Assembly: GCF_011044495.1 (NCBI RefSeq) | Contig: NZ_CP049143.1 | Location: 4,960,001 to 5,024,000, forward strand | Reading direction: 5' to 3' | DNA: 64,000 nt | Source of the DNA: Roseimicrobium sp. ORNL1 | Lineage (GTDB): Bacteria; Verrucomicrobiota; Verrucomicrobiia; Verrucomicrobiales; Verrucomicrobiaceae | Part shown: in pieces, positions 1 to 64,000 of the stretch | Layout of the letters: each line of letters starts with the position of its first letter | How positions within the stretch are numbered: position 1 is the stretch's first letter | Translations under genes and position numbers: made by a program | The notes under the pieces: generated by a model | Databases searched by the model: none | What the model saw: the letters and a program-made list of their open reading frames with translations, nothing else | Told to the model about the DNA's origin: nothing

Positions 1-327
1 TGCAAGGCCGCTCTCATGCAGCCACGCACCATCCTGGGACGCGACTGCCCTTCGCCACGTCGCGTGTTCTGTTATGACAACGGCCCGCGCCACACCATCG
101 GGTTCGAACCGAACACCTTCGTAGACGTCACCGCCGAGTGGCCCGCCTCCATGGAGTGGCTGGGCAGGCTCATGGCCTTCGTGAACAAGAAGGAGTATGA
201 CGCCACCACGCCCGACTCCAGCCGCATGGCCAAGGAATCCCTCGCCCGCTACCGTGGCGCCACCTGCGGGGTGAAATACGCCGAGGCTGTCTGGGCCATG
301 ACCGCCTCGCCGGTGGAGATTCTCTGA
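1..327 (+). CDS. C-terminal part of an unidentified protein (truncated by window edge)
   Basis: The reading frame is already open at the first base and ends at a TGA around 325, so this is the 3' end of a longer gene; the ATG at 16 is probably internal. The visible 108 residues are soluble, with an Asn-Gly-Pro-Arg-His stretch near the start, several Trp residues and no membrane segment. I do not recognise the family. The next gene starts 50 bases downstream on the same strand, so co-transcription with the beta-helix protein is possible. The frame is supported by its uninterrupted length and by normal codon use for the region. Confidence 0.6.
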   Translation, partial: CKAALMQPRTILGRDCPSPRRVFCYDNGPRHTIGFEPNTFVDVTAEWPASMEWLGRLMAFVNKKEYDATTPDSSRMAKESLARYRGATCGVKYAEAVWAMTASPVEIL

Positions 328-376
328 CCGTTCCACATTTCCAGCACGCAGACATCAGTTCCTCTCACACCATCTC

Positions 377-1780
377 ATGAAGCCCTCGCACCTGTTCACC
401 GCTCTCTGCCTGACCGTCACGGCCGCCCTCTTCGCCTCGCCTCTCCAGGCGGAGGAAATCAAGACCGTGCGCGACTTCGGCGCGAAGGGCGATGGCACCA
501 CGGATGACACCCAGGCGATCCAGAAGGCGGTCGACTCGGGGCATGGCAGCCTCGTCTTTACGAAGGGCACCTACAAGCTGACGAAGCCCATCACCATCAA
601 TCTCGATACCACGGGCTTCACCTCGCTCACGGGAGATGGCACCCCGCGCATCATCATGAGCGGTGCGGGCCCAGCGTTCCATTTCGTTGGCACCCATGAA
701 GGCTCTGCCGCCCCCTCCGACTTCAAGCCGAACGTCTGGGAAAAGCAGCGCATGCCCATCGTGCGCGGCATCGAGATCGTGGGCGACCACAAGGAGGCGA
801 ATGGCCTGGAGTTCACCGGCGTGATGGAACTCACCGTCACCGAGACAAACATCCGCGAGTGCTTCCACGCCATCCATTTCACCAAGCGCAATCGCAACCT
901 CATTGTCGCCAACTGCCACCTGTATCACAACCGCGGTGTCGGCGTGCTCTATGACAATGTAAACATCCACCAGAGCAACATCGTCGGCTGTCACATCAGC
1001 TACAACGCCGGCGGTGGCGTGGTCACGCGCGGTGGGAACGTTCGCAACCTGCACATCGGCACCTGCGACATCGAGAGCAACATGTCACCCGACACACCTC
1101 CCACGGCGAATGTCCTCATCGACTGCACGGGCGGCTCCACGGGAGAAGTCGCGGTGACCGGCTGCACGCTCCAGCACAACAGCAAGTCTCCCGGCAGCGC
1201 GAACATCCGCGTGCTCGGTACCGGCACGCTCAGCGAGAAGAAGGCAGACCCCACCAAGGAGGGCCACATCGCCATCACCGGAAATGTTTTCAGTGACGTG
1301 AAGGTGAACATCCACCTCGACAACGCCCGCGGCGTGAACATCACCGGCAACTCCTTCTGGGAGGGCTTCGAGCACGACCTCCTCATTGAAAACAGCCAGG
1401 CCATCGTGGTCGGCCCCAATGACTTCGACCGCAACCCCCGCTACTCGGTGAATGGCAACTGGGCCAAGGACATCAACGGCCTCGTCTTCCGCAACTGCTC
1501 CGACTGCAAGGTGGCTGGCGTGCTGGTGAGCGGCGTGTGGAATAAGGACGCCGCTGTCCTGCTGGAAAACTGCGACCGCATGACCGTGAGCGATTGCAGC
1601 ATTCTCGACAGCGACGGCATCGGCCTGTGGCTGAAGAACTGCACCCGCACCAAGATCTCCGACAACGTGATCCGCGATGACCGCGAGGAGAAGAAGATGA
1701 CCCTCTCCCTGAAAGTGGAAGGCGGGAAGGACAACAAGTTTGATGACAACGTGCTGGCCAACGGGAGCGAGGGGCTATGA
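377..1780 (+). CDS. Secreted right-handed beta-helix protein, pectate-lyase superfamily
   Basis: 467 residues. The N-terminus is a clear Sec signal peptide (Lys then a Leu/Ala-rich core, ending near SPLQA at residue 25). It is followed by the hallmark VRDFGAKGDGTTDDTQAI of the Pectate_lyase_3 (glycosyl hydrolase 28-like) domain. The remainder has repeated Asn-rich strands such as NLHIGTCDIESN and ITGNSFWEG, typical of parallel beta-helix coils. The family binds or cleaves polysaccharides outside the cytoplasm. I cannot assign a substrate, and the catalytic residues of true pectate lyases are not obvious. The ATG at 377 directly precedes the signal peptide. The neighbouring sensor kinase lies 280 bases downstream and is unlikely to be in the same operon. 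Confidence 0.85.
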   Translation: MKPSHLFTALCLTVTAALFASPLQAEEIKTVRDFGAKGDGTTDDTQAIQKAVDSGHGSLVFTKGTYKLTKPITINLDTTGFTSLTGDGTPRIIMSGAGPAFHFVGTHEGSAAPSDFKPNVWEKQRMPIVRGIEIVGDHKEANGLEFTGVMELTVTETNIRECFHAIHFTKRNRNLIVANCHLYHNRGVGVLYDNVNIHQSNIVGCHISYNAGGGVVTRGGNVRNLHIGTCDIESNMSPDTPPTANVLIDCTGGSTGEVAVTGCTLQHNSKSPGSANIRVLGTGTLSEKKADPTKEGHIAITGNVFSDVKVNIHLDNARGVNITGNSFWEGFEHDLLIENSQAIVVGPNDFDRNPRYSVNGNWAKDINGLVFRNCSDCKVAGVLVSGVWNKDAAVLLENCDRMTVSDCSILDSDGIGLWLKNCTRTKISDNVIRDDREEKKMTLSLKVEGGKDNKFDDNVLANGSEGL

Positions 1781-1904
1781 GTTAGAAGTTAGGGGTTAGG
1801 GGGCACGAAGGAAAAATTCCGGGCTAAATATCCGGAATGCTCGCGCCGTCATGTGAGTGCGTTCCAGCTTCATGACTCATAACGCGTAACCCATAACCTC
1901 TAAC
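1781..1904. repeat. Inverted repeat between beta-helix gene and sensor kinase
   Basis: GTTAGAAGTTAGGGGTTA starting at 1781 is matched in inverted orientation at 1887-1904 with 16 of 18 identities. Between the arms lies a short hairpin at 1816-1838 (ATTCCGG/CCGGAAT). The arm directly abuts the stop codon of the upstream gene. It may be a dispersed MITE-like or REP-like element or a transcription end signal; no T-run follows. Confidence 0.5.
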
Positions 1905-2063
1905 ACCGTCCCCCCTCCCCCTGATCCTTCATTCATGTAGTTTTTCGCCACGGCTGGATCCACCCTTTGTCTTGCCTCGTACCTTTCAACGGTGATAGGG
2001 TCAGATGTTGCGGTTCGGTGCGGACGCAGGTCCGTGGACCGCGCTTCCGTTTCCCCAAAAGCG

Positions 2064-5000
2064 ATGCTCGTGCCTGCCCAACCTCCCACGCTCTTCACCT
2101 CACAGGATGTCCTGGCCGGTGGCGGTGAAATGGGAGCCCGCATGCGCGAGATGGACTGGAGCCAGTCCCCCTTGGGACCGGTGGAGGAGTGGCCGCAGAG
2201 TCTGAAGACCTGCGTGCGCATCCTGCTCACCTGCCGCCAGCCCATGTTCATCTGGTGGGGTGAGCAGCTTATCAATCTCTACAACGACGCGTACAAGAGC
2301 ATCGTGGGCGGGAAACATCCCGAAGCGCTGGGCCAGCCAGCCTCCGTGGTGTGGCGCGAAATCTGGGATGCCGTGCAGCCGCGTGCGGAGTCCGCGATGC
2401 TGAAGAATGAGGGCACCTATGATGAGGCGCTGCTGCTCATCATGGAGCGCTACGGGTACCAGGAGGAGACGTACTACACCTTCTCCTACAGCCCGGTGCC
2501 CAATGACCAGGGCGGTGCAGGCGGCATCATCTGCACCAATACGGATGACACCCGGCGCATCGTCGGTGAGCGGCAGCTGGAGCTGCTGCGCGCGCTGGCC
2601 ACTACCACCCTGGATGCGCGCACCGTGCAAAGCGCCTGCAGCCAGAGCATCAAGGCGCTTCAAACCAACCGCCGCGACTTGCCCTTCGCCATGATCTACC
2701 TGGTGGATGGCAGCAACACCTGTGTGACTCTCGCGGGGGCGTCCGGCATCGCGTCCGGGCACGTCGCCGCGCCTGCGTTGGTTCCCCTGAATGACGAGTC
2801 GTTGTGGCCCTTTGTGAAAGTGCTCACGGAGCATCAGCCCCGCATCGTGGATCTCATGGAGGCATGGGGTGACTTGCCTTCCGGCGACTGGGAGGTGCCA
2901 CCCAGGAGGGCTGCTTTACTGCCCATCTCCATCGCGGGTGAATCCGGACAGCAGGGAGTGCTCATCGTCGGCCTGAATCCCTTCCGCCAATACGACTCCG
3001 CCTATGAGGGCTTCATCTCCCTGGTAGCGGGCCAGATTTCCGCCAGCCTGGCGAGCGCGCACGGATACGAGGAGGAAAAACGTCGCGCGGAGGCGTTGGC
3101 AGAAATCGACCGTGCGAAGACCGCCTTCTTCAGCAATGTGAGCCACGAGTTCCGCACGCCGCTCACGCTCATGCTGGGGCCCCTGGAGGATACGCTTCGG
3201 CAGCCAGAGGCCAGCATGGACGCGCCCGTGCGTGAGGAGTTGCAGGTCGTGCATCGCAATGGCCTGCGCCTGCTGAAGCTGGTGAATGCCCTGCTGGACT
3301 TCTCCCGCATTGAAGCCGGGCGCATGAAGGCGGTTTGTGAACCCGTGGATCTCGCCAGTCTCACCGCGGAGCTCGCTGGTGCCTTCCGCTCGGCCGTGGA
3401 GAAGGCGGGCATGAAACTGGAGGTGGACTGCCCCCCTCTCTCCACTCCTGCTTATGTCGACCGCGAGATGTGGGAGAAGGTGGTGCTCAATCTCGTTTCC
3501 AACGCCTACAAGCACACCTTCGAGGGAAGCATCCGTGTGCATCTGACCGAGCAGGAGGGCACGGCTTGTCTCTCGGTGCAGGACAGTGGCATCGGCATCC
3601 CTGAGGAAGCACTGCCGCGGCTCTTTGAGCGGTTCTTCCGCGTGGAGGGCTCACGCTCGCGCACGCATGAGGGCAGCGGCATCGGTCTCTCCCTGGTGCA
3701 GGAGCTGGTGAAACTGCACGGAGGCAGCATCACCGCGACCAGCTCGCTCGGCGGGGGGAGCACGTTTGAGGTGCGGATTCCTCTCGGCCATGCCCACCTT
3801 CCAGGGGAGCGCCCCAGCGCAGAGCGTTTGGTGGCCACACCGCAACATGCCGAGGCCTTCCTGCAGGAAGCCCTGCGCTGGGCAGACAACGGCGGGACCG
3901 ACCAGCCCCTGGATGATGTCCCGCTCCCCATGCCTGAAGCGGGGGAGCACGAAGGCAGTCACCCGCGAGTAGTGGTGGCGGATGACAACGCGGACATGCG
4001 CGACTATCTCCGCCACCTTCTTGCACCCTCCTACCGTGTGCACACCGTGGGGAACGGCTTTGCCGCCCTGGAGGCAGTGCAGAGTGAGCCGACGGATCTC
4101 GTGCTCACGGACATCATGATGCCCGGGCTCGACGGCTTCGGCCTGTTGCGCGAGTTGCGTACGGATCCGCTCACGCGGGACATCCCCATCATCATGCTCT
4201 CCGCGCGCGCTGGTGAAGAAGCGCGCATTGAGGGCATCGACGCGGGTGCGGACGATTATCTGGTGAAGCCCTTCAGCGCACGGGAGTTGCTGGCCCGTGT
4301 GGCAGCGAATCTCCGCCTCGTGCGACTGCGCCGCGAAAACGCCGCCCGTGTGGAGAGCATCCTGGAGAGCACCAGTGACGCCTTCATCGCCGTGGATCAC
4401 ACCTGGCGCATCACTTACGCAAACGGTCGCTACCGCAGAATGGTGGAGCCATTCGTGGAGGCCTCGCAGGATCTGGTGGGCCAGAATTTGTGGGAGCACG
4501 TGCCGGGACTTGCCGAGTCGGAAGCGGGCGAGCGCTACCGCCACGCGATGGTCACCCAGGAGCCGGACTCCTTTGAGGTGTATTATGATCCACTACAGGT
4601 CATCATGGAGGTGCGCGTGTTCCCCTCGCCCGGGATGCTGTCCATTTACCTCCGGGACATCACCCAGCGTCGGGCCACGGAAGAAGCCCTGCACGACACG
4701 CGAGACCGTCTGGAAGCGACGCTGAGTGCTGCGGAAATTGGCACCTGGACATGGGACATCGAGAAGAACGAAGTGACCGCGGACCGGAAGTTGGCCCAGC
4801 TTTTCCCCATGATGAAGTCCGGCCAGGTCGCCTCGGTGCAGGACTATCTGCAGCATGTGCACCCGGATGACCGCGTGCGTGTGCAGCAGGACGTGGCCAC
4901 CGCCCTCGCGGGAGAACGCCCGGGCTTCGAGTGCGATGTTCGCCTTGTCATGGAAGACGGGAGCATCCGCTGGGTCACGGCGCGAGGCCGTATACAGCGG

Positions 5001-6641
5001 GATGAGGAGGGCCGTGCCGTGAGATTTCCCGGCGTGGTGGTGGATATCACGGCACGCAAGCGGGCGGAGGAAGCCCTGCGCGGCAACGAGCTGCGACTGC
5101 GCGCCGTCTTCAGCCAGGCATCCACGCTCATTGCCATCGTGGCCGCGGATGGCACCCTCCTCGACTGCAACGACGCCGCTCTCGCCGCCGCCAAGGTGGA
5201 ACTCCCCGTGGAGAAAGGCCGCCCCTACTGGGAAACGTCCTGGTGGAATCAGGATGCCGGCGTGCAGAAACGCATCCGCGCCGCCATCGAGGCCGCAGTG
5301 AGTGGCATGCCCGCCCATTTCGAGACCAACTACTATGCCGGCGATGGCAAAACGCGCTGGCTCGACGTGCATACCACCCCCGTCACCGACGCGGGCAATC
5401 TCGCCTTCATCCTGGTGGAAGGACGCGACATCACCGAGCTGAACGAAGCTCGAACCGCACTGGTCCAGGCGCGCGATGGAGCGGAGCGCGCCAGCCAGGC
5501 GAAGGATGATTTCCTTGCCTCCCTCTCGCACGAGCTCCGCACGCCGCTGAATCCCGTGCTGCTGCTGGCCACCGAAGCTGCGCACAACACCACCTTCCCC
5601 AAGGAAGCGCGGGAGGACTTCGACACCATTGCGAAGAACGTGATGCTGGAAGCGCGGCTCATCGATGACCTGCTGGATCTCACACTCATCACCCGTGGGA
5701 AGATGCCGCTCGACATGGGCCTGCGTGATGCGCACGAAATCGTCCGCGACGCCGTCTCCACCGTGAACATGGAGATGGATCAAAAGTCCATCGCCCTCAC
5801 CCTGCGCCTCGCCGCGCAGGAGCATCAGGTGTGGGGAGATGCCGTGCGCCTCCAGCAAGTCTTCTGGAACATCCTGAAGAATGCCGTGAAATTCACCCCT
5901 GCAGGCGGCAGCATCCGGCTCTCCACGCGGAATGACGGACCGGACCACGATCTCATCATTGAACTTACGGACAGTGGCATCGGCATGACGAGCGAGGAGC
6001 TGGCGCGCGTCTTCGACTACTTCTCACAGGGTGAACATGCCGGCGGCGGTGGCTCCCATCGTTTCGGCGGTCTGGGCCTTGGGCTGGCGATCTCGCGCAT
6101 GCTGGTGGAGATGCACGCGGGCTCCATCCAGGCCAGCAGTGATGGCCGGAACTTCGGCACCACCATCGGCATCCGCCTCGCCACCACGAAGATGACTCCA
6201 TCTGGTCGCGTCTCGATTCCTCCGGAGTTCCGGGAAGCCGTCCCCGTCATCGTGGTGGAGGACGATGAAGTTCCTGCCAGCCTGCGCATCCTTTTGGTGG
6301 AGGATCACGAGCCCACCCGCGTGGCCCTCGCACAGCTGCTGAAGCGCCGCAAGCACCTGGTCACCACGGCTGGCACCGTCGCGGAAGCCCTCGCTGCGGC
6401 GGAGAGCAAAGCGTTTGATCTCGTCATGTCAGACATCGGCCTGCCCGACGGCACGGGGAATGACCTCATGCGCGAACTCCGCAGCCGGTACAAGCTGCGC
6501 GGCATCGCCCTCACAGGCTACGGCATGAGCGAAGACATCGCCCGCACCCAGGCCGCCGGCTTCATGGCGCATCTCACGAAGCCCATCAGCGTGCAGTTGC
6601 TCGACCAGGCTCTTTTGGCGGCGCATGATCGGCTGATGTAA
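2064..6641 (+). CDS. Hybrid sensor histidine kinase with two kinase cores and two receivers
   Basis: About 1,525 residues from ATG 2064; an in-frame GTG at 1992 would add 24 residues that do not look like a domain. Order: N-terminal PAS-like sensor with the WSQSPLGPVEEWPQSL signature (1-140), GAF (150-320), HisKA with SHEFRTPL (His near 361), HATPase with N, G1 and G2 boxes (455-575), receiver with LTDIMMPG (Asp near 683), three PAS domains (760-1130), second HisKA with SHELRTPL (His near 1156), second HATPase, and a C-terminal receiver with MSDIGLPDG (Asp near 1457). No transmembrane segment is visible, so it is probably cytoplasmic. It autophosphorylates on His and relays phosphate to Asp in response to an unknown signal. 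No separate output response regulator lies next to it. Confidence 0.92.
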   Translation: MLVPAQPPTLFTSQDVLAGGGEMGARMREMDWSQSPLGPVEEWPQSLKTCVRILLTCRQPMFIWWGEQLINLYNDAYKSIVGGKHPEALGQPASVVWREIWDAVQPRAESAMLKNEGTYDEALLLIMERYGYQEETYYTFSYSPVPNDQGGAGGIICTNTDDTRRIVGERQLELLRALATTTLDARTVQSACSQSIKALQTNRRDLPFAMIYLVDGSNTCVTLAGASGIASGHVAAPALVPLNDESLWPFVKVLTEHQPRIVDLMEAWGDLPSGDWEVPPRRAALLPISIAGESGQQGVLIVGLNPFRQYDSAYEGFISLVAGQISASLASAHGYEEEKRRAEALAEIDRAKTAFFSNVSHEFRTPLTLMLGPLEDTLRQPEASMDAPVREELQVVHRNGLRLLKLVNALLDFSRIEAGRMKAVCEPVDLASLTAELAGAFRSAVEKAGMKLEVDCPPLSTPAYVDREMWEKVVLNLVSNAYKHTFEGSIRVHLTEQEGTACLSVQDSGIGIPEEALPRLFERFFRVEGSRSRTHEGSGIGLSLVQELVKLHGGSITATSSLGGGSTFEVRIPLGHAHLPGERPSAERLVATPQHAEAFLQEALRWADNGGTDQPLDDVPLPMPEAGEHEGSHPRVVVADDNADMRDYLRHLLAPSYRVHTVGNGFAALEAVQSEPTDLVLTDIMMPGLDGFGLLRELRTDPLTRDIPIIMLSARAGEEARIEGIDAGADDYLVKPFSARELLARVAANLRLVRLRRENAARVESILESTSDAFIAVDHTWRITYANGRYRRMVEPFVEASQDLVGQNLWEHVPGLAESEAGERYRHAMVTQEPDSFEVYYDPLQVIMEVRVFPSPGMLSIYLRDITQRRATEEALHDTRDRLEATLSAAEIGTWTWDIEKNEVTADRKLAQLFPMMKSGQVASVQDYLQHVHPDDRVRVQQDVATALAGERPGFECDVRLVMEDGSIRWVTARGRIQRDEEGRAVRFPGVVVDITARKRAEEALRGNELRLRAVFSQASTLIAIVAADGTLLDCNDAALAAAKVELPVEKGRPYWETSWWNQDAGVQKRIRAAIEAAVSGMPAHFETNYYAGDGKTRWLDVHTTPVTDAGNLAFILVEGRDITELNEARTALVQARDGAERASQAKDDFLASLSHELRTPLNPVLLLATEAAHNTTFPKEAREDFDTIAKNVMLEARLIDDLLDLTLITRGKMPLDMGLRDAHEIVRDAVSTVNMEMDQKSIALTLRLAAQEHQVWGDAVRLQQVFWNILKNAVKFTPAGGSIRLSTRNDGPDHDLIIELTDSGIGMTSEELARVFDYFSQGEHAGGGGSHRFGGLGLGLAISRMLVEMHAGSIQASSDGRNFGTTIGIRLATTKMTPSGRVSIPPEFREAVPVIVVEDDEVPASLRILLVEDHEPTRVALAQLLKRRKHLVTTAGTVAEALAAAESKAFDLVMSDIGLPDGTGNDLMRELRSRYKLRGIALTGYGMSEDIARTQAAGFMAHLTKPISVQLLDQALLAAHDRLM

Positions 6642-6670
6642 TGCGCAGCCGAAGCTTCACATCACCTAAC

Positions 6671-6729
6671 ACCTTTTCATGGTATGATACCTGCTGATAT
6701 GAAGCGATACCATCAATAGTTGAAAAGGT
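6671..6729. other. Nested stem-loop downstream of the sensor kinase
   Basis: ACCTTTTCA at 6671-6679 pairs with TGAAAAGGT at 6721-6729. Inside it, TGGTAT at 6680-6685 pairs with ATACCA at 6707-6712. It lies 30 bases after the kinase stop codon and may be a transcription terminator or a separate repeat. With the REP-like element that follows, it accounts for most of the gap 6642-6948. Confidence 0.5.
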
Positions 6730-6753
6730 CTTGTGCGGGAAGTGAGGGACTGG

Positions 6754-6922
6754 GCAAAGGAGCGTGGACACTCTTGTCCGCCGTTCTGTTGCGTAGCGAC
6801 CTCCTTCATACGGAGGCGACTGTTGACACCTCCGAAGCAGTTGGTGGAATGACGCCTTGCCTGCGAGATGAAAGAGGGTGGCGCGTCAGGGGTAGCGGAC
6901 AAGAGTGTCCGCGCTCCTTTGC
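6754..6922. repeat. GGAG-footed REP/MITE-like element, family A, copy 1
   Basis: A 169-bp element bounded by 28-bp inverted repeats with one mismatch (left arm from 6754, right arm ending 6922). Each arm contains its own small hairpin, GGACA-CTCT-TGTCC, preceded by the foot GGAG. A second copy with identical arms and similar interior lies at 63645-63804. It fills the space between two convergent genes. There is no transposase inside, so mobilisation, if any, must be in trans. Short open frames within it are artefacts of the repeat. Confidence 0.85.
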
Positions 6923-6948
6923 GAGACCTGACGGAGCGGGCCACCGCA

Positions 6949-7650
6949 TCACTTCATCTTGATGCCCTGCTTCGGCCCTTCGATGCCCATGCCCTGCTGC
7001 GGCAAGGAGAGACCGGTGGCCTGGCGAACAGTCAGCTTATGTTCCTTGTCATCCTTGCCAGCAATCATGCGAATCACATCCTTGATTCCAGCGTCGGCTT
7101 CTCCGCCACTCTTGCCGCCAAGGTCGCCCAATCCATCCCCGTCCCCACCACCCACCAGGTTGCCCAAGCCCATCATGCCACCGCCACCACCGCCTACTCC
7201 TCCGACCCCACCTCCCATGGACATCCCGCCGCCCGTGCCCACACCGGGCATGCCTACGGCGGCGCCGACCGCCATCTTCACGGCCTGCACCCCGGTCTCG
7301 ATCACCTGCTTCGTGACTTCCACGGCGACCTGAGCCATCTCCTTGGCCATCCCTTCGACCTGCTCGCCAATGTCCGTCTCGCCACCACCGCCTCCTGCAA
7401 TGTCCGTGACGGCAGAGCCCATCATGTTGGAGAACTTGCTGGCTCCCTGAGTCACTCCGCTGGTGACGTCCGTCATTCCCTGGGATACATCCCCCATCCC
7501 CTGACCCTGTTTCTGGCCCTGCCCAAACATCGAGCTCAGCTGGCCTGACTGCGCCAGCACGTCGCGCACCTTCATTTTGCCGGGAGACTGGCCGTCATCA
7601 CCAGAAAGGGAGGGCATCTGCGGCGTGCTGGTTTCCTGTTCTTCGGGCAT
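6949..7650 (-). CDS. Glycine/methionine-rich low-complexity protein, unknown function
   Basis: 233 residues, no signal peptide. The N-terminal third is polar (Gln, Ser, Asp), followed by MGDVSQGMTDV and repeated short GGG blocks between residues 85 and 185, with an amphipathic stretch EQVEGMAKEMAQVAVEVTKQ in the middle. A compact Lys-rich tail ends the protein (HKLTVRQATG region). Low-complexity Gly-rich segments suggest a flexible or assembly-prone protein, but no family is recognisable. A long open frame on the opposite strand is a shadow. It is convergent with the sensor kinase and transcribed in the same direction as the FkbM gene, 228 bases apart. Confidence 0.65.
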   Translation of the reverse strand: MPEEQETSTPQMPSLSGDDGQSPGKMKVRDVLAQSGQLSSMFGQGQKQGQGMGDVSQGMTDVTSGVTQGASKFSNMMGSAVTDIAGGGGGETDIGEQVEGMAKEMAQVAVEVTKQVIETGVQAVKMAVGAAVGMPGVGTGGGMSMGGGVGGVGGGGGGMMGLGNLVGGGDGDGLGDLGGKSGGEADAGIKDVIRMIAGKDDKEHKLTVRQATGLSLPQQGMGIEGPKQGIKMK

Positions 7651-7878
7651 GGCAGAGGGGGTTTTTAGGCTGACCGGGCTCCAGAAGGTCCTTCAGAAAA
7701 GAAAACCTGTCCAGAGATGGTCCCCTGATGGAAGGATGCGGAAGTCCCGGCGAGAAGTTAGGCCCAGGCAAAAGAGTTGCGCCTTTCTTCAGGTTACGGC
7801 TGGCTCCGCAATTCAGAGCCAGCAGTGCCGTCCAACCGCTATCCGTCAGCATGCCCCCCTATTGGTTCCCCGCTGAGG

Positions 7879-8892
7879 TCAGGACAGCTGAGGGGAAAGG
7901 GCAACCGAGCCCTGGAAATCCTTCGGCACGACCACCAGGTCTGCAAACGCCTCGCTTTTCACCCACGTAACGCCATCGCTGGCCTTCACCCGCTCCACAA
8001 ATTCCTTCTTGTCACCCAGTGGCACGACACTGTCTGACAACTTGTCGATGTGGAACAATTTGAAGCCCATCGACTCAATCCAAGAAAGGTACTCGATGGG
8101 GTCCTCGCCGCCGATGCTCTGGACCCAAACGGGATCAAACTCGATGACCATCTTGAGATGATTACGGTTCGAGCGGATGGCATCCTGGGCTCCCTTCAAA
8201 ATGAAAGGTTCCGAGCCCTGCGTATCCATCTTGATGAAATTGATCCTGTCGATTTGAGGATTGTGCTTGAGGTACTGGTCCAGCGTCAGCTTGGGATGGC
8301 ATGTTCTTGAGAAGCCACCTTCCGCCTGCGAGTCACCGTGCACCACCATGTGCGCACCGTCGTTTACCTGCGAACGCAGTTCAAAAACCGCGATGCCTTC
8401 CGAGTCAGAGACGACAGCTTTCACGGGCTTGACGTTCTGGATGTTGTTCAACGCCAGATTCAGCTGCAGCGTCAGGAAGTTTTTATCATCCGGCTCAAAG
8501 GCATGCACCTGGCCATGCGGACCAACGAGCCTGCTGCAGATGGTCGTGTAGTATCCAATGTTCGCGCCAAGATCGATGACGACGTCTCCAGGGCGGACAT
8601 TCGCAGAGATAAGCCGGGTCTCGATGCTCTCCCAGACACGGTAGGCATAGATGAGTTCAGAAATAACATCGTTCTGCTTGTAGGTATACAAGCTCACATT
8701 TTCCCTGAGACCCACATTCAACGGCACCGGCTCACGGAGATGAGGCAAAGGACTACCCAAGCCGCCTCGACTTTCCACTTCCCGGCCAGTCCGCTTTGCA
8801 GCCTTCCTAATACCTGAAATTTCGCGACGAAGCTGCCGGACTTCTTTGGGGAGTTCGGAAATGGCTTTCAGCGCGTCTTTGATTCTACTCAT
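7879..8892 (-). CDS. FkbM-family SAM-dependent methyltransferase
   Basis: 337 residues. An N-terminal basic coiled region (residues 1-45) precedes a Rossmann methyltransferase fold with motif I VIDLGANIGYYTT near residue 108, the acidic motif HAFEPDD, and the FkbM signature INFIKMDTQGSEPFILKGA near residue 215. Members of the family O-methylate sugars and small molecules, often in polysaccharide or glycolipid synthesis. No glycosyltransferases are adjacent, so the substrate is unknown. The start ATG is 44 bases from the 3' end of the giant kinase gene, which is on the same strand, so readthrough from that gene is possible. Confidence 0.9.
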   Translation of the reverse strand: MSRIKDALKAISELPKEVRQLRREISGIRKAAKRTGREVESRGGLGSPLPHLREPVPLNVGLRENVSLYTYKQNDVISELIYAYRVWESIETRLISANVRPGDVVIDLGANIGYYTTICSRLVGPHGQVHAFEPDDKNFLTLQLNLALNNIQNVKPVKAVVSDSEGIAVFELRSQVNDGAHMVVHGDSQAEGGFSRTCHPKLTLDQYLKHNPQIDRINFIKMDTQGSEPFILKGAQDAIRSNRNHLKMVIEFDPVWVQSIGGEDPIEYLSWIESMGFKLFHIDKLSDSVVPLGDKKEFVERVKASDGVTWVKSEAFADLVVVPKDFQGSVALSPQLS

Positions 8893-8936
8893 TACCGGAA
8901 ACTACAGAGTTCCCTGAGGTGATCAATCCCAGCACA

Positions 8937-11900
8937 TCATTCCGGCGGAAATACCCGTCCCTCCGACAGAATACTGCCTGCGGAAGCCCGGGTTTCCGGC
9001 GGAATGCAACGGGATATCTGATAGCGCTTCTGCTGGGGTTTGTGATAGCGAACCTCCGGCATGATGCAGAGAACCCCCGGCGGTCTTGCTGAGCCTTCGT
9101 AGTAGGTACGCACGACGGCCGGGTCATCGGAGGAGGTCGAGTTGAGAGCGAATCTTTCCATCGGGTACTGCAGGAACTGCCGGCCAAGACGTTCGAGAGC
9201 TTCACGTTTGCCCGGCCACTCTCCACGCAATTCCTTCTCCAGAGCATCCCACGCGGCGTCCAAATCTTCCGGCACATCATCAGGACTTTCAGCTCGCATC
9301 TTCGCAAAAGCCACCGGCCCGAGACCGAGATAAGGGCGGAGGAAGGACACACGGCTCTCGACCTTTGAGTCTTTGAGGCCGCCAAGGGCCGCCAGGTCCA
9401 TGACGGAAGCCATGGCCTCATAGTCCCTGATAGCGCAGGCGTGGATGAAGGCGCGTGCCGCGTTGGTAGCGGTATCGCAGAAGTACCGTGTGGGCTTCGC
9501 GTTTCCATCATCGTTGGGGCGCACGAGCGGTTCCGGGGAATCCAGCGCCTCCAGACAGGCGATGGCACGATACATTGCCTCTGGTGCGGCGGTGATCCTG
9601 AAAGAAAACTTGTCAGGCGAGATTTCGAAAGAGTCGTCCGAGCCCGAAAGGATGGACTTCAGCCAGCCGGTGATTTCCCCTGGCGAATGCGGCGTGGCAA
9701 AGGTGAGCTTGACCGTGCGAGTGGTGATTGCAGGCGCCGCCGTGGGAGCAGGTGCAGGCGCATCCAGCCCCGGAATGGATGCACTTGAAGTCGCCGAAGC
9801 CTCCAGTTCATTGAGGTCCCTTTCGAGCCTCCTCCGGTTGCCTGCTTCTGTCACTAGTGCTGCTTGATCCCTGGCGCGTTTGAGATGCTCCTGAAACCAC
9901 CGACGATCTCCAGACTTCATCAGCAAGGCCGCACGTGCCATGGCTTCGTGGGCATAACCAAGGTAGTAGGGCGGCTCCTGCGTGCTGGCGGCAAGGCAGA
10001 GCTGGGCAAAGCAATGCGCACCAGATTCATCTCGCAGTACGGCATAGACCCGGGAAATTTGCCAGTACGCGATGGATAAGTTCCTGGTCTGGCAGTCGTC
10101 CCGCTGGCGCCAGTGTGCGAGCGAGGCGTGAGCATACGAAAGCATCTGTGCATCTTCCTCGGCAGTGCGTTGATGGCGCATGTCCATCAGTTCCCAGGCC
10201 CGATTAAAAAAATCTGCAGAAAGCTTCTTGTGGTCTGCACTGTCATCAGCCTGATACGCCTCCTCATAAGGTTTGCCAAACCCCGCCAGCAGACGGTCGA
10301 GTGTGACCAGGTTGGGATCGTTGAACGCAGCCCGCTGCGCCAGCTCCGCGTACTGCGAGAGCATCAGTCCCCGCGAGTCCATCATGAACCAGGTAGTGGC
10401 GTTTACATAGAAGTTCCACAGCAGGCTCTCGCGGTTGGAGGACGGCAGGTGATGCAGCGACTTCTTCAAATGCTCCAGGGCCTTCTCCTTGTCTCTCGCA
10501 AACGCCTGACATTGCGCTGCATGGAAGTGCAGGCTGGCGCCATTCACTTGCTGCGTCCCCTCCTCGAGCTCGGGATGGAGCGCGAGGTAGCGTTCGATGA
10601 GCTCCGCAGCCTCGCGATAGCGACGCACGTCCGCGAGCTGCCGCCAGTACTTGCCGGGTGCTTGATCAAAAGTCTTCCACTCGAGTGTGCGCAGGGCTGC
10701 ATCGGAGGTGTCCATGACAGGAGGGTCTGGAGGGGTGGACGGTGGAACGCCGGCGGCAGGCTCATTGACGGCCTGCTCCTTTATCTTCTCTGTGACGGCA
10801 CGGATGAGTGTATCCGCTGCGTTAATACGTGCATCGACTAACTTGATGGCAGGATGCTCGGATCGAAAGGTCGCCAGGAGATTCTTGCGTTGTTCGCGCC
10901 AGGACTGGAGTTCGGAACGCAGACGCGCGAGGTAGGCCTCAGACGCTGCCACATCACTCGCTGGAGGCAGGGGTGGCATGGAAGCTGAATCCACCACCAG
11001 TTGGTCCTCCACAGAAAGCTTCGATTCAGGAACAGCAATTTGCATCTCACCCTGATACACCCCGTGGTCCCGTGATCGGACCTGGAACAGAATGCCTGAG
11101 ACCGCCTGGCCGGGCACAGGAGAAAGGACACCTACAGGTTGCAGATTTCCGCCTGCTTCGCGCGCTGTCGCCTCATCCGGAAAAGCGAAGGCGAGTTCCA
11201 TCACATTGGTGCCACGATAGAGGGTAAACCTCGGTTGCAGAGGTGTGGAACCGGGGACAGCCTTGGGCCCTTCATACATCCTCGCAGCGAGCTGTTCTTG
11301 CTCCCTGCTCATAACTGCGCCGCTCAGGAGGGTCCGCAATTCCACATCACGATTGCTCACCTTCGCGGTGAGCGTCACCACCAGCACATTCCCGCGGACC
11401 GAGTGATTGTAGGCGAAGGGGAACTCCACCCTGCCGTGCTGTCCAGAATGTGGCATCACTGTCCAGAAACAGTGCCCCAGAGCGAACACCACATAGCCCA
11501 GTGCCATCACAAGAAGAACGGGCAGGGCGAATCGGGGATACCAATCCCCTGACACCTTGGGACGTCGGAATAGCAACATCGCCGCTGCCACACATGCCGA
11601 TGAACCCAGCATCAGGTAGCCCAATCCCGCACCCCAGCCTGCAGCGGCGGGCGGCGGGGTCAGCGTTTGCAATTCATTGCGCGAGACAGCCGTGACTCGC
11701 TCGGCAGAAGCAACCGTCTTGCGTGTAGCATCCAATCTGTCTTGGAGTTCTGCCTTTTTCCCCTGATCCGATGCCTGCCGCTGCTGATCTTGTGCATCAC
11801 GGAGCATCCCTTGCAGACGGTCCAGGTTGGCTTCATGAACAATCAAACGCTGTTGCAGCACCGTCTTGTGTCGGAGGTAGGTGGCCTGTTCGCGAGCCTG

Positions 11901-14315
11901 TACGACGGAGTAGGACCCCAGATGAGCGATCGGAACGACGAGAGCCGCCAGCAACATGAACACTCCCAAGGCCACCTTCCATGGACTGCGGCCTGGTGGA
12001 GGCTGCGATACGGTGGGCGGACCACTCACCCGCCACAAGTACCATGAAGCCAGCGGTAGCAGCACGGCCCCGAGCCAGAACGCCGGCACGATGAATGCCT
12101 CTGTCGGTGCAGGATTCCATCCCGATGATGATTCACCGGCCAGACTCATTGCAGAGAAGCACGCAAACCCCACGACGGGCAATACGAGCAACCACCCGCA
12201 CACGGCAGTGGCGCGCAGCCAGATGCGTGTGGCAGCGTCCGAGAGCATTCCCCGCCTCATCACCCAGTGTGCCAGGCAGGTGGATACACCCCATGTCACC
12301 AGAAACGCGGAGATGAGAAACCTGTCCTTGATCCCACCTCCAGTCAGCTCGCTCAGCCAGTAGATGAGAAAGGGAACGACAAATGCCATGACTACGCCCA
12401 CGGCCGCTGCGGTTCTCTGGGAGGCATTGGGGCGCGTATGGGGCATCACGGGCAGGTCCCCGTATCCCACGGTCGCTGCTCCGGTTGTTGAAGAAGCGCC
12501 CACCAACTCCTGTCCCAGTCCCCTGATAAGAGCAAAGGAGAGAAAGAAGGTGGTCCACAGGGCATTGAAGGCGGGTGTGGGCGCATCTCCCAGCAACAGC
12601 ATCATGAGTGCGGTCGTGTGTCCCGAGAAAGCGGCAGACATTCCGCAGAAGGCCAGCAACAACGTGAGGATGCGCCACCACCGAATTCGCACTCCCTGAC
12701 TGCGATCCACTAGTGGCGCAGCAAAGGCCCGCTGCGCAGGTGGCAGCCGGTCTCCCGCGCGCTGCTCTGCGGCCACACAATACCACAACGCCATCCAGAC
12801 GATGGCCGCGACAAGCCCCATGGCATAAGACCAGGTGAGCAGATTCACTGAGCGCTCGATCTGCGGCCCGCCCGCCGCGGTGCGGCCAACGGGTTTGCCA
12901 TCCACGTCCACGGTTGGCACGGTGGCTTGGCGCGTCGTTTCGCTCCACCAGGCATCGGGCACACCGAACTCTCCTCTGATGACCCACTCGTCCTTGCTGT
13001 TGAGAACATACGGCCGCTCCGCCGGTACAATGAGTGCAGGATGGGCGCGATATTTCGACACCGGCATCATGAAACAAGCGGTCAGCAACACGCCCGCAAT
13101 CAACAGGCACCAGAAGAGCATCTGCCTGCTGGCAAGACTCCGCGCCACAAACCGCTGCATCCATGGACGGAAGGGCCGGGGTGTTGCAACACCCGCTGGT
13201 ATCGGCGTGCCCGGCTGCGCAGGTGGTGCAGAAGCAGATACCGAACTCACCTCCTCGATACGTGTACGCAAATCCGCCGCGGTTTGCCAGCGCATCTCGG
13301 GCTTCTTCTCCAACGCGCGCAGCACAATTTCATCCAACCGCACATCGATGTGCAGATTCTTCAATCGCGAACTAGCGGCCTCCATCTGCCTGGCAGGAAG
13401 TTCTCCCGTCAGCATCTCGTAGAAGACCACACCCAGGGAATAGATGTCCGCCCGGCTATCCACACGCTCTGGAGCACTCGCCTGCTCCGGCGCCATGTAG
13501 GCAGGCGTGCCCAGCGCCGTCTCCGGCTGCGTCACGCCCAATGCGGAAGGCGCAGATTCTTTCGGCTCGCTCCCTACGGTATAGGATGGTGTCCCATTTC
13601 CCATCATCTTCGCGATGCCGAAGTCCGCAATCTTCACCTGGCCGCGCCGGTCGAGCAGCAGGTTCTCCGGCTTGATATCCCGGTGCACAATACCGCGCTC
13701 GTGGGCAAACTGCAGGGCATCGCAGAGTGGCGGCACAATCTTCAGCGCCTCCTCCGCCGTCAGCTTCCGCTGGTCCAGGAGCTGGCGCAGGTTCACCCCA
13801 TCCACATATTCCATCAGGAGATAATAGAATCCATCACCCGCACCCTCCGATGACGGGCCGGTGACGCCGAAGTCATACACCGTGACGATGTGCGAATGAC
13901 TCAGCAAGGCCAGCGCCTGCGCCTCCCGGGTGAAGCGCTCTGCAAAGGCCGCGTCCTTCTCACGCTCGGGCGCCAGGAGCTTGAGCGCCACAAGCCGGTT
14001 CAGCGACTTTTGCCGCGCCTTGTACACCACGCCCATGCCGCCTCGGCCCAGGCACTCCAGGATTTCGAGCTGTGGGAAATGCGGCGCCAGTGCTTCCGGC
14101 GTGAGCGGCGGAGAGGGTGGCTTGGGCGGCTCCGCCGGTTGCGTGGGTGAGACTGCCGTGGGCTCCAGAGTGAGGTTCAGCAGCAGGCAGGCAGGACACT
14201 GGCCTTCCGGAGCATCCGCCGGCAATACCGCTCCGCAGTGCGGGCAGGTGCGCACAGGAGGAGGTGATGAAGAGGATTGAGACCCAAGTGGGTCGCTGTC
14301 GGTGGTGCTCATCAC
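8937..14315 (-). CDS. Giant membrane Ser/Thr protein kinase with zinc ribbon and TPR-like region
   Basis: 1,792 residues. A zinc-ribbon (CPHCG and CPACL, residues 22-44) precedes a Hanks-type kinase domain (about 80-345) with glycine loop LGRGGMGVVYKA, VALKLL lysine, HRDIKPENLL (near 209) and DFG. Six or more hydrophobic segments lie between about 395 and 830. A coiled coil rich in Gln/Arg follows (LQGMLRDAQDQQRQAS region), another membrane segment pair, then a long helical TPR-like part (about 1180-1560) and a C-terminal globular tail. The kinase would face the cytoplasm. It is divergent from an ECF sigma factor, a pairing common in planctomycetes and verrucomicrobia, suggesting the kinase controls that sigma factor. 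That link is inference from context. Confidence 0.92.
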   Translation of the reverse strand: MMSTTDSDPLGSQSSSSPPPVRTCPHCGAVLPADAPEGQCPACLLLNLTLEPTAVSPTQPAEPPKPPSPPLTPEALAPHFPQLEILECLGRGGMGVVYKARQKSLNRLVALKLLAPEREKDAAFAERFTREAQALALLSHSHIVTVYDFGVTGPSSEGAGDGFYYLLMEYVDGVNLRQLLDQRKLTAEEALKIVPPLCDALQFAHERGIVHRDIKPENLLLDRRGQVKIADFGIAKMMGNGTPSYTVGSEPKESAPSALGVTQPETALGTPAYMAPEQASAPERVDSRADIYSLGVVFYEMLTGELPARQMEAASSRLKNLHIDVRLDEIVLRALEKKPEMRWQTAADLRTRIEEVSSVSASAPPAQPGTPIPAGVATPRPFRPWMQRFVARSLASRQMLFWCLLIAGVLLTACFMMPVSKYRAHPALIVPAERPYVLNSKDEWVIRGEFGVPDAWWSETTRQATVPTVDVDGKPVGRTAAGGPQIERSVNLLTWSYAMGLVAAIVWMALWYCVAAEQRAGDRLPPAQRAFAAPLVDRSQGVRIRWWRILTLLLAFCGMSAAFSGHTTALMMLLLGDAPTPAFNALWTTFFLSFALIRGLGQELVGASSTTGAATVGYGDLPVMPHTRPNASQRTAAAVGVVMAFVVPFLIYWLSELTGGGIKDRFLISAFLVTWGVSTCLAHWVMRRGMLSDAATRIWLRATAVCGWLLVLPVVGFACFSAMSLAGESSSGWNPAPTEAFIVPAFWLGAVLLPLASWYLWRVSGPPTVSQPPPGRSPWKVALGVFMLLAALVVPIAHLGSYSVVQAREQATYLRHKTVLQQRLIVHEANLDRLQGMLRDAQDQQRQASDQGKKAELQDRLDATRKTVASAERVTAVSRNELQTLTPPPAAAGWGAGLGYLMLGSSACVAAAMLLFRRPKVSGDWYPRFALPVLLVMALGYVVFALGHCFWTVMPHSGQHGRVEFPFAYNHSVRGNVLVVTLTAKVSNRDVELRTLLSGAVMSREQEQLAARMYEGPKAVPGSTPLQPRFTLYRGTNVMELAFAFPDEATAREAGGNLQPVGVLSPVPGQAVSGILFQVRSRDHGVYQGEMQIAVPESKLSVEDQLVVDSASMPPLPPASDVAASEAYLARLRSELQSWREQRKNLLATFRSEHPAIKLVDARINAADTLIRAVTEKIKEQAVNEPAAGVPPSTPPDPPVMDTSDAALRTLEWKTFDQAPGKYWRQLADVRRYREAAELIERYLALHPELEEGTQQVNGASLHFHAAQCQAFARDKEKALEHLKKSLHHLPSSNRESLLWNFYVNATTWFMMDSRGLMLSQYAELAQRAAFNDPNLVTLDRLLAGFGKPYEEAYQADDSADHKKLSADFFNRAWELMDMRHQRTAEEDAQMLSYAHASLAHWRQRDDCQTRNLSIAYWQISRVYAVLRDESGAHCFAQLCLAASTQEPPYYLGYAHEAMARAALLMKSGDRRWFQEHLKRARDQAALVTEAGNRRRLERDLNELEASATSSASIPGLDAPAPAPTAAPAITTRTVKLTFATPHSPGEITGWLKSILSGSDDSFEISPDKFSFRITAAPEAMYRAIACLEALDSPEPLVRPNDDGNAKPTRYFCDTATNAARAFIHACAIRDYEAMASVMDLAALGGLKDSKVESRVSFLRPYLGLGPVAFAKMRAESPDDVPEDLDAAWDALEKELRGEWPGKREALERLGRQFLQYPMERFALNSTSSDDPAVVRTYYEGSARPPGVLCIMPEVRYHKPQQKRYQISRCIPPETRASAGSILSEGRVFPPE

Positions 14316-14339
14316 TGCATCACTTAAACATGACGGTGG

Positions 14340-14426
14340 GAATGTTGGGAGTTTTTTACCATCTATGGGTTGGTGGTCGATGATTTTTGATTTGGTCGCC
14401 CCAACACCGAAAACATTCCAACATTC
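14340..14426. promoter_or_regulatory. Inverted repeat in the kinase/sigma divergent promoter region
   Basis: GAATGTTGG at 14340-14348 is repeated in inverted orientation as CCAACATTC at 14418-14426, with an extra ACATTCC next to the right copy. The repeats flank the centre of the 170-bp region between the divergent kinase and sigma factor genes. They could be sites for a regulator or for the sigma factor itself; no function is shown by the sequence alone. Confidence 0.35.
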
Positions 14427-14485
14427 ACCTCTGGATGCTTAACTGACAGTGCGACCAGCTCACGCACGTTCGCCACCAGCCTCCC

Positions 14486-15217
14486 ATGCCGCAACCCTCC
14501 CCCTCCCCGCATTTCCTTACCACGCGCTGGTCTCTCGTTGTTGCAGCGCGGGACGCAGGTTCACCCGGAGCGGATGCGGCGCTGGAGCACCTTTGCCGGA
14601 CCTACTGGTATCCACTGTATGCCTTTGTCCGCCGGCAGGGTCACAGCCCGGAGGACGCGCAGGATCTCACGCAGGAATTTTTCGCCCGCTTACTGGAGAA
14701 GCAGTGGATGAACGCAGCGGAACCTTCGCGGGGTCACTTCCGCACCTTCCTCCTCGTGGCGCTGAAGAGATTCCTCCTCAATGAATGGGACCGCGCGCGT
14801 GCCCTCAAACGCGGCGGGGCTGTGCAGCACGTGGCGCTGGATGCCGGTGATGCCGAGGAGCGCTTCCTGAAAGAACCCGCGGTAACTGCTTCTCCGGAGC
14901 GGCAGTTCGAGCGGCGTTGGGCACTCACGCTTCTGGACCGCTCCATGGCAAAGCTGAAGGACGAGTATGCCGAAGACTCCCGCAGTGCCGAGTTTGAAGC
15001 ATTGAAGGAATATCTCTCCGCCCCGCGCGGCAGCATTCCCTACGCGGAGATCGCTTCCACACTGGGCGTACCCCAGGGCACCGCGCGCGCCGCCGTGCAC
15101 CATTTGCGCCGCCGCTTCGGCGAACTCTTCCGTGCCGAGGTTGCCGATACCGTTTCCAAACCCGACGACGTGCAGGAGGAGGTGCGATACCTCGCCGGGT
15201 TGCTGGGTGGGGAGTAA
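14486..15217 (+). CDS. ECF-type RNA polymerase sigma factor (planctomycete/verrucomicrobial group)
   Basis: 243 residues. Region 2 shows TYWYPLYAFVRRQGHSPEDAQDLTQEFFARLL, broken here as YPLYAFVRRQ and EDAQDLTQEFF, the core-binding helix typical of this subgroup. Region 4 contains IPYAEIASTLGVPQGTARAAVHHLRRRF (helix-turn-helix around residues 190-215). The linker is longer than in classical ECF sigmas. It directs RNA polymerase to an unknown regulon. No anti-sigma factor gene is adjacent; instead the divergent partner is a membrane Ser/Thr kinase, which may regulate it by phosphorylation. ATG 14486 gives the expected length. Confidence 0.9.
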   Translation: MPQPSPSPHFLTTRWSLVVAARDAGSPGADAALEHLCRTYWYPLYAFVRRQGHSPEDAQDLTQEFFARLLEKQWMNAAEPSRGHFRTFLLVALKRFLLNEWDRARALKRGGAVQHVALDAGDAEERFLKEPAVTASPERQFERRWALTLLDRSMAKLKDEYAEDSRSAEFEALKEYLSAPRGSIPYAEIASTLGVPQGTARAAVHHLRRRFGELFRAEVADTVSKPDDVQEEVRYLAGLLGGE

Positions 15218-15406
15218 AAGCGAACACGCGGCTTTGGCAGTCTCCACCTCGGCTCGGGATTCCCCCCATGCCGCAAATTTTTTGCTCAATTCGCCACCCT
15301 CGCCGTCACCAGAGGTCTCAAACCGACAAGATCGACCCAACCGAGGGCCCGAGCCTACGCGAAAGTGCCCTCCGCCTTGCTAATTAGTCACGTCCCGCCC
15401 TCTGCG

Positions 15407-16909
15407 ATGTCCGTTCCCACCCATTCCCCCTCCCTTCAGGACGTGCCCCGGCTGGTGCCGGCTCGCAACGCTGAACTGGAGATGCTTCAGCCCTTCGGCC
15501 ACGATGTCTGCGCCCACTGGCGCGATGCCCTGCATGGCTCCGAAGTGCCGATGCATGAGGACGCCCTGCAAGCCCTGCGGGTGCTGGAATCCGAGGGCCG
15601 GGTGACCCTGCTCCATGCACCCCGTGCCGGCCATGGCAAGACCCACCTGCTGGGCCGGGTGGCCCGCCGTCTGCAGGAAGACGCAGTCGTGGCAGGCCTC
15701 CCCTGGATCTCACTGGAAGGACTAAGCTGGTCTGCGACCGGTCGCGGCATGCTTCAGGACCTGGCGAGCGCGGGCAGGCACCCCACCCTGCTCCAGCGCG
15801 TGAGCGCTGGTGTGCTGGCCACCCTGTTGCGCCGCATGATTCAGACCGGGCGCATCCCCTGCACGGATCCGGTGCAGGCCATGCGGGTGCTTTCGCAAGA
15901 CCCCACGGACCTTTTCGCGGAAGGCAAGAGCGCCAGCGTCATCGGCTCCTGGTTCCGCCGCCACTTTGAGCAACTGGCGAAGCCACTCGCCGAATGCGCC
16001 GGGCATTACGACGCCGATGCCCTGGAAGGCTGGCTGCGCGGCCTGTTCCACTATTTGGAAAACCCCTGTGCCACCGCCGTAGCGGCGCTGGAGGCGCCTC
16101 TTGAGAAGGATGGCGCGGTGGAAGTCACGCGCTTCGTGCGCCTCATCACCGCGTGGAAGCCGCTGGTGCTCGTGGCGGACCATATGGACGGCGTGTACCG
16201 CAATCAGGAGGCGGGCGTAGCCATCGCACGCATGGCGCTGGCGTTTGTCTCCATGCCAGGAGTGCATGTGATGCTGAGCATGAATCAGGACCTGTGGGAG
16301 ACAACCTTCGGCGGGCACCTTCCCAGCGCCCTGGAAGACCGGCTGAGCTCCTACAGTGTGCCCTTGCGTGGCCCCACCCCACAGGAGGCGCAGTCCCTCA
16401 TCAGGATGCGCCTGCAGGATGCCGGCGTGGAGGAAGAGCACGCACACGGATTTTTGAATTTCCTGGACCTCGATCGCTTCTTCCTCAGCCAAGCGGTGGG
16501 CAGCGTGTCTGTCCGAGGCCTGCTGCGCCATGCCGCACAGGTGTGGCGTCACTGGCTGGCAGCCGGAGCACCTTCGGCATCGCCGCACCAGGACATGCCT
16601 GTGGCGGCGACAGCGACCACCACGCCATTCCCCGCCACCAGAGGTGGCAACACCCCAGCGCCACCTTCACCCGCAGCCCCACCTCCGAAGGCAGAAGACG
16701 ACGGGACATTCCCTTCGTTCCCCCTTGGTGAGAATGATAAACCGGGCACCGAAGATGACGAGGCGTTGAAGAAGCTGGCCGAACATCTCGCTCAAGACTC
16801 GGGAGGCCGCGTCGTGGACCTCTCCAGCGCCCCCGGATCCCTGCCTCCCGCAGGCCCCACGCCACCACAGGTGATCAATATCGTGCCGGTTGGCGCCGCT
16901 CGTCAGTAG
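15407..16909 (+). CDS. AAA/STAND-like P-loop ATPase of unknown role
   Basis: About 500 residues from ATG 15407; a GTG at 15365 is also in frame. A Walker A motif APRAGHGKTHLLG lies near residue 74 and a Walker-B-like PLVLVADHMDG near 253. The segment around VMLSMNQDLWE resembles sensor 1, and DRLSSYSVPLRGPT with LLRHAAQVWRHWL resembles the lid region of ORC/KAP-type ATPases. After residue 400 the protein becomes Pro/Ala-rich and disordered, ending in VINIVPVGA. No membrane segments are seen. It stands alone between the sigma factor and an orphan ABC ATPase. Function unknown; a role as a molecular switch or loader is only suggested by fold. Confidence 0.75.
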   Translation: MSVPTHSPSLQDVPRLVPARNAELEMLQPFGHDVCAHWRDALHGSEVPMHEDALQALRVLESEGRVTLLHAPRAGHGKTHLLGRVARRLQEDAVVAGLPWISLEGLSWSATGRGMLQDLASAGRHPTLLQRVSAGVLATLLRRMIQTGRIPCTDPVQAMRVLSQDPTDLFAEGKSASVIGSWFRRHFEQLAKPLAECAGHYDADALEGWLRGLFHYLENPCATAVAALEAPLEKDGAVEVTRFVRLITAWKPLVLVADHMDGVYRNQEAGVAIARMALAFVSMPGVHVMLSMNQDLWETTFGGHLPSALEDRLSSYSVPLRGPTPQEAQSLIRMRLQDAGVEEEHAHGFLNFLDLDRFFLSQAVGSVSVRGLLRHAAQVWRHWLAAGAPSASPHQDMPVAATATTTPFPATRGGNTPAPPSPAAPPPKAEDDGTFPSFPLGENDKPGTEDDEALKKLAEHLAQDSGGRVVDLSSAPGSLPPAGPTPPQVINIVPVGAARQ

Positions 16910-16927
16910 CCAGCAATCCGTAATTCG

Positions 16928-17030
16928 GAGGGCGGAGTTCGAAGTCCGGAGGGAGAGGGTCGTCTCGTGCCGTTCTGGGCATGCATTCGGCATTTGGCAT
17001 TCCGCACTTCGGGATCCGAACTCCGCCCTC
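16928..17030. repeat. Inverted repeat element between two ATPase genes
   Basis: GAGGGCGGAGTTCG at 16928-16941 is perfectly repeated in inverse at 17017-17030. The 75-base interior contains tandem-like TTCGGCATTTGGCATTCCG text. It fills the gap upstream of the ABC ATPase and may be a dispersed non-coding repeat of about 105 bp. Confidence 0.5.
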
Positions 17031-17121
17031 GCTGAATACTGACCTACTGAGTACGGATCACTATTGACCTTTCCCTCCATTCCCCCCACTTTCGGGCTCT
17101 TCAAGAAACCCGTCCCTACCC

Positions 17122-17910
<789 letters not shown>

Positions 17911-17950
17911 GCCTCTCCCGAACACTCTCCGCGCTTCGTGCGCACCTTTC

Positions 17951-19171
17951 ATGACCCCCCTTTTCAGAAAATTTCTCGGCATCAACTGGATCCTGTTCTT
18001 GAACATGATCCTCCTGCTCGCCTGGGGGATCTATGCCATCTACAATGCCTCCTCCTTCCGCGATGGCACCGCGCTCGCGGGCAAGTGGCGCGAACAGGTG
18101 ATGTGGGGAGGCCTGGGGCTGATTTTCTTCTTCTCAGCTGCTCTCGTGGATTACAAATGGGTGCGCTGGGGGGCTCCCTTTGTCTATGTGGCAGGTATCG
18201 CCGGCCTGGTGGCGGTGAAACTTTTCGCCAAGGACATCAAGGGGGCGAAGAGCTGGATCGACCTCGGCCCGGTGAACTTCCAGGGCTCGCAGCTTGCCAT
18301 CGTGGCCACCATCATCGCCCTTGCCGTGATCCTGGGTGATCTGCACCGCATCTTCCCCGCGTTCCGACATCACTGGCTGCGGCTGGCGGTATCCGGCATC
18401 CTCGCATCTGTGCCCATGTTCATGGTGTTGAAGGAGCCCGACCTTGGCTCCGCGCTGGTATATGGACCCGTTATCGTGTCCATGCTGCTCGTGGGAAACA
18501 TTCCCTTCCGCTACCTCATCACCATGTTTCTGGCGGTCATGTGCGTGATCCCCATCGCCTACTTCTTTGGCCTGAAGCCCTACCAGAAGAAGCGCGTGGA
18601 AGTGTGGATTGCCATGCTCTCCAATGAGAAGGTGAACATCCAGGACGAGGCCTACATGGCGGACAAAATCCAAATCGCCGTGGGCTCCGCCGGCTTTGAA
18701 GGCAAGGGACCACTCTCCATCAAGGCCGAAGATCCTGTTACCAAGGAGCGCCGCACCATCCACCGCTCCTTCTACAGCGCCACGGAATCCATCAATGACT
18801 TCATCTACTCCGTGATTGTGGAGGAGTTCGGATTCCGGGGAGGCCTCATGCAGATAGTAGGCACCGCCATGTTATTACTACAGTGTGTCTTCGTCGCCTT
18901 CTACGCGCGGGACAATCTAGGCAGGCTACTGGTTGTGGGCGTGGTGGGCATGCAATTCGCGCATGCCATGCAAAACATGGGGATGAACGTCCTCATGATG
19001 CCCATCACCGGTCTTCCACTGCCCTTCATCAGCTACGGCGGCACCTTCCTGATCATGTGCATGTTCCTCATGGGCCTGGTGCAGAGCGTTTGGGTGCACC
19101 GCAACATGTCCCCCGTGAAGAAGTCCAACACCGGTCGCCGCAGCGAGCTGGAAGAGGATGATGAGTTTTGA
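17951..19171 (+). CDS. rodA: Rod-shape-determining SEDS protein RodA (peptidoglycan polymerase)
   Basis: About 406 residues from ATG 17951; the frame is open further upstream but that part overlaps the ABC gene. At least nine hydrophobic segments are visible. Conserved SEDS signatures are GAKSWIDLGPVNFQGSQ, LKEPDLGSALVYGP (containing the catalytic-type Asp) and LPFISYGGT near the C-terminus. SEDS proteins polymerise glycan strands from lipid II together with a class B penicillin-binding protein. RodA is favoured over FtsW by the motif pattern and by the absence of division genes nearby. The segment between KVNIQDEAYMADKI and the ESINDFIYSVIVEEFG motif contains an insertion (IKAEDPVTKERRTIHRS) in the large loop. 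Ends in an acidic tail. Confidence 0.9.
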   Translation: MTPLFRKFLGINWILFLNMILLLAWGIYAIYNASSFRDGTALAGKWREQVMWGGLGLIFFFSAALVDYKWVRWGAPFVYVAGIAGLVAVKLFAKDIKGAKSWIDLGPVNFQGSQLAIVATIIALAVILGDLHRIFPAFRHHWLRLAVSGILASVPMFMVLKEPDLGSALVYGPVIVSMLLVGNIPFRYLITMFLAVMCVIPIAYFFGLKPYQKKRVEVWIAMLSNEKVNIQDEAYMADKIQIAVGSAGFEGKGPLSIKAEDPVTKERRTIHRSFYSATESINDFIYSVIVEEFGFRGGLMQIVGTAMLLLQCVFVAFYARDNLGRLLVVGVVGMQFAHAMQNMGMNVLMMPITGLPLPFISYGGTFLIMCMFLMGLVQSVWVHRNMSPVKKSNTGRRSELEEDDEF

Positions 19172-19226
19172 TTCCCGCAGAAGTGCGCTCTCAGGCCGCT
19201 GCAAATATGGCAGCGGAGAAAAAGAA

Positions 19227-19302
<76 letters not shown>

Positions 19303-19306
19303 CAAT

Positions 19307-19325
19307 GCTGCATTTTTAATGCAGC
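19307..19325. terminator. Short perfect hairpin next to the tRNA gene
   Basis: GCTGCATT at 19307-19314 pairs perfectly with AATGCAGC at 19318-19325 around a TTT loop. It lies just 5' of the tRNA on its strand and 135 bases after rodA on the other. It may end rodA transcription or mark the tRNA promoter region; it has no strong T-run. Confidence 0.35.
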
Positions 19326-19499
19326 CCGCCCACTATGGAGGAGATTCCCCCACGGGCAAGAAATGATGTCACCGTGAATCAGGTAAAACACCGATGGCAT
19401 GTAGGCAGCGTTCTCGCGCTTCTGAAGAAGACCGGAAAATAATTCACGTCAGGTGGAAGATTTCCCGCGCAGGAATTGCTGCATGACGGAAGCTTGTCC

Positions 19500-20585
19500 A
19501 TGAGCCGTACCACTTCCAACCCAAACCGATTTCGCATTTCCGTGGGAGATCTGGCGCAGCTCGTCTGCGGCACCTCCCGCACCGAAGATGCTGAAATGAT
19601 GGTGGAAGGCTTCGCCTCTCTGCATGAGGCACAGAAGGGGGACGTCACCTTTTACACAGATACGAAACACGCTGCCGCGCTACGGCGGACGAAGGCGAGC
19701 GTCATCCTTGTTCCCGAGGACTGGGAGAGCGAACAATTGGGTGTGGCCTTTGTTCGCGTAGGCAGCCCGACTGCTGCATTTGACCTCGTGGTGGACCGCT
19801 ATGGACGCCAGGCACCCACCTTTCGGCCCGGAATTCATCCCACCGCCGTCATTTCAGACTCCGCGATGCTGAATGCGGCCAAGGTATGCATCGGTGCCAA
19901 CGCGGTGATCGAGGACGGTGCCATCATCGAAGACGGCGCCTCCATTGGGGCTGGCTGTTACGTGGGCCCTGACGTGACCATCGGAAAGGACGCGAAGCTG
20001 CATGCCCAGGTGACCGTCCAGGACGGCTGCGTCATCGGAGACCGCGTCATCCTGCATTCAGGCGTCGTGATTGGTGCTGACGGCTTTGGCTACGAGTTTG
20101 AGGCGGGGCGGCATCGCAAGGTGAAGCAGAGAGGCATTGTCCAGGTGGATGCGGATGTGGAGATCGGAGCCAACTCCACTGTGGATCGGGCGCGCTATGG
20201 CCGCACCTGGATCGGCGCCGGCACGAAAATAGACAACCTCGTGCAAATCGGCCACAACGTGGTGATCGGCAAGCACTGCATCCTGGTGGCCTGTGTGGCG
20301 ATTGCGGGCAGTGCGGTGATCCAAGACTATGTTGTGATGGGCGCCCAGGTCGGTATCGCAGGGCACATCACCGTCGGAGCACAGGCACGGCTGGGCGCGC
20401 GGTGCGGTGTGACCAAGGATCTGCCAGGGGGTAAGACCTATCTCGGATACCCGGCAGTGCCGGTAGAAAAGGAGAAGCGGAGACTCGCTGGCGTGAGCCG
20501 TCTGGACAAGCTCAATGCCCGTGTCCGCGAACTCGAAAAGAAGCTTGAGATGAAGATCGAGAACAAACTCGAGATGAGGGGATGA
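19500..20585 (+). CDS. lpxD: UDP-3-O-acylglucosamine N-acyltransferase LpxD
   Basis: 361 residues from ATG 19500; an upstream TTG at 19476 is less likely. An N-terminal uridine-binding domain (1-100) is followed by a left-handed beta helix of hexapeptide repeats (for example CIGANAVIEDG). The LpxD signature GVVIGADGFGYEFEAGRH, then TIGANSTVDRARYG-like text and QIGHNVVIG, contains the catalytic His near 250. A C-terminal Lys/Glu-rich helix (RVRELEKKLEMKI) is present. The enzyme adds the second 3-hydroxyacyl chain in lipid A biosynthesis, so the cell should make an LPS-type outer membrane. The other lpx genes are not adjacent. Confidence 0.95.
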   Translation: MSRTTSNPNRFRISVGDLAQLVCGTSRTEDAEMMVEGFASLHEAQKGDVTFYTDTKHAAALRRTKASVILVPEDWESEQLGVAFVRVGSPTAAFDLVVDRYGRQAPTFRPGIHPTAVISDSAMLNAAKVCIGANAVIEDGAIIEDGASIGAGCYVGPDVTIGKDAKLHAQVTVQDGCVIGDRVILHSGVVIGADGFGYEFEAGRHRKVKQRGIVQVDADVEIGANSTVDRARYGRTWIGAGTKIDNLVQIGHNVVIGKHCILVACVAIAGSAVIQDYVVMGAQVGIAGHITVGAQARLGARCGVTKDLPGGKTYLGYPAVPVEKEKRRLAGVSRLDKLNARVRELEKKLEMKIENKLEMRG

Positions 20586-20594
20586 GCATCTTCC

Positions 20595-20627
20595 TCAAGG
20601 GCGCTCCATTCAGGAGCGCCTCCTTGA
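20595..20627. terminator. Bidirectional hairpin terminator between convergent genes
   Basis: GGCGCTCC (20600-20607) and GGAGCGCC (20613-20620) form a perfect 8-bp stem around ATTCA, extended outward by TCAAG/CTTGA pairs. It lies between the convergent lpxD and fatty acid hydroxylase genes, 10 bases from each stop region, and can serve both. No long T-run follows. Confidence 0.6.
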
Positions 20628-20636
20628 TTTGCCTCC

Positions 20637-21215
20637 TCAGGACCTGGCCTCGCGCGGCTGGACATTCGGCACGGTAGGCCCACTGGCTTGCTTGAAATGG
20701 ACCTTGGCACGCAACAGCAGCGTGCCAAAGACGAGATCCGCAAAGGGCAGCACCACATTGAAGTTCTTTCCCATGTAGCGGTGGTGCAGCAGGTGATGGC
20801 CGTTGAGCCGGAAGAAGATGCCGCTGCGTTCCACGACACGGCGCTTGTCCTTCGGCACGTGCATGCACCAGTGCATGTACTCATACGCGCCGTAGTAGCA
20901 GGCGACGGATGCCATGATTGCCAGCCAGGGAATCCAGGAACCCATGACAAGGCTGGCGACCACCGCCGGAAGGGAGGAAATGAGAACCAGAACGGGGCCA
21001 TTCCACCAGGCCATGGGAATGATCTCGCGATCCTTCTCGTCAATGAGGTGGTAGGTGTGATCCGCCTTGAAGGTGCGATGATGCACCAGGGTATGCGTCC
21101 TGAAGGGATAGCGGAACGAGCCAACAGGGCGGTGCATCACATAACGATGGAGCAGCCATTCCAGCACCGAGGCATAAAGGATACCGGAGACAAACAAGAT
21201 CAAAAATAACAGCAT
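20637..21215 (-). CDS. Fatty acid hydroxylase / sterol desaturase superfamily membrane protein
   Basis: 192 residues from ATG 21215; an upstream in-frame GTG would add 34 unlikely residues. Four hydrophobic segments are seen. The di-iron histidine boxes are present: HRYVMH near residue 20, HTLVHH near 37, and HHLLHH near 137, with an HWCMH motif between them. The family hydroxylates or desaturates lipids in the membrane using O2. The substrate cannot be told from sequence; a 2-hydroxy fatty acid or carotenoid-type product is possible. It is convergent with lpxD, and no functional link to lipid A is shown. Confidence 0.85.
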   Translation of the reverse strand: MLLFLILFVSGILYASVLEWLLHRYVMHRPVGSFRYPFRTHTLVHHRTFKADHTYHLIDEKDREIIPMAWWNGPVLVLISSLPAVVASLVMGSWIPWLAIMASVACYYGAYEYMHWCMHVPKDKRRVVERSGIFFRLNGHHLLHHRYMGKNFNVVLPFADLVFGTLLLRAKVHFKQASGPTVPNVQPREARS

Positions 21216-21486
21216 GTAACAATAGGGGCAGGCGCCGCGCTCAGTGGGGGAACGCGTCGCGATTGAGCGTAAAAAAGGGGCAGAACGAACACGCTCAACC
21301 ACGATCCGGCAGGCCACCTTCCGCTGGCAGCGGAACAGCCTCCATTTTCATGCGCGAAGCGTCGCCCCAAATAGCACAGGATGCGAGAACTATTCCAGTC
21401 CGCACCGCGTTTTATTATTCAACAAACGACGCCCGATGTGGTCGTTGCTTGTCGCAATGGCATTGCGACGGTTGGCGAATTTTCGG

Positions 21487-22041
21487 TCACTCGGCAAACG
21501 CCTCCAAAATGTCCTCCATCTCCTCCCAAAGGTCCTCACAGAGGCCGATGCGGTACACCGCGGTGCGGAACGCGGCGTACTCCTTGCGATACATGGCCAG
21601 TTTCCTCGTCGCCACGGGATCTCCCTGCTCCACCCCTTGAGCACAGTGGCGCAGATTCGCCAGGCGATCGGCAGCTTTCACCACAAGGGCCAGTTTCGTT
21701 TCGTGCTCCACCGGCACCTGGCCCAGCTTCGCATGGCTGCGCTCTTTCTTCTCTTCACGCGTGCCTTCCGGTGAATCGCTCAGGAGCTTCACGCAATCAG
21801 CCACGAGGTCACCGAACTCCTCCGCGATGGCATCCAGCGGAGTCTCCGTGTCCTCCACGACATCATGCAGGAACCCCACGACCTGGGCGGCGCTCCCGAA
21901 GGGCTTGAGCAAATGCACCGCCTGCTCCAGGTGGTACACGTAGGGATGCCCGCCATACAGCTGGGCGCCGTGTGCCTTCACCGCGAAATCACGCGCGCGG
22001 TTGACGTCCTCAGGAGCGAGTGATGCCGGGGTATCGTTCAC
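21487..22041 (-). CDS. Stand-alone HD-domain phosphohydrolase, MESH1/SpoT-hydrolase type
   Basis: 184 residues, only the HD hydrolase domain. Visible residues of the Mn-binding site are AHGAQLYGGHPYVYHL (first His), FLHDVVEDT (His-Asp and downstream Glu-Asp) and KAADRLANL (Asp and Asn). This arrangement matches the hydrolase half of SpoT/RelA proteins, which remove the 3' pyrophosphate from (p)ppGpp. Neither a synthetase domain nor a TGS domain is present. Related small HD proteins may act on other nucleotides, so a (p)ppGpp role is inference. The marR gene lies upstream on the same strand, 66 bases away, so the two may share a transcript. Confidence 0.85.
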   Translation of the reverse strand: MNDTPASLAPEDVNRARDFAVKAHGAQLYGGHPYVYHLEQAVHLLKPFGSAAQVVGFLHDVVEDTETPLDAIAEEFGDLVADCVKLLSDSPEGTREEKKERSHAKLGQVPVEHETKLALVVKAADRLANLRHCAQGVEQGDPVATRKLAMYRKEYAAFRTAVYRIGLCEDLWEEMEDILEAFAE

Positions 22042-22107
22042 AACGATTTTCTGCCACAGGACCGTGCGCAGGGCCAGCGCTTTTGGGAGCGACCTTCAGA
22101 CGACCGT

Positions 22108-22521
22108 TCACGAACTCAGTTTCTCCAGCAGCGCACCCAGATCCGGACCAATGCGCCGGAGTTCTTCGCGATGCACTTCCGTGAGCTTGTCGAGAAGCTC
22201 CTCTCCACGCGCCGTGAGGTGCAGAATCACCTGCCGGCGATCCTCCTGCGATTGCTCACGCTGAATCAGACGCTCCGCCACCAGACGGTCCGCGAGGCCG
22301 ACTGCGCTGTGGTGCTGGATTTGCAGGCGCTCGGCCAGTTCCCCGACCGTCACATGATCCCGTGAGGGGAATCCCTTGATGGCCAGCAACGCCTGGTGCT
22401 GCTGCGGCGTGAGACCTGCTTCGTGAGCCGCCTCCTCGCTAAAGCGCAGGAACTGCCTCAGTCCGAAGCGGAATGCCGCAATCTGCTCATAGTGGGCCTT
22501 GGTGAATTTTCGTGCTGGCAT
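22108..22521 (-). CDS. MarR-family transcriptional regulator
   Basis: 137 residues from ATG 22521; a TTG 13 codons upstream is also in frame. The winged helix-turn-helix is clear: LTPQQHQALLAIKG, VTVGELAERLQIQHHSAVGLADRLV and the wing IQREQSQEDRRQVILHLT. The C-terminal helix gives the dimer interface. MarR dimers bind palindromes and often release on binding small aromatic ligands. It is divergent from a ClC channel gene, and a perfect 10-bp palindrome (22571-22595) lies between the two, so it probably controls both itself and the channel. The HD hydrolase follows downstream. Confidence 0.9.
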   Translation of the reverse strand: MPARKFTKAHYEQIAAFRFGLRQFLRFSEEAAHEAGLTPQQHQALLAIKGFPSRDHVTVGELAERLQIQHHSAVGLADRLVAERLIQREQSQEDRRQVILHLTARGEELLDKLTEVHREELRRIGPDLGALLEKLSS

Positions 22522-22570
22522 CCCGACGCCACCGTAAGCCGCCGCAGCGCGTGATGGCAACCGCTGTTTG

Positions 22571-22595
22571 ACATATATCGCACTACGATATATGT
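22571..22595. promoter_or_regulatory. Perfect palindrome, predicted MarR operator
   Basis: ACATATATCG and CGATATATGT form perfect 10-bp arms around CACTA. The site overlaps a TTGACA-like -35 sequence (22568-22573) and a TATATG-like -10 for the ClC gene. Its size and position between divergent marR and ClC genes fit a MarR-dimer operator. Confidence 0.75.
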
Positions 22596-22629
22596 GTACC
22601 TGCCAGCTTTACGCCGTCCCATTTCCAGA

Positions 22630-24432
22630 ATGTCCGATATTCCCGTCTCAGGTTCTCCCGCGCTGCCCTCTCACGCACCGGTCTCCCATGCAGAAGAATC
22701 CGCCCTGCGTGACTTCAGTACCAATTCGCGAGTCCTCGTGCTCTCCGGCATGGCGGTATGCGTGGGCGCCATTGGAGCCGTAGCGGCCTGGGTGCTCCAG
22801 TGGCTCATCGCCGTGATCACCAATCTGGCATTCTACCACCAATGGTCCTCCGAGCACTCCACGCCCCAAGGCCACGCGTTGGGCTATTGGGTCATCGGCG
22901 TGCCGGTCATCGGCGCCCTCATCATCGGACTGATGGCGCGATTCGGCTCGGAGAAGATTCGTGGCCACGGCATCCCTGAGGCGCTGGAAGCCATCCTGCT
23001 CGGACGCAGCCGCATCCAGTTGAAGGTTGCCCTGCTGAAGCCGATATCCGCCGCCATCTCCATCGGCACGGGCGGTCCCTTCGGTGCGGAGGGACCCATC
23101 ATCATGACGGGTGGAGCCTTCGGCTCGCTCTTCGCCCAGCGCTTTCATCTCAGCGCCGCCGAGCGCAAGACGCTGCTCGTGGCAGGCGCCGCCGCAGGCA
23201 TGGCGGCGGTGTTCTCGGCTCCCGTAGCGGCGGTGCTGCTGGCGGTGGAGTTGCTGCTCTTTGAGTGGAAGCCACGTAGCTTCATCCCCGTGGTCATCGC
23301 GGCTGCGGTGGCAGCCACCGTGCGTGTCCCCCTGCTGGGCAGTGGTGCCCTGTTTTACATCACACCCCATCAGGCTCTCCCATTCACGGGCCTCGCCTTT
23401 GCGGCAGGCGTGGGTGTGATCGTGGGACTGGGCTCGGGCCTCGCCACCACGCTCGTGTATGCGGTGGAGGACTTCTTTCTGAAACTGCCCATCCACTGGA
23501 TGTGGTGGCCCGCACTCGGTGCGGTGGTCGTGGGCATCGGCGGTGTGCTGGATCCACGAGTATTGGGCACCGGCTATGAAACGATCCACGGCATGCTGCG
23601 CGGCGAGGTGATTGGAGCCTCCCTTCTGGCCCTGCTGGTGGCGAAGTTCGTGGTGTGGTCCGTCGCCCTGGGGTCCGGAACCTCCGGCGGGGTGCTGGCG
23701 CCCTTGCTCATCCTTGGCGGAGCCATGGGTGCGATGCTGGGACAATGGATTCCCGTGGGTGATGTGGGCCTATGGGCGCTCGTGGGCATGGCCGCGATGA
23801 TGGGCGGCACCATGCGGGTGCCACTCACGGCAGTCGTCTTTGCCATGGAACTCACGGAGGACTTCCACCTCTGCACGGGCCTGCTCATCGGCACCGTGTG
23901 CTCCTACGCGGTGACCGTGCTGCTCATGCGCCGCTCCATTCTCACCGAGAAACTGGCACGCCGCGGCCACCACATCTCCTGTGAATACAGCGTGGATCCC
24001 TTCGAACTCGCCCGCGTGAAGGACGTGATGGATCGCAATCCTCCCAAGGTACTGGCGAACCTTCCTCTCAATACCCTTGTGGATCGACTGGCGAAAGGCG
24101 ACCCCGCGCTCACTTCACGCCAGGCCACGCTCCTCGTCGACGAGAACGAACGCCTCAGCGGCATCCTCACCCGTGGAGACATGCTGCGCGCCATGAGCGA
24201 TGCGGACTCAGGCACACGCACGGTCTCCGAACTCGGCACCACCGATCTCGTCGTGACACACCCGGAAGAATCCCTGCACGACGCGCTGACCAAGATGCTT
24301 TCCCGTGACATCGGCCGCTTGCCGGTGGTAGAGCCCGGTGAGCCACGCCGTATCGTGGGCTACCTCGGTCGCGCCGCACTGCTCACCGCTCGACGGAAGC
24401 TGCTTGAAGAAGAGCACATCCGTGAACGATGA
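22630..24432 (+). CDS. ClC-family chloride channel/transporter with CBS pair
   Basis: About 600 residues from ATG 22630; an in-frame GTG at 22594 lies inside the operator and is unlikely. Around ten membrane helices. The ClC selectivity signatures are visible: GTGGPFGAEGP (gating Glu near residue 154), and SGTSGGVLAPLLILGG. The C-terminal cytoplasmic part (from about 450) carries two CBS motifs, VKDVMDRNPPKVLANLPLN and VSELGTTDLVVTHPEESL, which in relatives bind adenine nucleotides. It moves chloride, possibly with proton exchange. The divergent MarR and shared palindrome suggest it responds to a chemical signal. Confidence 0.93.
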   Translation: MSDIPVSGSPALPSHAPVSHAEESALRDFSTNSRVLVLSGMAVCVGAIGAVAAWVLQWLIAVITNLAFYHQWSSEHSTPQGHALGYWVIGVPVIGALIIGLMARFGSEKIRGHGIPEALEAILLGRSRIQLKVALLKPISAAISIGTGGPFGAEGPIIMTGGAFGSLFAQRFHLSAAERKTLLVAGAAAGMAAVFSAPVAAVLLAVELLLFEWKPRSFIPVVIAAAVAATVRVPLLGSGALFYITPHQALPFTGLAFAAGVGVIVGLGSGLATTLVYAVEDFFLKLPIHWMWWPALGAVVVGIGGVLDPRVLGTGYETIHGMLRGEVIGASLLALLVAKFVVWSVALGSGTSGGVLAPLLILGGAMGAMLGQWIPVGDVGLWALVGMAAMMGGTMRVPLTAVVFAMELTEDFHLCTGLLIGTVCSYAVTVLLMRRSILTEKLARRGHHISCEYSVDPFELARVKDVMDRNPPKVLANLPLNTLVDRLAKGDPALTSRQATLLVDENERLSGILTRGDMLRAMSDADSGTRTVSELGTTDLVVTHPEESLHDALTKMLSRDIGRLPVVEPGEPRRIVGYLGRAALLTARRKLLEEEHIRER

Positions 24433-24502
24433 CTCTGGCTGCTCACTCTCATTTTCGCTCCTTCAGTTCAAAACCTAATATCCCACCTACCCCACATCTG
24501 AT

Positions 24503-24580
24503 ATGCTGATCGTCAAAGCCCTCCTCGTAAAAATCGCCCTCGCTTCCGCTGCCGGCTGGATCATGCTGGCGCTCATCTGA
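24503..24580 (+). CDS. Very small hydrophobic peptide (25 residues), putative
   Basis: ATG 24503 to TGA 24580 encodes MLIVKALLVKIALASAAGW and a short hydrophobic end, a single potential membrane helix with two Lys residues. The stop is six bases before the next gene. No ribosome binding site is obvious. It may be a small membrane protein, a leader peptide for the following membrane protein, or a chance frame. Confidence 0.35.
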   Translation: MLIVKALLVKIALASAAGWIMLALI

Positions 24581-24586
24581 TCTGCG

Positions 24587-24988
24587 ATGCCGCGCTTCCG
24601 ATACTTACTTGACCCACTCTGCCTCACAGGGTGCTTCCTGTACGCATTGAATCGCTGGGTGGTGAAGCCCCGCACCACCATCGAGTTCTTCCACTTTCAC
24701 TTCAATGATCTGTGGCTCATCCCCTGCGCCCTGCCGCTGCTTCTCTGGCTGCATCGCAAGCTGGGCTTGCGGAATCACGACAGGTTCCCCACCATCACAG
24801 AGGTGGTGCTGCATCTCGTCATCTGGTGTGTGATCTGTGAAGGCATCGGCCCGCGCTGGATGCCGGGTACCTCGGGTGACTACCGCGATGTGATCGCCTA
24901 TACGACCGGCGCCATTTTTGCGATCATCGGCTGGCGCTGGCAGGAGCAACGCTCCTCGTTCATTGCATCCGGCTCGCTCAACGCATGA
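24587..24988 (+). CDS. Small membrane protein of unknown function
   Basis: 133 residues with three to four hydrophobic segments (LDPLCLTGCFLYAL, LWLIPCALPLLLWLH, VVLHLVIWCVICEGI and IAYTTGAIFAIIGW). A motif FFHFHFNDLW with clustered His and aromatic residues is striking. The gene overlaps the following methyltransferase by four bases (ATGA at 24985), so translation is probably coupled. I do not recognise the family. An earlier tiny hydrophobic frame precedes it by six bases. Confidence 0.7.
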   Translation: MPRFRYLLDPLCLTGCFLYALNRWVVKPRTTIEFFHFHFNDLWLIPCALPLLLWLHRKLGLRNHDRFPTITEVVLHLVIWCVICEGIGPRWMPGTSGDYRDVIAYTTGAIFAIIGWRWQEQRSSFIASGSLNA

Positions 24989-25653
24989 GCTTCGAAATCC
25001 TCGCGCCAATCTATCGCCTGATGGAGCGCGTGCTCGCCGGCGGCAAGCTCCATCGTTCCCGCTGCGCCTTCCTCGGCCACATCCCGACCCCGGAGAAGAT
25101 TCTCATCCTCGGCGAAGGACCCGGGCGGTTTGTGGTGGAGTGCGTGCGGAAGTTTCCCCAGGCTTCCATCACGGTGGTGGAAGAGAGCGCCGGAATGATT
25201 GCCCAAGCCCGCGCCAATCTCACGCACTCGGGCCTATCGGCTGACAAGGTTACCTTTCTGCACGCCGATATCCTGCAGTGGGAACCTCCACACTCAGAGT
25301 TCGATCTGATCGTTACCCACTTCTTCCTCGACTGCTTCCGTCCGGAGCAACTGGAAGTGATCGTGCCCGCCATCGGCAAGTCTGCGACAGACAACGCCCA
25401 CTGGTTGCTCGCTGATTTTCAAGAGGCCCATTCCGGCTGGAAGCGATGGCGCAGTCGCGGCATCCTTGCGATCATGTACACGTTCTTCCGCGTCGTCACG
25501 CGCTTGCCCGCCACCTCACTCACGCCTCCGGAACTCTATCTCATGCGTGAAGGCTTTGTGCTGCACGAACGGATGGAGGCGGAATGGGGATTGTTGAAAA
25601 GTGATTGGTGGAAACGCACGGGCAAGAGCCAGAGCGCTCCCGGAGCATCGTAG
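24985..25653 (+). CDS. Class I SAM-dependent methyltransferase
   Basis: 222 residues. Motif I ILILGEGPGRFVVECV near residue 35, the acidic post-I VVEESAGMI, and motif IV DLIVTHFFLDCF near 112 define a Rossmann methyltransferase. The C-terminal half contains RGILAIMYTFFRVVTRLPA, resembling quinone- or lipid-type methyltransferases, but the substrate is unknown. It is translationally coupled to the upstream membrane protein, which suggests both act on a membrane component. It is convergent with the next gene, with only eight bases between the stops. Confidence 0.85.
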   Translation: MSFEILAPIYRLMERVLAGGKLHRSRCAFLGHIPTPEKILILGEGPGRFVVECVRKFPQASITVVEESAGMIAQARANLTHSGLSADKVTFLHADILQWEPPHSEFDLIVTHFFLDCFRPEQLEVIVPAIGKSATDNAHWLLADFQEAHSGWKRWRSRGILAIMYTFFRVVTRLPATSLTPPELYLMREGFVLHERMEAEWGLLKSDWWKRTGKSQSAPGAS

Positions 25654-25661
25654 TGTAGAAG

Positions 25662-26003
25662 TCAGGCCATCACCTTCCTCGGCCTTTTGAGCACCGGCTT
25701 GGGAAGCGGTCCCAGACTGCCAGCGACAGTGGCAGCAAGAAGACAAACGATGGCTCCGCTAAAGAAGCCAAACACCGCTCCCTCCAGATGGTAACGCGCA
25801 GGCAGAGAGGCATCGGGGATGGTGGGCTTATCCGCTGGCATCACCGGTTGAGGGTTCTCCGTTGCTACTGGAATCTCCCATCCCAAGTCCTTGTGATGAG
25901 CATAAGCGACATTATCCGCCAACTGCACCGAGCCCACCACGGCACCCACAATAGGTAGCCAGCAGGTGAGCAGCAGCACTTGCATGAATTTTTTACGGTT
26001 CAT
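25662..26003 (-). CDS. Small two-helix membrane protein, unknown function
   Basis: 113 residues from ATG 26003; an open extension upstream is unlikely to be coding. A hydrophobic N-terminal helix follows MNRKKF (LLLTCWLPIVGAVVGS), and a second lies near residue 80 (GAVFGFFSGAIVCLLAATVAG). Between them is a soluble Pro-rich stretch with PVMPADKPTIPDASLP. The C-terminus is basic. The family is not recognised. A similar small membrane protein gene starts 470 bases upstream on the same strand. Confidence 0.65.
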   Translation of the reverse strand: MNRKKFMQVLLLTCWLPIVGAVVGSVQLADNVAYAHHKDLGWEIPVATENPQPVMPADKPTIPDASLPARYHLEGAVFGFFSGAIVCLLAATVAGSLGPLPKPVLKRPRKVMA

Positions 26004-26153
26004 GAAACACAGGGGGTTGTTTTGATCAGACGCATGGCGTCTGCCCAAACATCGCCGCTCCTGCCCGTGCGGGATGTGGGCGTGTAAAGGAACTGGAATG
26101 ATCGATGTCTTGTCCCATCCGGATGCCGGAGGTAATGCGAACACTGAGGCCAA

Positions 26154-26474
26154 TCAATCAAGGCTTTCCCGAAACTCAGAAGGCCTCCCCTTGTGCCACC
26201 ATGCCCAGTATCTGCGCACAGGATTGAATGTACCGTTTAGGCCGTACAACCAATGGAGTGGGGCGTAAAGGATTTGAATCCATTCGGGCGTTCTGAACAC
26301 TGGAAAAAGGCCATCCGCATGGGAGCCCAGTTCCGGAATACTCCGCCGCTCAAGGCGATGGATTCGCGTGAACTTTCCCTCGATAGGAGGCCATGTGACG
26401 AAGTAGAGCAGAGGCAGGCACACAACAATTGCCATCCAGACGCCGCTGCCAAATCTGGAGACCGGATGTTTCAT
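26154..26474 (-). CDS. Small protein with one membrane segment, unknown function
   Basis: 106 residues. A membrane segment VWMAIVVCLPLLYFVTW lies after a short basic N-terminus. The rest is Trp/Tyr-rich (WIQILYAPLHWLYG, YWAWWHKGR). No recognisable family. It is followed on the same strand, 150 bases away, by another small membrane protein, and both may form one unit. The reading frame looks real by codon use but has no family support. Confidence 0.55.
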   Translation of the reverse strand: MKHPVSRFGSGVWMAIVVCLPLLYFVTWPPIEGKFTRIHRLERRSIPELGSHADGLFPVFRTPEWIQILYAPLHWLYGLNGTFNPVRRYWAWWHKGRPSEFRESLD

Positions 26475-26507
26475 CGCCCTATTGCTGTTAGAAGCTAACG
26501 CCCGGGC

Positions 26508-27809
26508 TCACTCCAACCCATTCAGCCGATACCACGCCGCCTCCGCAGGGAAGAACTGCGAGTAGTACAACTTGTCGTACTTGTAGTGGCCGAGCACGGC
26601 ACGAATCTTCTCACGCTGCTGCTCCACGAAAGCGCGGTCAGGGCAGAGACTCACCACCCACGCGGCGAAGACCGGTTCGCGCACATAGGTGAACTCCTGG
26701 TAGCGCTGCGGTGAGAGCTTGCCCAGCTCCCGTATCTGAACCATGGCCACATCCACGGCCTCCTGCTCGCTGTGCTGCGGTTTCCACCATTGGTTCAGCA
26801 CGCGCCAGTCGTGGTGAAACTTCTGCGGCGCATCCACCTTGAACTTCGCATGCAGTTCCAGACTTTCCGCAGACAGCTTCGCGCTTGCCAGCAGCCCTTT
26901 GGCGAAGGAAGCCTTCAGAGCGGGATCCGTTTCCATTTCCCAGAGAGCACGCAGCGGAGCGCCACTGCTCACACCCGTCCAGCTCTCACGACTCTTGGGA
27001 TTGTGGAAATGCATACCTTCCTCGCACACCTGCAGACGAGTGCGCGCTGGTTCGCCGCCGCTCTCGTGCAGGAGCTTTTTGTATCGCTCCTCCCACACTG
27101 CTTCTCCAGTAAGTTGGTGCATTGCCTTGCAAAGGAAGAGGAGACGCGGCGCACCTTCCCACGCGATCATGGCGAAGCTGCCACGATATTTGCATGGCGC
27201 AGGCTGCTGGGTGGGCATGAGCCAGCCGTTTGAGGCAAGCACGTCCGCCACCGCCTTCATACGGGCAATGATCTCCTTCTTCTCCTCCGGCTCTGCCATA
27301 CCACTCTGCACAAACCGATACAAGCCATAGAACCATGGGCCGGTCTGATCATTGGAACCCATGGGGTACGGCGTCTTGCCATCCGAAGCCACGCCACGCG
27401 CGACAAAGCCCGGTGTATCCCCAACTGAATTCAGCAACAGGAGCCCCTTCACCAGGCGCCTCGCCTTGGCACGATCCTCTTCCTTCTTCGTCTGCTTCCA
27501 GCGAAGGACAATGCTATCGAGATAGCCGCCGTTGAACATCGCGCCGTTCTCAATCGGCGTCCACCACGCCAGCGCATTTGGCTTGCCTGCGAGACACTCC
27601 TCGGGAGTCGGGCGCTCATAGGAGCCATCGAGATCCGTGGAGTCCAGCATCAAGTCGTACTTGTCCATGAACCGGCCCCAGAGCTGCTGGTGCGCCTTTT
27701 CCACATTTGTAGCCACGGGATCCTCCGCCGCGAAGGCAGCACTGAAAAGACAGACAGACAGCAGGGAAGAAGTCGCGGGAGCGAGGAGACGACGCAGCAT
27801 GGTGGTCAT
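26508..27809 (-). CDS. Secreted alpha-helical protein, possible carbohydrate-active or alpha/alpha-toroid fold
   Basis: 433 residues from ATG 27809. A signal peptide (after MTTMLRRLLAPA, ending near FAAED) leads into an all-helical protein with regularly spaced Trp and Gly, such as AWWTPIENGAMFNGGYLD, DQTGPWFYGLYRFVQ, and YRGSFAMIAWEGAPRLLFL. Such patterns occur in alpha/alpha-barrel glycosidase-like proteins, but I cannot name a family or catalytic residues. The likely location is the periplasm. It is divergent from an alpha/beta hydrolase gene 91 bases away, so the two share a promoter region. Confidence 0.7.
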   Translation of the reverse strand: MTTMLRRLLAPATSSLLSVCLFSAAFAAEDPVATNVEKAHQQLWGRFMDKYDLMLDSTDLDGSYERPTPEECLAGKPNALAWWTPIENGAMFNGGYLDSIVLRWKQTKKEEDRAKARRLVKGLLLLNSVGDTPGFVARGVASDGKTPYPMGSNDQTGPWFYGLYRFVQSGMAEPEEKKEIIARMKAVADVLASNGWLMPTQQPAPCKYRGSFAMIAWEGAPRLLFLCKAMHQLTGEAVWEERYKKLLHESGGEPARTRLQVCEEGMHFHNPKSRESWTGVSSGAPLRALWEMETDPALKASFAKGLLASAKLSAESLELHAKFKVDAPQKFHHDWRVLNQWWKPQHSEQEAVDVAMVQIRELGKLSPQRYQEFTYVREPVFAAWVVSLCPDRAFVEQQREKIRAVLGHYKYDKLYYSQFFPAEAAWYRLNGLE

Positions 27810-27900
27810 GAACAGTGGAACAAGGAAATTTGCAAGCCTCAGTAAAACCCGCTCGCGCCTCCGATCTTGCTCCATGCTCCGCGGTGCGTGATAGATACCC

Positions 27901-28713
27901 ATGCCCACGCTCACGCGTCCCGATGTGACCCTGTCCTACGAAGTCATCGGACAGGGCATGCCTCTTGTCTTTATCCAGGGGATCGGCGTGGCTGGCAGCG
28001 GTTGGCGTCCGCAGATGGACGCCCTGCAGGACACATTCACCTGCCTCAGCTTCGACAATCGAGGTCTCCGCAACAGCACTCCCTGCAAGGGCCCCATCAC
28101 CGTGGAGGCGATGGCAGAGGACACGCTCGCACTTATGGATCACCTCGGCTGGGACAGCGCGCATGTCATAGGCCATTCCATGGGCGGCCCCACCGCTGTG
28201 CAACTCGCGCTGAACCACCCCACACGCGTCCGCAGCCTCTCTCTCATGTGCACCTTCGCCCGCGGCAGCGATGGTGCGAAGCTCACGGCCTGGGTGCTGT
28301 GGATGACCTTGCGCACTCGCATCGGCACCAGAGCCATGCGGCGCCGCGCCTTTCTCGAAATGCTCTACCCTCCTGCATATCTCGCCACCCAGGATCAGGA
28401 TGCGCTCGCCAGGAAGATTGCGCCCATCATCGGTCGCGATCTCGCCGTGCAGCCACCCATCCTCATGAAGCAACTCAAAGCCCTCTCCCGCCATGATGTC
28501 TATGCTCGTCTTGGCGAGCTGGCCACCATCCCCACTTGGGTCATCAGCGGCGCGCATGACAGGATCGCCCGTCCCGATTCAGGCCGCAGTCTCGCGGAAG
28601 CGATTCCCGGCGCCATCTTTGAAGTGGTGGAAGATGCCTCCCACGGCCTTCCCATTCACCTGGTGGATCGGGTGAATGCGAAACTGCGTGACTTCATCAC
28701 GCACGCCGCTTGA
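27901..28713 (+). CDS. Alpha/beta hydrolase (cytoplasmic)
   Basis: 270 residues, no signal peptide. The oxyanion region FIQGIGVAGSGW, the nucleophile elbow GHSMGG (Ser near 93), an acid-bearing strand WVISGAHDRIARPDSG, and the catalytic His in EDASHGLPIHL are all visible. The fold is typical of esterases, lactonases and haloperoxidase-like enzymes; the substrate is unknown. The following GNAT gene starts 13 bases downstream on the same strand, so the two are probably co-transcribed. Confidence 0.88.
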   Translation: MPTLTRPDVTLSYEVIGQGMPLVFIQGIGVAGSGWRPQMDALQDTFTCLSFDNRGLRNSTPCKGPITVEAMAEDTLALMDHLGWDSAHVIGHSMGGPTAVQLALNHPTRVRSLSLMCTFARGSDGAKLTAWVLWMTLRTRIGTRAMRRRAFLEMLYPPAYLATQDQDALARKIAPIIGRDLAVQPPILMKQLKALSRHDVYARLGELATIPTWVISGAHDRIARPDSGRSLAEAIPGAIFEVVEDASHGLPIHLVDRVNAKLRDFITHAA

Positions 28714-28726
28714 TCTCCCCTGTCAC

Positions 28727-29185
28727 ATGTCCCGAATCGAAGTCGTCCACCTGTTTGAAAAACCAGCTCATCTTCCCACGGTGGCCGGTTGGATCCATCA
28801 GGAATGGTGGACCACCAAACCCGGGCACAACCCCGAGACGACGGCACAGCGTCTCCGGGAAGCTTCGAGCGCGGATCGCATTCCTCTTTCACTTCTTGCC
28901 CTGGTCGATGGCAAGCCTGCGGGCACCGTCAACCTCATCGAGAGTGACGACGACGATCGGCCTCATCTCACGCCGTGGCTCGCCGCCCTCCTGGTTCTGC
29001 CGGAGTTTCGAGGTCACGGCTTGGGTTCCATTCTCGTCCGCCGCTGCGTCGCAGAAGCCGGTCGTTTGGGCGTGACCAGTCTGTATCTCGGAACCTCCAT
29101 TCCCGACTTCTACAAGAAGCTCGGCGCAGAGATCCAGGAACCGGTTGGTACCGGATTCTGGATCATGCGCCTCGCTACCAGTTGA
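28727..29185 (+). CDS. GNAT-family N-acetyltransferase
   Basis: 152 residues from ATG 28727; the frame extends upstream into the hydrolase gene but that is unlikely to be used. The acetyl-CoA site is visible as LLVLPEFRGHGLGSILVRRC (motif A), followed by the motif B region LYLGTSIPDFYKKLGAE. The acceptor is unknown; many relatives acetylate amines or antibiotics. It is convergent with the lipoprotein gene, with only nine bases between the stop codons. Confidence 0.85.
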   Translation: MSRIEVVHLFEKPAHLPTVAGWIHQEWWTTKPGHNPETTAQRLREASSADRIPLSLLALVDGKPAGTVNLIESDDDDRPHLTPWLAALLVLPEFRGHGLGSILVRRCVAEAGRLGVTSLYLGTSIPDFYKKLGAEIQEPVGTGFWIMRLATS

Positions 29186-29194
29186 TGCCTCCGT

Positions 29195-30676
29195 TCACTC
29201 CACGGTGAGCTCGCCACCCACCAGCATCAGATTGACTTCAGCCGGGGTAACTCCGCTGTCGGTGTAGGAGATGCTCAGGGACAGGGGATCCTTCTTGAGG
29301 GAAACCGTACCGCCGATGTTCTCCAGCACGGCGATCTCTTCCGTCCAGCCGAGATCCGAGCATTGCTTGCGCAAATCATTCACTGCGGCCTTCGCATTGC
29401 CAGAGGTGACGGTGAACTCCACTCCACTCGATTCCTTCTTCACGCCCGTGGCGCCTGCGGGAAGCTTCAGCTTCAACTGCGGCTTCGGAGCATTCTTCTC
29501 CGCAGCGAGCTTCGCCTTCAGCTTCTCACCCTGCTCCGTGGCGCGGCGATCCATTTCCGCGAACTGGGTCGGGCTCAGGTACTCCAATTGCACCTTGGTG
29601 CCGCCTTCTTTCACATCACTCATGTAGAGCGACGTCATCGCCTTCTCGGGATTGCGGAAGATGACAAAGAAGCGTCCCTTGTCCTCAATGGCGTGGTCGA
29701 GCGTCGGCTCCCATCCCAGAGTACCCATGGACGTGCGGTAGAACTTTTCCACATCTGCGCGCGTGGCAGGAGTCTGATAATCGAGCCTGCCGGTCTGGTC
29801 GGTGTAGCGCAGGTCCTGGGCATCGGGCAGCGCGGGCAGGTCTGCAGAGAGCTGCTCACTGCCGAGGTTGATCATGGTCTTGCCACCTTGCGCCGGTGCG
29901 CTGGACACCATGACCGTCAGCAGCACCGCATTCTGCTTGTAGTATTTGCTATCGCCCGCGAAGCCGTAGGGCTGCCATCCAGCCGCCTGCAGGAGCTTCT
30001 GGCAGGTCTCGGCAGTGGCGGCCACCGGTTCACCCGCGGTGTAGATGGCAGTGATGGGGCCTTCATACACCTTGGTCAGATTCGGCGGCAGCGGCACCTT
30101 GGTGAAATCCACATTGCCGTGGTTGGCCATCATCACGTCCACCTTGCCATCGCCCCCGGTGGGAGAAATGGTGAGGGATACATGGAAGCCACCACGCTGA
30201 AACGTGGCGCTCGCATATTCATTCTGGACGGCGGTGCCGGGCAGTTCCTTCCAGCCCAGCGCTTGCAGCTTCGCGCGATTGAATTCAAAGGCGGCCTTCA
30301 CGTCGCCCGTCGCCCGGTAGGTGAGGTGGGCAAGACTGCGTTCTCCGGGTCCCTTCTCCACGCCCGGCATGATTTCAAACTGCTCAAAGTCCAGCGCCTT
30401 CGCAGCCTCGGCAACCTTGGCAGGATGATCCAGCGGCGGCAGGTCAGGAATGGAAGGCGCACTGCTGGCCTTCTTCCCACCTGAGGACTCACTGCCACCA
30501 GCCGACTTGGCATCCGCGGAAGGCGACGCCTGCGTGCCACCGGCTGCTCCTGCTTCATTGTTTGCGGGTTTGCACGCCGGAAGGGAAAGCAGAGCGCCGC
30601 ACAGGATCCCGGGAAGGATGCGGTGGCATGCTCCAAAGGAGGGAATGGCAGCGGCGAGGTAGAATGACTTTTTCAT
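29195..30676 (-). CDS. Lipoprotein built from four tandem GW-motif modules
   Basis: 493 residues from ATG 30676. An N-terminal hydrophobic stretch ends at a lipobox-like LSLPAC (Cys 35), so the protein is probably lipid-anchored. A disordered Ser/Gly/Ala stretch follows (40-80). The rest appears to be four copies of one module of about 90 residues, each with a helix ending in Gly-Trp: LQALGWKELPG, LQAAGWQPYG, GTLGWEPTLD and SDLGWTEEIA. Each is followed by strands such as VSLTISPTG or LSISYTDSG. The family is unknown. It is divergent from the exported alpha/beta hydrolase gene, 201 bases apart. Confidence 0.75.
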   Translation of the reverse strand: MKKSFYLAAAIPSFGACHRILPGILCGALLSLPACKPANNEAGAAGGTQASPSADAKSAGGSESSGGKKASSAPSIPDLPPLDHPAKVAEAAKALDFEQFEIMPGVEKGPGERSLAHLTYRATGDVKAAFEFNRAKLQALGWKELPGTAVQNEYASATFQRGGFHVSLTISPTGGDGKVDVMMANHGNVDFTKVPLPPNLTKVYEGPITAIYTAGEPVAATAETCQKLLQAAGWQPYGFAGDSKYYKQNAVLLTVMVSSAPAQGGKTMINLGSEQLSADLPALPDAQDLRYTDQTGRLDYQTPATRADVEKFYRTSMGTLGWEPTLDHAIEDKGRFFVIFRNPEKAMTSLYMSDVKEGGTKVQLEYLSPTQFAEMDRRATEQGEKLKAKLAAEKNAPKPQLKLKLPAGATGVKKESSGVEFTVTSGNAKAAVNDLRKQCSDLGWTEEIAVLENIGGTVSLKKDPLSLSISYTDSGVTPAEVNLMLVGGELTVE

Positions 30677-30877
30677 GTTCGTAATGGCAATCTGGCAGCA
30701 ATGCATGTGCACACGGTTACTCCGTGTGACACACGCCTCGGACCATGGTGCGCCCACGAAGGCATGCAAACAATCTTCTCGCCCCCTTTGAGGGCAGCTC
30801 ACGGAGGCTGCCAAAAGCACGGCGAAAGCTTCGCCCGCACGGGACGTTTAGCCTCTTCTCTCCTCTTCCGCACTCTC

Positions 30878-31921
30878 ATGAAACTCAGTCCCTCCCTACG
30901 CCTCGCGCTTCTCCTCAGCGCGGTCAGCCTGCCCCTGGCCGCCGCCGAACCGGCGAAGCCTGCCGATGCCAAACCAGCCACCAAGCCCGCTCCCGCGTCC
31001 ACCGCTGCGAAGCCTGAGAAGAAACCCGCGGCTCCCCTGCCCCCTCTTCCCCCGCCGACGCAGGCCAATGTCTCCTATGGTGACCACGAGCGCCAGGTGC
31101 TGGACTTCTACAAGGCCAAGTCGGACAAGCCGACGCCCCTTCTCTTTTTCATCCACGGCGGTGGCTGGGTGAATGGCAGCAAGGAGCGCCCCGGCAGCCT
31201 GGTGCAGTGTCTCAATGCGGGCATCTCTGTGGTGTCCATCAACTATCGCCTCACCACGCAGGCGCAGCAGGCGGGTGTGAAGACGCCCGTGGAGTGGCCG
31301 CTCAAGGACGCGGCACGCGCCCTGCAGTTCGTCCGCAGCAAGGCGAAGGAGTGGAACATCGACAAGGAACGCATTGCCGCCTCCGGTGGATCTGCCGGCG
31401 CATGCTCCAGTCTGTGGCTCGCCTTCATGCCTGACATGGCTGACCCGAAGAGCAGCGATCCCATCTCACGTGAATCCACCCGTCTCTGGTGCGCAGCGGT
31501 GAGCGGCGCGCAGACCACGCTCGATCCGCAGCAGATGAAGGAGTGGACCCCCAACAGCCGCTACGGTGGCCACGCCTTCGGCTTCATGCCGGACCCGAAA
31601 GATCCCAAGACGCGTGACACCCAATTCGCCGCCTTCTTCGCCGCGCGTGATGAACTGCTCCCCGAGATCAAGAAGTACTCACCCTACGCCCACGTCTCCG
31701 CGGACGATCCGCCCATCTACATGACCTACTCCGCGAAGCCCGACCTCGGCAAGGAGCAGAAGGATCCCACGCATACCGCGAACTTCGGAGTGAAGCTTCA
31801 GGAACGCCTGCACCAGGTGGGCGTGCCCTGTGAGCTGGTCTATCCCGGCGCGCCGGATGTGAAGCACCCGCAGATTCACGAATACATCATCGATAAACTC
31901 AAGGCTCCCTCCGCGAAATGA
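30878..31921 (+). CDS. Exported alpha/beta hydrolase (BD-FAE/esterase-lipase type)
   Basis: 347 residues from ATG 30878. A signal peptide (MKLSPSLRLALLLSAVSLPLAAA) is followed by a Pro/Ala/Lys linker (25-60). The catalytic domain shows the oxyanion HGGGWVNG, the nucleophile motif SGGSAGAC, and a C-terminal Asp/His region ending APDVKHPQIHEYI. It lies in the family of carbohydrate and feruloyl-type esterases. The product probably deacylates polymers in the periplasm or outside. It overlaps the next gene by four bases (ATGA at 31918), so the pair is translationally coupled. Confidence 0.87.
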   Translation: MKLSPSLRLALLLSAVSLPLAAAEPAKPADAKPATKPAPASTAAKPEKKPAAPLPPLPPPTQANVSYGDHERQVLDFYKAKSDKPTPLLFFIHGGGWVNGSKERPGSLVQCLNAGISVVSINYRLTTQAQQAGVKTPVEWPLKDAARALQFVRSKAKEWNIDKERIAASGGSAGACSSLWLAFMPDMADPKSSDPISRESTRLWCAAVSGAQTTLDPQQMKEWTPNSRYGGHAFGFMPDPKDPKTRDTQFAAFFAARDELLPEIKKYSPYAHVSADDPPIYMTYSAKPDLGKEQKDPTHTANFGVKLQERLHQVGVPCELVYPGAPDVKHPQIHEYIIDKLKAPSAK

Positions 31922-32817
31922 AGTTGAAGCGCTCCCCCCTTGTACTCGGCCTGCTTTCGCTGGGCTTCACCATCACCTTGAACGCGGCTCCACCTGAGCC
32001 CACCACGCTGAAACTCTGGCCAGATGGCACGCCCTCACCCATGCCGGTGAAGTCGGAAGCGACCATCAAGCAGATTCAGTCCTACGGCGGTGCCACACCT
32101 ACACGCCTCACAGACATCAGCGATCCCACCATCACGGTGTATCGCCCGGAGAAGCCCAATGGCACCTCCGTGGTAGTGGCACCCGGTGGCGGCTTCATGT
32201 TCCTCTCGTACTCCTTCGAAGGCACGCAGGTGTGCGAGTGGCTCAACAGCATCGGTGTCACCGCCGTGCTGCTGAAGTACCGCACTCCGACACGCGATGA
32301 CGCAGATCCCTTCACCCTCCCGGTGCAGGACGCGCAACGCGCCATGGGCCTCGTGCGGAAACACGCCTCCGAGTGGGGACTGGATCCGAAACGTGTGGGC
32401 CTGCTCGGCTTCTCCGCCGGAGGAAATCTCGCCGGCCATGCCGCGTGGGATCGCGGTACCCGCACCTATGAGCAGAAGGCTGATGTCGATGACGCGCGCG
32501 GCCCTGACTTCGTGGTCTTCATCTACGGAGGCGGATTCCTGGATAAAACCGACAAGACCAAGTTCCGCGAAGGATTCAGCGTGCCGGCCGATGCGCCTCC
32601 CGCCTTCTTCCTCGTGGCCCACGATGACAAGACCAATCCCATCGAGGCCACCATGCTCTACCTCGAGTACAAGAAGCAGAACCTGCCCGCGGAGATCCAC
32701 ATCTGCACGAAGGGCGGCCACGGCTTCGGCATGCGTCCCGCAGGAAATCCCATCAATGACTGGCCGCAGCGTTGCGCTGACTGGATGCGCAGCATGGGCT
32801 GGCTTGAGCCGCGCTGA
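31918..32817 (+). CDS. Exported alpha/beta hydrolase, acetyl-xylan-esterase-like
   Basis: 299 residues. A signal peptide ends near LNAAPPEP. Motifs: ITVYRPEKPNGTSVVVAPGG (oxyanion loop APGGGF), nucleophile LGFSAGGNLAG (Ser near 165), and GGHGFGMRP with the catalytic His. The family deacetylates sugars or acts on small esters. The start overlaps the stop of the previous hydrolase by four bases. The next gene, 98 bases downstream, is a clear paralogue with the same motifs in the same order, so the cluster arose by tandem duplication. Confidence 0.88.
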   Translation: MKLKRSPLVLGLLSLGFTITLNAAPPEPTTLKLWPDGTPSPMPVKSEATIKQIQSYGGATPTRLTDISDPTITVYRPEKPNGTSVVVAPGGGFMFLSYSFEGTQVCEWLNSIGVTAVLLKYRTPTRDDADPFTLPVQDAQRAMGLVRKHASEWGLDPKRVGLLGFSAGGNLAGHAAWDRGTRTYEQKADVDDARGPDFVVFIYGGGFLDKTDKTKFREGFSVPADAPPAFFLVAHDDKTNPIEATMLYLEYKKQNLPAEIHICTKGGHGFGMRPAGNPINDWPQRCADWMRSMGWLEPR

Positions 32818-32915
32818 GCATCGGCCGGCTTCGCCATCAGAATCAAATTCACGTGCATCACGATTCCATTTCCGCTTAAAGAAACCCTCTCAACTTCGTC
32901 GCCATCATCACGACC

Positions 32916-33818
32916 ATGAAATTCTCCTCTGCACTCCTCACTCTCGCCCTGGCCGCGTCCGTTGCCACGGCGCATGCTGCTGATCCCGTCATCGTAAAAT
33001 TATGGCCCAAGGGCGCAGAGGAACCTGCTGGCTTCAAGGCGGAACCTGAAAAGTCCGAGAAGAAGGCTGACGGCATCGAGCGAACCAGCAACGTGTCTGA
33101 TCCGACCATCACGGTATTTCGCCCCGAGAAGCCGAATGGCACGGCTGTCCTTGTATGCCCTGGCGGTGGCTACAGCATCCTCGCGAGCGAGCATGAAGGC
33201 ACCATGGTGTGCGACTGGTTCCTGAAGAAAGGCGTCACTCCCATCCTGCTGAAGTACCGCGTGCCACGCCGTGACCCCCAGGACCCCAGCAAGTATCCCC
33301 TGCAGGATGCACAGCGCGCCATGGGCATCATCCGCCACCGCGCCGCCGAGTGGGGCATCAATCCTGAGCGCATCGGCATTCTCGGCTTCTCCGCCGGCGG
33401 TCACCTCACCGTGATGACCACCCTGCATCCCAATGAGCGCACCTACACGCAGGACCCTGCTTTGGACAAAGAAGACGTCACCCCGAACTTCTCCATCCCG
33501 GTCTATCCCGCCTATCTGGTGACCAAAGAGGACACCTTCAAGTTACTCCCCGAGATCACCGTCACGAAGAAGTCCCCTCCCATGTGCCTCGTCCATGCGC
33601 ATGATGACAAAGGCACTACCAGCGCCAGCGCCAGCGCCCTGCTTTATCTTGAATACAAGAAGCTCGACCTCCCTGCGGAGCTTCACATCTACACCAAAGG
33701 CGGCCACGGCTTCGGCATGAAGGTGAAGAATGAACCCGTCGACCAGTGGCTGGAGCGCGTGGGTGAGTGGATGACCAGCATGGGCTGGATGGGTGAAAAA
33801 GAAACCGCGAAAAAGTAA
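32916..33818 (+). CDS. Exported alpha/beta hydrolase, paralogue of the upstream gene
   Basis: 300 residues. A signal peptide ends near ATAHAADP. It shares TITVFRPEKPNGTAVLVCPG, the QDAQRAMGIIRH helix, ILGFSAGGHLT (nucleophile Ser) and TKGGHGFGMKV (His) with the preceding hydrolase. A recent-looking duplication of the same esterase type. It may differ in specificity, since the segment after the nucleophile is changed. The stop is 66 bases before a small membrane protein gene, and a strong hairpin lies in that gap. Confidence 0.88.
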   Translation: MKFSSALLTLALAASVATAHAADPVIVKLWPKGAEEPAGFKAEPEKSEKKADGIERTSNVSDPTITVFRPEKPNGTAVLVCPGGGYSILASEHEGTMVCDWFLKKGVTPILLKYRVPRRDPQDPSKYPLQDAQRAMGIIRHRAAEWGINPERIGILGFSAGGHLTVMTTLHPNERTYTQDPALDKEDVTPNFSIPVYPAYLVTKEDTFKLLPEITVTKKSPPMCLVHAHDDKGTTSASASALLYLEYKKLDLPAELHIYTKGGHGFGMKVKNEPVDQWLERVGEWMTSMGWMGEKETAKK

Positions 33819-33839
33819 CAAGGAAAAGCATCCTCAGAC

Positions 33840-33880
33840 GTCCTTTCTTTTGGTAGGATCATCTCTACCAAAGAAAGGAC
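33840..33880 (+). promoter_or_regulatory. Long hairpin that would hide the ribosome binding site of the next gene
   Basis: The left arm begins at 33840 (GTCCTTTCTTTTGGTAG) and the right arm ends at 33880 (CTACCAAAGAAAGGAC). They pair over 16 bp with a single bulged T and a loop of about eight bases. The right arm contains the Shine-Dalgarno-like GAAAGGA, and the ATG follows four bases later at 33885. The structure could act as a translational off switch or thermosensor, or be a terminator for the upstream hydrolase. Confidence 0.6.
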
Positions 33881-33884
33881 CGTC

Positions 33885-34229
33885 ATGAAGCCCGCCGTTG
33901 TCTTCATTGTCACCTTCGCCTTCACCCTCGGGTTTGGCGCGCTGTTCATCGTCATCGGTAAGGCAGCCGAGCCGGTGGATGCATTCGTGACACCAGTCCC
34001 CGCCCCATCACAGGGCACCGGCGCCGCTATCCTTCCGCCGGGGACCTACCACGCCGTAACGCCAGACGGCGTCCGGCTCTCTGGCTGGGTACATTCGCCG
34101 GACACCTCGCGGTTCCCCACGCTGAAGAAGGCTCCGTCCCCGCCACAGAAAGCGAAAATGCCGCAGCGCGACCCGCAATTACGCTTCGTACCGGTGGAAC
34201 CGGGACCTCATCCTCGCCCAAACCGGTGA
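33885..34229 (+). CDS. Small membrane-anchored Pro-rich protein, unknown function
   Basis: 114 residues. A single N-terminal membrane segment (FIVTFAFTLGFGALFIVIG) is followed by a Pro-rich soluble part with TYHAVTPDGVRLSGWVHSPD, possibly a small beta module. No family is recognised. The ATG sits four bases after a strong hairpin that contains its ribosome binding site. 209 bases downstream is the end of an oppositely oriented gene. The intergenic stretch 34230-34438 holds nothing I can assign. Confidence 0.6.
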   Translation: MKPAVVFIVTFAFTLGFGALFIVIGKAAEPVDAFVTPVPAPSQGTGAAILPPGTYHAVTPDGVRLSGWVHSPDTSRFPTLKKAPSPPQKAKMPQRDPQLRFVPVEPGPHPRPNR

Positions 34230-34438
34230 CCTTTTCACGTCGGCTCGTTGCTCTCGTGAAAGCGCAAGCTGTTGTACCCACATGTTTCGCACTGGCCTGG
34301 CGAACCGAGAAAGTTGGGCATTGCTACTCGGCCACGCGCTTCAAAGTGTTGAAGCCGTGGTGCCCAAGCTTGCCGTAAAGGGCACAAGCTTGAACGAGGG
34401 CGGGCCGCCCCGATTGGACGGCCCATACACCGCTCGCC

Positions 34439-35455
34439 TCACGCCTTGGTCAGCGTGTTGATGCTGACATGTGGCCAGCGAATCAGCTGCCCCGGTTGAC
34501 CGGGAGCCGGGAAGAAGTCGAGGAATACGGTTTGCGAGTACTGCATCACAAACTGCGGTGGCCCCAGCGGCACCGTGGGCTTCAGCTCCATAATCCAGAA
34601 CGTCGCGACCATCTCCGTAGCGTTCGCCTCCCGCACCACGAAGGGAATATTCGCAATGCCTCCAGTTCCAAACTTCGTGTCGAAATGCAATTCTGTGGTG
34701 CGTACAACCTGCTCCCCCGGGTTCGCGAACTGCAAAATCGCATTGGCGTTGGAGGCGAAAAAGCCTGGGAATTTGGGCACCGTCTTGGGAACGGTACCAA
34801 AGAACCTGTTGTCCTCGAAGTGCTTGTAGGGTCCGAGGTATGGATTGGCGTTGACATCCTGATTCACTCGTACCGGCAGTGCATTAAGGTCGGGTATCTT
34901 TGGAGGCCCGTCAAACTGACGTACCTTGCCCAGAGCCAACACCGAATCCCCGTGCGGGATGGTAGCAAGCCGGGCAATGGACAACTCCTCACCTTCATGC
35001 TCCCCGCGGTGGTTGGTGAGGTGGAGGAACAATCCCGGCTCATGGTGAATGCCCTTGCCATCCGGCGAGCGCAAGTTGCTAGCTGGGGAATCCTCTGCCG
35101 CTACCTGAATCACCACCTGCTGATAGTCCAGCCCGCTGATCAATTGATCGGTCACGTCGTCGGCATCGGGCTGTATTCCGCGATTGGGAATGTTCTCATC
35201 AACGAAGAAGAAGTCGAGATTCTCCCCGTACTGGTTCATCAGGAGCCGGTATTTGAATTGTGCAGACGGGTCCCTGAATGGAAGCGCAATGAGATTCCAC
35301 CCCTGCGCAACGCTCGCCCATTTACCAACGAGATTCATCAGTGGCCCAAGCGATGTGACCTGCTGGTCGCCCACCTTTGACTGAAGGTCGGTGCCACCGA
35401 CTTCATGCATGTTTCTCCCGGCCTTGAGTCGACTTTTGATTTCTTCCGGTTTCAT
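34439..35455 (-). CDS. Heme-binding/FABP-like beta-barrel domain protein (tentative)
   Basis: 338 residues, no signal peptide. The text GPLMNLVGKWASVAQGWNLI, the ENIPNRGIQ motif, and LSIARLATIPHGDSVLAL resemble a group of bacterial and fungal proteins annotated as heme-binding beta-barrel (FABP-like) proteins, where the ATIPHGDS phrase is characteristic. The C-terminal part (IANIPFVVREANATEMVATFWIME) also fits this group. The assignment is from memory of the family, not a search. The upstream region (35456-35660) is unusually AT-rich for the window, which may mean recent acquisition. The start ATG at 35455 is the first of the frame. Confidence 0.7.
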   Translation of the reverse strand: MKPEEIKSRLKAGRNMHEVGGTDLQSKVGDQQVTSLGPLMNLVGKWASVAQGWNLIALPFRDPSAQFKYRLLMNQYGENLDFFFVDENIPNRGIQPDADDVTDQLISGLDYQQVVIQVAAEDSPASNLRSPDGKGIHHEPGLFLHLTNHRGEHEGEELSIARLATIPHGDSVLALGKVRQFDGPPKIPDLNALPVRVNQDVNANPYLGPYKHFEDNRFFGTVPKTVPKFPGFFASNANAILQFANPGEQVVRTTELHFDTKFGTGGIANIPFVVREANATEMVATFWIMELKPTVPLGPPQFVMQYSQTVFLDFFPAPGQPGQLIRWPHVSINTLTKA

Positions 35456-36089
35456 GTGGCGTCAGGCTTGTTGAGTTTCGCTTTTCCAACTGTTCGGCAT
35501 TGTGACATGTCGTCACAAAAGTTTTGCCATGCAATTATGTATGCACCCCCTTTTGCAAACACAAAGAGAAAATTATATAATTTTTTTCCTCACGAACTCA
35601 CAATCACAAAAGACACACGGCGAACTAATTACAGTGTAATATAGCAAAACATGGACATGTTTTCGACGAGACAGCCAGTGCAAAATTGCCCACCACCACC
35701 ACCAGCGGAAGATGATTCCCATCGTTTGGACGAAACGCCCATTCTCATAACCTTCCATTTCACGCCAGGACTGGCATTCCCATGGACAGCTCTGCGTCCG
35801 TATCAGTTGTTTTTATACCGCCTCAAGGTGTGCAGTCGCCCAGGAGTTCGATAGTCCGTACTGCCGATTTTTACAGTTCCCGTATGTCCCGCTTCACACC
35901 CGAGCAGCGTTTCCACCCCATAATCAACACTCTTGCCAACCCCGCTTCCTTCCCGTGGATGAGATAACGCAAGCTCCGAGAAGCCGATCCCGTTGACCAT
36001 GGTGCGGCGGCCACCACCGTCTCGTGCGCGTCTGAACTTGCGCTTTTTTGGTGTAATTTCCGGGCAAAACCCTCATAGTCGGCGCTCCA
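35456..36089. other. AT-rich 634-bp intergenic region
   Basis: This gap is visibly richer in A and T than its surroundings, especially 35500-35660, which contains AATTATATAATTTTTTT and ACACAAAGAGAAAATT. A short CCACCA run sits near 35690. Three short overlapping open frames occur but none has a recognisable family, signal or good codon use, so I call no gene. It must hold the promoters for the heme-binding-like gene (minus) and htrA (plus). Confidence 0.6.
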
Positions 36090-37565
36090 ATGTTCGAGCG
36101 TCTGCTAAGCACATCCCTAATAACACTTCTGTTCGTTCCCCTCTCCGCCATTCAGGGCGCCGAGCCGCAGAAGGGATTGCACGAACTGCTCGTCCGTGAC
36201 GGGAAGAAGATCGAGAATTCAGACAATATTCCCCTCAGCTACTCCAAGGTCGTGCGCGCGACCCAGCCGAGTGTGGTCACCATCCTCACACTCACCAATC
36301 CGGAGCCAGAGGACCTTGCGACTGCTGAAAAGCCGCCGGAGAGGAGTCAGTTCAACCTGATTGCACCCGAACCCGAGAGAAAAGTAGAAGCCCGGCCCGG
36401 TGGCGGCTCCGGTGTGGTATTGACTGCTGAAGGGCACATCATCACCAACAATCACGTGGTGGAGGACGCCCACGTCATCAAGGTGCGGCTCCCCAACAGC
36501 ACCAAGGACTTGGACGCGACGTTGGTAGGAAGGGACCCCGCCAGTGACATCGCGCTTCTGAAGGTGGACACCGCGCCTCTCAAGCCCATCACCATTGGAG
36601 ACAGTTCGCAGATGGAGCCAGGGGACATCGTGCTGGCTCTCGGAAGCCCCTTTGGATTCGAGCAAACGGTGACACTGGGCATCGTCAGCGGCACCGGTCG
36701 CTCGCTGCACGGGATGCAGGAAAGAGAGTCCTTTGAAGACTTCATTCAGACCGACGCCCCCATCAATCCCGGCAACAGTGGCGGAGCCCTGGTGGATGCC
36801 CAAGGTCGGCTCATTGGAATCAACACCGCCACTTATGGTGGAGGTTGGATGGGGGCGAACAGCCTCGGCTTTGCTGTTCCCTCGAATCTGGCCATCCGTG
36901 TAGCGAATGACCTGCTCGTACACGGACGGGTGATCCGCGGATTCCTTGGCTCGGTCCTTGTTCCTGTGGATGAGAAGGAAGCCCTCCCCATTACAGGCCG
37001 GAGCGATCAACTTCCAGGCAAAGTCACGGACATCGTGGCAGGCTCACCTGCTGAGTCAGCGGGATTTGCTTCCGGAGATATCATCACCGCAGTCAATGGT
37101 GTGCCCATGCCCACCTCCTCGAAGCTGAAGTTCGTGATCGCGGGAATGGTGCCGGGCACGAAAGCTGAATTCACCGTCCTGCGCGGCAAGGAAACTCTCA
37201 CCCTCACCCCCACGCTTGGTCAAGCCCCCAAACCCTATGACCGCCGGGTGCTCACTCCCCGGCAGGAGAGCGAAAGTCTTGCTCTGCAACCGGGTCTGGA
37301 GATTGGTCTGCTCAGTCGCACCCATCGCCTCCGCATCCAGGTGCCCGGCAACCTCGAAGGCGTGCGGGTTGTTCGCGCGGAAGTGGACGGCAAGCCCATG
37401 AGTTCCCTCTCAACGGATGATGTCATTCTCTCGATCAACGGCAAGACCACGTCGAGTCCAAAGATCGCCAAGGAGATATTTGACGCCATTCCCTCCGGCA
37501 GGCCCATCATGCTCCGTCTCTGGCGCCACGAAGCTGAAGCCTTCGCAAGCATCAAGAAAAAATAG
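36090..37565 (+). CDS. HtrA/DegP-type periplasmic serine protease with PDZ domains
   Basis: 491 residues. A signal peptide ends near QGAEP (residue 25). The trypsin-like domain carries the triad: His in ITNNHVVEDAHV (near 122), Asp in PASDIALLKVD (near 153) and Ser in INPGNSGGALV (near 230). A PDZ domain follows (about 280-375) with GKVTDIVAGSPAESAGFASG, and a second, weaker one (about 400-485) with ILSINGKTTSSPKIAKEIF. HtrA proteins degrade or refold damaged envelope proteins. The WD40-like gene begins 28 bases downstream, so the two are probably co-transcribed. Confidence 0.9.
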   Translation: MFERLLSTSLITLLFVPLSAIQGAEPQKGLHELLVRDGKKIENSDNIPLSYSKVVRATQPSVVTILTLTNPEPEDLATAEKPPERSQFNLIAPEPERKVEARPGGGSGVVLTAEGHIITNNHVVEDAHVIKVRLPNSTKDLDATLVGRDPASDIALLKVDTAPLKPITIGDSSQMEPGDIVLALGSPFGFEQTVTLGIVSGTGRSLHGMQERESFEDFIQTDAPINPGNSGGALVDAQGRLIGINTATYGGGWMGANSLGFAVPSNLAIRVANDLLVHGRVIRGFLGSVLVPVDEKEALPITGRSDQLPGKVTDIVAGSPAESAGFASGDIITAVNGVPMPTSSKLKFVIAGMVPGTKAEFTVLRGKETLTLTPTLGQAPKPYDRRVLTPRQESESLALQPGLEIGLLSRTHRLRIQVPGNLEGVRVVRAEVDGKPMSSLSTDDVILSINGKTTSSPKIAKEIFDAIPSGRPIMLRLWRHEAEAFASIKKK

Positions 37566-37593
37566 GCCGGCCGGTCCGCTCATCTTTCTCATC

Positions 37594-40500
37594 ATGATTC
37601 TTCGCACCCTCACCATCGCATCGCTACTCCTGGCTCACGGTTCATTGCCGGCCCAGAAGCTCGAAGCCATCGGCACCAAGCCCGCTCCCCTCAATCTGAT
37701 CCCGCCCTCGCCCAAGGCAAAGAGCCTCCTCCGCTGGCTCGGACATGAAGGCGCGAGCCCCGAGGATGAAATCGGACGTGCAGAGTGGACCCCGGACGGA
37801 AGCAGGCTGCTCACCTCGGGACAAAGCGGTACAGCCTCGTCCATTCGGGTTTGGAGGGCTTCCGACGATCGAAAATCACTATCACTGGAAGGTTCTTTCA
37901 TGATCGGAGAGAGCTGGGCGATCTCTCCGGATGGGAAGCGCATCGTGGGCAACCAGTTCGGCGATTTAAAAAACATATGGAGCTTTCAGATGTTCGATCT
38001 CGATACTCTTGAGGGTATCTGGACGACCTCAGCGAGAGTGCCCAACATGCTCGGCTCCACGTTCTCCAGGGATGGGAAATGGCTCGCCGTCCTCAACCTT
38101 CATCAACGTGACCTCAGTAACAAGCGGGACTACTCCGTGACCATCCTGGAAGCAGACACTGGAAAGCACGTTGAGACCATCCGTCTCAAACCCGACGACG
38201 GCGAACCGTCGAACTGGCAGCACCACAAAATGGCCTTCACCAAGGAGGCACTGTGGATTGCCCCAGCCTACAACGAGGACGGCCAGACTGCCAGGATCTC
38301 CATCAGTGACTGGAAAAAGACATTTGTTTCGGAGCCTGAATCAGATGAATACGTGGAAAAAAATTTAATCGTCAGCGCTGATGGCAAATGGATTGTGCTT
38401 TGGGGAGGTCCCAGGTATCGAGCCATGCAAATGGTGGGCGACCGACTGGCGGTGCGCTTCGAGGGCCAGACGGAGTATTCAAAATATGGTGGCCCATTTG
38501 GATTCGCCAGTGCGAACATCTCCCCCGACAGCAGACTGCTGACGGTTTCTGGAAATGGCAAACACAAGGTGATTGATCTGGAGGACCGAAAAGTGGTGCA
38601 CGAGGACAACAAGAACTGCCTTTGCGGATTGTTCTCTCCAGATGGAAAAACTCTCTGGGGCACCTGCAACCCTTTCCGCCCCATCGATACCAAGAGCTGG
38701 AAACCCCCTGCGGAAACGGTTCCGGGACACCGCGGCACGGTGCAGTTTGTGTCCTTCAGCCCGGACGGAAAATTTCTCGCAAGCCAGGATGCAGAGTGCA
38801 TCTATATCTGGAGTGTGGACGGCTCGGCCCCGCCGCGCAAGCTCATGAGCCCGCCGGATGAAGGGAAACTCTACACGCTGGAATGGAAGCCCGACGGGAC
38901 AGAGGTCTGGAGTGCAAATGCTCCTGATTTCATCCGGTGGCGTCTGTCTGAAACCGTGCCCCCCGGCACGCCTCAATACGCGGAAAAGCTTTTCCCAGGA
39001 TTGAAGCCCGGAAAAACAGAGGTTCCCTGGATGAAAACCATCAAAGCCGTTCCCGGCACCGATCTCTGCTATCTGTCCGTGGCACACATGGAAAAGTATG
39101 AGCTCAGCTACCAGCTCTATGAGGAACTGAGATCACCCAGCAAGCCGGCAGTCGTTAAGCCCGTGATGGGGAGAGTTTTGCTCAAGGGCCGCCTGCCCTT
39201 CTCCTCCTCAGGCGAAGAGATCTTTGATATTGAGGATAACACCCTTACTGCGTTCAAGTGGACAGATGGTGCCGTGCGCAAGGGCATGTCAGCCCAGAAC
39301 ACAAGCATTGCGGGTGGAGGCGCCAATGGACCGCTCGTTTTGACTTCCTCACAACAAATCACCCTGGTGGATCCTGCCACCCTGCAACAGATCCGCGCCT
39401 TTATGCCGCCCAAAGGAACCCGCTACAGCGGGGGCTTGGACAACCTTCAGGGAGGATGTATTTCCCGAGATGGTCAATGGTTCGTGTGCTCCACAGATTA
39501 TCAATTCATGAGTGTGGGCAGGTCACCCGAATACCTGGTAAACATCAAAGGAAACGGCGAGGCCTATCCACTTCCCCCCATGGACAACAAGGCAAAGAGC
39601 GGCGCCTTCTCGCCAGACGGCCGCCTTCTCGCCATCGGACACGCGGGTGGTTTGGTTTCACTGTGGGATGTCGAAAAGATCCGGAGCGAGTCGGGCCCAG
39701 TGCCCACGGAAGCCCCGAAATCCATGTTCAGTTCCATGAAGCGCTACGATTCGCAGAAATGGGACTGGCCGGGACCGGGCCTGGCGCTCAAGGAAGGGGG
39801 CAAGTTCACCTTCACGGATGACGGCGGTGTCGAGTGCAAGGAAGTCGGTACCGTTGCTGGCCAGCTCCTCATAGACGGAAAACCACCGAAAGCACTGCGA
39901 AAGGTCGTAAGTGGAATGGCCCCCCAAGGTGGTGTGCCGGACAGCTTGTTCGCCGAACTGGATCTGCGCAGCGACGACGGGAAGACAAGGCTCAACCGCA
40001 ACATCGCTTGCTCGGTCAGAGGCAGCTCACGCTGGCAGGATACCGTGGAAAACTTAAGCGCTGAACCTGTCACGGTGACGCTGACATACAGCTCCAGCCT
40101 CGGAAGCGATCTCCAAAATCTTCGGGACAGGGATTCCAATGTGCCCACCACACTCCCGGACGGCACATTGAAATCGAGCATACCCATCACGGAATTGGGG
40201 ACCGTTATCGACAAGGACGGCAATTCACTGTCAGCGAGCCTTGCCTTTTCCACCCCTTCTGCGTCCGTGCAACCTGCCCTCAAGTGGGACGCCACAGGAC
40301 GACGAGTCGTGAAGGAGTGGACTCTCAAACTCCAGCCCTTTGAGAAGCGCATCCTTCTCATGGAGTTTGTCCTGAATCCAACCACGGACAGGCACACCCT
40401 GCACAAGCTCACTCTCGCCAATCGCAGCCTGCTCCCCCGTCTGTCCGCCGTGCTGAATTTTGTACCGGATGAAGAAGAGAAGCGCTTCCTCGAACTCGAC

Positions 40501-41259
40501 TACCCAAATTATGACCTCGATACCGATGGGACCAAGAAGGACGGTCTCGGATTCAAATGGCGTCCTGAGATTTCGTCCGGCTTCGGGATGGCGGCGGAAA
40601 TGGGAGCCGATAGGTTCTTTGATATATGGCTGAATGGAGCTCCCGGGATGGGCTCAACGCCTGGCTTGGCACGCAACTCTTCCTTCCGGATGGGCTCAAC
40701 GCCTGGTCTGGCACGCAACCCTTCCCTCCGGATGGGACCACGACTGAGCAATTCTACCGACGGAAAAGTCCAATCCAAGCGTCGGCACCACTTCGTGCCT
40801 GAAATTGGCATGTTATTGATGCATGACGAAATCACCAACACCGGGACGGAAGAGTCCAACGTTGAGGTACTCTTCAATACCGTGGCTCTGGATCGCTTTG
40901 TCCAGGTAGTGGACGCGAAGGGGAAGATCTTGAACTGCAATTCGCCGCTGAAATTCAAAGACAGCGGCGGGCAGGTGGCCCTCATAAGTGAAGGAACCAC
41001 GAAGCCGGCTCTCCTACTCGCCTTTGGAAGTCCCGAGGGGAAGGTACATCCATCCTTCAAGCTGGTGGCCGGGCGTGGATTCTTCGTGGGCTACAACCTG
41101 CGTATGAAGGCTGGCGAGACGATTTCCCTGCTTCACATTGCCACACAGCGCCCATTCTCGGCCTATGACAGTGCCGCATCTGCATTCCTCGAGATGGATT
41201 CTCTCTACGCCTTGGACGTAGCCAAGTCGCAACAGTGGCCCGCGCCTGCCAACTGGTAG
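37594..41259 (+). CDS. Large secreted WD40-like beta-propeller protein
   Basis: 1,221 residues from ATG 37594; the frame is open into htrA but that part is not coding. A signal peptide ends near SLPAQK. Residues 45-650 contain repeated WD40-type strands such as AEWTPDGSRLLTSG, VSFSPDGKFLASQD, GCISRDGQWFVCS and GAFSPDGRLLAIGH. A C-terminal region (about 740-1200) with beta-rich text (PVTVTLTYSSSLGSDL) has no family I recognise. A 14-residue tandem repeat is inserted near residue 1019. Probably periplasmic; it follows htrA closely, so it may be a partner or substrate adaptor, which is inference. The sulfatase follows 71 bases downstream. Confidence 0.8.
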   Translation: MILRTLTIASLLLAHGSLPAQKLEAIGTKPAPLNLIPPSPKAKSLLRWLGHEGASPEDEIGRAEWTPDGSRLLTSGQSGTASSIRVWRASDDRKSLSLEGSFMIGESWAISPDGKRIVGNQFGDLKNIWSFQMFDLDTLEGIWTTSARVPNMLGSTFSRDGKWLAVLNLHQRDLSNKRDYSVTILEADTGKHVETIRLKPDDGEPSNWQHHKMAFTKEALWIAPAYNEDGQTARISISDWKKTFVSEPESDEYVEKNLIVSADGKWIVLWGGPRYRAMQMVGDRLAVRFEGQTEYSKYGGPFGFASANISPDSRLLTVSGNGKHKVIDLEDRKVVHEDNKNCLCGLFSPDGKTLWGTCNPFRPIDTKSWKPPAETVPGHRGTVQFVSFSPDGKFLASQDAECIYIWSVDGSAPPRKLMSPPDEGKLYTLEWKPDGTEVWSANAPDFIRWRLSETVPPGTPQYAEKLFPGLKPGKTEVPWMKTIKAVPGTDLCYLSVAHMEKYELSYQLYEELRSPSKPAVVKPVMGRVLLKGRLPFSSSGEEIFDIEDNTLTAFKWTDGAVRKGMSAQNTSIAGGGANGPLVLTSSQQITLVDPATLQQIRAFMPPKGTRYSGGLDNLQGGCISRDGQWFVCSTDYQFMSVGRSPEYLVNIKGNGEAYPLPPMDNKAKSGAFSPDGRLLAIGHAGGLVSLWDVEKIRSESGPVPTEAPKSMFSSMKRYDSQKWDWPGPGLALKEGGKFTFTDDGGVECKEVGTVAGQLLIDGKPPKALRKVVSGMAPQGGVPDSLFAELDLRSDDGKTRLNRNIACSVRGSSRWQDTVENLSAEPVTVTLTYSSSLGSDLQNLRDRDSNVPTTLPDGTLKSSIPITELGTVIDKDGNSLSASLAFSTPSASVQPALKWDATGRRVVKEWTLKLQPFEKRILLMEFVLNPTTDRHTLHKLTLANRSLLPRLSAVLNFVPDEEEKRFLELDYPNYDLDTDGTKKDGLGFKWRPEISSGFGMAAEMGADRFFDIWLNGAPGMGSTPGLARNSSFRMGSTPGLARNPSLRMGPRLSNSTDGKVQSKRRHHFVPEIGMLLMHDEITNTGTEESNVEVLFNTVALDRFVQVVDAKGKILNCNSPLKFKDSGGQVALISEGTTKPALLLAFGSPEGKVHPSFKLVAGRGFFVGYNLRMKAGETISLLHIATQRPFSAYDSAASAFLEMDSLYALDVAKSQQWPAPANW
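40648..40731 (+). repeat. 42-bp in-frame tandem repeat inside the WD40-like gene
   Basis: Two copies of a 42-bp unit lie at 40648-40689 and 40690-40731, followed by the first bases of a third. Each encodes MGSTPGLARN plus four residues (SSFR or PSLR). The differences are mostly transitions. The repeat interrupts an otherwise ordinary sequence and looks like an insertion or expansion within the coding sequence. Confidence 0.85.
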
Positions 41260-41281
41260 CACTCCCAAAGCGACGCCGAAC

Positions 41282-41319
41282 GAAGGAACCATGGCTGAAA
41301 GAGTCATGGTTCCTCTTCG
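41282..41319. terminator. Hairpin between WD40-like and sulfatase genes
   Basis: CGAAGGAACCATG (41282-41293 region) pairs with CATGGTTCCTCTTCG (41305-41319) with a two-base bulge and an 11-base loop. It lies 22 bases after the WD40-like stop and just before the sulfatase start at 41331. It may end transcription of the upstream gene or modulate translation of the sulfatase. Confidence 0.5.
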
Positions 41320-41330
41320 TTTGCACGCTC

Positions 41331-42839
41331 ATGCTTCGCGCCTGCCTCGCCTTTGCCTTCGCATTCCTGCTCCTTGCCACCTCTGCCGGTATAGCCGCTG
41401 AGAAGAACATCATCTTCTACATCGCGGATGACATGGGTACGGAGCTGGGGTGCTACGGGAACAAGGTCATCAAGACGCCCAACATCGATGGGCTGGCTGC
41501 GGATGGATGCGTCTTCACCAATGCCTACGCCACCACCGCGAGTTGCAGTGCCAGCCGCTCGGTGATCATGACCGGCCTGCACAATCATGCGAATGGCCAG
41601 TACGGCCACCAGCATGACACGGGGCACTTCTCCTGCTACCCGAATGTGGTGACACTGGCCCTGCCCCAGGTGATGAAGGAGGCAGGCTACCGCACCGGCA
41701 TCTTCGGCAAGCACCACGTGGCGCCGCTCGCCATCTTCACCTACGACGTGATGGTCCAGGAGAAGGGGCGCAATACCATCGATCTCGCGGAGAGCGCGCG
41801 GAAGTTCATCACCGCGAAGGATGAGAAGCCTTTCATCGCCTACATCGCCACCGCGGATCCACATCGTGGTGGGAAGCAGTTCGACGACGTGGCCGGCACT
41901 CCAAATCCCTTCGGCAACCTCCCTGCGAAGAAAAGCTATCCCGGCGTGACTGAGGTGTTCTACGAGCCGAAGGACGTGATCGTGCCGCCATGGTTGCCGG
42001 ATACGGTGGAGAGCCGCGCGGAGCTGGCGGAGTACTACCAGAGCGTCTCGCGCGTGGACGCCGGACTCGGACGGCTCATTCAGATGCTGAAGGAAGCGGA
42101 CCTGTACGACAAGACGATGATCATCGTCACCAGCGACCACGGCATGGCTTTCCCTGGTGGCAAGACCACCACCTACGAGCCCGGCCTCAAGGTGCCGATG
42201 GTCGTACGCAATCCGTACGTCGCAAAGCGTGGCATCCGTAACAACGCCCTCCTGAGCCATGTGGACATCACCCCGACGCTGCTCGACTTCGCCGGCGGTC
42301 TGGACAAGGAGAAGAACGCGCCCATCAAGCCCATCGATGCCAATGCCTTCTGGGCAGAGCGCAAGCTCGACAAGGGCGAGAACCGCGGCAAGCGCTACAA
42401 CACCTACCACGGCCGCACGTGGCTGGACATCCTGGACAAGGAGGAAGACCCCTCGCGCAAGACACTCTATGCCTCACACACCTTCCACGAGGTGCAGATG
42501 TACTATCCCATGCGCGTCGTGCGCGAGGGGGACCTGAAACTCATCTGGAACATCGCCTATCCCCTGCCCTATCCCTTTGCCTCAGATCTCTGGGCCGCGA
42601 GCACCTGGCAGGCCCAACTCAAGAAGGGCAAGGACGCTCCCTACGGCGTGCGCACCGTGGGCCAGTACGTGCAGCGTCCGCAGTTCGAATTGTATGACCT
42701 GAAGTATGACCCGGATGAGGCCAAGAACCTCGCGACAGACCCTGCATTCGCGAAGGAGTTGGACTCACTCAAGACGAAGCTCCGTGAATTTCAGAAGAGC
42801 ATGGGAGACCCGTGGGAGCAGAAGTGGGATTATGAGTGA
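41331..42839 (+). CDS. Exported sulfatase (formylglycine type)
   Basis: 502 residues from ATG 41331. A signal peptide ends near GIAAEK. Metal ligands appear in FYIADDMGTELGCYG. The sulfatase signature CSASR (Cys near residue 72), in which Cys or Ser becomes formylglycine, is followed by SVIMTGLHNH. SDHGMAFPGGKTT supplies the second metal site. These enzymes cleave sulfate esters, often from polysaccharides, and are abundant in Verrucomicrobiota and Planctomycetes. A formylglycine-generating or anSME enzyme is not in the window. The substrate is unknown. It may act with the nearby secreted hydrolases. Confidence 0.92.
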   Translation: MLRACLAFAFAFLLLATSAGIAAEKNIIFYIADDMGTELGCYGNKVIKTPNIDGLAADGCVFTNAYATTASCSASRSVIMTGLHNHANGQYGHQHDTGHFSCYPNVVTLALPQVMKEAGYRTGIFGKHHVAPLAIFTYDVMVQEKGRNTIDLAESARKFITAKDEKPFIAYIATADPHRGGKQFDDVAGTPNPFGNLPAKKSYPGVTEVFYEPKDVIVPPWLPDTVESRAELAEYYQSVSRVDAGLGRLIQMLKEADLYDKTMIIVTSDHGMAFPGGKTTTYEPGLKVPMVVRNPYVAKRGIRNNALLSHVDITPTLLDFAGGLDKEKNAPIKPIDANAFWAERKLDKGENRGKRYNTYHGRTWLDILDKEEDPSRKTLYASHTFHEVQMYYPMRVVREGDLKLIWNIAYPLPYPFASDLWAASTWQAQLKKGKDAPYGVRTVGQYVQRPQFELYDLKYDPDEAKNLATDPAFAKELDSLKTKLREFQKSMGDPWEQKWDYE

Positions 42840-42945
42840 AGGGGATGGACCGCAAGTCGCGGCACACCCAAGTTAGGAAAACTGAGCAATACCCAGATGA
42901 GAACGGAATACTCGCGACAGATCCAGACGCTGTGACGCGCAGCGT

Positions 42946-43119
42946 CCTTGGACTGCGCGCAGCCCTGCTGCCGCTTTCCAGAGTCCACAGCCTGCTGTGG
43001 CGATGGTGACATGCGCTCGTGACGCGATACCTCCTTACAACTAGGCGACTTCGTCGCGGTGGAGCGTGCAGCAGGCTGCACTTTAGGAAAGCGGCAGCAG
43101 GGCTGCACGCAGTCCAAGG
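42946..43119. repeat. 174-bp inverted-repeat element (family B) between convergent genes
   Basis: The 34-base arms 42946-42979 and 43086-43119 are inverted copies with one mismatch. Inside, CCACAG-CCTG-CTGTGG (from about 42985) and GTGCAG-CAGG-CTGCAC (near 43065) form two more hairpins whose core is the same in inverted orientation but whose flanks differ while keeping pairing. There is no coding potential of its own. It occupies most of the gap 42840-43154 between the sulfatase and the RND pump. The remaining bases of that gap hold nothing I can assign. Confidence 0.85.
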
Positions 43120-43154
43120 CCTTCGGCACAGCTTCTGTATCCTAACCCTAACGC

Positions 43155-46100
43155 TCACACTGCATCCGGCTGCAGCGGAGTGAACTCACCCTCACTTTCC
43201 TTGACCCCAGCCTCCGCCTTTGCCCGCCGTGCCTCCCGCTTCTCTGCACGACGCCTCCGCCACGCAACCACATCATCAAAGAGCGAATAGAACACCGGAA
43301 TCGCCAGCAGCGTGAGCAACAGCGAGAAGGTCTGGCCGCCGATGATGATCCCCGCCGTGGCGGTATTCATCGAAGCGCCAATGCCACGCGCAAAGAGCAG
43401 CGGCAGCATGCCTGCCACAAACGCAATGGTGGTCATCAAGATGGGACGAAGGCGATCCTTGTTCGCCTGCAGGATGGCTTCGAGTCGTCCCATGCCCTTT
43501 TCGCGAAGCTGGTTCGTGTGGTCGATTTGCAGAATGCCGTTCTTCTTCACCATGCCGAAGAGCACGAGCAGCCCCAGGATGGAGAAGATGTTCAACGACT
43601 CACCAAACAGCAGCAGTGATAACAGCGCGAAAGGTAAGGTCAGCGGCAGTGCCAGCAGAATGGTGAACGGGTGAATCCACGACTCGAACTGCGCGGCGAG
43701 CACGAGGTACATGAAGATGAAGGCCAGTCCGAAGGCGGTGACGAAGGCAATCAAGGTACGGCGCAGTTCCTTGGAGCGTCCCACCGGACCCGTATCGTAC
43801 TCCGCGGGCAGGTTCTGCTTCTTCACCGCAGTATCGATGGCGGCGAGAATCTCCGCCTCACCCACACCCGGCGCGTTGTTTGCGGTGATGGTCACCTGAC
43901 GGCGACGCCCGGTGCGCTTGATCTGCGCAGGACCATCGCCTTCCTTCAGACTCACCACGTTCTTCAGCGGTACAGGACCTGACTTGGCAGACGGCACGAA
44001 GAGCGCGGACAACGCATCCTCATTGTTGCGGTAGCGTTCATCCGCACGCACGTGAATGTCATACTGCTCGCCACGGTCTGTGTAGGTGGACACATCCACA
44101 CCGCCCACCAGAATGCGCAGGGTGGAGGACAGGTCGGCGATGTTCACGCCCATCTCACCCGCCTTGCTGCGGTCCACCACAGCGGTGATCTCCGGCTTGC
44201 CGTCCACCAGGGTGGTATCAAGGTCACGGATGCCGGGAATCTTGCGAGCCTCTTCCATCGCCGCCTTCGCCGCCTGGCTGATGCGTTCGAGGTCCGGCCC
44301 CGCGATCATATACTGCACATTGGCACTCGACTGCCCTGAGTCGAAGGCAGGCACGAGCATCACCGTCATGCGCCAGTCGGACGGATACTTCGACACGATC
44401 TCCTGGCGCACCTGATCCATGAGCTGCGACTGCGTTTCCTTGCGCTGCGACGGATCGGTGAGCCGCACATACACACTCGCAAGGTTTTGAGTGCGCTGGT
44501 CGTTGTCACCAATCGTCACGAGGGTGTACTCCACGCCGGGCATGTTGCGGATGTCACGCGCCACACGCTCCGCGGCGAGGTCCGTGGCAGCGAGGCTGGT
44601 GCCCTCCGGTGTGCGGAAGGACATCTGGAACTGCGCTTCCTCCGTTTCCGGAAGCAAGCCCTTCTGCACTTTCTGCATCAAGAATCCGGTACTGTAGAGC
44701 ACGCCGATGCAAGTCAACACCACCACCCAGCGATAGCGCATGGAGAAGCGAAGCATCACCATATAGACAGCCTCGATTGGCTTGTAGAAGATGTTCACCA
44801 GCTTTGCCATCCAGCGTTCGAGCCAGTTCGGGCGCGTGACTTTCAACATGCGAGCCGAGAGCATCGGCGCGAGCGTAAAGCTCACGAGCAGCGACACCGC
44901 AATGGCGAAGGACATGGTGAGACCGAAGCTCGCCAGGAAACGTCCCACGATGCCGCTCAGGAACGCCACCGGCACGAACACAGCGAGAAGTGAGAACGTC
45001 GTCGCCATCACCGCCAGGCCGATGTCCTTCGTACCCTCCACGGCGGCAGTATACGGGTCCTGCTTCTTCTCCTCGATGTGGCGGAAGATATTCTCCACCA
45101 CGATGATGGCATCGTCGATCACGATACCCACCGCGAGTGCGAGGGCCACGAGGCTGATTTGATTCAGCGTGACATTCGCCGCCCACATCACGCCGAAGCT
45201 GGCGATGATGGACGTGGGAATGGCCAGCGCGGAGATGAGCGTGGCGCGGCTGTTCCCCAGGAAGAAGAGCACAATCAACGCCGCGAACACAGCACCGAGA
45301 ATCAAGTGCTCCTGCACCGCGTGCGCGCTGGTGCGAATCACTAGCGAGTTGTCACGCACGATGTCCACCTTGTATCCCGCAGGAAGTCGCTTCTCCGCTT
45401 CCGTAAGACGCTCCTTCACGGCATCGACCACCTTGATGGTGTTCTCACCTGATTGCCTGCGGATGGAAAGCAACACCGTGGGCACACCATTGTGCCGCGC
45501 GATGGACTCCGCTTCTTCAGCACCGTCCTCCACACGAGCCACATCACCGAGGCGCACGAGGCCGCCTTCATTCTCCCGGACCACAAGACGCTCCAGGCCG
45601 GCAATCGTATCCAGCTTGCCGATGACACGCAGGTTCGATTCTGTCGCACTGCCCTTCACCACGCCCGCGGGAATCTGCACATGCTGGCGGCGCAGCGCAG
45701 ACTGCACATCCACCGCGGTGAGATTCAGTGCACGCAGTCGCACCGGGTCGAGATTCACATTGATCTGCCGCTTCTGGCCCCCGAGCAGGGTCACCTGCCC
45801 CACCCCGGCCACGCTCTCAAGCTGGCGGCGTAGGACCTTATCCGCGTACTCCGTGATCTCACGTACGGGCTTGTCCGCCACGAGCGCGATGTTCAGCACG
45901 GGGGTCGCATCCGGGTCGAGCTTCTCCACGCGCGGAGGCTCGGCATCGTCCGGCAGTTCATTGAGGATGCGGTTCACACGGTCGCGCACTTCCTGTGCGG
46001 CCACGTCGGCATCCTTCTCCAGCAGGAAGGAAATCATCACCTGCGAGAGGCCTTCGGCGGAGGTCGAGTGCAACTCGTCAATGCCGCTGACGGTGTTCAC

Positions 46101-46313
46101 GGCTTCTTCAATCTTATCCGTGACGTCGGTTTCAATTTCTCCCGGCGTGGCACCATCCAGGTAGGTGGTGACCATCACGGTGGGAAAGTCCACCTTGGGG
46201 AAACGGTCCACTTCCAGGCGGGTGTAACCGAGCATGCCCACGACCACGAACACCAGCACGAGCACGGTGGCAAAGACGGGACGCTTAACAGAGATGGAGG
46301 CAAGCCACTGCAT
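43155..46313 (-). CDS. RND efflux pump inner-membrane transporter (AcrB/MdtB-like)
   Basis: 1,052 residues, the standard length. Twelve membrane segments are visible, with two large periplasmic loops. The N-terminus SVKRPVFATVLVLVFVVVG and the relay motif VGIVIDDAIIVVENIFRHIEEK (Asp-Asp for proton coupling) in the fourth helix are diagnostic, as is the SGIVGRFLASFGLTMSFAIAVSL region. The C-terminal cytoplasmic tail is basic. The pump exports drugs, lipids or other amphiphiles. It is 14 bases downstream of the adaptor gene and part of a tetR-adaptor-pump unit; an outer-membrane channel gene is not included. Confidence 0.95.
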   Translation of the reverse strand: MQWLASISVKRPVFATVLVLVFVVVGMLGYTRLEVDRFPKVDFPTVMVTTYLDGATPGEIETDVTDKIEEAVNTVSGIDELHSTSAEGLSQVMISFLLEKDADVAAQEVRDRVNRILNELPDDAEPPRVEKLDPDATPVLNIALVADKPVREITEYADKVLRRQLESVAGVGQVTLLGGQKRQINVNLDPVRLRALNLTAVDVQSALRRQHVQIPAGVVKGSATESNLRVIGKLDTIAGLERLVVRENEGGLVRLGDVARVEDGAEEAESIARHNGVPTVLLSIRRQSGENTIKVVDAVKERLTEAEKRLPAGYKVDIVRDNSLVIRTSAHAVQEHLILGAVFAALIVLFFLGNSRATLISALAIPTSIIASFGVMWAANVTLNQISLVALALAVGIVIDDAIIVVENIFRHIEEKKQDPYTAAVEGTKDIGLAVMATTFSLLAVFVPVAFLSGIVGRFLASFGLTMSFAIAVSLLVSFTLAPMLSARMLKVTRPNWLERWMAKLVNIFYKPIEAVYMVMLRFSMRYRWVVVLTCIGVLYSTGFLMQKVQKGLLPETEEAQFQMSFRTPEGTSLAATDLAAERVARDIRNMPGVEYTLVTIGDNDQRTQNLASVYVRLTDPSQRKETQSQLMDQVRQEIVSKYPSDWRMTVMLVPAFDSGQSSANVQYMIAGPDLERISQAAKAAMEEARKIPGIRDLDTTLVDGKPEITAVVDRSKAGEMGVNIADLSSTLRILVGGVDVSTYTDRGEQYDIHVRADERYRNNEDALSALFVPSAKSGPVPLKNVVSLKEGDGPAQIKRTGRRRQVTITANNAPGVGEAEILAAIDTAVKKQNLPAEYDTGPVGRSKELRRTLIAFVTAFGLAFIFMYLVLAAQFESWIHPFTILLALPLTLPFALLSLLLFGESLNIFSILGLLVLFGMVKKNGILQIDHTNQLREKGMGRLEAILQANKDRLRPILMTTIAFVAGMLPLLFARGIGASMNTATAGIIIGGQTFSLLLTLLAIPVFYSLFDDVVAWRRRRAEKREARRAKAEAGVKESEGEFTPLQPDAV

Positions 46314-46327
46314 GGTCGTAAATCGAA

Positions 46328-47431
46328 TCAGGGCTTCATCGCCACGGTGATGCGCACGCCATCCACCGTGGATGCGGCGGGATCGGTGACCACGGTCTCG
46401 CCCTTGGAAACACCACTTCGGATCTCCAGCCAGTCGCCCTGGTGCTCGCCAAGATCCACCAGACGCTCGGTGACCTGCTCATGCTCCACCACAAACACAC
46501 GAGGCTGTCCCCCGCTGGTGCGTATGGCACTCTTCGGCACGGCCACGCCGGGTTTCTCCGGCAGCAACAATCGCCCCTCGGCGAACATGCCTTGCTTCAA
46601 GACACCATCCAAATTGGGCACATTCGCCTCCACCATCAAGTCACGTGAGGACTGGCGGAGAGCAGCGCCAATGTACTTCACCACACCGGTAAAGGTGCGT
46701 CCGGGAAACGCAGGCACTTCAAAGGTCACTTCCTGCCCGGCTTCGATGCTGCCAATCGCGGTCTCCGGCACATTGAGCAGGAGGCGAAGATGATCATTCG
46801 CAACGAGTTGCACGACTTGCGTATTGAGCTGCACATACTCACCCGGAGAAATGCGCCTCTCCATGACACTCCCTGCGAAGGGCGCGCGAATCACCATGTC
46901 ATCCAGATTCTTCTTCGAAGTGTCGCGACGCGCAATGGCAGCATCCAGATCCGCACGGGCACTCTTCTGTTCCACAGTCAGCTTTTCGTAGTCTGCCGCT
47001 GAAATGGCGCGGGTCTTCGCGAGGGGTTCATTGCGCTTCCATTCCGCGATGGCGAAATCGAGGCGTGATTGTGCCTGGTTTACATGTGCTTCGGCTTCGC
47101 GCAGGGCAAGCGCCGCGGCTCTGTCATCCAGCTTCACGAGCACATCGCCGGCCTTCACCACACTGCCACGCTCCATGGGAGTCTCCATCACCTTGCCAGC
47201 GGCATTCGCAGCGACGGCGGCATCGAGTCCACTCTTGAGTTCACCAGAGACTTGAAGGTAGCGCGGCATGGGGCGTTCTTCCGCCACAGCCACGGTCACT
47301 GGCACAGGGGGCACTTCCTTTGCCGCCGGCTTGTGCTCGGCAGCACTGGTGGGCGCGGGGTGGCGTCCACACGCAGAAAGCGCCAGCACGGAGACCAGTG
47401 CGAGCGCGGAGATACTGAGGTTTTTTTGCAT
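46328..47431 (-). CDS. RND efflux periplasmic adaptor (membrane fusion protein)
   Basis: 367 residues. The N-terminus SALALVSVLALSACGRH contains a lipobox ending at Cys near residue 21, so it is likely a lipoprotein. The lipoyl/barrel-sandwich halves are visible as AAVAANAAGKVMETPMERGS and VIRAPFAGSVMERRISPGEYV, separated by a coiled-coil hairpin (AEAHVNQAQSRLDFAIAEW). A beta-barrel and a membrane-proximal domain follow. It links the inner-membrane pump to an outer-membrane channel. It lies 17 bases after the tetR gene. Confidence 0.93.
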   Translation of the reverse strand: MQKNLSISALALVSVLALSACGRHPAPTSAAEHKPAAKEVPPVPVTVAVAEERPMPRYLQVSGELKSGLDAAVAANAAGKVMETPMERGSVVKAGDVLVKLDDRAAALALREAEAHVNQAQSRLDFAIAEWKRNEPLAKTRAISAADYEKLTVEQKSARADLDAAIARRDTSKKNLDDMVIRAPFAGSVMERRISPGEYVQLNTQVVQLVANDHLRLLLNVPETAIGSIEAGQEVTFEVPAFPGRTFTGVVKYIGAALRQSSRDLMVEANVPNLDGVLKQGMFAEGRLLLPEKPGVAVPKSAIRTSGGQPRVFVVEHEQVTERLVDLGEHQGDWLEIRSGVSKGETVVTDPAASTVDGVRITVAMKP

Positions 47432-47448
47432 TGCTTGGGGGGAAAGAA

Positions 47449-48078
47449 TCAGGCGCGCACCTTGCGCTCGAGTCCTGCGGTGAAGAGATCCACACAGGTG
47501 GTCACGTATTCCGCGGAGGTGTAGCCCTCGTTGCAGCCCTCGGAGTTCTTCAGCACGCCCGCGAAGAGCATGTTGATGAACATGTCCACGGCAGCGGAGA
47601 AGTTCACATCCTTGCGGATCCTGCCGACAGTGGCTGCAGCCTCAAGATTGGCCATGAGTCGCTCATGCAACAGCCGGAAGGCATCCATGATGATCTTCCG
47701 GTAGGGCACCGGATGACGCCTCGCCTCGCCGACGAGCGTGCGGATGAAAGCCTCATCCTTCTCCATCAGCGCATAGAAGGAAGCGCCGAAGCGATTGAGA
47801 TTCTGACGCAGGTCACCCGACCACGCCTCCTCTGAACTCAGGTCGCTGTAGGCGCTGGTCTCCTTGAGCCGGTCAAAGACGGCGGAGATGAGCCCTTCCT
47901 TGTTCTGGAAGTGGCGGAAGATGGTGAGTTCATTCACACCGGTCTCCTCCGCAACCATGCGGATCGTGGCGCGCTGGAGCCCCTCCCGGGCAAACACCCG
48001 GAGAGCGCCATCAAGAAGATTGGCGCGGGTCCCTTGGGACTCAGACGGGGGGGCGGGGGCGACGGTGGGGGCTCTCAT
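47449..48078 (-). CDS. TetR-family repressor of the adjacent RND operon
   Basis: 209 residues. The N-terminal helix-turn-helix reads ATIRMVAEETGVNELTIFRHF followed by QNKEGLISAVF, canonical for TetR. The C-terminal ligand domain is all-helical. A second paralogous TetR gene lies upstream (48355-48984), similar in length and sequence (RTLVGEARR and RKDVNFSAAVDMFIN shared patterns). A 34-bp near-palindrome lies seven bases before its start, so it probably represses itself and the adaptor-pump genes downstream. The inducing ligand is unknown. Confidence 0.93.
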   Translation of the reverse strand: MRAPTVAPAPPSESQGTRANLLDGALRVFAREGLQRATIRMVAEETGVNELTIFRHFQNKEGLISAVFDRLKETSAYSDLSSEEAWSGDLRQNLNRFGASFYALMEKDEAFIRTLVGEARRHPVPYRKIIMDAFRLLHERLMANLEAAATVGRIRKDVNFSAAVDMFINMLFAGVLKNSEGCNEGYTSAEYVTTCVDLFTAGLERKVRA

Positions 48079-48084
48079 CGGTTG

Positions 48085-48118
48085 CAGGCATGTAAGTAAG
48101 TACTTGCTTGCATGCCTG
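48085..48118. promoter_or_regulatory. 34-bp near-palindrome, predicted TetR operator
   Basis: CAGGCATG-TAAGTAAG and CTTGCTTG-CATGCCTG flank a central TA, with 14 of 16 arm positions matching. It lies seven bases upstream of the first tetR start. The inner CTTGCTTG core reappears upstream of the second tetR gene. Confidence 0.8.
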
Positions 48119-48151
48119 TAAAGCAGTTTTCAAGACCGATTCTCAGATTTC

Positions 48152-48236
48152 CGCGTGAGATCCTCCTCACGCGAGGTCACCAGCCGCTGGTGAAACGGGC
48201 TGGTGACCTTCGACTCACCCATTCTCCGGGTGAGTC
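48152..48236. other. Three adjacent perfect hairpins between the two tetR genes
   Basis: CGCGTGAG/CTCACGCG (48152-48173), AGGTCACCAGCC/GGCTGGTGACCT (48174-48209) and GACTCACCC/GGGTGAGTC (48212-48236) follow each other almost without spacing, each with a perfect stem of 8, 12 and 9 bp. They lie in a region with no gene. They could form a stable RNA structure, a regulatory leader for the first tetR operon, or be a repeat element. Confidence 0.65.
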
Positions 48237-48262
48237 ATTCTGCTTTTGAAAGGGCAATCCAA

Positions 48263-48317
48263 ACCCCCGGCCTTCCTTTGATCCTATCCTTGGAACGAAA
48301 AGCGGAAAGCCGGGGGT
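48263..48317 (-). terminator. Stem-loop downstream of the second tetR gene
   Basis: ACCCCCGGC (48263-48271) pairs with GCCGGGGGT (48309-48317), extended inward by CTTCC/GGAAA. It lies 38-92 bases after the second tetR stop on the minus strand and may end its transcript. The loop is long and the T-run weak, so the call is tentative. Confidence 0.4.
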
Positions 48318-48354
48318 AAGGTTGCTTGGTCTTGGGGGGGGAAATTGGGGTCAA

Positions 48355-48984
48355 TCAGCGCCGGGGACGCTGGGGAGCGATGCCTGCCATGAAGATGTCC
48401 ACGCAGGTATTCACATACTGGCGTGGGGCGTAGTCCCGCTGGAACTCCACCGTATTCTTGAGCATACCGCCCATGAGCATGTTGGTGAACATGTCCATGG
48501 CCGCAAAAAGGTTCACATCCTTGCGCACTTCGCCGGTCTCCTGGGCCTTTTCCAAGACCTGCAGGAAGCGGCTGCGCAGGGGCTTGATGGCCTCCATCAC
48601 AATCTTGCGGTGCTGTTCAGGCAGGCGGCGCGCTTCGCCAATCAGTGTGCGGATGAAGGCCTCATCCCTCTCCAGCATCTGGTAGAAGGACAGTCCGAAA
48701 TTACGCAGCACATCGTGCAGGGTACCCACCCAGGCCTTGTCCGTATCCAGCGACTCGTACGCCGGGGTGTTCATCACATTGTCGAACACCGCTTGGAGCA
48801 GCCCATCCTTGTTCGTGAAATGACGGAAGAGCGTCACTTCATTCACCCCTGCTTCTTCCGCGATGATGCGGGTCGTAGCGCGGGGGATGCCGTCCCTGGC
48901 GAAGACATTCAAAGCAGCCGCGATAATCTTGTTTCGCGTACCGACTTCGGTCTTGGTGGTTGAGGTGACGGCGTTGAGAGGCAT
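48355..48984 (-). CDS. Second TetR-family regulator, paralogue of the RND repressor
   Basis: 209 residues, the same length as the downstream TetR. Helix-turn-helix ATTRIIAEEAGVNEVTLFRHF and TNKDGLLQAVF, then the shared RTLIGEARRLPEQHRKI and RKDVNLFAAMDMFTNML patterns show it arose by duplication. It is separated from the RND operon by 276 bases containing four hairpins. Two direct repeats of an operator-like sequence lie upstream of its start, sharing the inner half-site of the other operator, which suggests cross-regulation. Its own target genes beyond itself are unknown. Confidence 0.92.
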   Translation of the reverse strand: MPLNAVTSTTKTEVGTRNKIIAAALNVFARDGIPRATTRIIAEEAGVNEVTLFRHFTNKDGLLQAVFDNVMNTPAYESLDTDKAWVGTLHDVLRNFGLSFYQMLERDEAFIRTLIGEARRLPEQHRKIVMEAIKPLRSRFLQVLEKAQETGEVRKDVNLFAAMDMFTNMLMGGMLKNTVEFQRDYAPRQYVNTCVDIFMAGIAPQRPRR

Positions 48985-49001
48985 CTACAGTTGGGAGACT
49001 A

Positions 49002-49044
49002 ATGTAAGTGCTTGCTTGCAGCGCCTATGTAAGTGCTTGCTTGC
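49002..49044. promoter_or_regulatory. Twin operator-like direct repeats upstream of the second tetR gene
   Basis: ATGTAAGTGCTTGCTTGC occurs at 49002-49019 and again at 49027-49044, a 25-base period. It shares TAAGT and CTTGCTTG with the near-palindrome before the first tetR gene. This fits two adjacent TetR binding sites. Confidence 0.7.
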
Positions 49045-49090
49045 TTTTTGTAAAGCTACATTTTTGCGGAAACTGCAAATTCACGCACAA

Positions 49091-49120
49091 AAAGGCCGAA
49101 GGATTGCTCCTTCGGCCTTT
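49091..49120 (-). terminator. Intrinsic terminator after the ribosomal protein operon
   Basis: AAAGGCCGAAGGA (49091-49103) and TCCTTCGGCCTTT (49108-49120) form a perfect 13-bp stem around a four-base loop. On the minus strand it follows the rpsD stop by about 29 bases and its stem ends in a T-run (CCTTTTTG), a textbook rho-independent terminator. Confidence 0.9.
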
Positions 49121-49148
49121 AAAAACTTCAATCTGTACCAGCTAAGGA

Positions 49149-49760
49149 CTAGCGGGAGTAGAGTTCCACGACCAGCTGCTCGTTCACGAAGACGTCGATT
49201 TCTTCGCGTTCCGGCGAGCGGTTCACGGTGCCGGTGTGCTTGTCGCGGTCCACCGTCATCCAGTCGGGGATCACCGCGCCCTGGGTCAGGTCAAGGAAGC
49301 GGTTCACCAGCTGCTGGGAGCGGGGGGTGTTCTTGACGGCGACGACGTCGCCTGCCTTCACCTGATAGCTCGCGATGTTCACGCGCTTGCCATTCACCGT
49401 CACGTGGCCGTGGCCGACGATCTGGCGGGCAGCAAAGCGGCTGTTCGCGAAGCTCATGCGGTACACCACGTTGTCCAGACGCTGTTCAAGCATCTGAAGG
49501 AGGATGGTACCGGTCACGCCCTTGCGGCGGGAGGCTTCGGCGAAGAACTTGCGGAACTGCTTCTCCAGCACGCCGTAGGTGTGGCGGAGCTTCTGCTTTT
49601 CGATCAGCGCGGTGCCGTAATCGGAAGTCTTGCGGCGGGCATTGCGGGGGCCGTGCTGCCCCGGGGGGAAGGCGCGGAGCTCGAGGGCCTTCGAGGGGCC
49701 GAACAGGGCCACACCGAAGCGGCGGGCGATTTTTTCCTTGGGACCAGTATAACGTGCCAT
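49149..49760 (-). CDS. rpsD: Small subunit ribosomal protein S4
   Basis: 203 residues, typical length. Motifs ARYTGPKEKIARRFGV at the start, RLDNVVYRMSFA and the S4 RNA-binding domain (ARQIVGHGHVTVNGKRVNI) are diagnostic. It lacks the zinc-binding Cys cluster, so it is the C-minus type. It binds 16S rRNA early in assembly. Last gene of rpmJ-rpsM-rpsK-rpsD, 36 bases after rpsK. In most bacteria rpoA and rplQ follow; here a terminator and tetR follow instead. Confidence 0.98.
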   Translation of the reverse strand: MARYTGPKEKIARRFGVALFGPSKALELRAFPPGQHGPRNARRKTSDYGTALIEKQKLRHTYGVLEKQFRKFFAEASRRKGVTGTILLQMLEQRLDNVVYRMSFANSRFAARQIVGHGHVTVNGKRVNIASYQVKAGDVVAVKNTPRSQQLVNRFLDLTQGAVIPDWMTVDRDKHTGTVNRSPEREEIDVFVNEQLVVELYSR

Positions 49761-49796
49761 GACGGATAAAGAGCGGAACTTCGAGAGGTGCGGCGA

Positions 49797-50366
49797 CTAC
49801 ACGCGGCGGGCTTTGGGCGGACGGCAGCCGTTGTGCGGCACGGGGGTCACGTCCTTGATGGCGAGGATTTCGATACCGAGACCCTGCACGGCACGCACGG
49901 CGGACTCACGGCCGGAGCCGGGGCCCTTGAGGCGCACTTCCACTTCCTTGAGACCATGGCCCATGGCCTGGCGGCAGGCATCCTGGGACACCACCTGGCC
50001 GGCGTATGCCGTGCCCTTGCGGGAACCCTTGAAGCCCATCTTGCCGGAGCTGCTCCAGCCGATGGCATTGCCATTGCGGTCCGTCACGGTGACCATCGTG
50101 TTGTTGAAGGTCGCCACGACATGCACGATGCCGCTGGTGACGTTCTTGCTGCCCTTGGCCTTGACGACCTTGGGAGCTGCATCGCCGGCGCCGCCGTCGA
50201 GGCTGAGGAAGACTTCATTGATGTTCTTCTGACGATCCCTCTCGGAAAGAGGCTTGTCAGTCGCCGGAGCGGCGGCGGGTGCTGCCGGAGTCGCGGCGGG
50301 GGCGGGGGCAGGAGTGGGGGCTGCAGCTTCAGGAGCAGCGCCAAGGTTCTGATTTTCGTCGGCCAT
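49797..50366 (-). CDS. rpsK: Small subunit ribosomal protein S11 with a long N-terminal extension
   Basis: 189 residues, while S11 is usually about 130. The first 65 residues are Ala/Pro-rich ([16 protein letters not shown]) and then acidic, an extension without known function. The conserved core begins near [19 protein letters not shown] and ends with [17 protein letters not shown], as expected. The protein lines the mRNA exit platform of the 30S subunit. It lies between rpsM (34 bases upstream) and rpsD (36 bases downstream) in the same orientation. Confidence 0.97.
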
Positions 50367-50400
50367 GATGAGATGAAAAGTAGGAGGTACTCAGCAGGGC

Positions 50401-50796
50401 TTAGACCTTGCCAGCCTTGGCATTCGGGTTGCGCTGCACACCCACGGTCTTGCGCTTGCCCTTACGAGTACGGGCGTTGGTCTTGGTGCGCTGGCCACGA
50501 ACGGGAAGTCCACGGCGGTGACGCGTCGCACGGTAGCAGTTGATGCTCGTGAGGCGCTTCATGTGAGCATTCAGCTCACGACGAAGGTCACCTTCCACGA
50601 CGATGCCCTTGGCATTCACCACGCGGCTGATTTCCGCGAGCTGCTCATCGGTCAGCTCACCCGTGCGGGTATTGGGATCAATATTGGTCTCAGCGAGTAC
50701 TTTCCTCGTGAGGGACGGACCAATGCCGTAAATGTACGGGAGAGAAGCTTCGATGCGCTTCTCATTCGGGATTTCTACTCCAAGCAGACGTGCCAT
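50401..50796 (-). CDS. rpsM: Small subunit ribosomal protein S13
   Basis: 131 residues. Starts [25 protein letters not shown], split here as [16 protein letters not shown] and YIYGIG, contains the helix-hairpin-helix [11 protein letters not shown], and ends with [19 protein letters not shown], the Arg/Lys-rich tail that contacts tRNA in the P site. Twenty bases separate it from rpmJ upstream. Standard gene order supports the assignment. Confidence 0.98.
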
Positions 50797-50816
50797 AATG
50801 AATGTATTCTACAGAC

Positions 50817-50930
50817 TTAACCTTGCCGCTGCTTATGCCGCGGGTTTTTGCATACAATACGCACGACTCCCTTCCGCCGAATGACTCGGCAGGACTCGCA
50901 CAAGCGCTTCACTGAGGTTCTTACTCGCAT
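50817..50930 (-). CDS. rpmJ: Large subunit ribosomal protein L36
   Basis: 37 residues from ATG 50930: [20 protein letters not shown] at the start and ending [11 protein letters not shown]. The zinc ligands Cys11, Cys14, Cys27 and His32 are all present, so it is the zinc-binding (C-plus) form. It is the first gene of the ribosomal unit; its small size makes it easy to miss. The open frame upstream would add 23 residues not belonging to L36. Confidence 0.97.
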
Positions 50931-51283
50931 GATGATATACAGGGGAAATGCCAGATGCCCCACCAAGACGGGAGGGCGAAGGGGATGGATGTCTAGCAAG
51001 ATTGTTCACATGCGCAAGTGAGAAGTGGTCTTTTTTTTCGCACGATTGAGTGTCAGCAGAGGGACGACAATCTGCCACAGCCGCCTCCTTTCGCCATCGC
51101 GGATATCCGCGAGCGCATCGTCCTTTCCCCCGCAGGCTGAACGAACTATCTCTTAACCCGCCGTCATAACTCACACTCCAGCAACATACCGCCGGCAACC
51201 TGAATCCGATATGACGCAGTCCGCCGCATGCCCTTTTTCGAACCGCCGCTTGCACGCCGAGGGCTCCTGACAAGGATAGCACC
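50931..51283. other. 353-bp gap upstream of rpmJ
   Basis: No gene is recognisable here. It must hold the promoter of the rpmJ-rpsM-rpsK-rpsD unit on the minus strand and of the DUF3592-like gene on the plus strand. A run of eight T lies near 51031. Several overlapping open frames lack codon bias or family support. Confidence 0.5.
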
Positions 51284-51832
51284 GTGCCTTCCTCCCCCAC
51301 CCCTCCCCAGCAATCCAGCAGCAGTGCCCTGACCCTTGTAATGATTTTTGGCCTCGTGGTGGGCGCCGGTGTGGTGTTCGGAGGAGTCGCTCTGCTCTGG
51401 CAGGTGCCAGCCGCTTGGAAGGAGATGCGAGAGGCGTGGACGGAAACTTCCGGCACCGTCGTGGCCTCGCGGGTGCGCAACTTGGAAGACTCCAGGCAGA
51501 GCACCCTGCATTACGTGGAGCTGGAGTATCAATATGTGGTGGATACAGCCCGCTTCGCCGGAGCCAGTCCTGCAGCCCGGCAACCGGCAAAGGACGGAGA
51601 CCTCGCCCAGGCCACCGCCATCGCCCAGGAGTACAAGCCCGGCCATGCCGTGCCGGTCTTCTACAATCCCGTAGACATCACCGCCTCCCGCTTGGATGCG
51701 CAAGGACCCAATGGCCTCTTTTGGATGGGAGTGTTCGGCGGTCCGCTGCTGATCTTTAGCGGACTGGGCCTGGCCGGCTGGAGCTGGTCCGATTGGAAGG
51801 CCAAGCGCCATGCGACAGTCCGGTCGTCATAG
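51284..51832 (+). CDS. DUF3592-type membrane protein
   Basis: 182 residues, starting at GTG 51284 after AAGGA. One membrane helix near residue 20 (LVMIFGLVVGAGVVFGGVALL) and another near 150 (LFWMGVFGGPLLIFSGLGLAG) flank a soluble beta-rich domain (SGTVVASRVRNLE, YVELEYQYVV, PVFYNPVDITASRL). This topology, with the FYNP phrase, is typical of DUF3592 proteins, which have no established function. Confidence 0.8.
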   Translation: MPSSPTPPQQSSSSALTLVMIFGLVVGAGVVFGGVALLWQVPAAWKEMREAWTETSGTVVASRVRNLEDSRQSTLHYVELEYQYVVDTARFAGASPAARQPAKDGDLAQATAIAQEYKPGHAVPVFYNPVDITASRLDAQGPNGLFWMGVFGGPLLIFSGLGLAGWSWSDWKAKRHATVRSS

Positions 51833-51907
51833 CATCAGCGACCGCTCCGCCAAGTCCGCACAGTCCGCCCATGCAGCCGCGCCCTCCGACGTGCGCGATC
51901 TCCTTGC

Positions 51908-52081
51908 ATGAGCACGAAACGCGAACTCATCGAGCCCCATAAAGGGGACAAACGGTATGTCCGTCGTGACAGCCACGGCCGGTTTACGGAGAGCGACGAT
52001 GTCAGCCGCTCGCTCAGCATGGATCGCCGCATCAAGGCGAAACACAAGGCAAAGCCCGGTCAGGGTGACCGCGGTGATTGA
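51908..52081 (+). CDS. Small basic protein (57 residues), conserved-looking
   Basis: ATG 51908 to TGA 52081. It begins MSTKRELIEPHKGDKRYVRR and continues with GRFTESDDVSRSLSMDRRIK, ending in a Lys/Gly/Asp-rich tail. The RRD-x-x-GRF-x-x-SDDV arrangement resembles small uncharacterised bacterial proteins often found in large genomes. It is soluble and strongly charged, so it may bind nucleic acid, which is a guess. Confidence 0.7.
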   Translation: MSTKRELIEPHKGDKRYVRRDSHGRFTESDDVSRSLSMDRRIKAKHKAKPGQGDRGD

Positions 52082-52172
52082 TTGGAAACGCGAACACCTC
52101 ACACCCCAGAACCAAGCGATCAAGCTGCGCAGCAATCCGCCTGCGCCGCCAGTCGTCTGGTGATGCTCACTC

Positions 52173-53054
52173 TCAGGAAGCACGCGAGGCATCACGCTGG
52201 GCCACCCAACTCTCTGCCGTGGAAGACCGGCCTTCGCGCGGTTTTACGGCATACCCGCGTGACTCAAAGCGGAGTCGGAAATACCCGGCAATCACCCGAG
52301 TTTTCACGCGCGTGCCCAGTTCACAGGAGTACACGCGGGAAAGCGGCAGGCTCAGGGCCGGCGTTTTATCCCCAGCATCGGCATAGAAATCGATGGTGAT
52401 GGCATCGGCCACCACCTTGGGAAACTCGTGTTCATCCAGAAGTTGCCACTTCCCATCGCGCCGCACTTCCAGGATGTCCCCCGGCTCCACGCGGAATGGA
52501 ACACCGCGATAGGTCCACAGCACCAGCACCATCATCAGCATGAAGGGGCCGATGGGCAGCGCGATGATCAGGGTGTACAGCTTGGTATGCGTGACATCCC
52601 CGGAGGTGCCGCCGGAGAGAATGATCTTCAGCCATTCCAAAAAGAACATGGCGACGTCCTCAAAGATGCCACCCACCGTGGTGAGACCGTGATTCAGGTC
52701 GTACACGATTTTACCTGCCACACCGATGCCCAGCAACGTGATGTGCGCCGCGAGGATCACCAGAGCCCAGTTCGTGCGGGATTCGAAGCGCCCACACATT
52801 TGGGCCGCCTCTTCGATGTAAACCTTGGGCCTGCCCATAGGATGCTTGCACATCCACACAGTGACGCCCACGCCGGCAGCCATGGCGAGGAATTCCACGA
52901 AGGTGAATCCCTCTCCGCTCGTGTTCTGCCAGAGGAGCGCAAGGACCGCCAGCCACATCGCCCAGAGGAAGAACCGCTGCCAGGTCGCCAGCAACTTTGG
53001 GGGAGCCTTTGAGGCTTCAACTTTTGTGCCGGAACGTCGTAATTTTCTGCCCAT
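52173..53054 (-). CDS. Membrane protein with cytoplasmic tail, unknown function
   Basis: 293 residues from ATG 53054; an upstream start would add 24 unlikely residues. Four hydrophobic segments (FFLWAMWLAVLALLW, VEFLAMAAGVGVTVWM, WALVILAAHITLLGIGVAG and LIIALPIGPFMLMMVLVLW) precede a soluble C-terminal beta domain beginning YRGVPFRVEPGDILEVRRDG and ending in SYGYFRLRFESRG-like strands. The topology recalls membrane-anchored regulatory proteins of unknown role. Overlaps nothing; convergent with the small basic protein gene. Confidence 0.65.
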   Translation of the reverse strand: MGRKLRRSGTKVEASKAPPKLLATWQRFFLWAMWLAVLALLWQNTSGEGFTFVEFLAMAAGVGVTVWMCKHPMGRPKVYIEEAAQMCGRFESRTNWALVILAAHITLLGIGVAGKIVYDLNHGLTTVGGIFEDVAMFFLEWLKIILSGGTSGDVTHTKLYTLIIALPIGPFMLMMVLVLWTYRGVPFRVEPGDILEVRRDGKWQLLDEHEFPKVVADAITIDFYADAGDKTPALSLPLSRVYSCELGTRVKTRVIAGYFRLRFESRGYAVKPREGRSSTAESWVAQRDASRAS

Positions 53055-53227
53055 GGCGCGCCCGGATGCTACCTGGAAGTCATCCGGTGGCAAGGGACTC
53101 GTACGATTTACAACCCATGGAGACAAAAGATTCGGTTGACCCCTGCAACAACAGGCATGATTTCTCTACATATTAAGGAAACAACCTCCCATCAGGGAAT
53201 TCAAGCCCATCCACACGAAAGGGTCTT

Positions 53228-53797
53228 ATGAAAACGCATGGAATTGCCTCCCTCACGGCCTGCCTTTGCCTCGCTGCTGGCCTGATGTCCCTCTCCCCCG
53301 CGAGCGCGCAGCAGGCGCTGCCGTTCGAACGCGGCGTCAAGATCGACGTGATCGCCTCCAAGCCCGCCGCCGTCAAAGGCGGCGACTTTGATGACAAGTT
53401 GCAGAGAATTACCCTGCGATTGAAGTTCTCCAACCTCGATACCCGCCAATCCTACGCAAACTATACCGCCACGGTATCTGCCTTTGGTCAAAGCGCGAAG
53501 GACCGCACCGTCACCAAGGTCCTCTTGCAGGAGAGTATTCCGCTCACGGTGGAGCCGCGAAAAGCCGTCGAACACGAGTGCAAGGCGGTCAAAACAAAGT
53601 TCGACCGCACCGGTGCCATCTTCGGCTATTCCTATGACGGCTGGATCATCGTCGTGAAGGATTCCACCGGAAAAATTGTGCAGGTGAAATCCACCGCACC
53701 GTCACTCGAAAAGTTGCCGGACAAGGTGGACAAACTGGCCGAAGGCAAATGCTACGACCGGAAGTTGGAACCCACGGACGATCCCGACGATAGATAA
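53228..53797 (+). CDS. Secreted protein of unknown function
   Basis: 189 residues. A signal peptide (ending near ASAQQ, residue 28) is preceded by an AAAGGG ribosome binding site eight bases before ATG 53228. The mature part is beta-rich: LQRITLRLKFSNLDTRQSY, then YANYTATVSAFGQ, KAVEHECKAVKTKF and a C-terminal WIIVVKDSTGKIVQVKS. The layout resembles small exported proteins with an immunoglobulin-like fold. No family is recognised. Confidence 0.65.
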   Translation: MKTHGIASLTACLCLAAGLMSLSPASAQQALPFERGVKIDVIASKPAAVKGGDFDDKLQRITLRLKFSNLDTRQSYANYTATVSAFGQSAKDRTVTKVLLQESIPLTVEPRKAVEHECKAVKTKFDRTGAIFGYSYDGWIIVVKDSTGKIVQVKSTAPSLEKLPDKVDKLAEGKCYDRKLEPTDDPDDR

Positions 53798-53855
53798 TTC
53801 GTCGCCTTAGTTCGTACTTCACGAGACTCTCAGCGCTTCCGCCCAGCGCAGGCCC

Positions 53856-53911
53856 GGCAGGTCACAAATCAGTAGGTACCTGCCACAAATCCCTCCTTGC
53901 ATGAAGGAGGG
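53856..53911 (+). terminator. Two hairpins after the secreted protein gene
   Basis: GGCAGGT/ACCTGCC (53856-53884) and CCCTCCTT/AAGGAGGG (53891-53911) lie 60-115 bases downstream of the stop. They may end the transcript or belong to the leader of the isomerase-like gene that follows. No clear T-run is visible. Confidence 0.4.
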
Positions 53912-53998
53912 GGCCAAGGCACGTATTGGGCCCGCCATACGTACTTGTTTGGGTGAGGTTTTGCCTCGCCCCCTCTCCTTCCCCTCCCTACTCCTCAC

Positions 53999-54916
53999 AT
54001 GATCAAACTCACCGGTATCGCAGACGAAGCAGGCGCACCTCTCGACGTGCAAATCAAGGCCCACCAGGATCTGGGCTGGGACAGCATCGAATCCCGCGTG
54101 GTGGAGTTCGATGGCGTGAAGGGCAACCTGCATGAGATCCCCGAAGCCACCTTTGAGAAGGTGTGCGAGGAACTCGCCGCAAAGAACATGAAGGTCAGCG
54201 GCTTCGGCTCCCTGATCGGCAACTGGGCCAAGAAGATCGAGGACGACTTCTCCATCACCGAAGCAGAGATCAACCGCGCCATCCCCCGCATGCAGAAGCT
54301 GGGCGCCAAACTCATTCGCGTGATGAGCTACGCCGTGCGCAAGGACGCCGATGGCAACGACCTGCCCGACCAGATGGAAGCCGAGCGCATCCGCCGCATG
54401 GCTGAAATCAAGAAGCGCTTCGATGACGCCGGCCTCACCATGATTCATGAGAACTGCATGAACTGGGGTGGCATGAGCGTGAGCTACGTGAAGCGCCTCA
54501 ACGACGCCGTCCCCGGCATCCAGTGGGTGTTCGACACCGGTAATCCGGTCTTTATTCCTGACCGCGACCGCCCCGGCCAAAAGCAGGACTCCTGGGAAAT
54601 GTACCAGGCCATCAAGCCCCACATGGCACACGTCCATGTGAAGGACGGCCGCTGGAACACCGCCAAGAACGACGCCGACTACACCTACCCCGGTGAAGGC
54701 GAAGGCCAGACCCAGCGCATCATGGAAGACCTCGTGAAGTCCGGCTACGAAGGCTACATCAGCATCGAACCGCATGTGGCCGTCGTGTTCCATGGCGCCG
54801 GTTCCGCGGACGACCTCTCCCCCGAAGCCAAGGCAAAGGAGCAGTACGACAGCTATGTGAAGTACGGCCGCATGCTGGAAGCTATGCTCAAGGGCTACGG
54901 CGCGAAGCTTGGCTAA
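53999..54916 (+). CDS. TIM-barrel sugar isomerase/epimerase (xylose-isomerase-like)
   Basis: 305 residues, cytoplasmic. Metal-site residues are visible at HENCMNWGGMS (Glu), WVFDTGNPVF (Asp), AHVHVKDGR (His) and EGYISIEPHVAV (Glu), the pattern of the AP endonuclease family 2 sugar isomerase fold. Enzymes of this group act on sugars, inositols or amino sugars; the exact reaction is unknown. A terminator hairpin with a T-run follows its stop, so it is probably a single-gene unit. Confidence 0.88.
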   Translation: MIKLTGIADEAGAPLDVQIKAHQDLGWDSIESRVVEFDGVKGNLHEIPEATFEKVCEELAAKNMKVSGFGSLIGNWAKKIEDDFSITEAEINRAIPRMQKLGAKLIRVMSYAVRKDADGNDLPDQMEAERIRRMAEIKKRFDDAGLTMIHENCMNWGGMSVSYVKRLNDAVPGIQWVFDTGNPVFIPDRDRPGQKQDSWEMYQAIKPHMAHVHVKDGRWNTAKNDADYTYPGEGEGQTQRIMEDLVKSGYEGYISIEPHVAVVFHGAGSADDLSPEAKAKEQYDSYVKYGRMLEAMLKGYGAKLG

Positions 54917-54919
54917 CTT

Positions 54920-54980
54920 CGGAGGTTAGACCTCCGGTCTGACAGCGGGCGTTGGGCCTCCGGCCTGACGCTCTTTTTTT
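54920..54980 (+). terminator. Double hairpin and T-run after the isomerase-like gene
   Basis: CGGAGGT/ACCTCCG (54920-54936) is followed by GCGTTGGGCC/GGCCTGACGC (54949-54971), paired with two G-U wobbles, and then TCTTTTTTTG. The second hairpin with its T-run is a good rho-independent terminator. The two hairpins share the text CCTCCGG-x-CTGAC, so they may also be repeat copies. Confidence 0.75.
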
Positions 54981-55052
54981 GTCTGCATTGTACGGCCAGA
55001 GATTATCTCGCGAAATGGCCGCGTGAACTCACAAGCATAGCCACACGCCATC

Positions 55053-55121
55053 GGGGGCAGGAATGCCCCCGCTCCTTGACAGCATCGCCACCTCTCAAGG
55101 AGTGGGGACATTCCTGTCCCC
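55053..55121. repeat. Compact GGAG-footed REP pair (family A-like)
   Basis: Two 27-base arms (55053-55079 and 55095-55121) are inverted copies with 24 identities, separated by 15 bases. Each arm is itself a hairpin: GGGGGCA-GGAA-TGCCCCC and GGGGACA-TTCC-TGTCCCC, followed or preceded by the foot CTCC or GGAG. The three arm differences keep the stems paired. The arm resembles the arms of the elements at 6754 and 63645, but the feet point inward here instead of outward. Confidence 0.8.
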
Positions 55122-55195
55122 ATTTGCGTCATGCGTCTCCTGAGCTGGCTTGGTGATAGGGTGCATCAGTCTACACCACACCACCGCTGCCAACC

Positions 55196-56482
55196 TCAAA
55201 ACGCCTTCTTCAGCACGCGCGAGTTCCTTCCACTCCGGTCATACGCCTCGCGACGCTTGGCGGGCAGCGTATCCACCGGCACTTCCTTGTAGCCCATCTT
55301 CTCCTCAAAGAAGCGGAACGCCTGGGTGCTGAGCGCGAAGATCCACGCGCAGCCACGCTGGCGCGCCGTCTCCTCGGCAAAGGCTACCAGCTTGCGACCA
55401 TGCCCCTTGTTCTTGTGGGCGCGACGCACGAAGAGACAGGCGAGTTCCGCCGCCTTCACGCCACCTTCGAGTTCGTAGACATGCACGGCGACGCTGGCCA
55501 CAGGATTGCCGTCCAGCTCGAGCACATAAAAGTCCCCGATGCTCTTCTGCATCTGCTCACGCGTGCGAGGGGCCAAAGCGGCGTCTTCCACACTCTCGCG
55601 CATCATGGCCTGCAACGCGGGAATGTCCGAGCTGCGAGCCTTGCGCAAGTGCTGGTAGTCATCCGCGTGGATCATGGTGCCCACGCCTTCATTGCTGAAG
55701 AGCTCGGCCAGCAGCACTTCGTCCTGCCTTCCGTCGATGATGTGCACGCGAGGCACGCCTTCGTTACAAGCCAGAGCGGCATGGCGCAGCTTGGAGAGAA
55801 GGCTCGGGTCCGCGCTGGGATCTTTGCGCTTGGCCATATCCCGCGCCTGCCCCACGGAAATCTGGGCCAGCCGCTGTCCGCTGGCATCCACCAGACCCTC
55901 CTCCGCGACGAAGATGACCTTGGACGCATCCAGCGCCAAAGCCACATCCACCGCGACCTCATCCGAGTTCACGCGCAAGGTAGCGCCACGCCCGTCATAA
56001 CCCAACGGAGGCAGCACAGGAATGATGCCCTCCTTGAGCATGGCCAGAAGCATGCGCTCATCCACGCGCTCAATACGGCCTGTGTGGATGAGGTCCACGC
56101 CCTCGATGACCCCAGCGGGATGCACCGCGAGCGCATTGGGCACGGCGACACGCAACTCCAGTGCGGTGAGATCGCCCATGAGTTCACTCGTGAGACGTGA
56201 AATGGCGTCCGCGCTGACTTCCAGTGTTCCAGCATCGGTGAGACCCATGCCGTCGTCGCTGGTCAGCTTCACACCACGCAGTTCCGCGAGCTCCTGGATC
56301 TGTCTCCGGGCGCCAAAGACGACCACGACCTGAATGCTCAGTGATTGCAGCACGGCAATGTCCTGCAACAGGCTGTGGAAGTTCGGCAGGCGCATCACGG
56401 CGCCATCGAGCGCAATGACAAAGATGCGTTCCTTGAACTGGGGAACGTATTGGAGAATGCCTCTCAGGTCTTCAAATCTCAT
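55196..56482 (-). CDS. argA: N-acetylglutamate synthase, ArgA type
   Basis: 428 residues. The N-terminal amino acid kinase fold (1-290) contains VVVVFGARRQIQELAELRG, VNALAVHPAGVIEGVD-like text, and IPVLPPLGYDGRGATLRVNSDEVA, broken here as VLPPLGYDGRGATLRVN. The C-terminal GNAT domain (about 285-428) contains CLFVRRAHKNKGHGRKLVAFAE (acetyl-CoA motif A as RRAHKNKGHGRKL). This fusion is typical of ArgA, which makes N-acetylglutamate, the first intermediate of arginine synthesis. Other arg genes are not adjacent. Confidence 0.93.
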   Translation of the reverse strand: MRFEDLRGILQYVPQFKERIFVIALDGAVMRLPNFHSLLQDIAVLQSLSIQVVVVFGARRQIQELAELRGVKLTSDDGMGLTDAGTLEVSADAISRLTSELMGDLTALELRVAVPNALAVHPAGVIEGVDLIHTGRIERVDERMLLAMLKEGIIPVLPPLGYDGRGATLRVNSDEVAVDVALALDASKVIFVAEEGLVDASGQRLAQISVGQARDMAKRKDPSADPSLLSKLRHAALACNEGVPRVHIIDGRQDEVLLAELFSNEGVGTMIHADDYQHLRKARSSDIPALQAMMRESVEDAALAPRTREQMQKSIGDFYVLELDGNPVASVAVHVYELEGGVKAAELACLFVRRAHKNKGHGRKLVAFAEETARQRGCAWIFALSTQAFRFFEEKMGYKEVPVDTLPAKRREAYDRSGRNSRVLKKAF

Positions 56483-56517
56483 CTAGGGAGCGGAACGTGG
56501 TCGCTGGGTGGGTGGGG

Positions 56518-57057
56518 TTAGTGTGGACTGGTCTTGGGAATCAGCCACACTTTTACTGCCAGTTCCTTTTTGCTCAATGGGAACCTGTCTCCACCGAGAA
56601 GAGAAGCCAGGGTGACTTGCAGCGGCTCATAACCGGGATGGGCAATCTCGACGACCTGATTCACATGGAAGCTTCCGCTTTTAAACAAGATCCCCATCCC
56701 ACCTCCGGCACCAAACTGTCGTCGCAGCACCACCTCTCCGTTTCCATCTGTTTTTCCCAAGAGGCGAGCCTGAAGTGCCCAGTCCCGCCACTCCTCATAT
56801 CTCCTCTCCTCCAGGTACGAACTGCGCATGCGGCATTCGCGCTCATCGACCAAAACGATCTCCACGCCCTCCAGTGGTTCGTCGGCACCCATGGAAAGCA
56901 CCTGGACGCTGACTTCCTTCGTTACTCCGCCTGTCCATGCGAAGGCGGGTTTAGCAAACGCATAAAGAAGGCCCAGCACTGCTATCCCCAGCAGCCACCA
57001 CTCCCACTTGGCGCGGCGTGGCAGTCCGTACGAACTCTCAGCGCCATCATGACTCAT
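56518..57057 (-). CDS. Membrane-anchored protein of unknown function, paralogue 1
   Basis: 179 residues from ATG 57057. A short N-terminal cytoplasmic part and a membrane segment (WWLLGIAVLGLLYAFAKPAF) precede a beta-rich domain with VEIVLVDERECRMR and a C-terminal motif EIAHPGYEPLQVTLASLLG. The start overlaps the stop of the next gene by four bases (ATGA), so translation is coupled. The C-terminal motif EIAHP-x-YEPL is shared with the neighbouring gene. The family is not recognised. Confidence 0.7.
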   Translation of the reverse strand: MSHDGAESSYGLPRRAKWEWWLLGIAVLGLLYAFAKPAFAWTGGVTKEVSVQVLSMGADEPLEGVEIVLVDERECRMRSSYLEERRYEEWRDWALQARLLGKTDGNGEVVLRRQFGAGGGMGILFKSGSFHVNQVVEIAHPGYEPLQVTLASLLGGDRFPLSKKELAVKVWLIPKTSPH

Positions 57058-57587
57058 CGCTGAACCTCCTGGTCTGACGCAACATTCATCTTCTTGGGTT
57101 CCACCCACACGCGAACGGTGAGCTTATTCTCCCTCCGAAGCGGGAAGCTGTTCTGGCCTAGTAGCGCCGCCAGAGGAATCCTCAAGGGTTCATACTTGGG
57201 ATGAGCAATTTCAAAGATGTGATCAATCCTATAACTTCCAGTTTTGCCCCCCAAGACGCTTTTTCTTCCCCCAGCACCACATTTGGCTCCTAGTACCGCC
57301 GTGCCGTGGTTGTCTGTCTTTCCCTCCACGGCGACGTCGCACTCCTGCACGAACCGTTTCCAATCCTCCGAGTGACTGCCTCCCAAAATCTCCATCATAC
57401 GTTCCTCTGAGGAGCCAAGAACCCGAACATCGGCGCCTACTACCGACTTATTAGTGATTTGCTCAAGCACCACCACGGTGACTGTGCAATGGGCACCACC
57501 ATCCCAGATGAGGACCTGGGTAAACATGGGGACTACCAAAAAAAGGCGGCAGCCGTGGCAATCAATCCCACTGCCCACTTCTTCCAC
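57054..57587 (-). CDS. Paralogue 2 of the anchored protein, apparently frameshifted at its N-terminus
   Basis: 177 residues in the open frame, whose start at 57587 (GTG) looks unnatural. The domain is paralogous to the previous gene (EIAHPKYEPLRIPLAALLG and KLTVRVWVEPKK shared). A different frame from GTG 57661 encodes VENDSPVIVPDD, a Pro-rich stretch, and RWKKWAVGLIATAAAFF before hitting a stop just past a run of seven T (57538-57544). One extra T, or a -1 slip there, would join both parts into a protein with the same layout as paralogue 1 (short head, membrane segment, domain). Pseudogene, assembly error or programmed slippage are all possible. Confidence 0.7.
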   Translation of the reverse strand: MEEVGSGIDCHGCRLFLVVPMFTQVLIWDGGAHCTVTVVVLEQITNKSVVGADVRVLGSSEERMMEILGGSHSEDWKRFVQECDVAVEGKTDNHGTAVLGAKCGAGGRKSVLGGKTGSYRIDHIFEIAHPKYEPLRIPLAALLGQNSFPLRRENKLTVRVWVEPKKMNVASDQEVQR

Positions 57588-57717
57588 CTTCCTCCCTTCG
57601 CCGTGGATTCAGGCGACGGCGGGGAATCATCTGGAACTATCACAGGACTGTCATTTTCCACAGCCCCATTGTCTCAGATCTCACCCTTCCGAAGGAAGTC
57701 TTCTTTTCCTTTTCCAC

Positions 57718-60700
57718 TCACCCCACCCACTCCTGCAGTTCCTCCCGCACCTCGTCGCTCAGTTCCACGCTGTATTCCTTCCCGGCATTCAGCACCGCTT
57801 CGCGTCCACTGGCCACGGCAATGCGGAACTGCACCTTGGTATTCCCCGGATGCGCCTTGATGATGCCGAAGATCTCATCCAGGTCCTGCTCGCTGTGCTC
57901 GGCTGAATTCAGTCGCAACACCAGCGTGCCATTCGTTTGCACCTTGCCGTTTCCATTGCCGTTGCCGTTCTTTGGCTTCGCACCTTCCTTCGGCTCCTTG
58001 GCAGGCTTGAGCGGTTTGATTTCCTGAGCGGTCAGTCGAATCGCGTCGCTCCGATTATCCTTCTCCGTGCGCGCACGGATGCCCACAGCGGCACCAGAGA
58101 CCATCAACTCCTTGAATTTCTCGTACGTGTCATTCCACGCAATGCACTCCACCGAGCCGGTGAAGTCTTCCAAGGCGAAGGTGGCGAAGGCGCGGTTGTC
58201 CTTCTTGGTAAACTTGATTTCCAGACGCTCAATCGTGCCCGCGCAGAAGACCTTCTGTTTCTCTTGCTTCATCTCCTGCAGGTCCATGACGCGCGTCACG
58301 TTGTCTTTCTCAAAGACGTAGCGGTACCTGTCGAGCGGGTGACCGGAGACAAAGAAACCCAGCAACTCCTTCTCAAACGCCATCACCTCTTCCTTCGTCC
58401 ACGGCTTCGGCTTCTGCGCCGCCGCCACGGTGTTGCGGGTGGTGCCCATGTCGTCGTCACCGAAAAGGCTCACCACACCGGCACGGCGTTCCTTCTGGCG
58501 TGAAGCAGCCGCGGAGAGCACCTGGTCGATGCGAGCGAACATCGCCGCACGGTCTTCCTTGGTGAAGTCAAACGCACCCACCTTGATGAGCGCTTCCATG
58601 AGGCGCTTGTTGATCGCACGCGAATCGAGCCGCTGGCAGAAATCCTCCAGGCTCTTGTAGGGTCCGTTCTTCTTGCGCTCTTCCACTGCCTGGGACATGG
58701 CGCCTTCACCCACGTTCTTCACCGCGGAAAGACCGAAGCGGATGGCCTCCGGCACGGTGCTGTCGCCCATGCACTCGGGGGCGAACTTCAGCGCACTCTT
58801 GTTCACATCCGGCGGCAGGATGGTCATGCCCATGCGCTGGCACTCGGAGACGAAGCTGGAGATCTTGTCCGTGTTGTTGACTTCATAGGACAGCACCGCC
58901 GCCATGAACTCCACAGGGTAGTTCGCCTTCAGGAAGGCGGTGCGGTACGTCACGATGCCGTACGCGGCGGAGTGCGACTTGTTGAAGCCGTATCCCGCGA
59001 ACTTGGCCAGGAGGTCGAAGATGTCATTGGCCTTGCGATCGCTGATGCCGACCGTCTTGCCACAGCCCTCCACGAAGATGGCGCGCTGCTGGGCCATCTT
59101 CTTCTCATCCTTCTTACCCATGGCGCGGCGCAGTTCATCCGCAGCGCCGAGGGTGTAGCCCGCAAGGAGGTTGGCCGCCTTCTGCACCTGCTCCTGGTAG
59201 ATGAGAATGCCGTATGTCTCCTTGCTGACGTCCTCCAGCAGCGGATGAAGATACTCCACCTTCTGCTCACCCTTCTTACGCTTGATGAAGTCCGGGATGA
59301 GGTCCATCGGGCCCGGACGATAGAGCGCGAGCAAGGCGATGATTTCCTCAATGCGGTCCGGCTCGAGCTGTTTGCACGTGCTGGACATACCGCCAGATTC
59401 CATCTGGAACACGGCGACCGTTTCGCCCTTGTGCAGCAGTTTGTAGGTATTCAGGTCGTCGAGCGGGACATCCTCGACTTTGAAGTCCGGGAATCGCAAG
59501 CGCACGAACTGCACTGCGTCATGGATCACGCTGAGGGTCTTCAGCCCCAGGAAGTCCATCTTCAACATGCCCACATCCGTGAGCGGGCCCATGGCGAACT
59601 GGGCCACAACTTCCTCCGCGGCGCCAAGCGTCAGCGGGATGAAATTGTCCAGCGGCTGGTCGCCGATAACGATGCCCGCCGCGTGGATGCCGGCGTTGCG
59701 CGTCATCCCTTCCAGGAAGGTGGCGTACTGCCAGAGCTGTTGCGTGGCGGATTCCTCCGCGATGGCCTTCTTCAGCTCGGGATTCTTCTCCACCGCATCC
59801 TCGAGCGTGATGTTCAGCTCGGCGGGAATCATCTTGGAAATGCGGTCTGCATCCCCGTAGCTCATGCCCAGCACACGACCCACGTCGCGGATGACGCTCT
59901 TCGCACCCATGGTGCCGAAGGTGATGATGTGGCTCACGCTGCGCAGACCATAATGATGCCGCACATAGTCGATCACTTCCGGACGCCGCGTCTGGCAGAA
60001 GTCGATGTCGACGTCAGGCGGAGACTTACGTTCGGGATTCAGGAAGCGCTCGAAGATCAATCCAAACTGCAGCGGGCAGATGTCCGTGATGCCCAGGCAA
60101 TACGCGACGAGCGAACCTGCCGCCGATCCACGACCCGGCCCGACGGGAATGCCGTGCTCCTTCGCCCAATTGATGAAATCCCAGACGATCAGGAAGTAGC
60201 TGGTGAAGTTCATCTTCGACATGATGCCCAGCTCGTAGTCCAGGCGCTCACGCAGCGCGGTGTCGTTCTCGGCACGTTCCGCGCCATAGCGCGTCGCCAG
60301 CCCCTTGAGGCTCAGATCACGCAGGTAGTCATTCCGGTCGATCCCGTTCGGGGGCTGGAACTGCGGGTACTTCTCGATGCTCGCGGAGTCGAGCTTCATG
60401 GTCACGTTGCAGCGTTCCGCGATCTCCAGCGTGTTACGGCACGCATCCTCATAGCCCTCGAAGAGCTCGTACATCTGCTCCGCCGTCTTCAGATAGACCT
60501 CTGGGGAGTAGTGCTTTCGTTTCTCGTCATGCACGTTGGCGCCTTCGCCAATGCAAATCATCACGTCGTGCGCCTCGTGGTCCTCCTTGTTCAGGAAGTG
60601 CACATCATTCGCGGCCACGGTCTTCAGGCCGAATTCCTTCGCGAACGCCGCCAGCTTCACCATGCACGTATGCTGCTGGGAGCTGCCGTGATTGTGCATC

Positions 60701-61230
60701 TCCAGGAAGAAATTATCGGCGCCGAAGATGTCGCGGAGTTCCACCACGCTCTTGCGCGCCTCATCCTCACGATCGGAGAGGATGAATTCATTGATCTCGC
60801 CATTCAGGCAACCGCTCAGGCAGATGAGTCCCTTGGCGTGCTTGGCCAGGAGCTTCTTGTCCACACGCGGCTCGCCCTGGTACAGACCCTCGAGGTGGCC
60901 GCTGGTCACCAGCTTCACCAGGTTGGCATACCCTTCATTAGTCTCCGCCAGCAGAGTCAGGTGGGAGGAGCGCTTCCGCCCTGTCACCTCCTTCTTGTCC
61001 TCCATGTTCCCGGGGGCCAGGTAGATTTCACAGCCAATGATGGCCTTGATACCCGCCTTCTGGGAGGCCTGGTAGAACTCAATGGCGCCGAAGAGATTGC
61101 CGTGGTCCGTCATGGCCACGGCGGTCATGCCGAGCTCCTTGACCCGCTTCATCAGGTCCGGAATCCTCACCGCCCCATCGAGCATCGAGTATTCCGTATG
61201 CAAATGAAGATGAACGAAGGATTCAGGCAT
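57718..61230 (-). CDS. dnaE: DNA polymerase III alpha subunit
   Basis: 1,170 residues, typical length. The N-terminal PHP domain (1-270) begins SFVHLHLHTEYSMLDGAV and contains MTDHGNLFGAIEFY. The palm carries PPDVDIDFCQTRRPEVIDYV (catalytic Asp pair), then ALYRPGPMDLIPDFIKRKKG and GYGFNKSHSAAYGIVTYRTAFLK (C-family polymerase). A C-terminal OB-fold is visible as FCAGTIERLEIKFTKKDNR and ALEDFTGSVECIAW. It is the replicative polymerase. Divergent from pgk; 173 bases contain both promoters. Confidence 0.97.
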   Translation of the reverse strand: MPESFVHLHLHTEYSMLDGAVRIPDLMKRVKELGMTAVAMTDHGNLFGAIEFYQASQKAGIKAIIGCEIYLAPGNMEDKKEVTGRKRSSHLTLLAETNEGYANLVKLVTSGHLEGLYQGEPRVDKKLLAKHAKGLICLSGCLNGEINEFILSDREDEARKSVVELRDIFGADNFFLEMHNHGSSQQHTCMVKLAAFAKEFGLKTVAANDVHFLNKEDHEAHDVMICIGEGANVHDEKRKHYSPEVYLKTAEQMYELFEGYEDACRNTLEIAERCNVTMKLDSASIEKYPQFQPPNGIDRNDYLRDLSLKGLATRYGAERAENDTALRERLDYELGIMSKMNFTSYFLIVWDFINWAKEHGIPVGPGRGSAAGSLVAYCLGITDICPLQFGLIFERFLNPERKSPPDVDIDFCQTRRPEVIDYVRHHYGLRSVSHIITFGTMGAKSVIRDVGRVLGMSYGDADRISKMIPAELNITLEDAVEKNPELKKAIAEESATQQLWQYATFLEGMTRNAGIHAAGIVIGDQPLDNFIPLTLGAAEEVVAQFAMGPLTDVGMLKMDFLGLKTLSVIHDAVQFVRLRFPDFKVEDVPLDDLNTYKLLHKGETVAVFQMESGGMSSTCKQLEPDRIEEIIALLALYRPGPMDLIPDFIKRKKGEQKVEYLHPLLEDVSKETYGILIYQEQVQKAANLLAGYTLGAADELRRAMGKKDEKKMAQQRAIFVEGCGKTVGISDRKANDIFDLLAKFAGYGFNKSHSAAYGIVTYRTAFLKANYPVEFMAAVLSYEVNNTDKISSFVSECQRMGMTILPPDVNKSALKFAPECMGDSTVPEAIRFGLSAVKNVGEGAMSQAVEERKKNGPYKSLEDFCQRLDSRAINKRLMEALIKVGAFDFTKEDRAAMFARIDQVLSAAASRQKERRAGVVSLFGDDDMGTTRNTVAAAQKPKPWTKEEVMAFEKELLGFFVSGHPLDRYRYVFEKDNVTRVMDLQEMKQEKQKVFCAGTIERLEIKFTKKDNRAFATFALEDFTGSVECIAWNDTYEKFKELMVSGAAVGIRARTEKDNRSDAIRLTAQEIKPLKPAKEPKEGAKPKNGNGNGNGKVQTNGTLVLRLNSAEHSEQDLDEIFGIIKAHPGNTKVQFRIAVASGREAVLNAGKEYSVELSDEVREELQEWVG

Positions 61231-61403
61231 GTGGTGAGTAGAGTGCGATAGGGCAGGCTGAATGCCAATGCAAGATGGCGGGACCAGGGACTTTTGGGTC
61301 CAGAAGATGCGATTCTACGGGTTTCTACGTACGCGGACAACTTTCCGCTGGACGGCCCGCAACTTGCTGGCTTTTTGCCTGCCCTTCCACACCCCTTTTC
61401 CCT

Positions 61404-62618
61404 ATGCCCAAGAAGACCATCCGCGACATCGACATTTCTGGCAAGCGCGTCCTCGTTCGTGTGGACTTCAATGTGCCGCTCGAAGAGAAAGACGGCGCCA
61501 TGGTGGTTACGGACGACACCCGCATCAAGGAGACGCTCCCCACCCTGAACTACCTCATCGAGAAGGGCGCACGTGTCATCCTCGCCAGCCACCTTGGCCG
61601 CCCGAAGGGCCAGCGTGATCCTAAACAATCCCTCAAGCCCGCTGTCGCCACGCTCTCCGACCTCCTCGGCAAGCCCGTCGCCTTCGCGGACGACTGCATC
61701 GGCGACGACGCCAAGTCCAAGGCGCTCGCCCTCAAGGACGGCGAAGTGCTGGTGCTGGAAAACGTGCGCTTCCACGCTGGAGAAGAGAAGAACGACGCCG
61801 CCCTGGCCAAGTCCCTCTCCGAGCTCGCCGAAGTGTATGTGAATGACGCCTTCGGCTCCGCTCACCGCGCCCACAGCTCCACCGCCGGTGTGGCTGACTA
61901 CCTTCCCGCCGTCTCCGGTCTCCTCATGGAGAAGGAACTGACCTACCTGCACGACGAGCTGGAAAACCCCGAGCGTCCCTTCGTGGTCATCCTCGGCGGC
62001 GCCAAGGTGAACGACAAGATCGAGGTCATCAACCGCCTGCTCGACAAGGCGGACACCATCATCATCGGCGGCGGTATGGCCTACACCTTCCGCAAGCTGG
62101 TGCAAGGCATCTCCATCGGTAAGAGCCTGTACAAGCCTGATTGGGAACCGATCGCACAGGCCGCCATCGACAAGGCGAAGAAGAACGGAGTGAAGCTCCT
62201 CATCCCCGTGGACGCCCTTATCACGGATGCCTTCGACTTCGACGCGAAGAAGCTCGGCACCACCAAGTACACCGGCGTGAACGAAAGCATCCCAGACGGC
62301 TGGGAAGGCGTGGACATCGGTCCGGAATCCGTGAAGCTCTTCTCTGAAGAAATTGCCAAGGCCAAGACCGTCGTGTGGAACGGCCCCATGGGCGTGTTCG
62401 AAATCAAGGCTTCCGCCAAGGGTTCCTTCGACATCGCCGAGGCCGTGGCCGCAAATTCCAGCGCCAAGACCATCATCGGCGGCGGCGACAGCGTGAAGGC
62501 CGTGAAAAAGGCCGGCGTGGCGGACAAGGTCACTTTCATCTCAACCGGCGGCGGGGCGAGCCTCGAATTGTTGGAGGGGAAAGAACTGCCCGGAGTTGCC
62601 GCTTTGCAGGACAAATAA
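61404..62618 (+). CDS. pgk: Phosphoglycerate kinase
   Basis: 404 residues from ATG 61404; the frame is open upstream but that part is not PGK. Motifs include [40 protein letters not shown], and the ADP-binding NGPMGVFE with the terminal GGGDSVKA and [13 protein letters not shown]. It makes ATP from 1,3-bisphosphoglycerate in glycolysis. It is 85 bases upstream of tpiA, so both are likely co-transcribed. dnaE is divergent. Confidence 0.97.
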
Positions 62619-62703
62619 CTAAATTCACTTCCACATCAGCACCTTTTTTCTTGCCGACTGATTGACGATTTTCTGATACTGCACCGACTACTCCAGCCCC
62701 CAA

Positions 62704-63507
62704 ATGCTCCCCGTATTCCGTAAACCGATTGTCGCCGCCAACTGGAAGATGAACAACCCTCCGGCCGAGACGGAGAAGTTCCTGCGTTCGTTTCTTCGCG
62801 TCCTTCCTGAGAAGACGGGTGTGCAGGTGGTGATTGTGCCGCCCTACATCTCCCTGCCGAAGGCACAGGAGCTCATCCAGGGTGGCCGCTCGGAGACGGT
62901 GGAACTGGGCGCACAGAACATGAGCCAGCACGCCGGTGGCGCCTACACGGGCGAAATCAGCGCGGTGATGCTCAAGGAGTGTGGCGTGCGCCACGTCATC
63001 GTCGGCCACAGCGAGCGCCGCGCCATGTATGGCGAGACGAACGCCATCGTGAACGCCAAGCTTCTGGCCGCCCTTGAAGCACGCATCCACCCCATCCTCT
63101 GCGTGGGTGAGACGCTTGAAGAACGCGATGCCGGCAAGATTGAGCAAGTGCTCGAGTCCCAGACCCGCGAAAGCCTCGCCACCGTGGGCTCCCGCCGCCT
63201 GCTGGACGTGGTCATCGCCTACGAGCCCGTCTGGGCTATCGGCACCGGTCGTACCGCCTCCCCCGAGCAGGCACAGGAGGCACACGCCTTCATCCGCAAG
63301 GTCCTCGGCGAGATGTTCGACGAAGACACCGCCCGCAAGATCCGCATCCAGTATGGCGGCAGCGTGAAGCCCAGCAACATGGCTGAGCTCATCTCCCAGC
63401 CCGACGTGGACGGCGCCCTCGTGGGCGGCGCCAGCCTGGAGAGCGGCAGCTTCTACGAAATCGTGAAGGCCTGCAGCAATCACGTGACCGAGCCCCGCGG
63501 CGCGTAA
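62704..63507 (+). CDS. tpiA: Triosephosphate isomerase
   Basis: 267 residues. Substrate-binding Lys in AANWKMN (residue 15), catalytic His in HVIVGHSERRAMYGE (near 102) and Glu in VIAYEPVWAIGTGR (near 174), the flexible loop and phosphate motifs YGGSVKPSN and GALVGGASLE are all intact. It interconverts glyceraldehyde-3-phosphate and dihydroxyacetone phosphate. Slightly longer at the N-terminus than the classic form. A REP cluster and a terminator follow its stop. Confidence 0.97.
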   Translation: MLPVFRKPIVAANWKMNNPPAETEKFLRSFLRVLPEKTGVQVVIVPPYISLPKAQELIQGGRSETVELGAQNMSQHAGGAYTGEISAVMLKECGVRHVIVGHSERRAMYGETNAIVNAKLLAALEARIHPILCVGETLEERDAGKIEQVLESQTRESLATVGSRRLLDVVIAYEPVWAIGTGRTASPEQAQEAHAFIRKVLGEMFDEDTARKIRIQYGGSVKPSNMAELISQPDVDGALVGGASLESGSFYEIVKACSNHVTEPRGA

Positions 63508-63523
63508 GCAGCAAGTTTGGAAA

Positions 63524-63546
63524 GTAGTCCGCCGGGCCCTCGGCGG
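63524..63546 (+). repeat. GTAG-footed REP, copy 1
   Basis: GTAG followed by the stem CCGCCG/CGGCGG with a GGCCCT loop region. The GTAG foot and short GC-rich hairpin are features of REP sequences handled by RAYT-type Y1 transposases. Partner of the inverted copy at 63853-63874. Confidence 0.75.
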
Positions 63547-63552
63547 TCAGCA

Positions 63553-63585
63553 TGGCAGGTCTCAGGACCTGCCATTTTTCTTTTT
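63553..63585 (+). terminator. Rho-independent terminator of pgk-tpiA
   Basis: TGGCAGGTC and GACCTGCCA (63553-63561 and 63566-63574) form a perfect 9-bp stem around TCAG, followed by TTTTTCTTTTT. It lies about 46 bases after the tpiA stop, within the REP cluster. Confidence 0.9.
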
Positions 63586-63644
63586 GGGATAAGATCTCGG
63601 TGCGCCTCCAAGCCGACGCGTAGTGAGCGGCGGACGCACCGATA

Positions 63645-63804
63645 GGAGCGTGGACACTCTTGTCCGCCGTTCTGTGGCGTGACGAGATCTGTCGTGTGGA
63701 AGTTGTGAGGCCACATCTCAGAAGCAGCTGGTGGCACATGGCCTCGCTTGCCGGGTAAAAGAAGATGGTATGTCAGGGGTAGCGGACAAGAGTGTCCGCG
63801 CTCC
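63645..63804. repeat. GGAG-footed REP/MITE-like element, family A, copy 2
   Basis: A 160-bp element with 23-bp inverted arms (63645-63667 and 63782-63804), identical to the arms of copy 1 at 6754-6922. The first 33 bases are identical between the copies, and GTCAGGGGTAGCGGAC precedes the right end in both. The interior is diverged. Each arm contains the hairpin GGACA-CTCT-TGTCC after the GGAG foot. Confidence 0.85.
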
Positions 63805-63852
63805 TGTGGGGGGCAGGACGCTTCACCTCTGGAGGGAATAGTTGCTCCTCAA

Positions 63853-63874
63853 CCGCCGAAGCTCGGCGGACTAC
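63853..63874 (-). repeat. GTAG-footed REP, copy 2 (inverted)
   Basis: On the minus strand it reads GTAGTCCGCCGAGCTTCGGC followed by GG, a stem CCGCCGA/TCGGCGG with a short loop. It mirrors copy 1 at 63524-63546, together bounding the REP cluster. Confidence 0.75.
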
Positions 63875-63982
63875 TTTCCACTCCACGTCGTATTCATCTA
63901 CACCGCACCCGAAACAATCCTCCGCCGCCGACGTTCGAATACACCCATAGCAAGCACCGTACTCCTGCCGACCTCCCTACCC

Positions 63983-64000
63983 ATGAGAACGCTCATCCCC
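63983..64000 (+). CDS. Possible start of a gene cut off by the window end
   Basis: ATG 63983 begins a frame (MRTLIP) that runs to the last base. Too little is visible to identify it; the MRT start is compatible with a signal peptide. It may also be a chance ATG. Confidence 0.25.

Follow-up and report, generated by a model that had tools for sequence, protein, structure and literature searches.

A feet-inward pair of REP hairpins that probably joins an older arm to half a REPIN

Two short hairpins between convergent genes, at positions 55052–55122 of the 64,000-nucleotide stretch of DNA analyzed here (the window; 4960001–5024000 of a single-contig 7.96 Mb genome), probably constitute a heterodimer, arranged feet-inward (tail-tail), whose arms belong to a single REP family within a REPIN-RAYT system. 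REPINs have been defined as outward doublets of REPs, and single REPs were described in the same work as REPIN remnants (Bertels and Rainey, 2011; PMC3116915). The account that best explains the pair, and that we hold to be likely from the genome sequences compared, is that the cognate RAYT recognizes the REP on the strand that bears the foot, that REPINs composed of one arm subtype are what moves, and that the focal pair was left when such a REPIN inserted beside an arm of another subtype and then lost its far half. The observations beneath it are covariation within the stem, a subtype rule for inward and outward pairs, the borders of the outward doublet, a RAYT gene with its own REPs and two intact triples of arms.

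Structure of the Focal Hairpin Pair

The first hairpin (window 55052–55078, minus strand) is of the C type, with the foot CAAGGAG, the stem CGGGGGCA/TGCCCCCG, a TTCC loop and the closing pair C-G. The second (window 55096–55122, plus strand) is of the T type and carries the same foot and loop, the stem TGGGGACA/TGTCCCCA and the closing pair T-A. Both 27-nt hairpins point their feet inward across a gap (window 55079–55095) which has a different sequence in a second similar copy and which counts 17 nt between the 26-nt arms, or 15 nt if the flanking T/A are assigned to the feet, as in the inward arrangement with a 15-base spacer described by an earlier note on this DNA. The 26-nt arms, CAAGGAGCGGGGGCATTCCTGCCCCC (55053–55078, minus) and CAAGGAGTGGGGACATTCCTGTCCCC (55096–55121, plus), mismatch at arm positions 7, 12 and 21 (numbering from 0), and positions 12 and 21 pair as G-C in one arm and as A-T in the other. 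The three differences and the compensatory change that had been noticed here are thus both present, and with one extra base at each outer end (55052 and 55122), which supplies the closing pair, the 27-nt hairpins differ at four positions that make up two compensatory pairs (G-C/A-T and C-G/T-A). Folded in isolation as single-stranded DNA, the arms reach –10.7 and –8.5 kcal/mol (z –4.35 and –3.01); the whole 71 nt of one strand folds as a single long imperfect hairpin of –25.9 kcal/mol.

Genomic Copies and Arm Subtypes

Across the genome, the arm pattern has 161 copies at up to three mismatches and 141 at up to two, of which 80 are exact, and the backward pattern used as a control has none; the focal hairpins are not a product of chance. 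Arms were collected from 77 stretches fetched around 80 listed positions, in which a slightly wider pattern at up to three mismatches gave 136 arms (129 of the 141 at up to two mismatches and 135 of the 161 at up to three). The reversed sequences of these stretches yielded no match up to four mismatches and one at five, and twelve matches at four to six mismatches were excluded from the arm set, six of them being opposite-strand read-backs of a listed arm. From a congener (G001), 20 stretches were sampled, 19 around listed arms and one at the focal spot, with 27 arms at up to three mismatches; seven of the listed arm places fall outside this sample.

The 136 listed arms divide into 101 T arms (GGAGT...A), 23 C arms with the closing pair C-G and 12 others. 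Among them, the foot is conserved, and conservation is much stronger within the arms than in the sequence beside them. The last base of the foot is G in 100 of the 101 T arms, giving GGAG, and T in 13, G in eight, A in one and C in one of the C arms, where the foot is mostly GGAT or GGAG; it is not of the GTAG/GTGG kind. The GGAG foot is taken as a variant because REP-like structures with other feet have been reported, among them CnGA in class 3 (PMC6006769). The base preceding the foot, which lay outside the search pattern, is a pyrimidine in all 136 listed arms (95 T, 41 C) and in 26 of the 27 arms of the congener. The foot was therefore extended to YCAAGGAG, and the pyrimidine possibly belongs to the predicted cleavage site.

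RAYT Genes and REP Families

Seventeen Y1_Tnp matches are found in the genome. The candidate cognate RAYT is a 216-aa ORF at genome position 1038497–1039147, a Y1-type HUH transposase flanked by outward T arms at 1038410 (plus) and 1039233 (minus), at distances of 87 and 86 bp; a single nucleotide is deleted from the right arm. This ORF scores 34.4 bits against Pfam Y1_Tnp (cut-off 23) and 75.8 bits against NCBIfam REP_Tyr_transpos (E 3.1e-21; curated cut-off 80), and a comparison with PDB sequences returned no match at E up to 1. Its nearest named relatives, at 48–51%, are from Prosthecobacter and another Verrucomicrobiaceae record, which makes a verrucomicrobium the probable host.

Two family A REPINs with outward feet lie in the window (6754–6922 and 63639–63810), with 113 and 114 nt between their arms, and the family A arm is identical to the focal plus arm at 18 of 23 positions and to the minus arm at 17 of 23. 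The spacing of over 100 bases and the similarity of about 18 in 23 given in the earlier note are accurate, but its treatment of family A and the focal pair as one REP type is not supported: the family A REP (GGAGCGCGGACA...) flanks another RAYT (7340555–7341220), and the different flanked RAYTs make the two REPs two systems. A third REP family (GGAGCGGCACTA...) flanks the RAYT at 30181–30852, which has a 96% homologue with the same REP in the congener. The best homologue there of the RAYT at 1038497–1039147 reaches only 63% and carries a different REP. Focal-type arms number 32 in the congener, nine of them exact, against 141 with 80 exact in the window genome (Fisher p = 0.0055).

A paralogous RAYT-like ORF at 6937809–6938468 was considered as the owner of the C-type arms and was rejected, as no hairpin was found within 1.5 kb of it. 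It is possibly an orphan, and it has IRPNHVH where most other RAYT-like ORFs show MPNHVH. Several further RAYT-like ORFs likewise have no REP-like hairpin nearby.

Covariation and the Folded Strand

At stem pair 12/21, the 136 listed arms show G-C in 63, A-T in 49, G·T in 14, C-G in six, T·G in two, T·C in one and G·G in one, with neither A·C nor C·A. This position is paired in 134 arms, against a mean of 96 and a maximum of 106 in 2000 shuffles. Pair 7/26 is paired in 126 arms (shuffle maximum 112) and pair 11/22 in all 136 (shuffle maximum 131). Since the shuffles ignore the relatedness of the arms, orthologous sites in the congener were examined as well. Eleven locus pairs were compared and nine were used for the stems, the focal pair being dropped for want of a G001 arm and 2213215 because its arms differ in orientation. 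The nine locus pairs comprise 13 arms in the congener, 11 of which have an arm at the matching place, and in four of these 11 the stems are identical. A G-C/A-T double change separates the species at 4874157, where the loop variant and the hairpin-side flank are held in common, and a C-G/T-A double change together with a C-G/T·G wobble does so at 4812497, again with a common hairpin-side flank. Single-sided changes are G-C/G·T at 7405904 and G·T/A-T at 7638852, the latter with weak flanks. At the 7415803 locus one G·T arm faces a truncated arm, the closing pair at the 7415848 locus is broken in the congener (G001 47723), and 4919504 has two double changes at a site of doubtful orthology.

The claim that stem pairing is constrained, for which the earlier note had proposed an alignment of the copies, is upheld by the three stem pairs that covary far beyond the shuffles and by the double changes at two orthologous sites. 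These results support selection or repair for stem pairing, and they support matched changes that happen in place, which conversion from other copies could mimic. Covariation could also reflect copying or gene conversion that multiplied a small number of master variants whose stems were paired from the start, and two of the 51 distinct arm sequences do make up 30 and 27 of the 136 listed copies. We nevertheless think this somewhat unlikely, given the in-place double changes beside common hairpin-side flanks at two orthologous sites and the inner-pair cells of the window genome that depart from Watson-Crick pairing, nearly all of which are G·T or T·G and none A·C; conversion could still produce both patterns.

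The same wobbles bear on the strand. On the foot strand, pair 12/21 is G·T or T·G in 16 of the listed arms and A·C or C·A in none (p = 3e-5 if the arms are independent), although a C-to-T mutation bias on that strand may contribute, as loop base C18 likewise drifts to T. A G·T on the foot strand would read A·C on the other strand, which suggests that it is on the foot strand that pairing counts. The outermost pair has five C·A cells among the 136 listed arms. The 27 arms of the congener contain five G·T and no A·C at 11/22 and 12/21, with a single C·A each at 13/20 and 7/26. Two TnpAREP proteins have been reported to bind and cut the REP strand, not its inverse (PMC8266576). By the mechanism proposed here, the cognate RAYT would recognize the single-stranded, folded form of the foot strand (5'-YCAAGGAG). 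The stem would then have to pair on that strand, its bases would change in matched pairs, and G·T wobbles would be tolerated intermediates. The wobble asymmetry is consistent with a RAYT that would cleave the hairpin of that strand specifically.

The Outward Doublet as the Probable Mobile Unit

Neighboring listed arms within 600 bp form 49 outward, seven inward and no tandem pairs. In many comparisons, mostly within the 288–298 bp class, outward doublets are alike up to both outer feet and for 0–3 bp beyond; the doublets at 1179607 and 6529562, for example, agree at 94.6% over 316 bp and for 0 bp beyond. In some comparisons the homology exceeds the doublet, and in several only part of the doublet matches. 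Among the arms listed, 94 of the 101 T arms are in pairs and seven are single, one of the seven being the left arm of the RAYT, whose partner has the 1-nt deletion. The two arms of T+T REPINs share the same 12/21 type in 16 of 42 cases, which does not exceed expectation (12.5 expected; p = 0.13) and speaks neither for nor against the spread of master variants.

It is accordingly the feet-outward REPIN of T arms, and not the single hairpin, that probably represents the mobile unit. The earlier note had suggested the single hairpin, assembled in two ways, an idea to which the 18 single C or other arms, the seven single T arms and the strong conservation of arms relative to flanks would lend some weight. 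It has become most improbable with doublet homology that stops at both outer feet, with nearly all T arms paired and with three single C or other arms (2181896, 2213215 and 3757646) whose flanks resemble REPIN interiors beyond 20 shuffles, as in remnants.

All 16 outward doublets of 288–298 bp (genome 864816–7638852) hold a nested outward GGAGCGGCACTA... doublet, so that the REP of the RAYT at 30181–30852 lies within 16 of the 49 listed outward doublets; it occurs in one of the remaining 33. Such a composite, e.g., L088 (1179607–1179922), seems to be mobilized whole, with a length of about 316 bp.

Inward Pairs and the Origin of the Focal Pair

None of the seven inward listed pairs is T+T, as against 42 of the 49 outward ones (Fisher p = 1.5e-5). 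Six inward pairs join a T (or truncated T) arm to a C-type or GGATC arm, and the seventh is C+C. Mapping the copies by orientation, as had been proposed, does recover both arrangements, yet with different arm subtypes in each, so that a single REP type assembled in two ways is not supported. With the inclusion of an indel-bearing C arm, inward junctions number eight, with 15 to 96 nt from foot to foot, and no conserved spacer was found across the inward pairs.

Two intact triples are present. At 7638468 (minus)/7638557 (plus)/7638852 (minus), a C-like arm adjoins a whole REPIN between convergent genes, and in the other triple, recovered by a tolerant scan, the REPIN 7578601 (plus)/7578773 (minus) is followed by the indel-bearing C arm at 7578827 (plus). 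Five inward T+C pairs have no far REPIN arm, namely the focal pair and those at 2458798, 5665539, 7405833 and 7415803. For the T arms at 2458798 and 7405833, the hairpin-side flank resembles REPIN interiors more closely than any of 20 shuffles does. The focal flank (window 55123–55170, plus) is weakly similar to the interior of complete REPINs, its match tying the best of 20 shuffles, and the flanks at 5665539 and 7415803 gave no match against the same number of shuffles. No trace of a lost far arm was found at the focal pair. At the orthologous spots in the congener, the pairs 7405833 and 7415803 are held, while the focal pair, 2458798 and 5665539 are absent.

The two intact triples and the five pairs without a far arm together point to an older C arm, an adjoining REPIN and subsequent loss of the far half. 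Applied to the focal site, this suggests a C arm and half a REPIN: a REPIN would have inserted next to a pre-existing single C-type arm, on the side of its foot, and later lost its far half, so that the C arm, 17 nt, the T arm and a remnant of the REPIN's interior were left. It is also conceivable, but unlikely, that the hairpin has two interchangeable recognition states, GGAGT...A and GGA(T/G)C...G, with the final base of the foot and the closing pair changing jointly (between species even at the same site), and that T-state REPINs are directed to the foot side of C-state arms, which would give inward T+C pairs and never T+T.

Two further ideas were abandoned. The inward pair as a circularly permuted, inside-out REPIN was dropped because none of the seven inward C-arm flanks is REPIN-like beyond 20 shuffles and only some of the T-arm flanks resemble REPIN interior; the GGAG foot as a guide for a CTCC-type site rested on TCTCCTGA, which lies at the hairpin side of a subclass of arms, as judged by eye.

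Alternative Explanations

The inward pair might itself be a mobile unit, as a similar copy could suggest: window 55033–55170 and genome 2458750–2458887 are 83% alike over about 140 bp. This is very unlikely, considering that the common stretch exceeds the hairpins by about 20 and 48 bp on its two sides (the C-arm flank at window 55033–55051 belongs to it), that its extension on the T side enters sequence clearly like a REPIN interior in the copy at 2458798, and that, of the five T+C pairs lacking a far arm, two are old and stand at orthologous spots in the congener. Another possibility is that only heterodimers are seen among inward pairs since perfect inward homodimers, being long hairpins, are purged in replication. 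Such purging was suggested for REP dimers by Di Nocera et al. (2013; PMC3733652) and would agree with the absence of T+T among the inward pairs and with the long imperfect hairpin into which the 71 nt fold. We think it somewhat unlikely, for the subtype rule also holds at gaps of 27–61 nt, long-gap T+T inward pairs are absent too, and a near-perfect C+C inward pair does exist, albeit with 96 nt between its arms.

Gene context bears on a reading at the RNA level, by which the hairpins are maintained because they serve messages as 3'-end or terminator structures, and stems stay paired for that use instead of for a transposase. The focal pair sits between convergent ORFs that read toward it, one of 305 aa (window 53999–54916, plus), which presumably resembles a sugar phosphate isomerase/epimerase, and one of 428 aa (55196–56482, minus), which we take to resemble an N-acetylglutamate synthase-like kinase/acetyltransferase. 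By crude gene calls, which leave thirteen units inside ORFs unclassed, 48 outward pairs include 26 between convergent genes, 13 between co-directional genes, none between divergent genes and nine not classed. In all 11 single arms between co-directional genes, by the same crude calls, the foot strand is the sense strand of the gene ending there; convergent cases are uninformative on this point. Arms are moreover retained in the congener, which has no close RAYT. We consider this reading unlikely all the same: both focal neighbors meet the nearer arm on its non-foot strand, termination by a palindromic stem does not depend on which way it is turned, the left gene already has a terminator-like stem with a T-run (window 54947–54980, plus; a consensus match only), and exact copies are a smaller share in the congener, where the close RAYT homologue is missing. 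The gene context fits insertion or retention behind genes. Examples of single arms behind gene ends with the foot strand as sense strand are those at 1201169, 4812497 and 7794241.

Relation to Known REP Systems

The kind of arrangement seen at the focal pair is already known: inward dimers, heterodimers and preserved REP palindromes have been in print since 2010 and 2013. The REPIN-RAYT systems described by Bertels and Rainey (2011; PMC3116915) and Nunvar et al. (2010; PMC2817692) share with the present family a repeated outward doublet, a RAYT gene bordered by copies of its own REP, the coexistence of several REP-RAYT families in one genome and palindromes preserved by matched changes; the latter authors state that REPs remain palindromic as their sequences change, “suggesting selection for complementary mutations.” The unit of two outward REPs is found 49 times in this family, but the feet-inward focal pair is not one. 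Further differences are the foot (GGAG here, GT(A/G)G as described by Nunvar et al.), the mostly single occurrence of the C-type class and the nesting within some outward doublets of a doublet of another RAYT's REP.

Dimers of the GTAG/CGTC families are closer in arrangement. They occur as head-head (feet-outward) and tail-tail (feet-inward) forms, as homo- and heterodimers and with variable tail-tail spacers, in a set that includes the verrucomicrobium O. terrae, and heterodimers that escape clearance are discussed in the same report (Di Nocera et al., 2013; PMC3733652). Compared with the dimers as presented there, the foot is GGAG/GGATC here, and seven of seven tail-tail pairs contain a C-type or GGATC arm. 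The BIMEs of E. coli, as outlined in PMC6006769, likewise place related REP subtypes (Y, Z1 and Z2) in inverted pairs around one TnpAREP, whereas the 136 listed arms have no tandem neighbors and their subtypes differ by a foot base and the closing pair. In the REP/RAYT literature searched for it, GGAG was not found as a word, and the phrase combining GGAG with RAYT returned no paper.

The pair offers a test case in which the REP strand that folds and the unit that moves can be read from genome sequence. Feet-inward REP dimers become explainable as neighbors of two subtypes rather than as a second way of assembly. Should REPINs indeed be directed to the feet of older REPs, the preference for heterodimers that has been reported would be open to experimental test.

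Other Repeats Near the Focal Site

At the focal intergenic spot of the congener, no clean empty site was seen; the spot is occupied by another inverted repeat, judged by eye to be akin to the long inverted repeat at window 42946–43119 (CCTTGGACTGCGCGCAGCC...). On the left of the focal pair, window 54914–54973 belongs to a dispersed repeat (GGTTAGACCTCCGGTCTGAC...) with further copies in both the genome and the congener. It is present in 12 of the 77 fetched stretches, on both strands in six of these 12, and its end overlaps the terminator-like stem behind the left gene.
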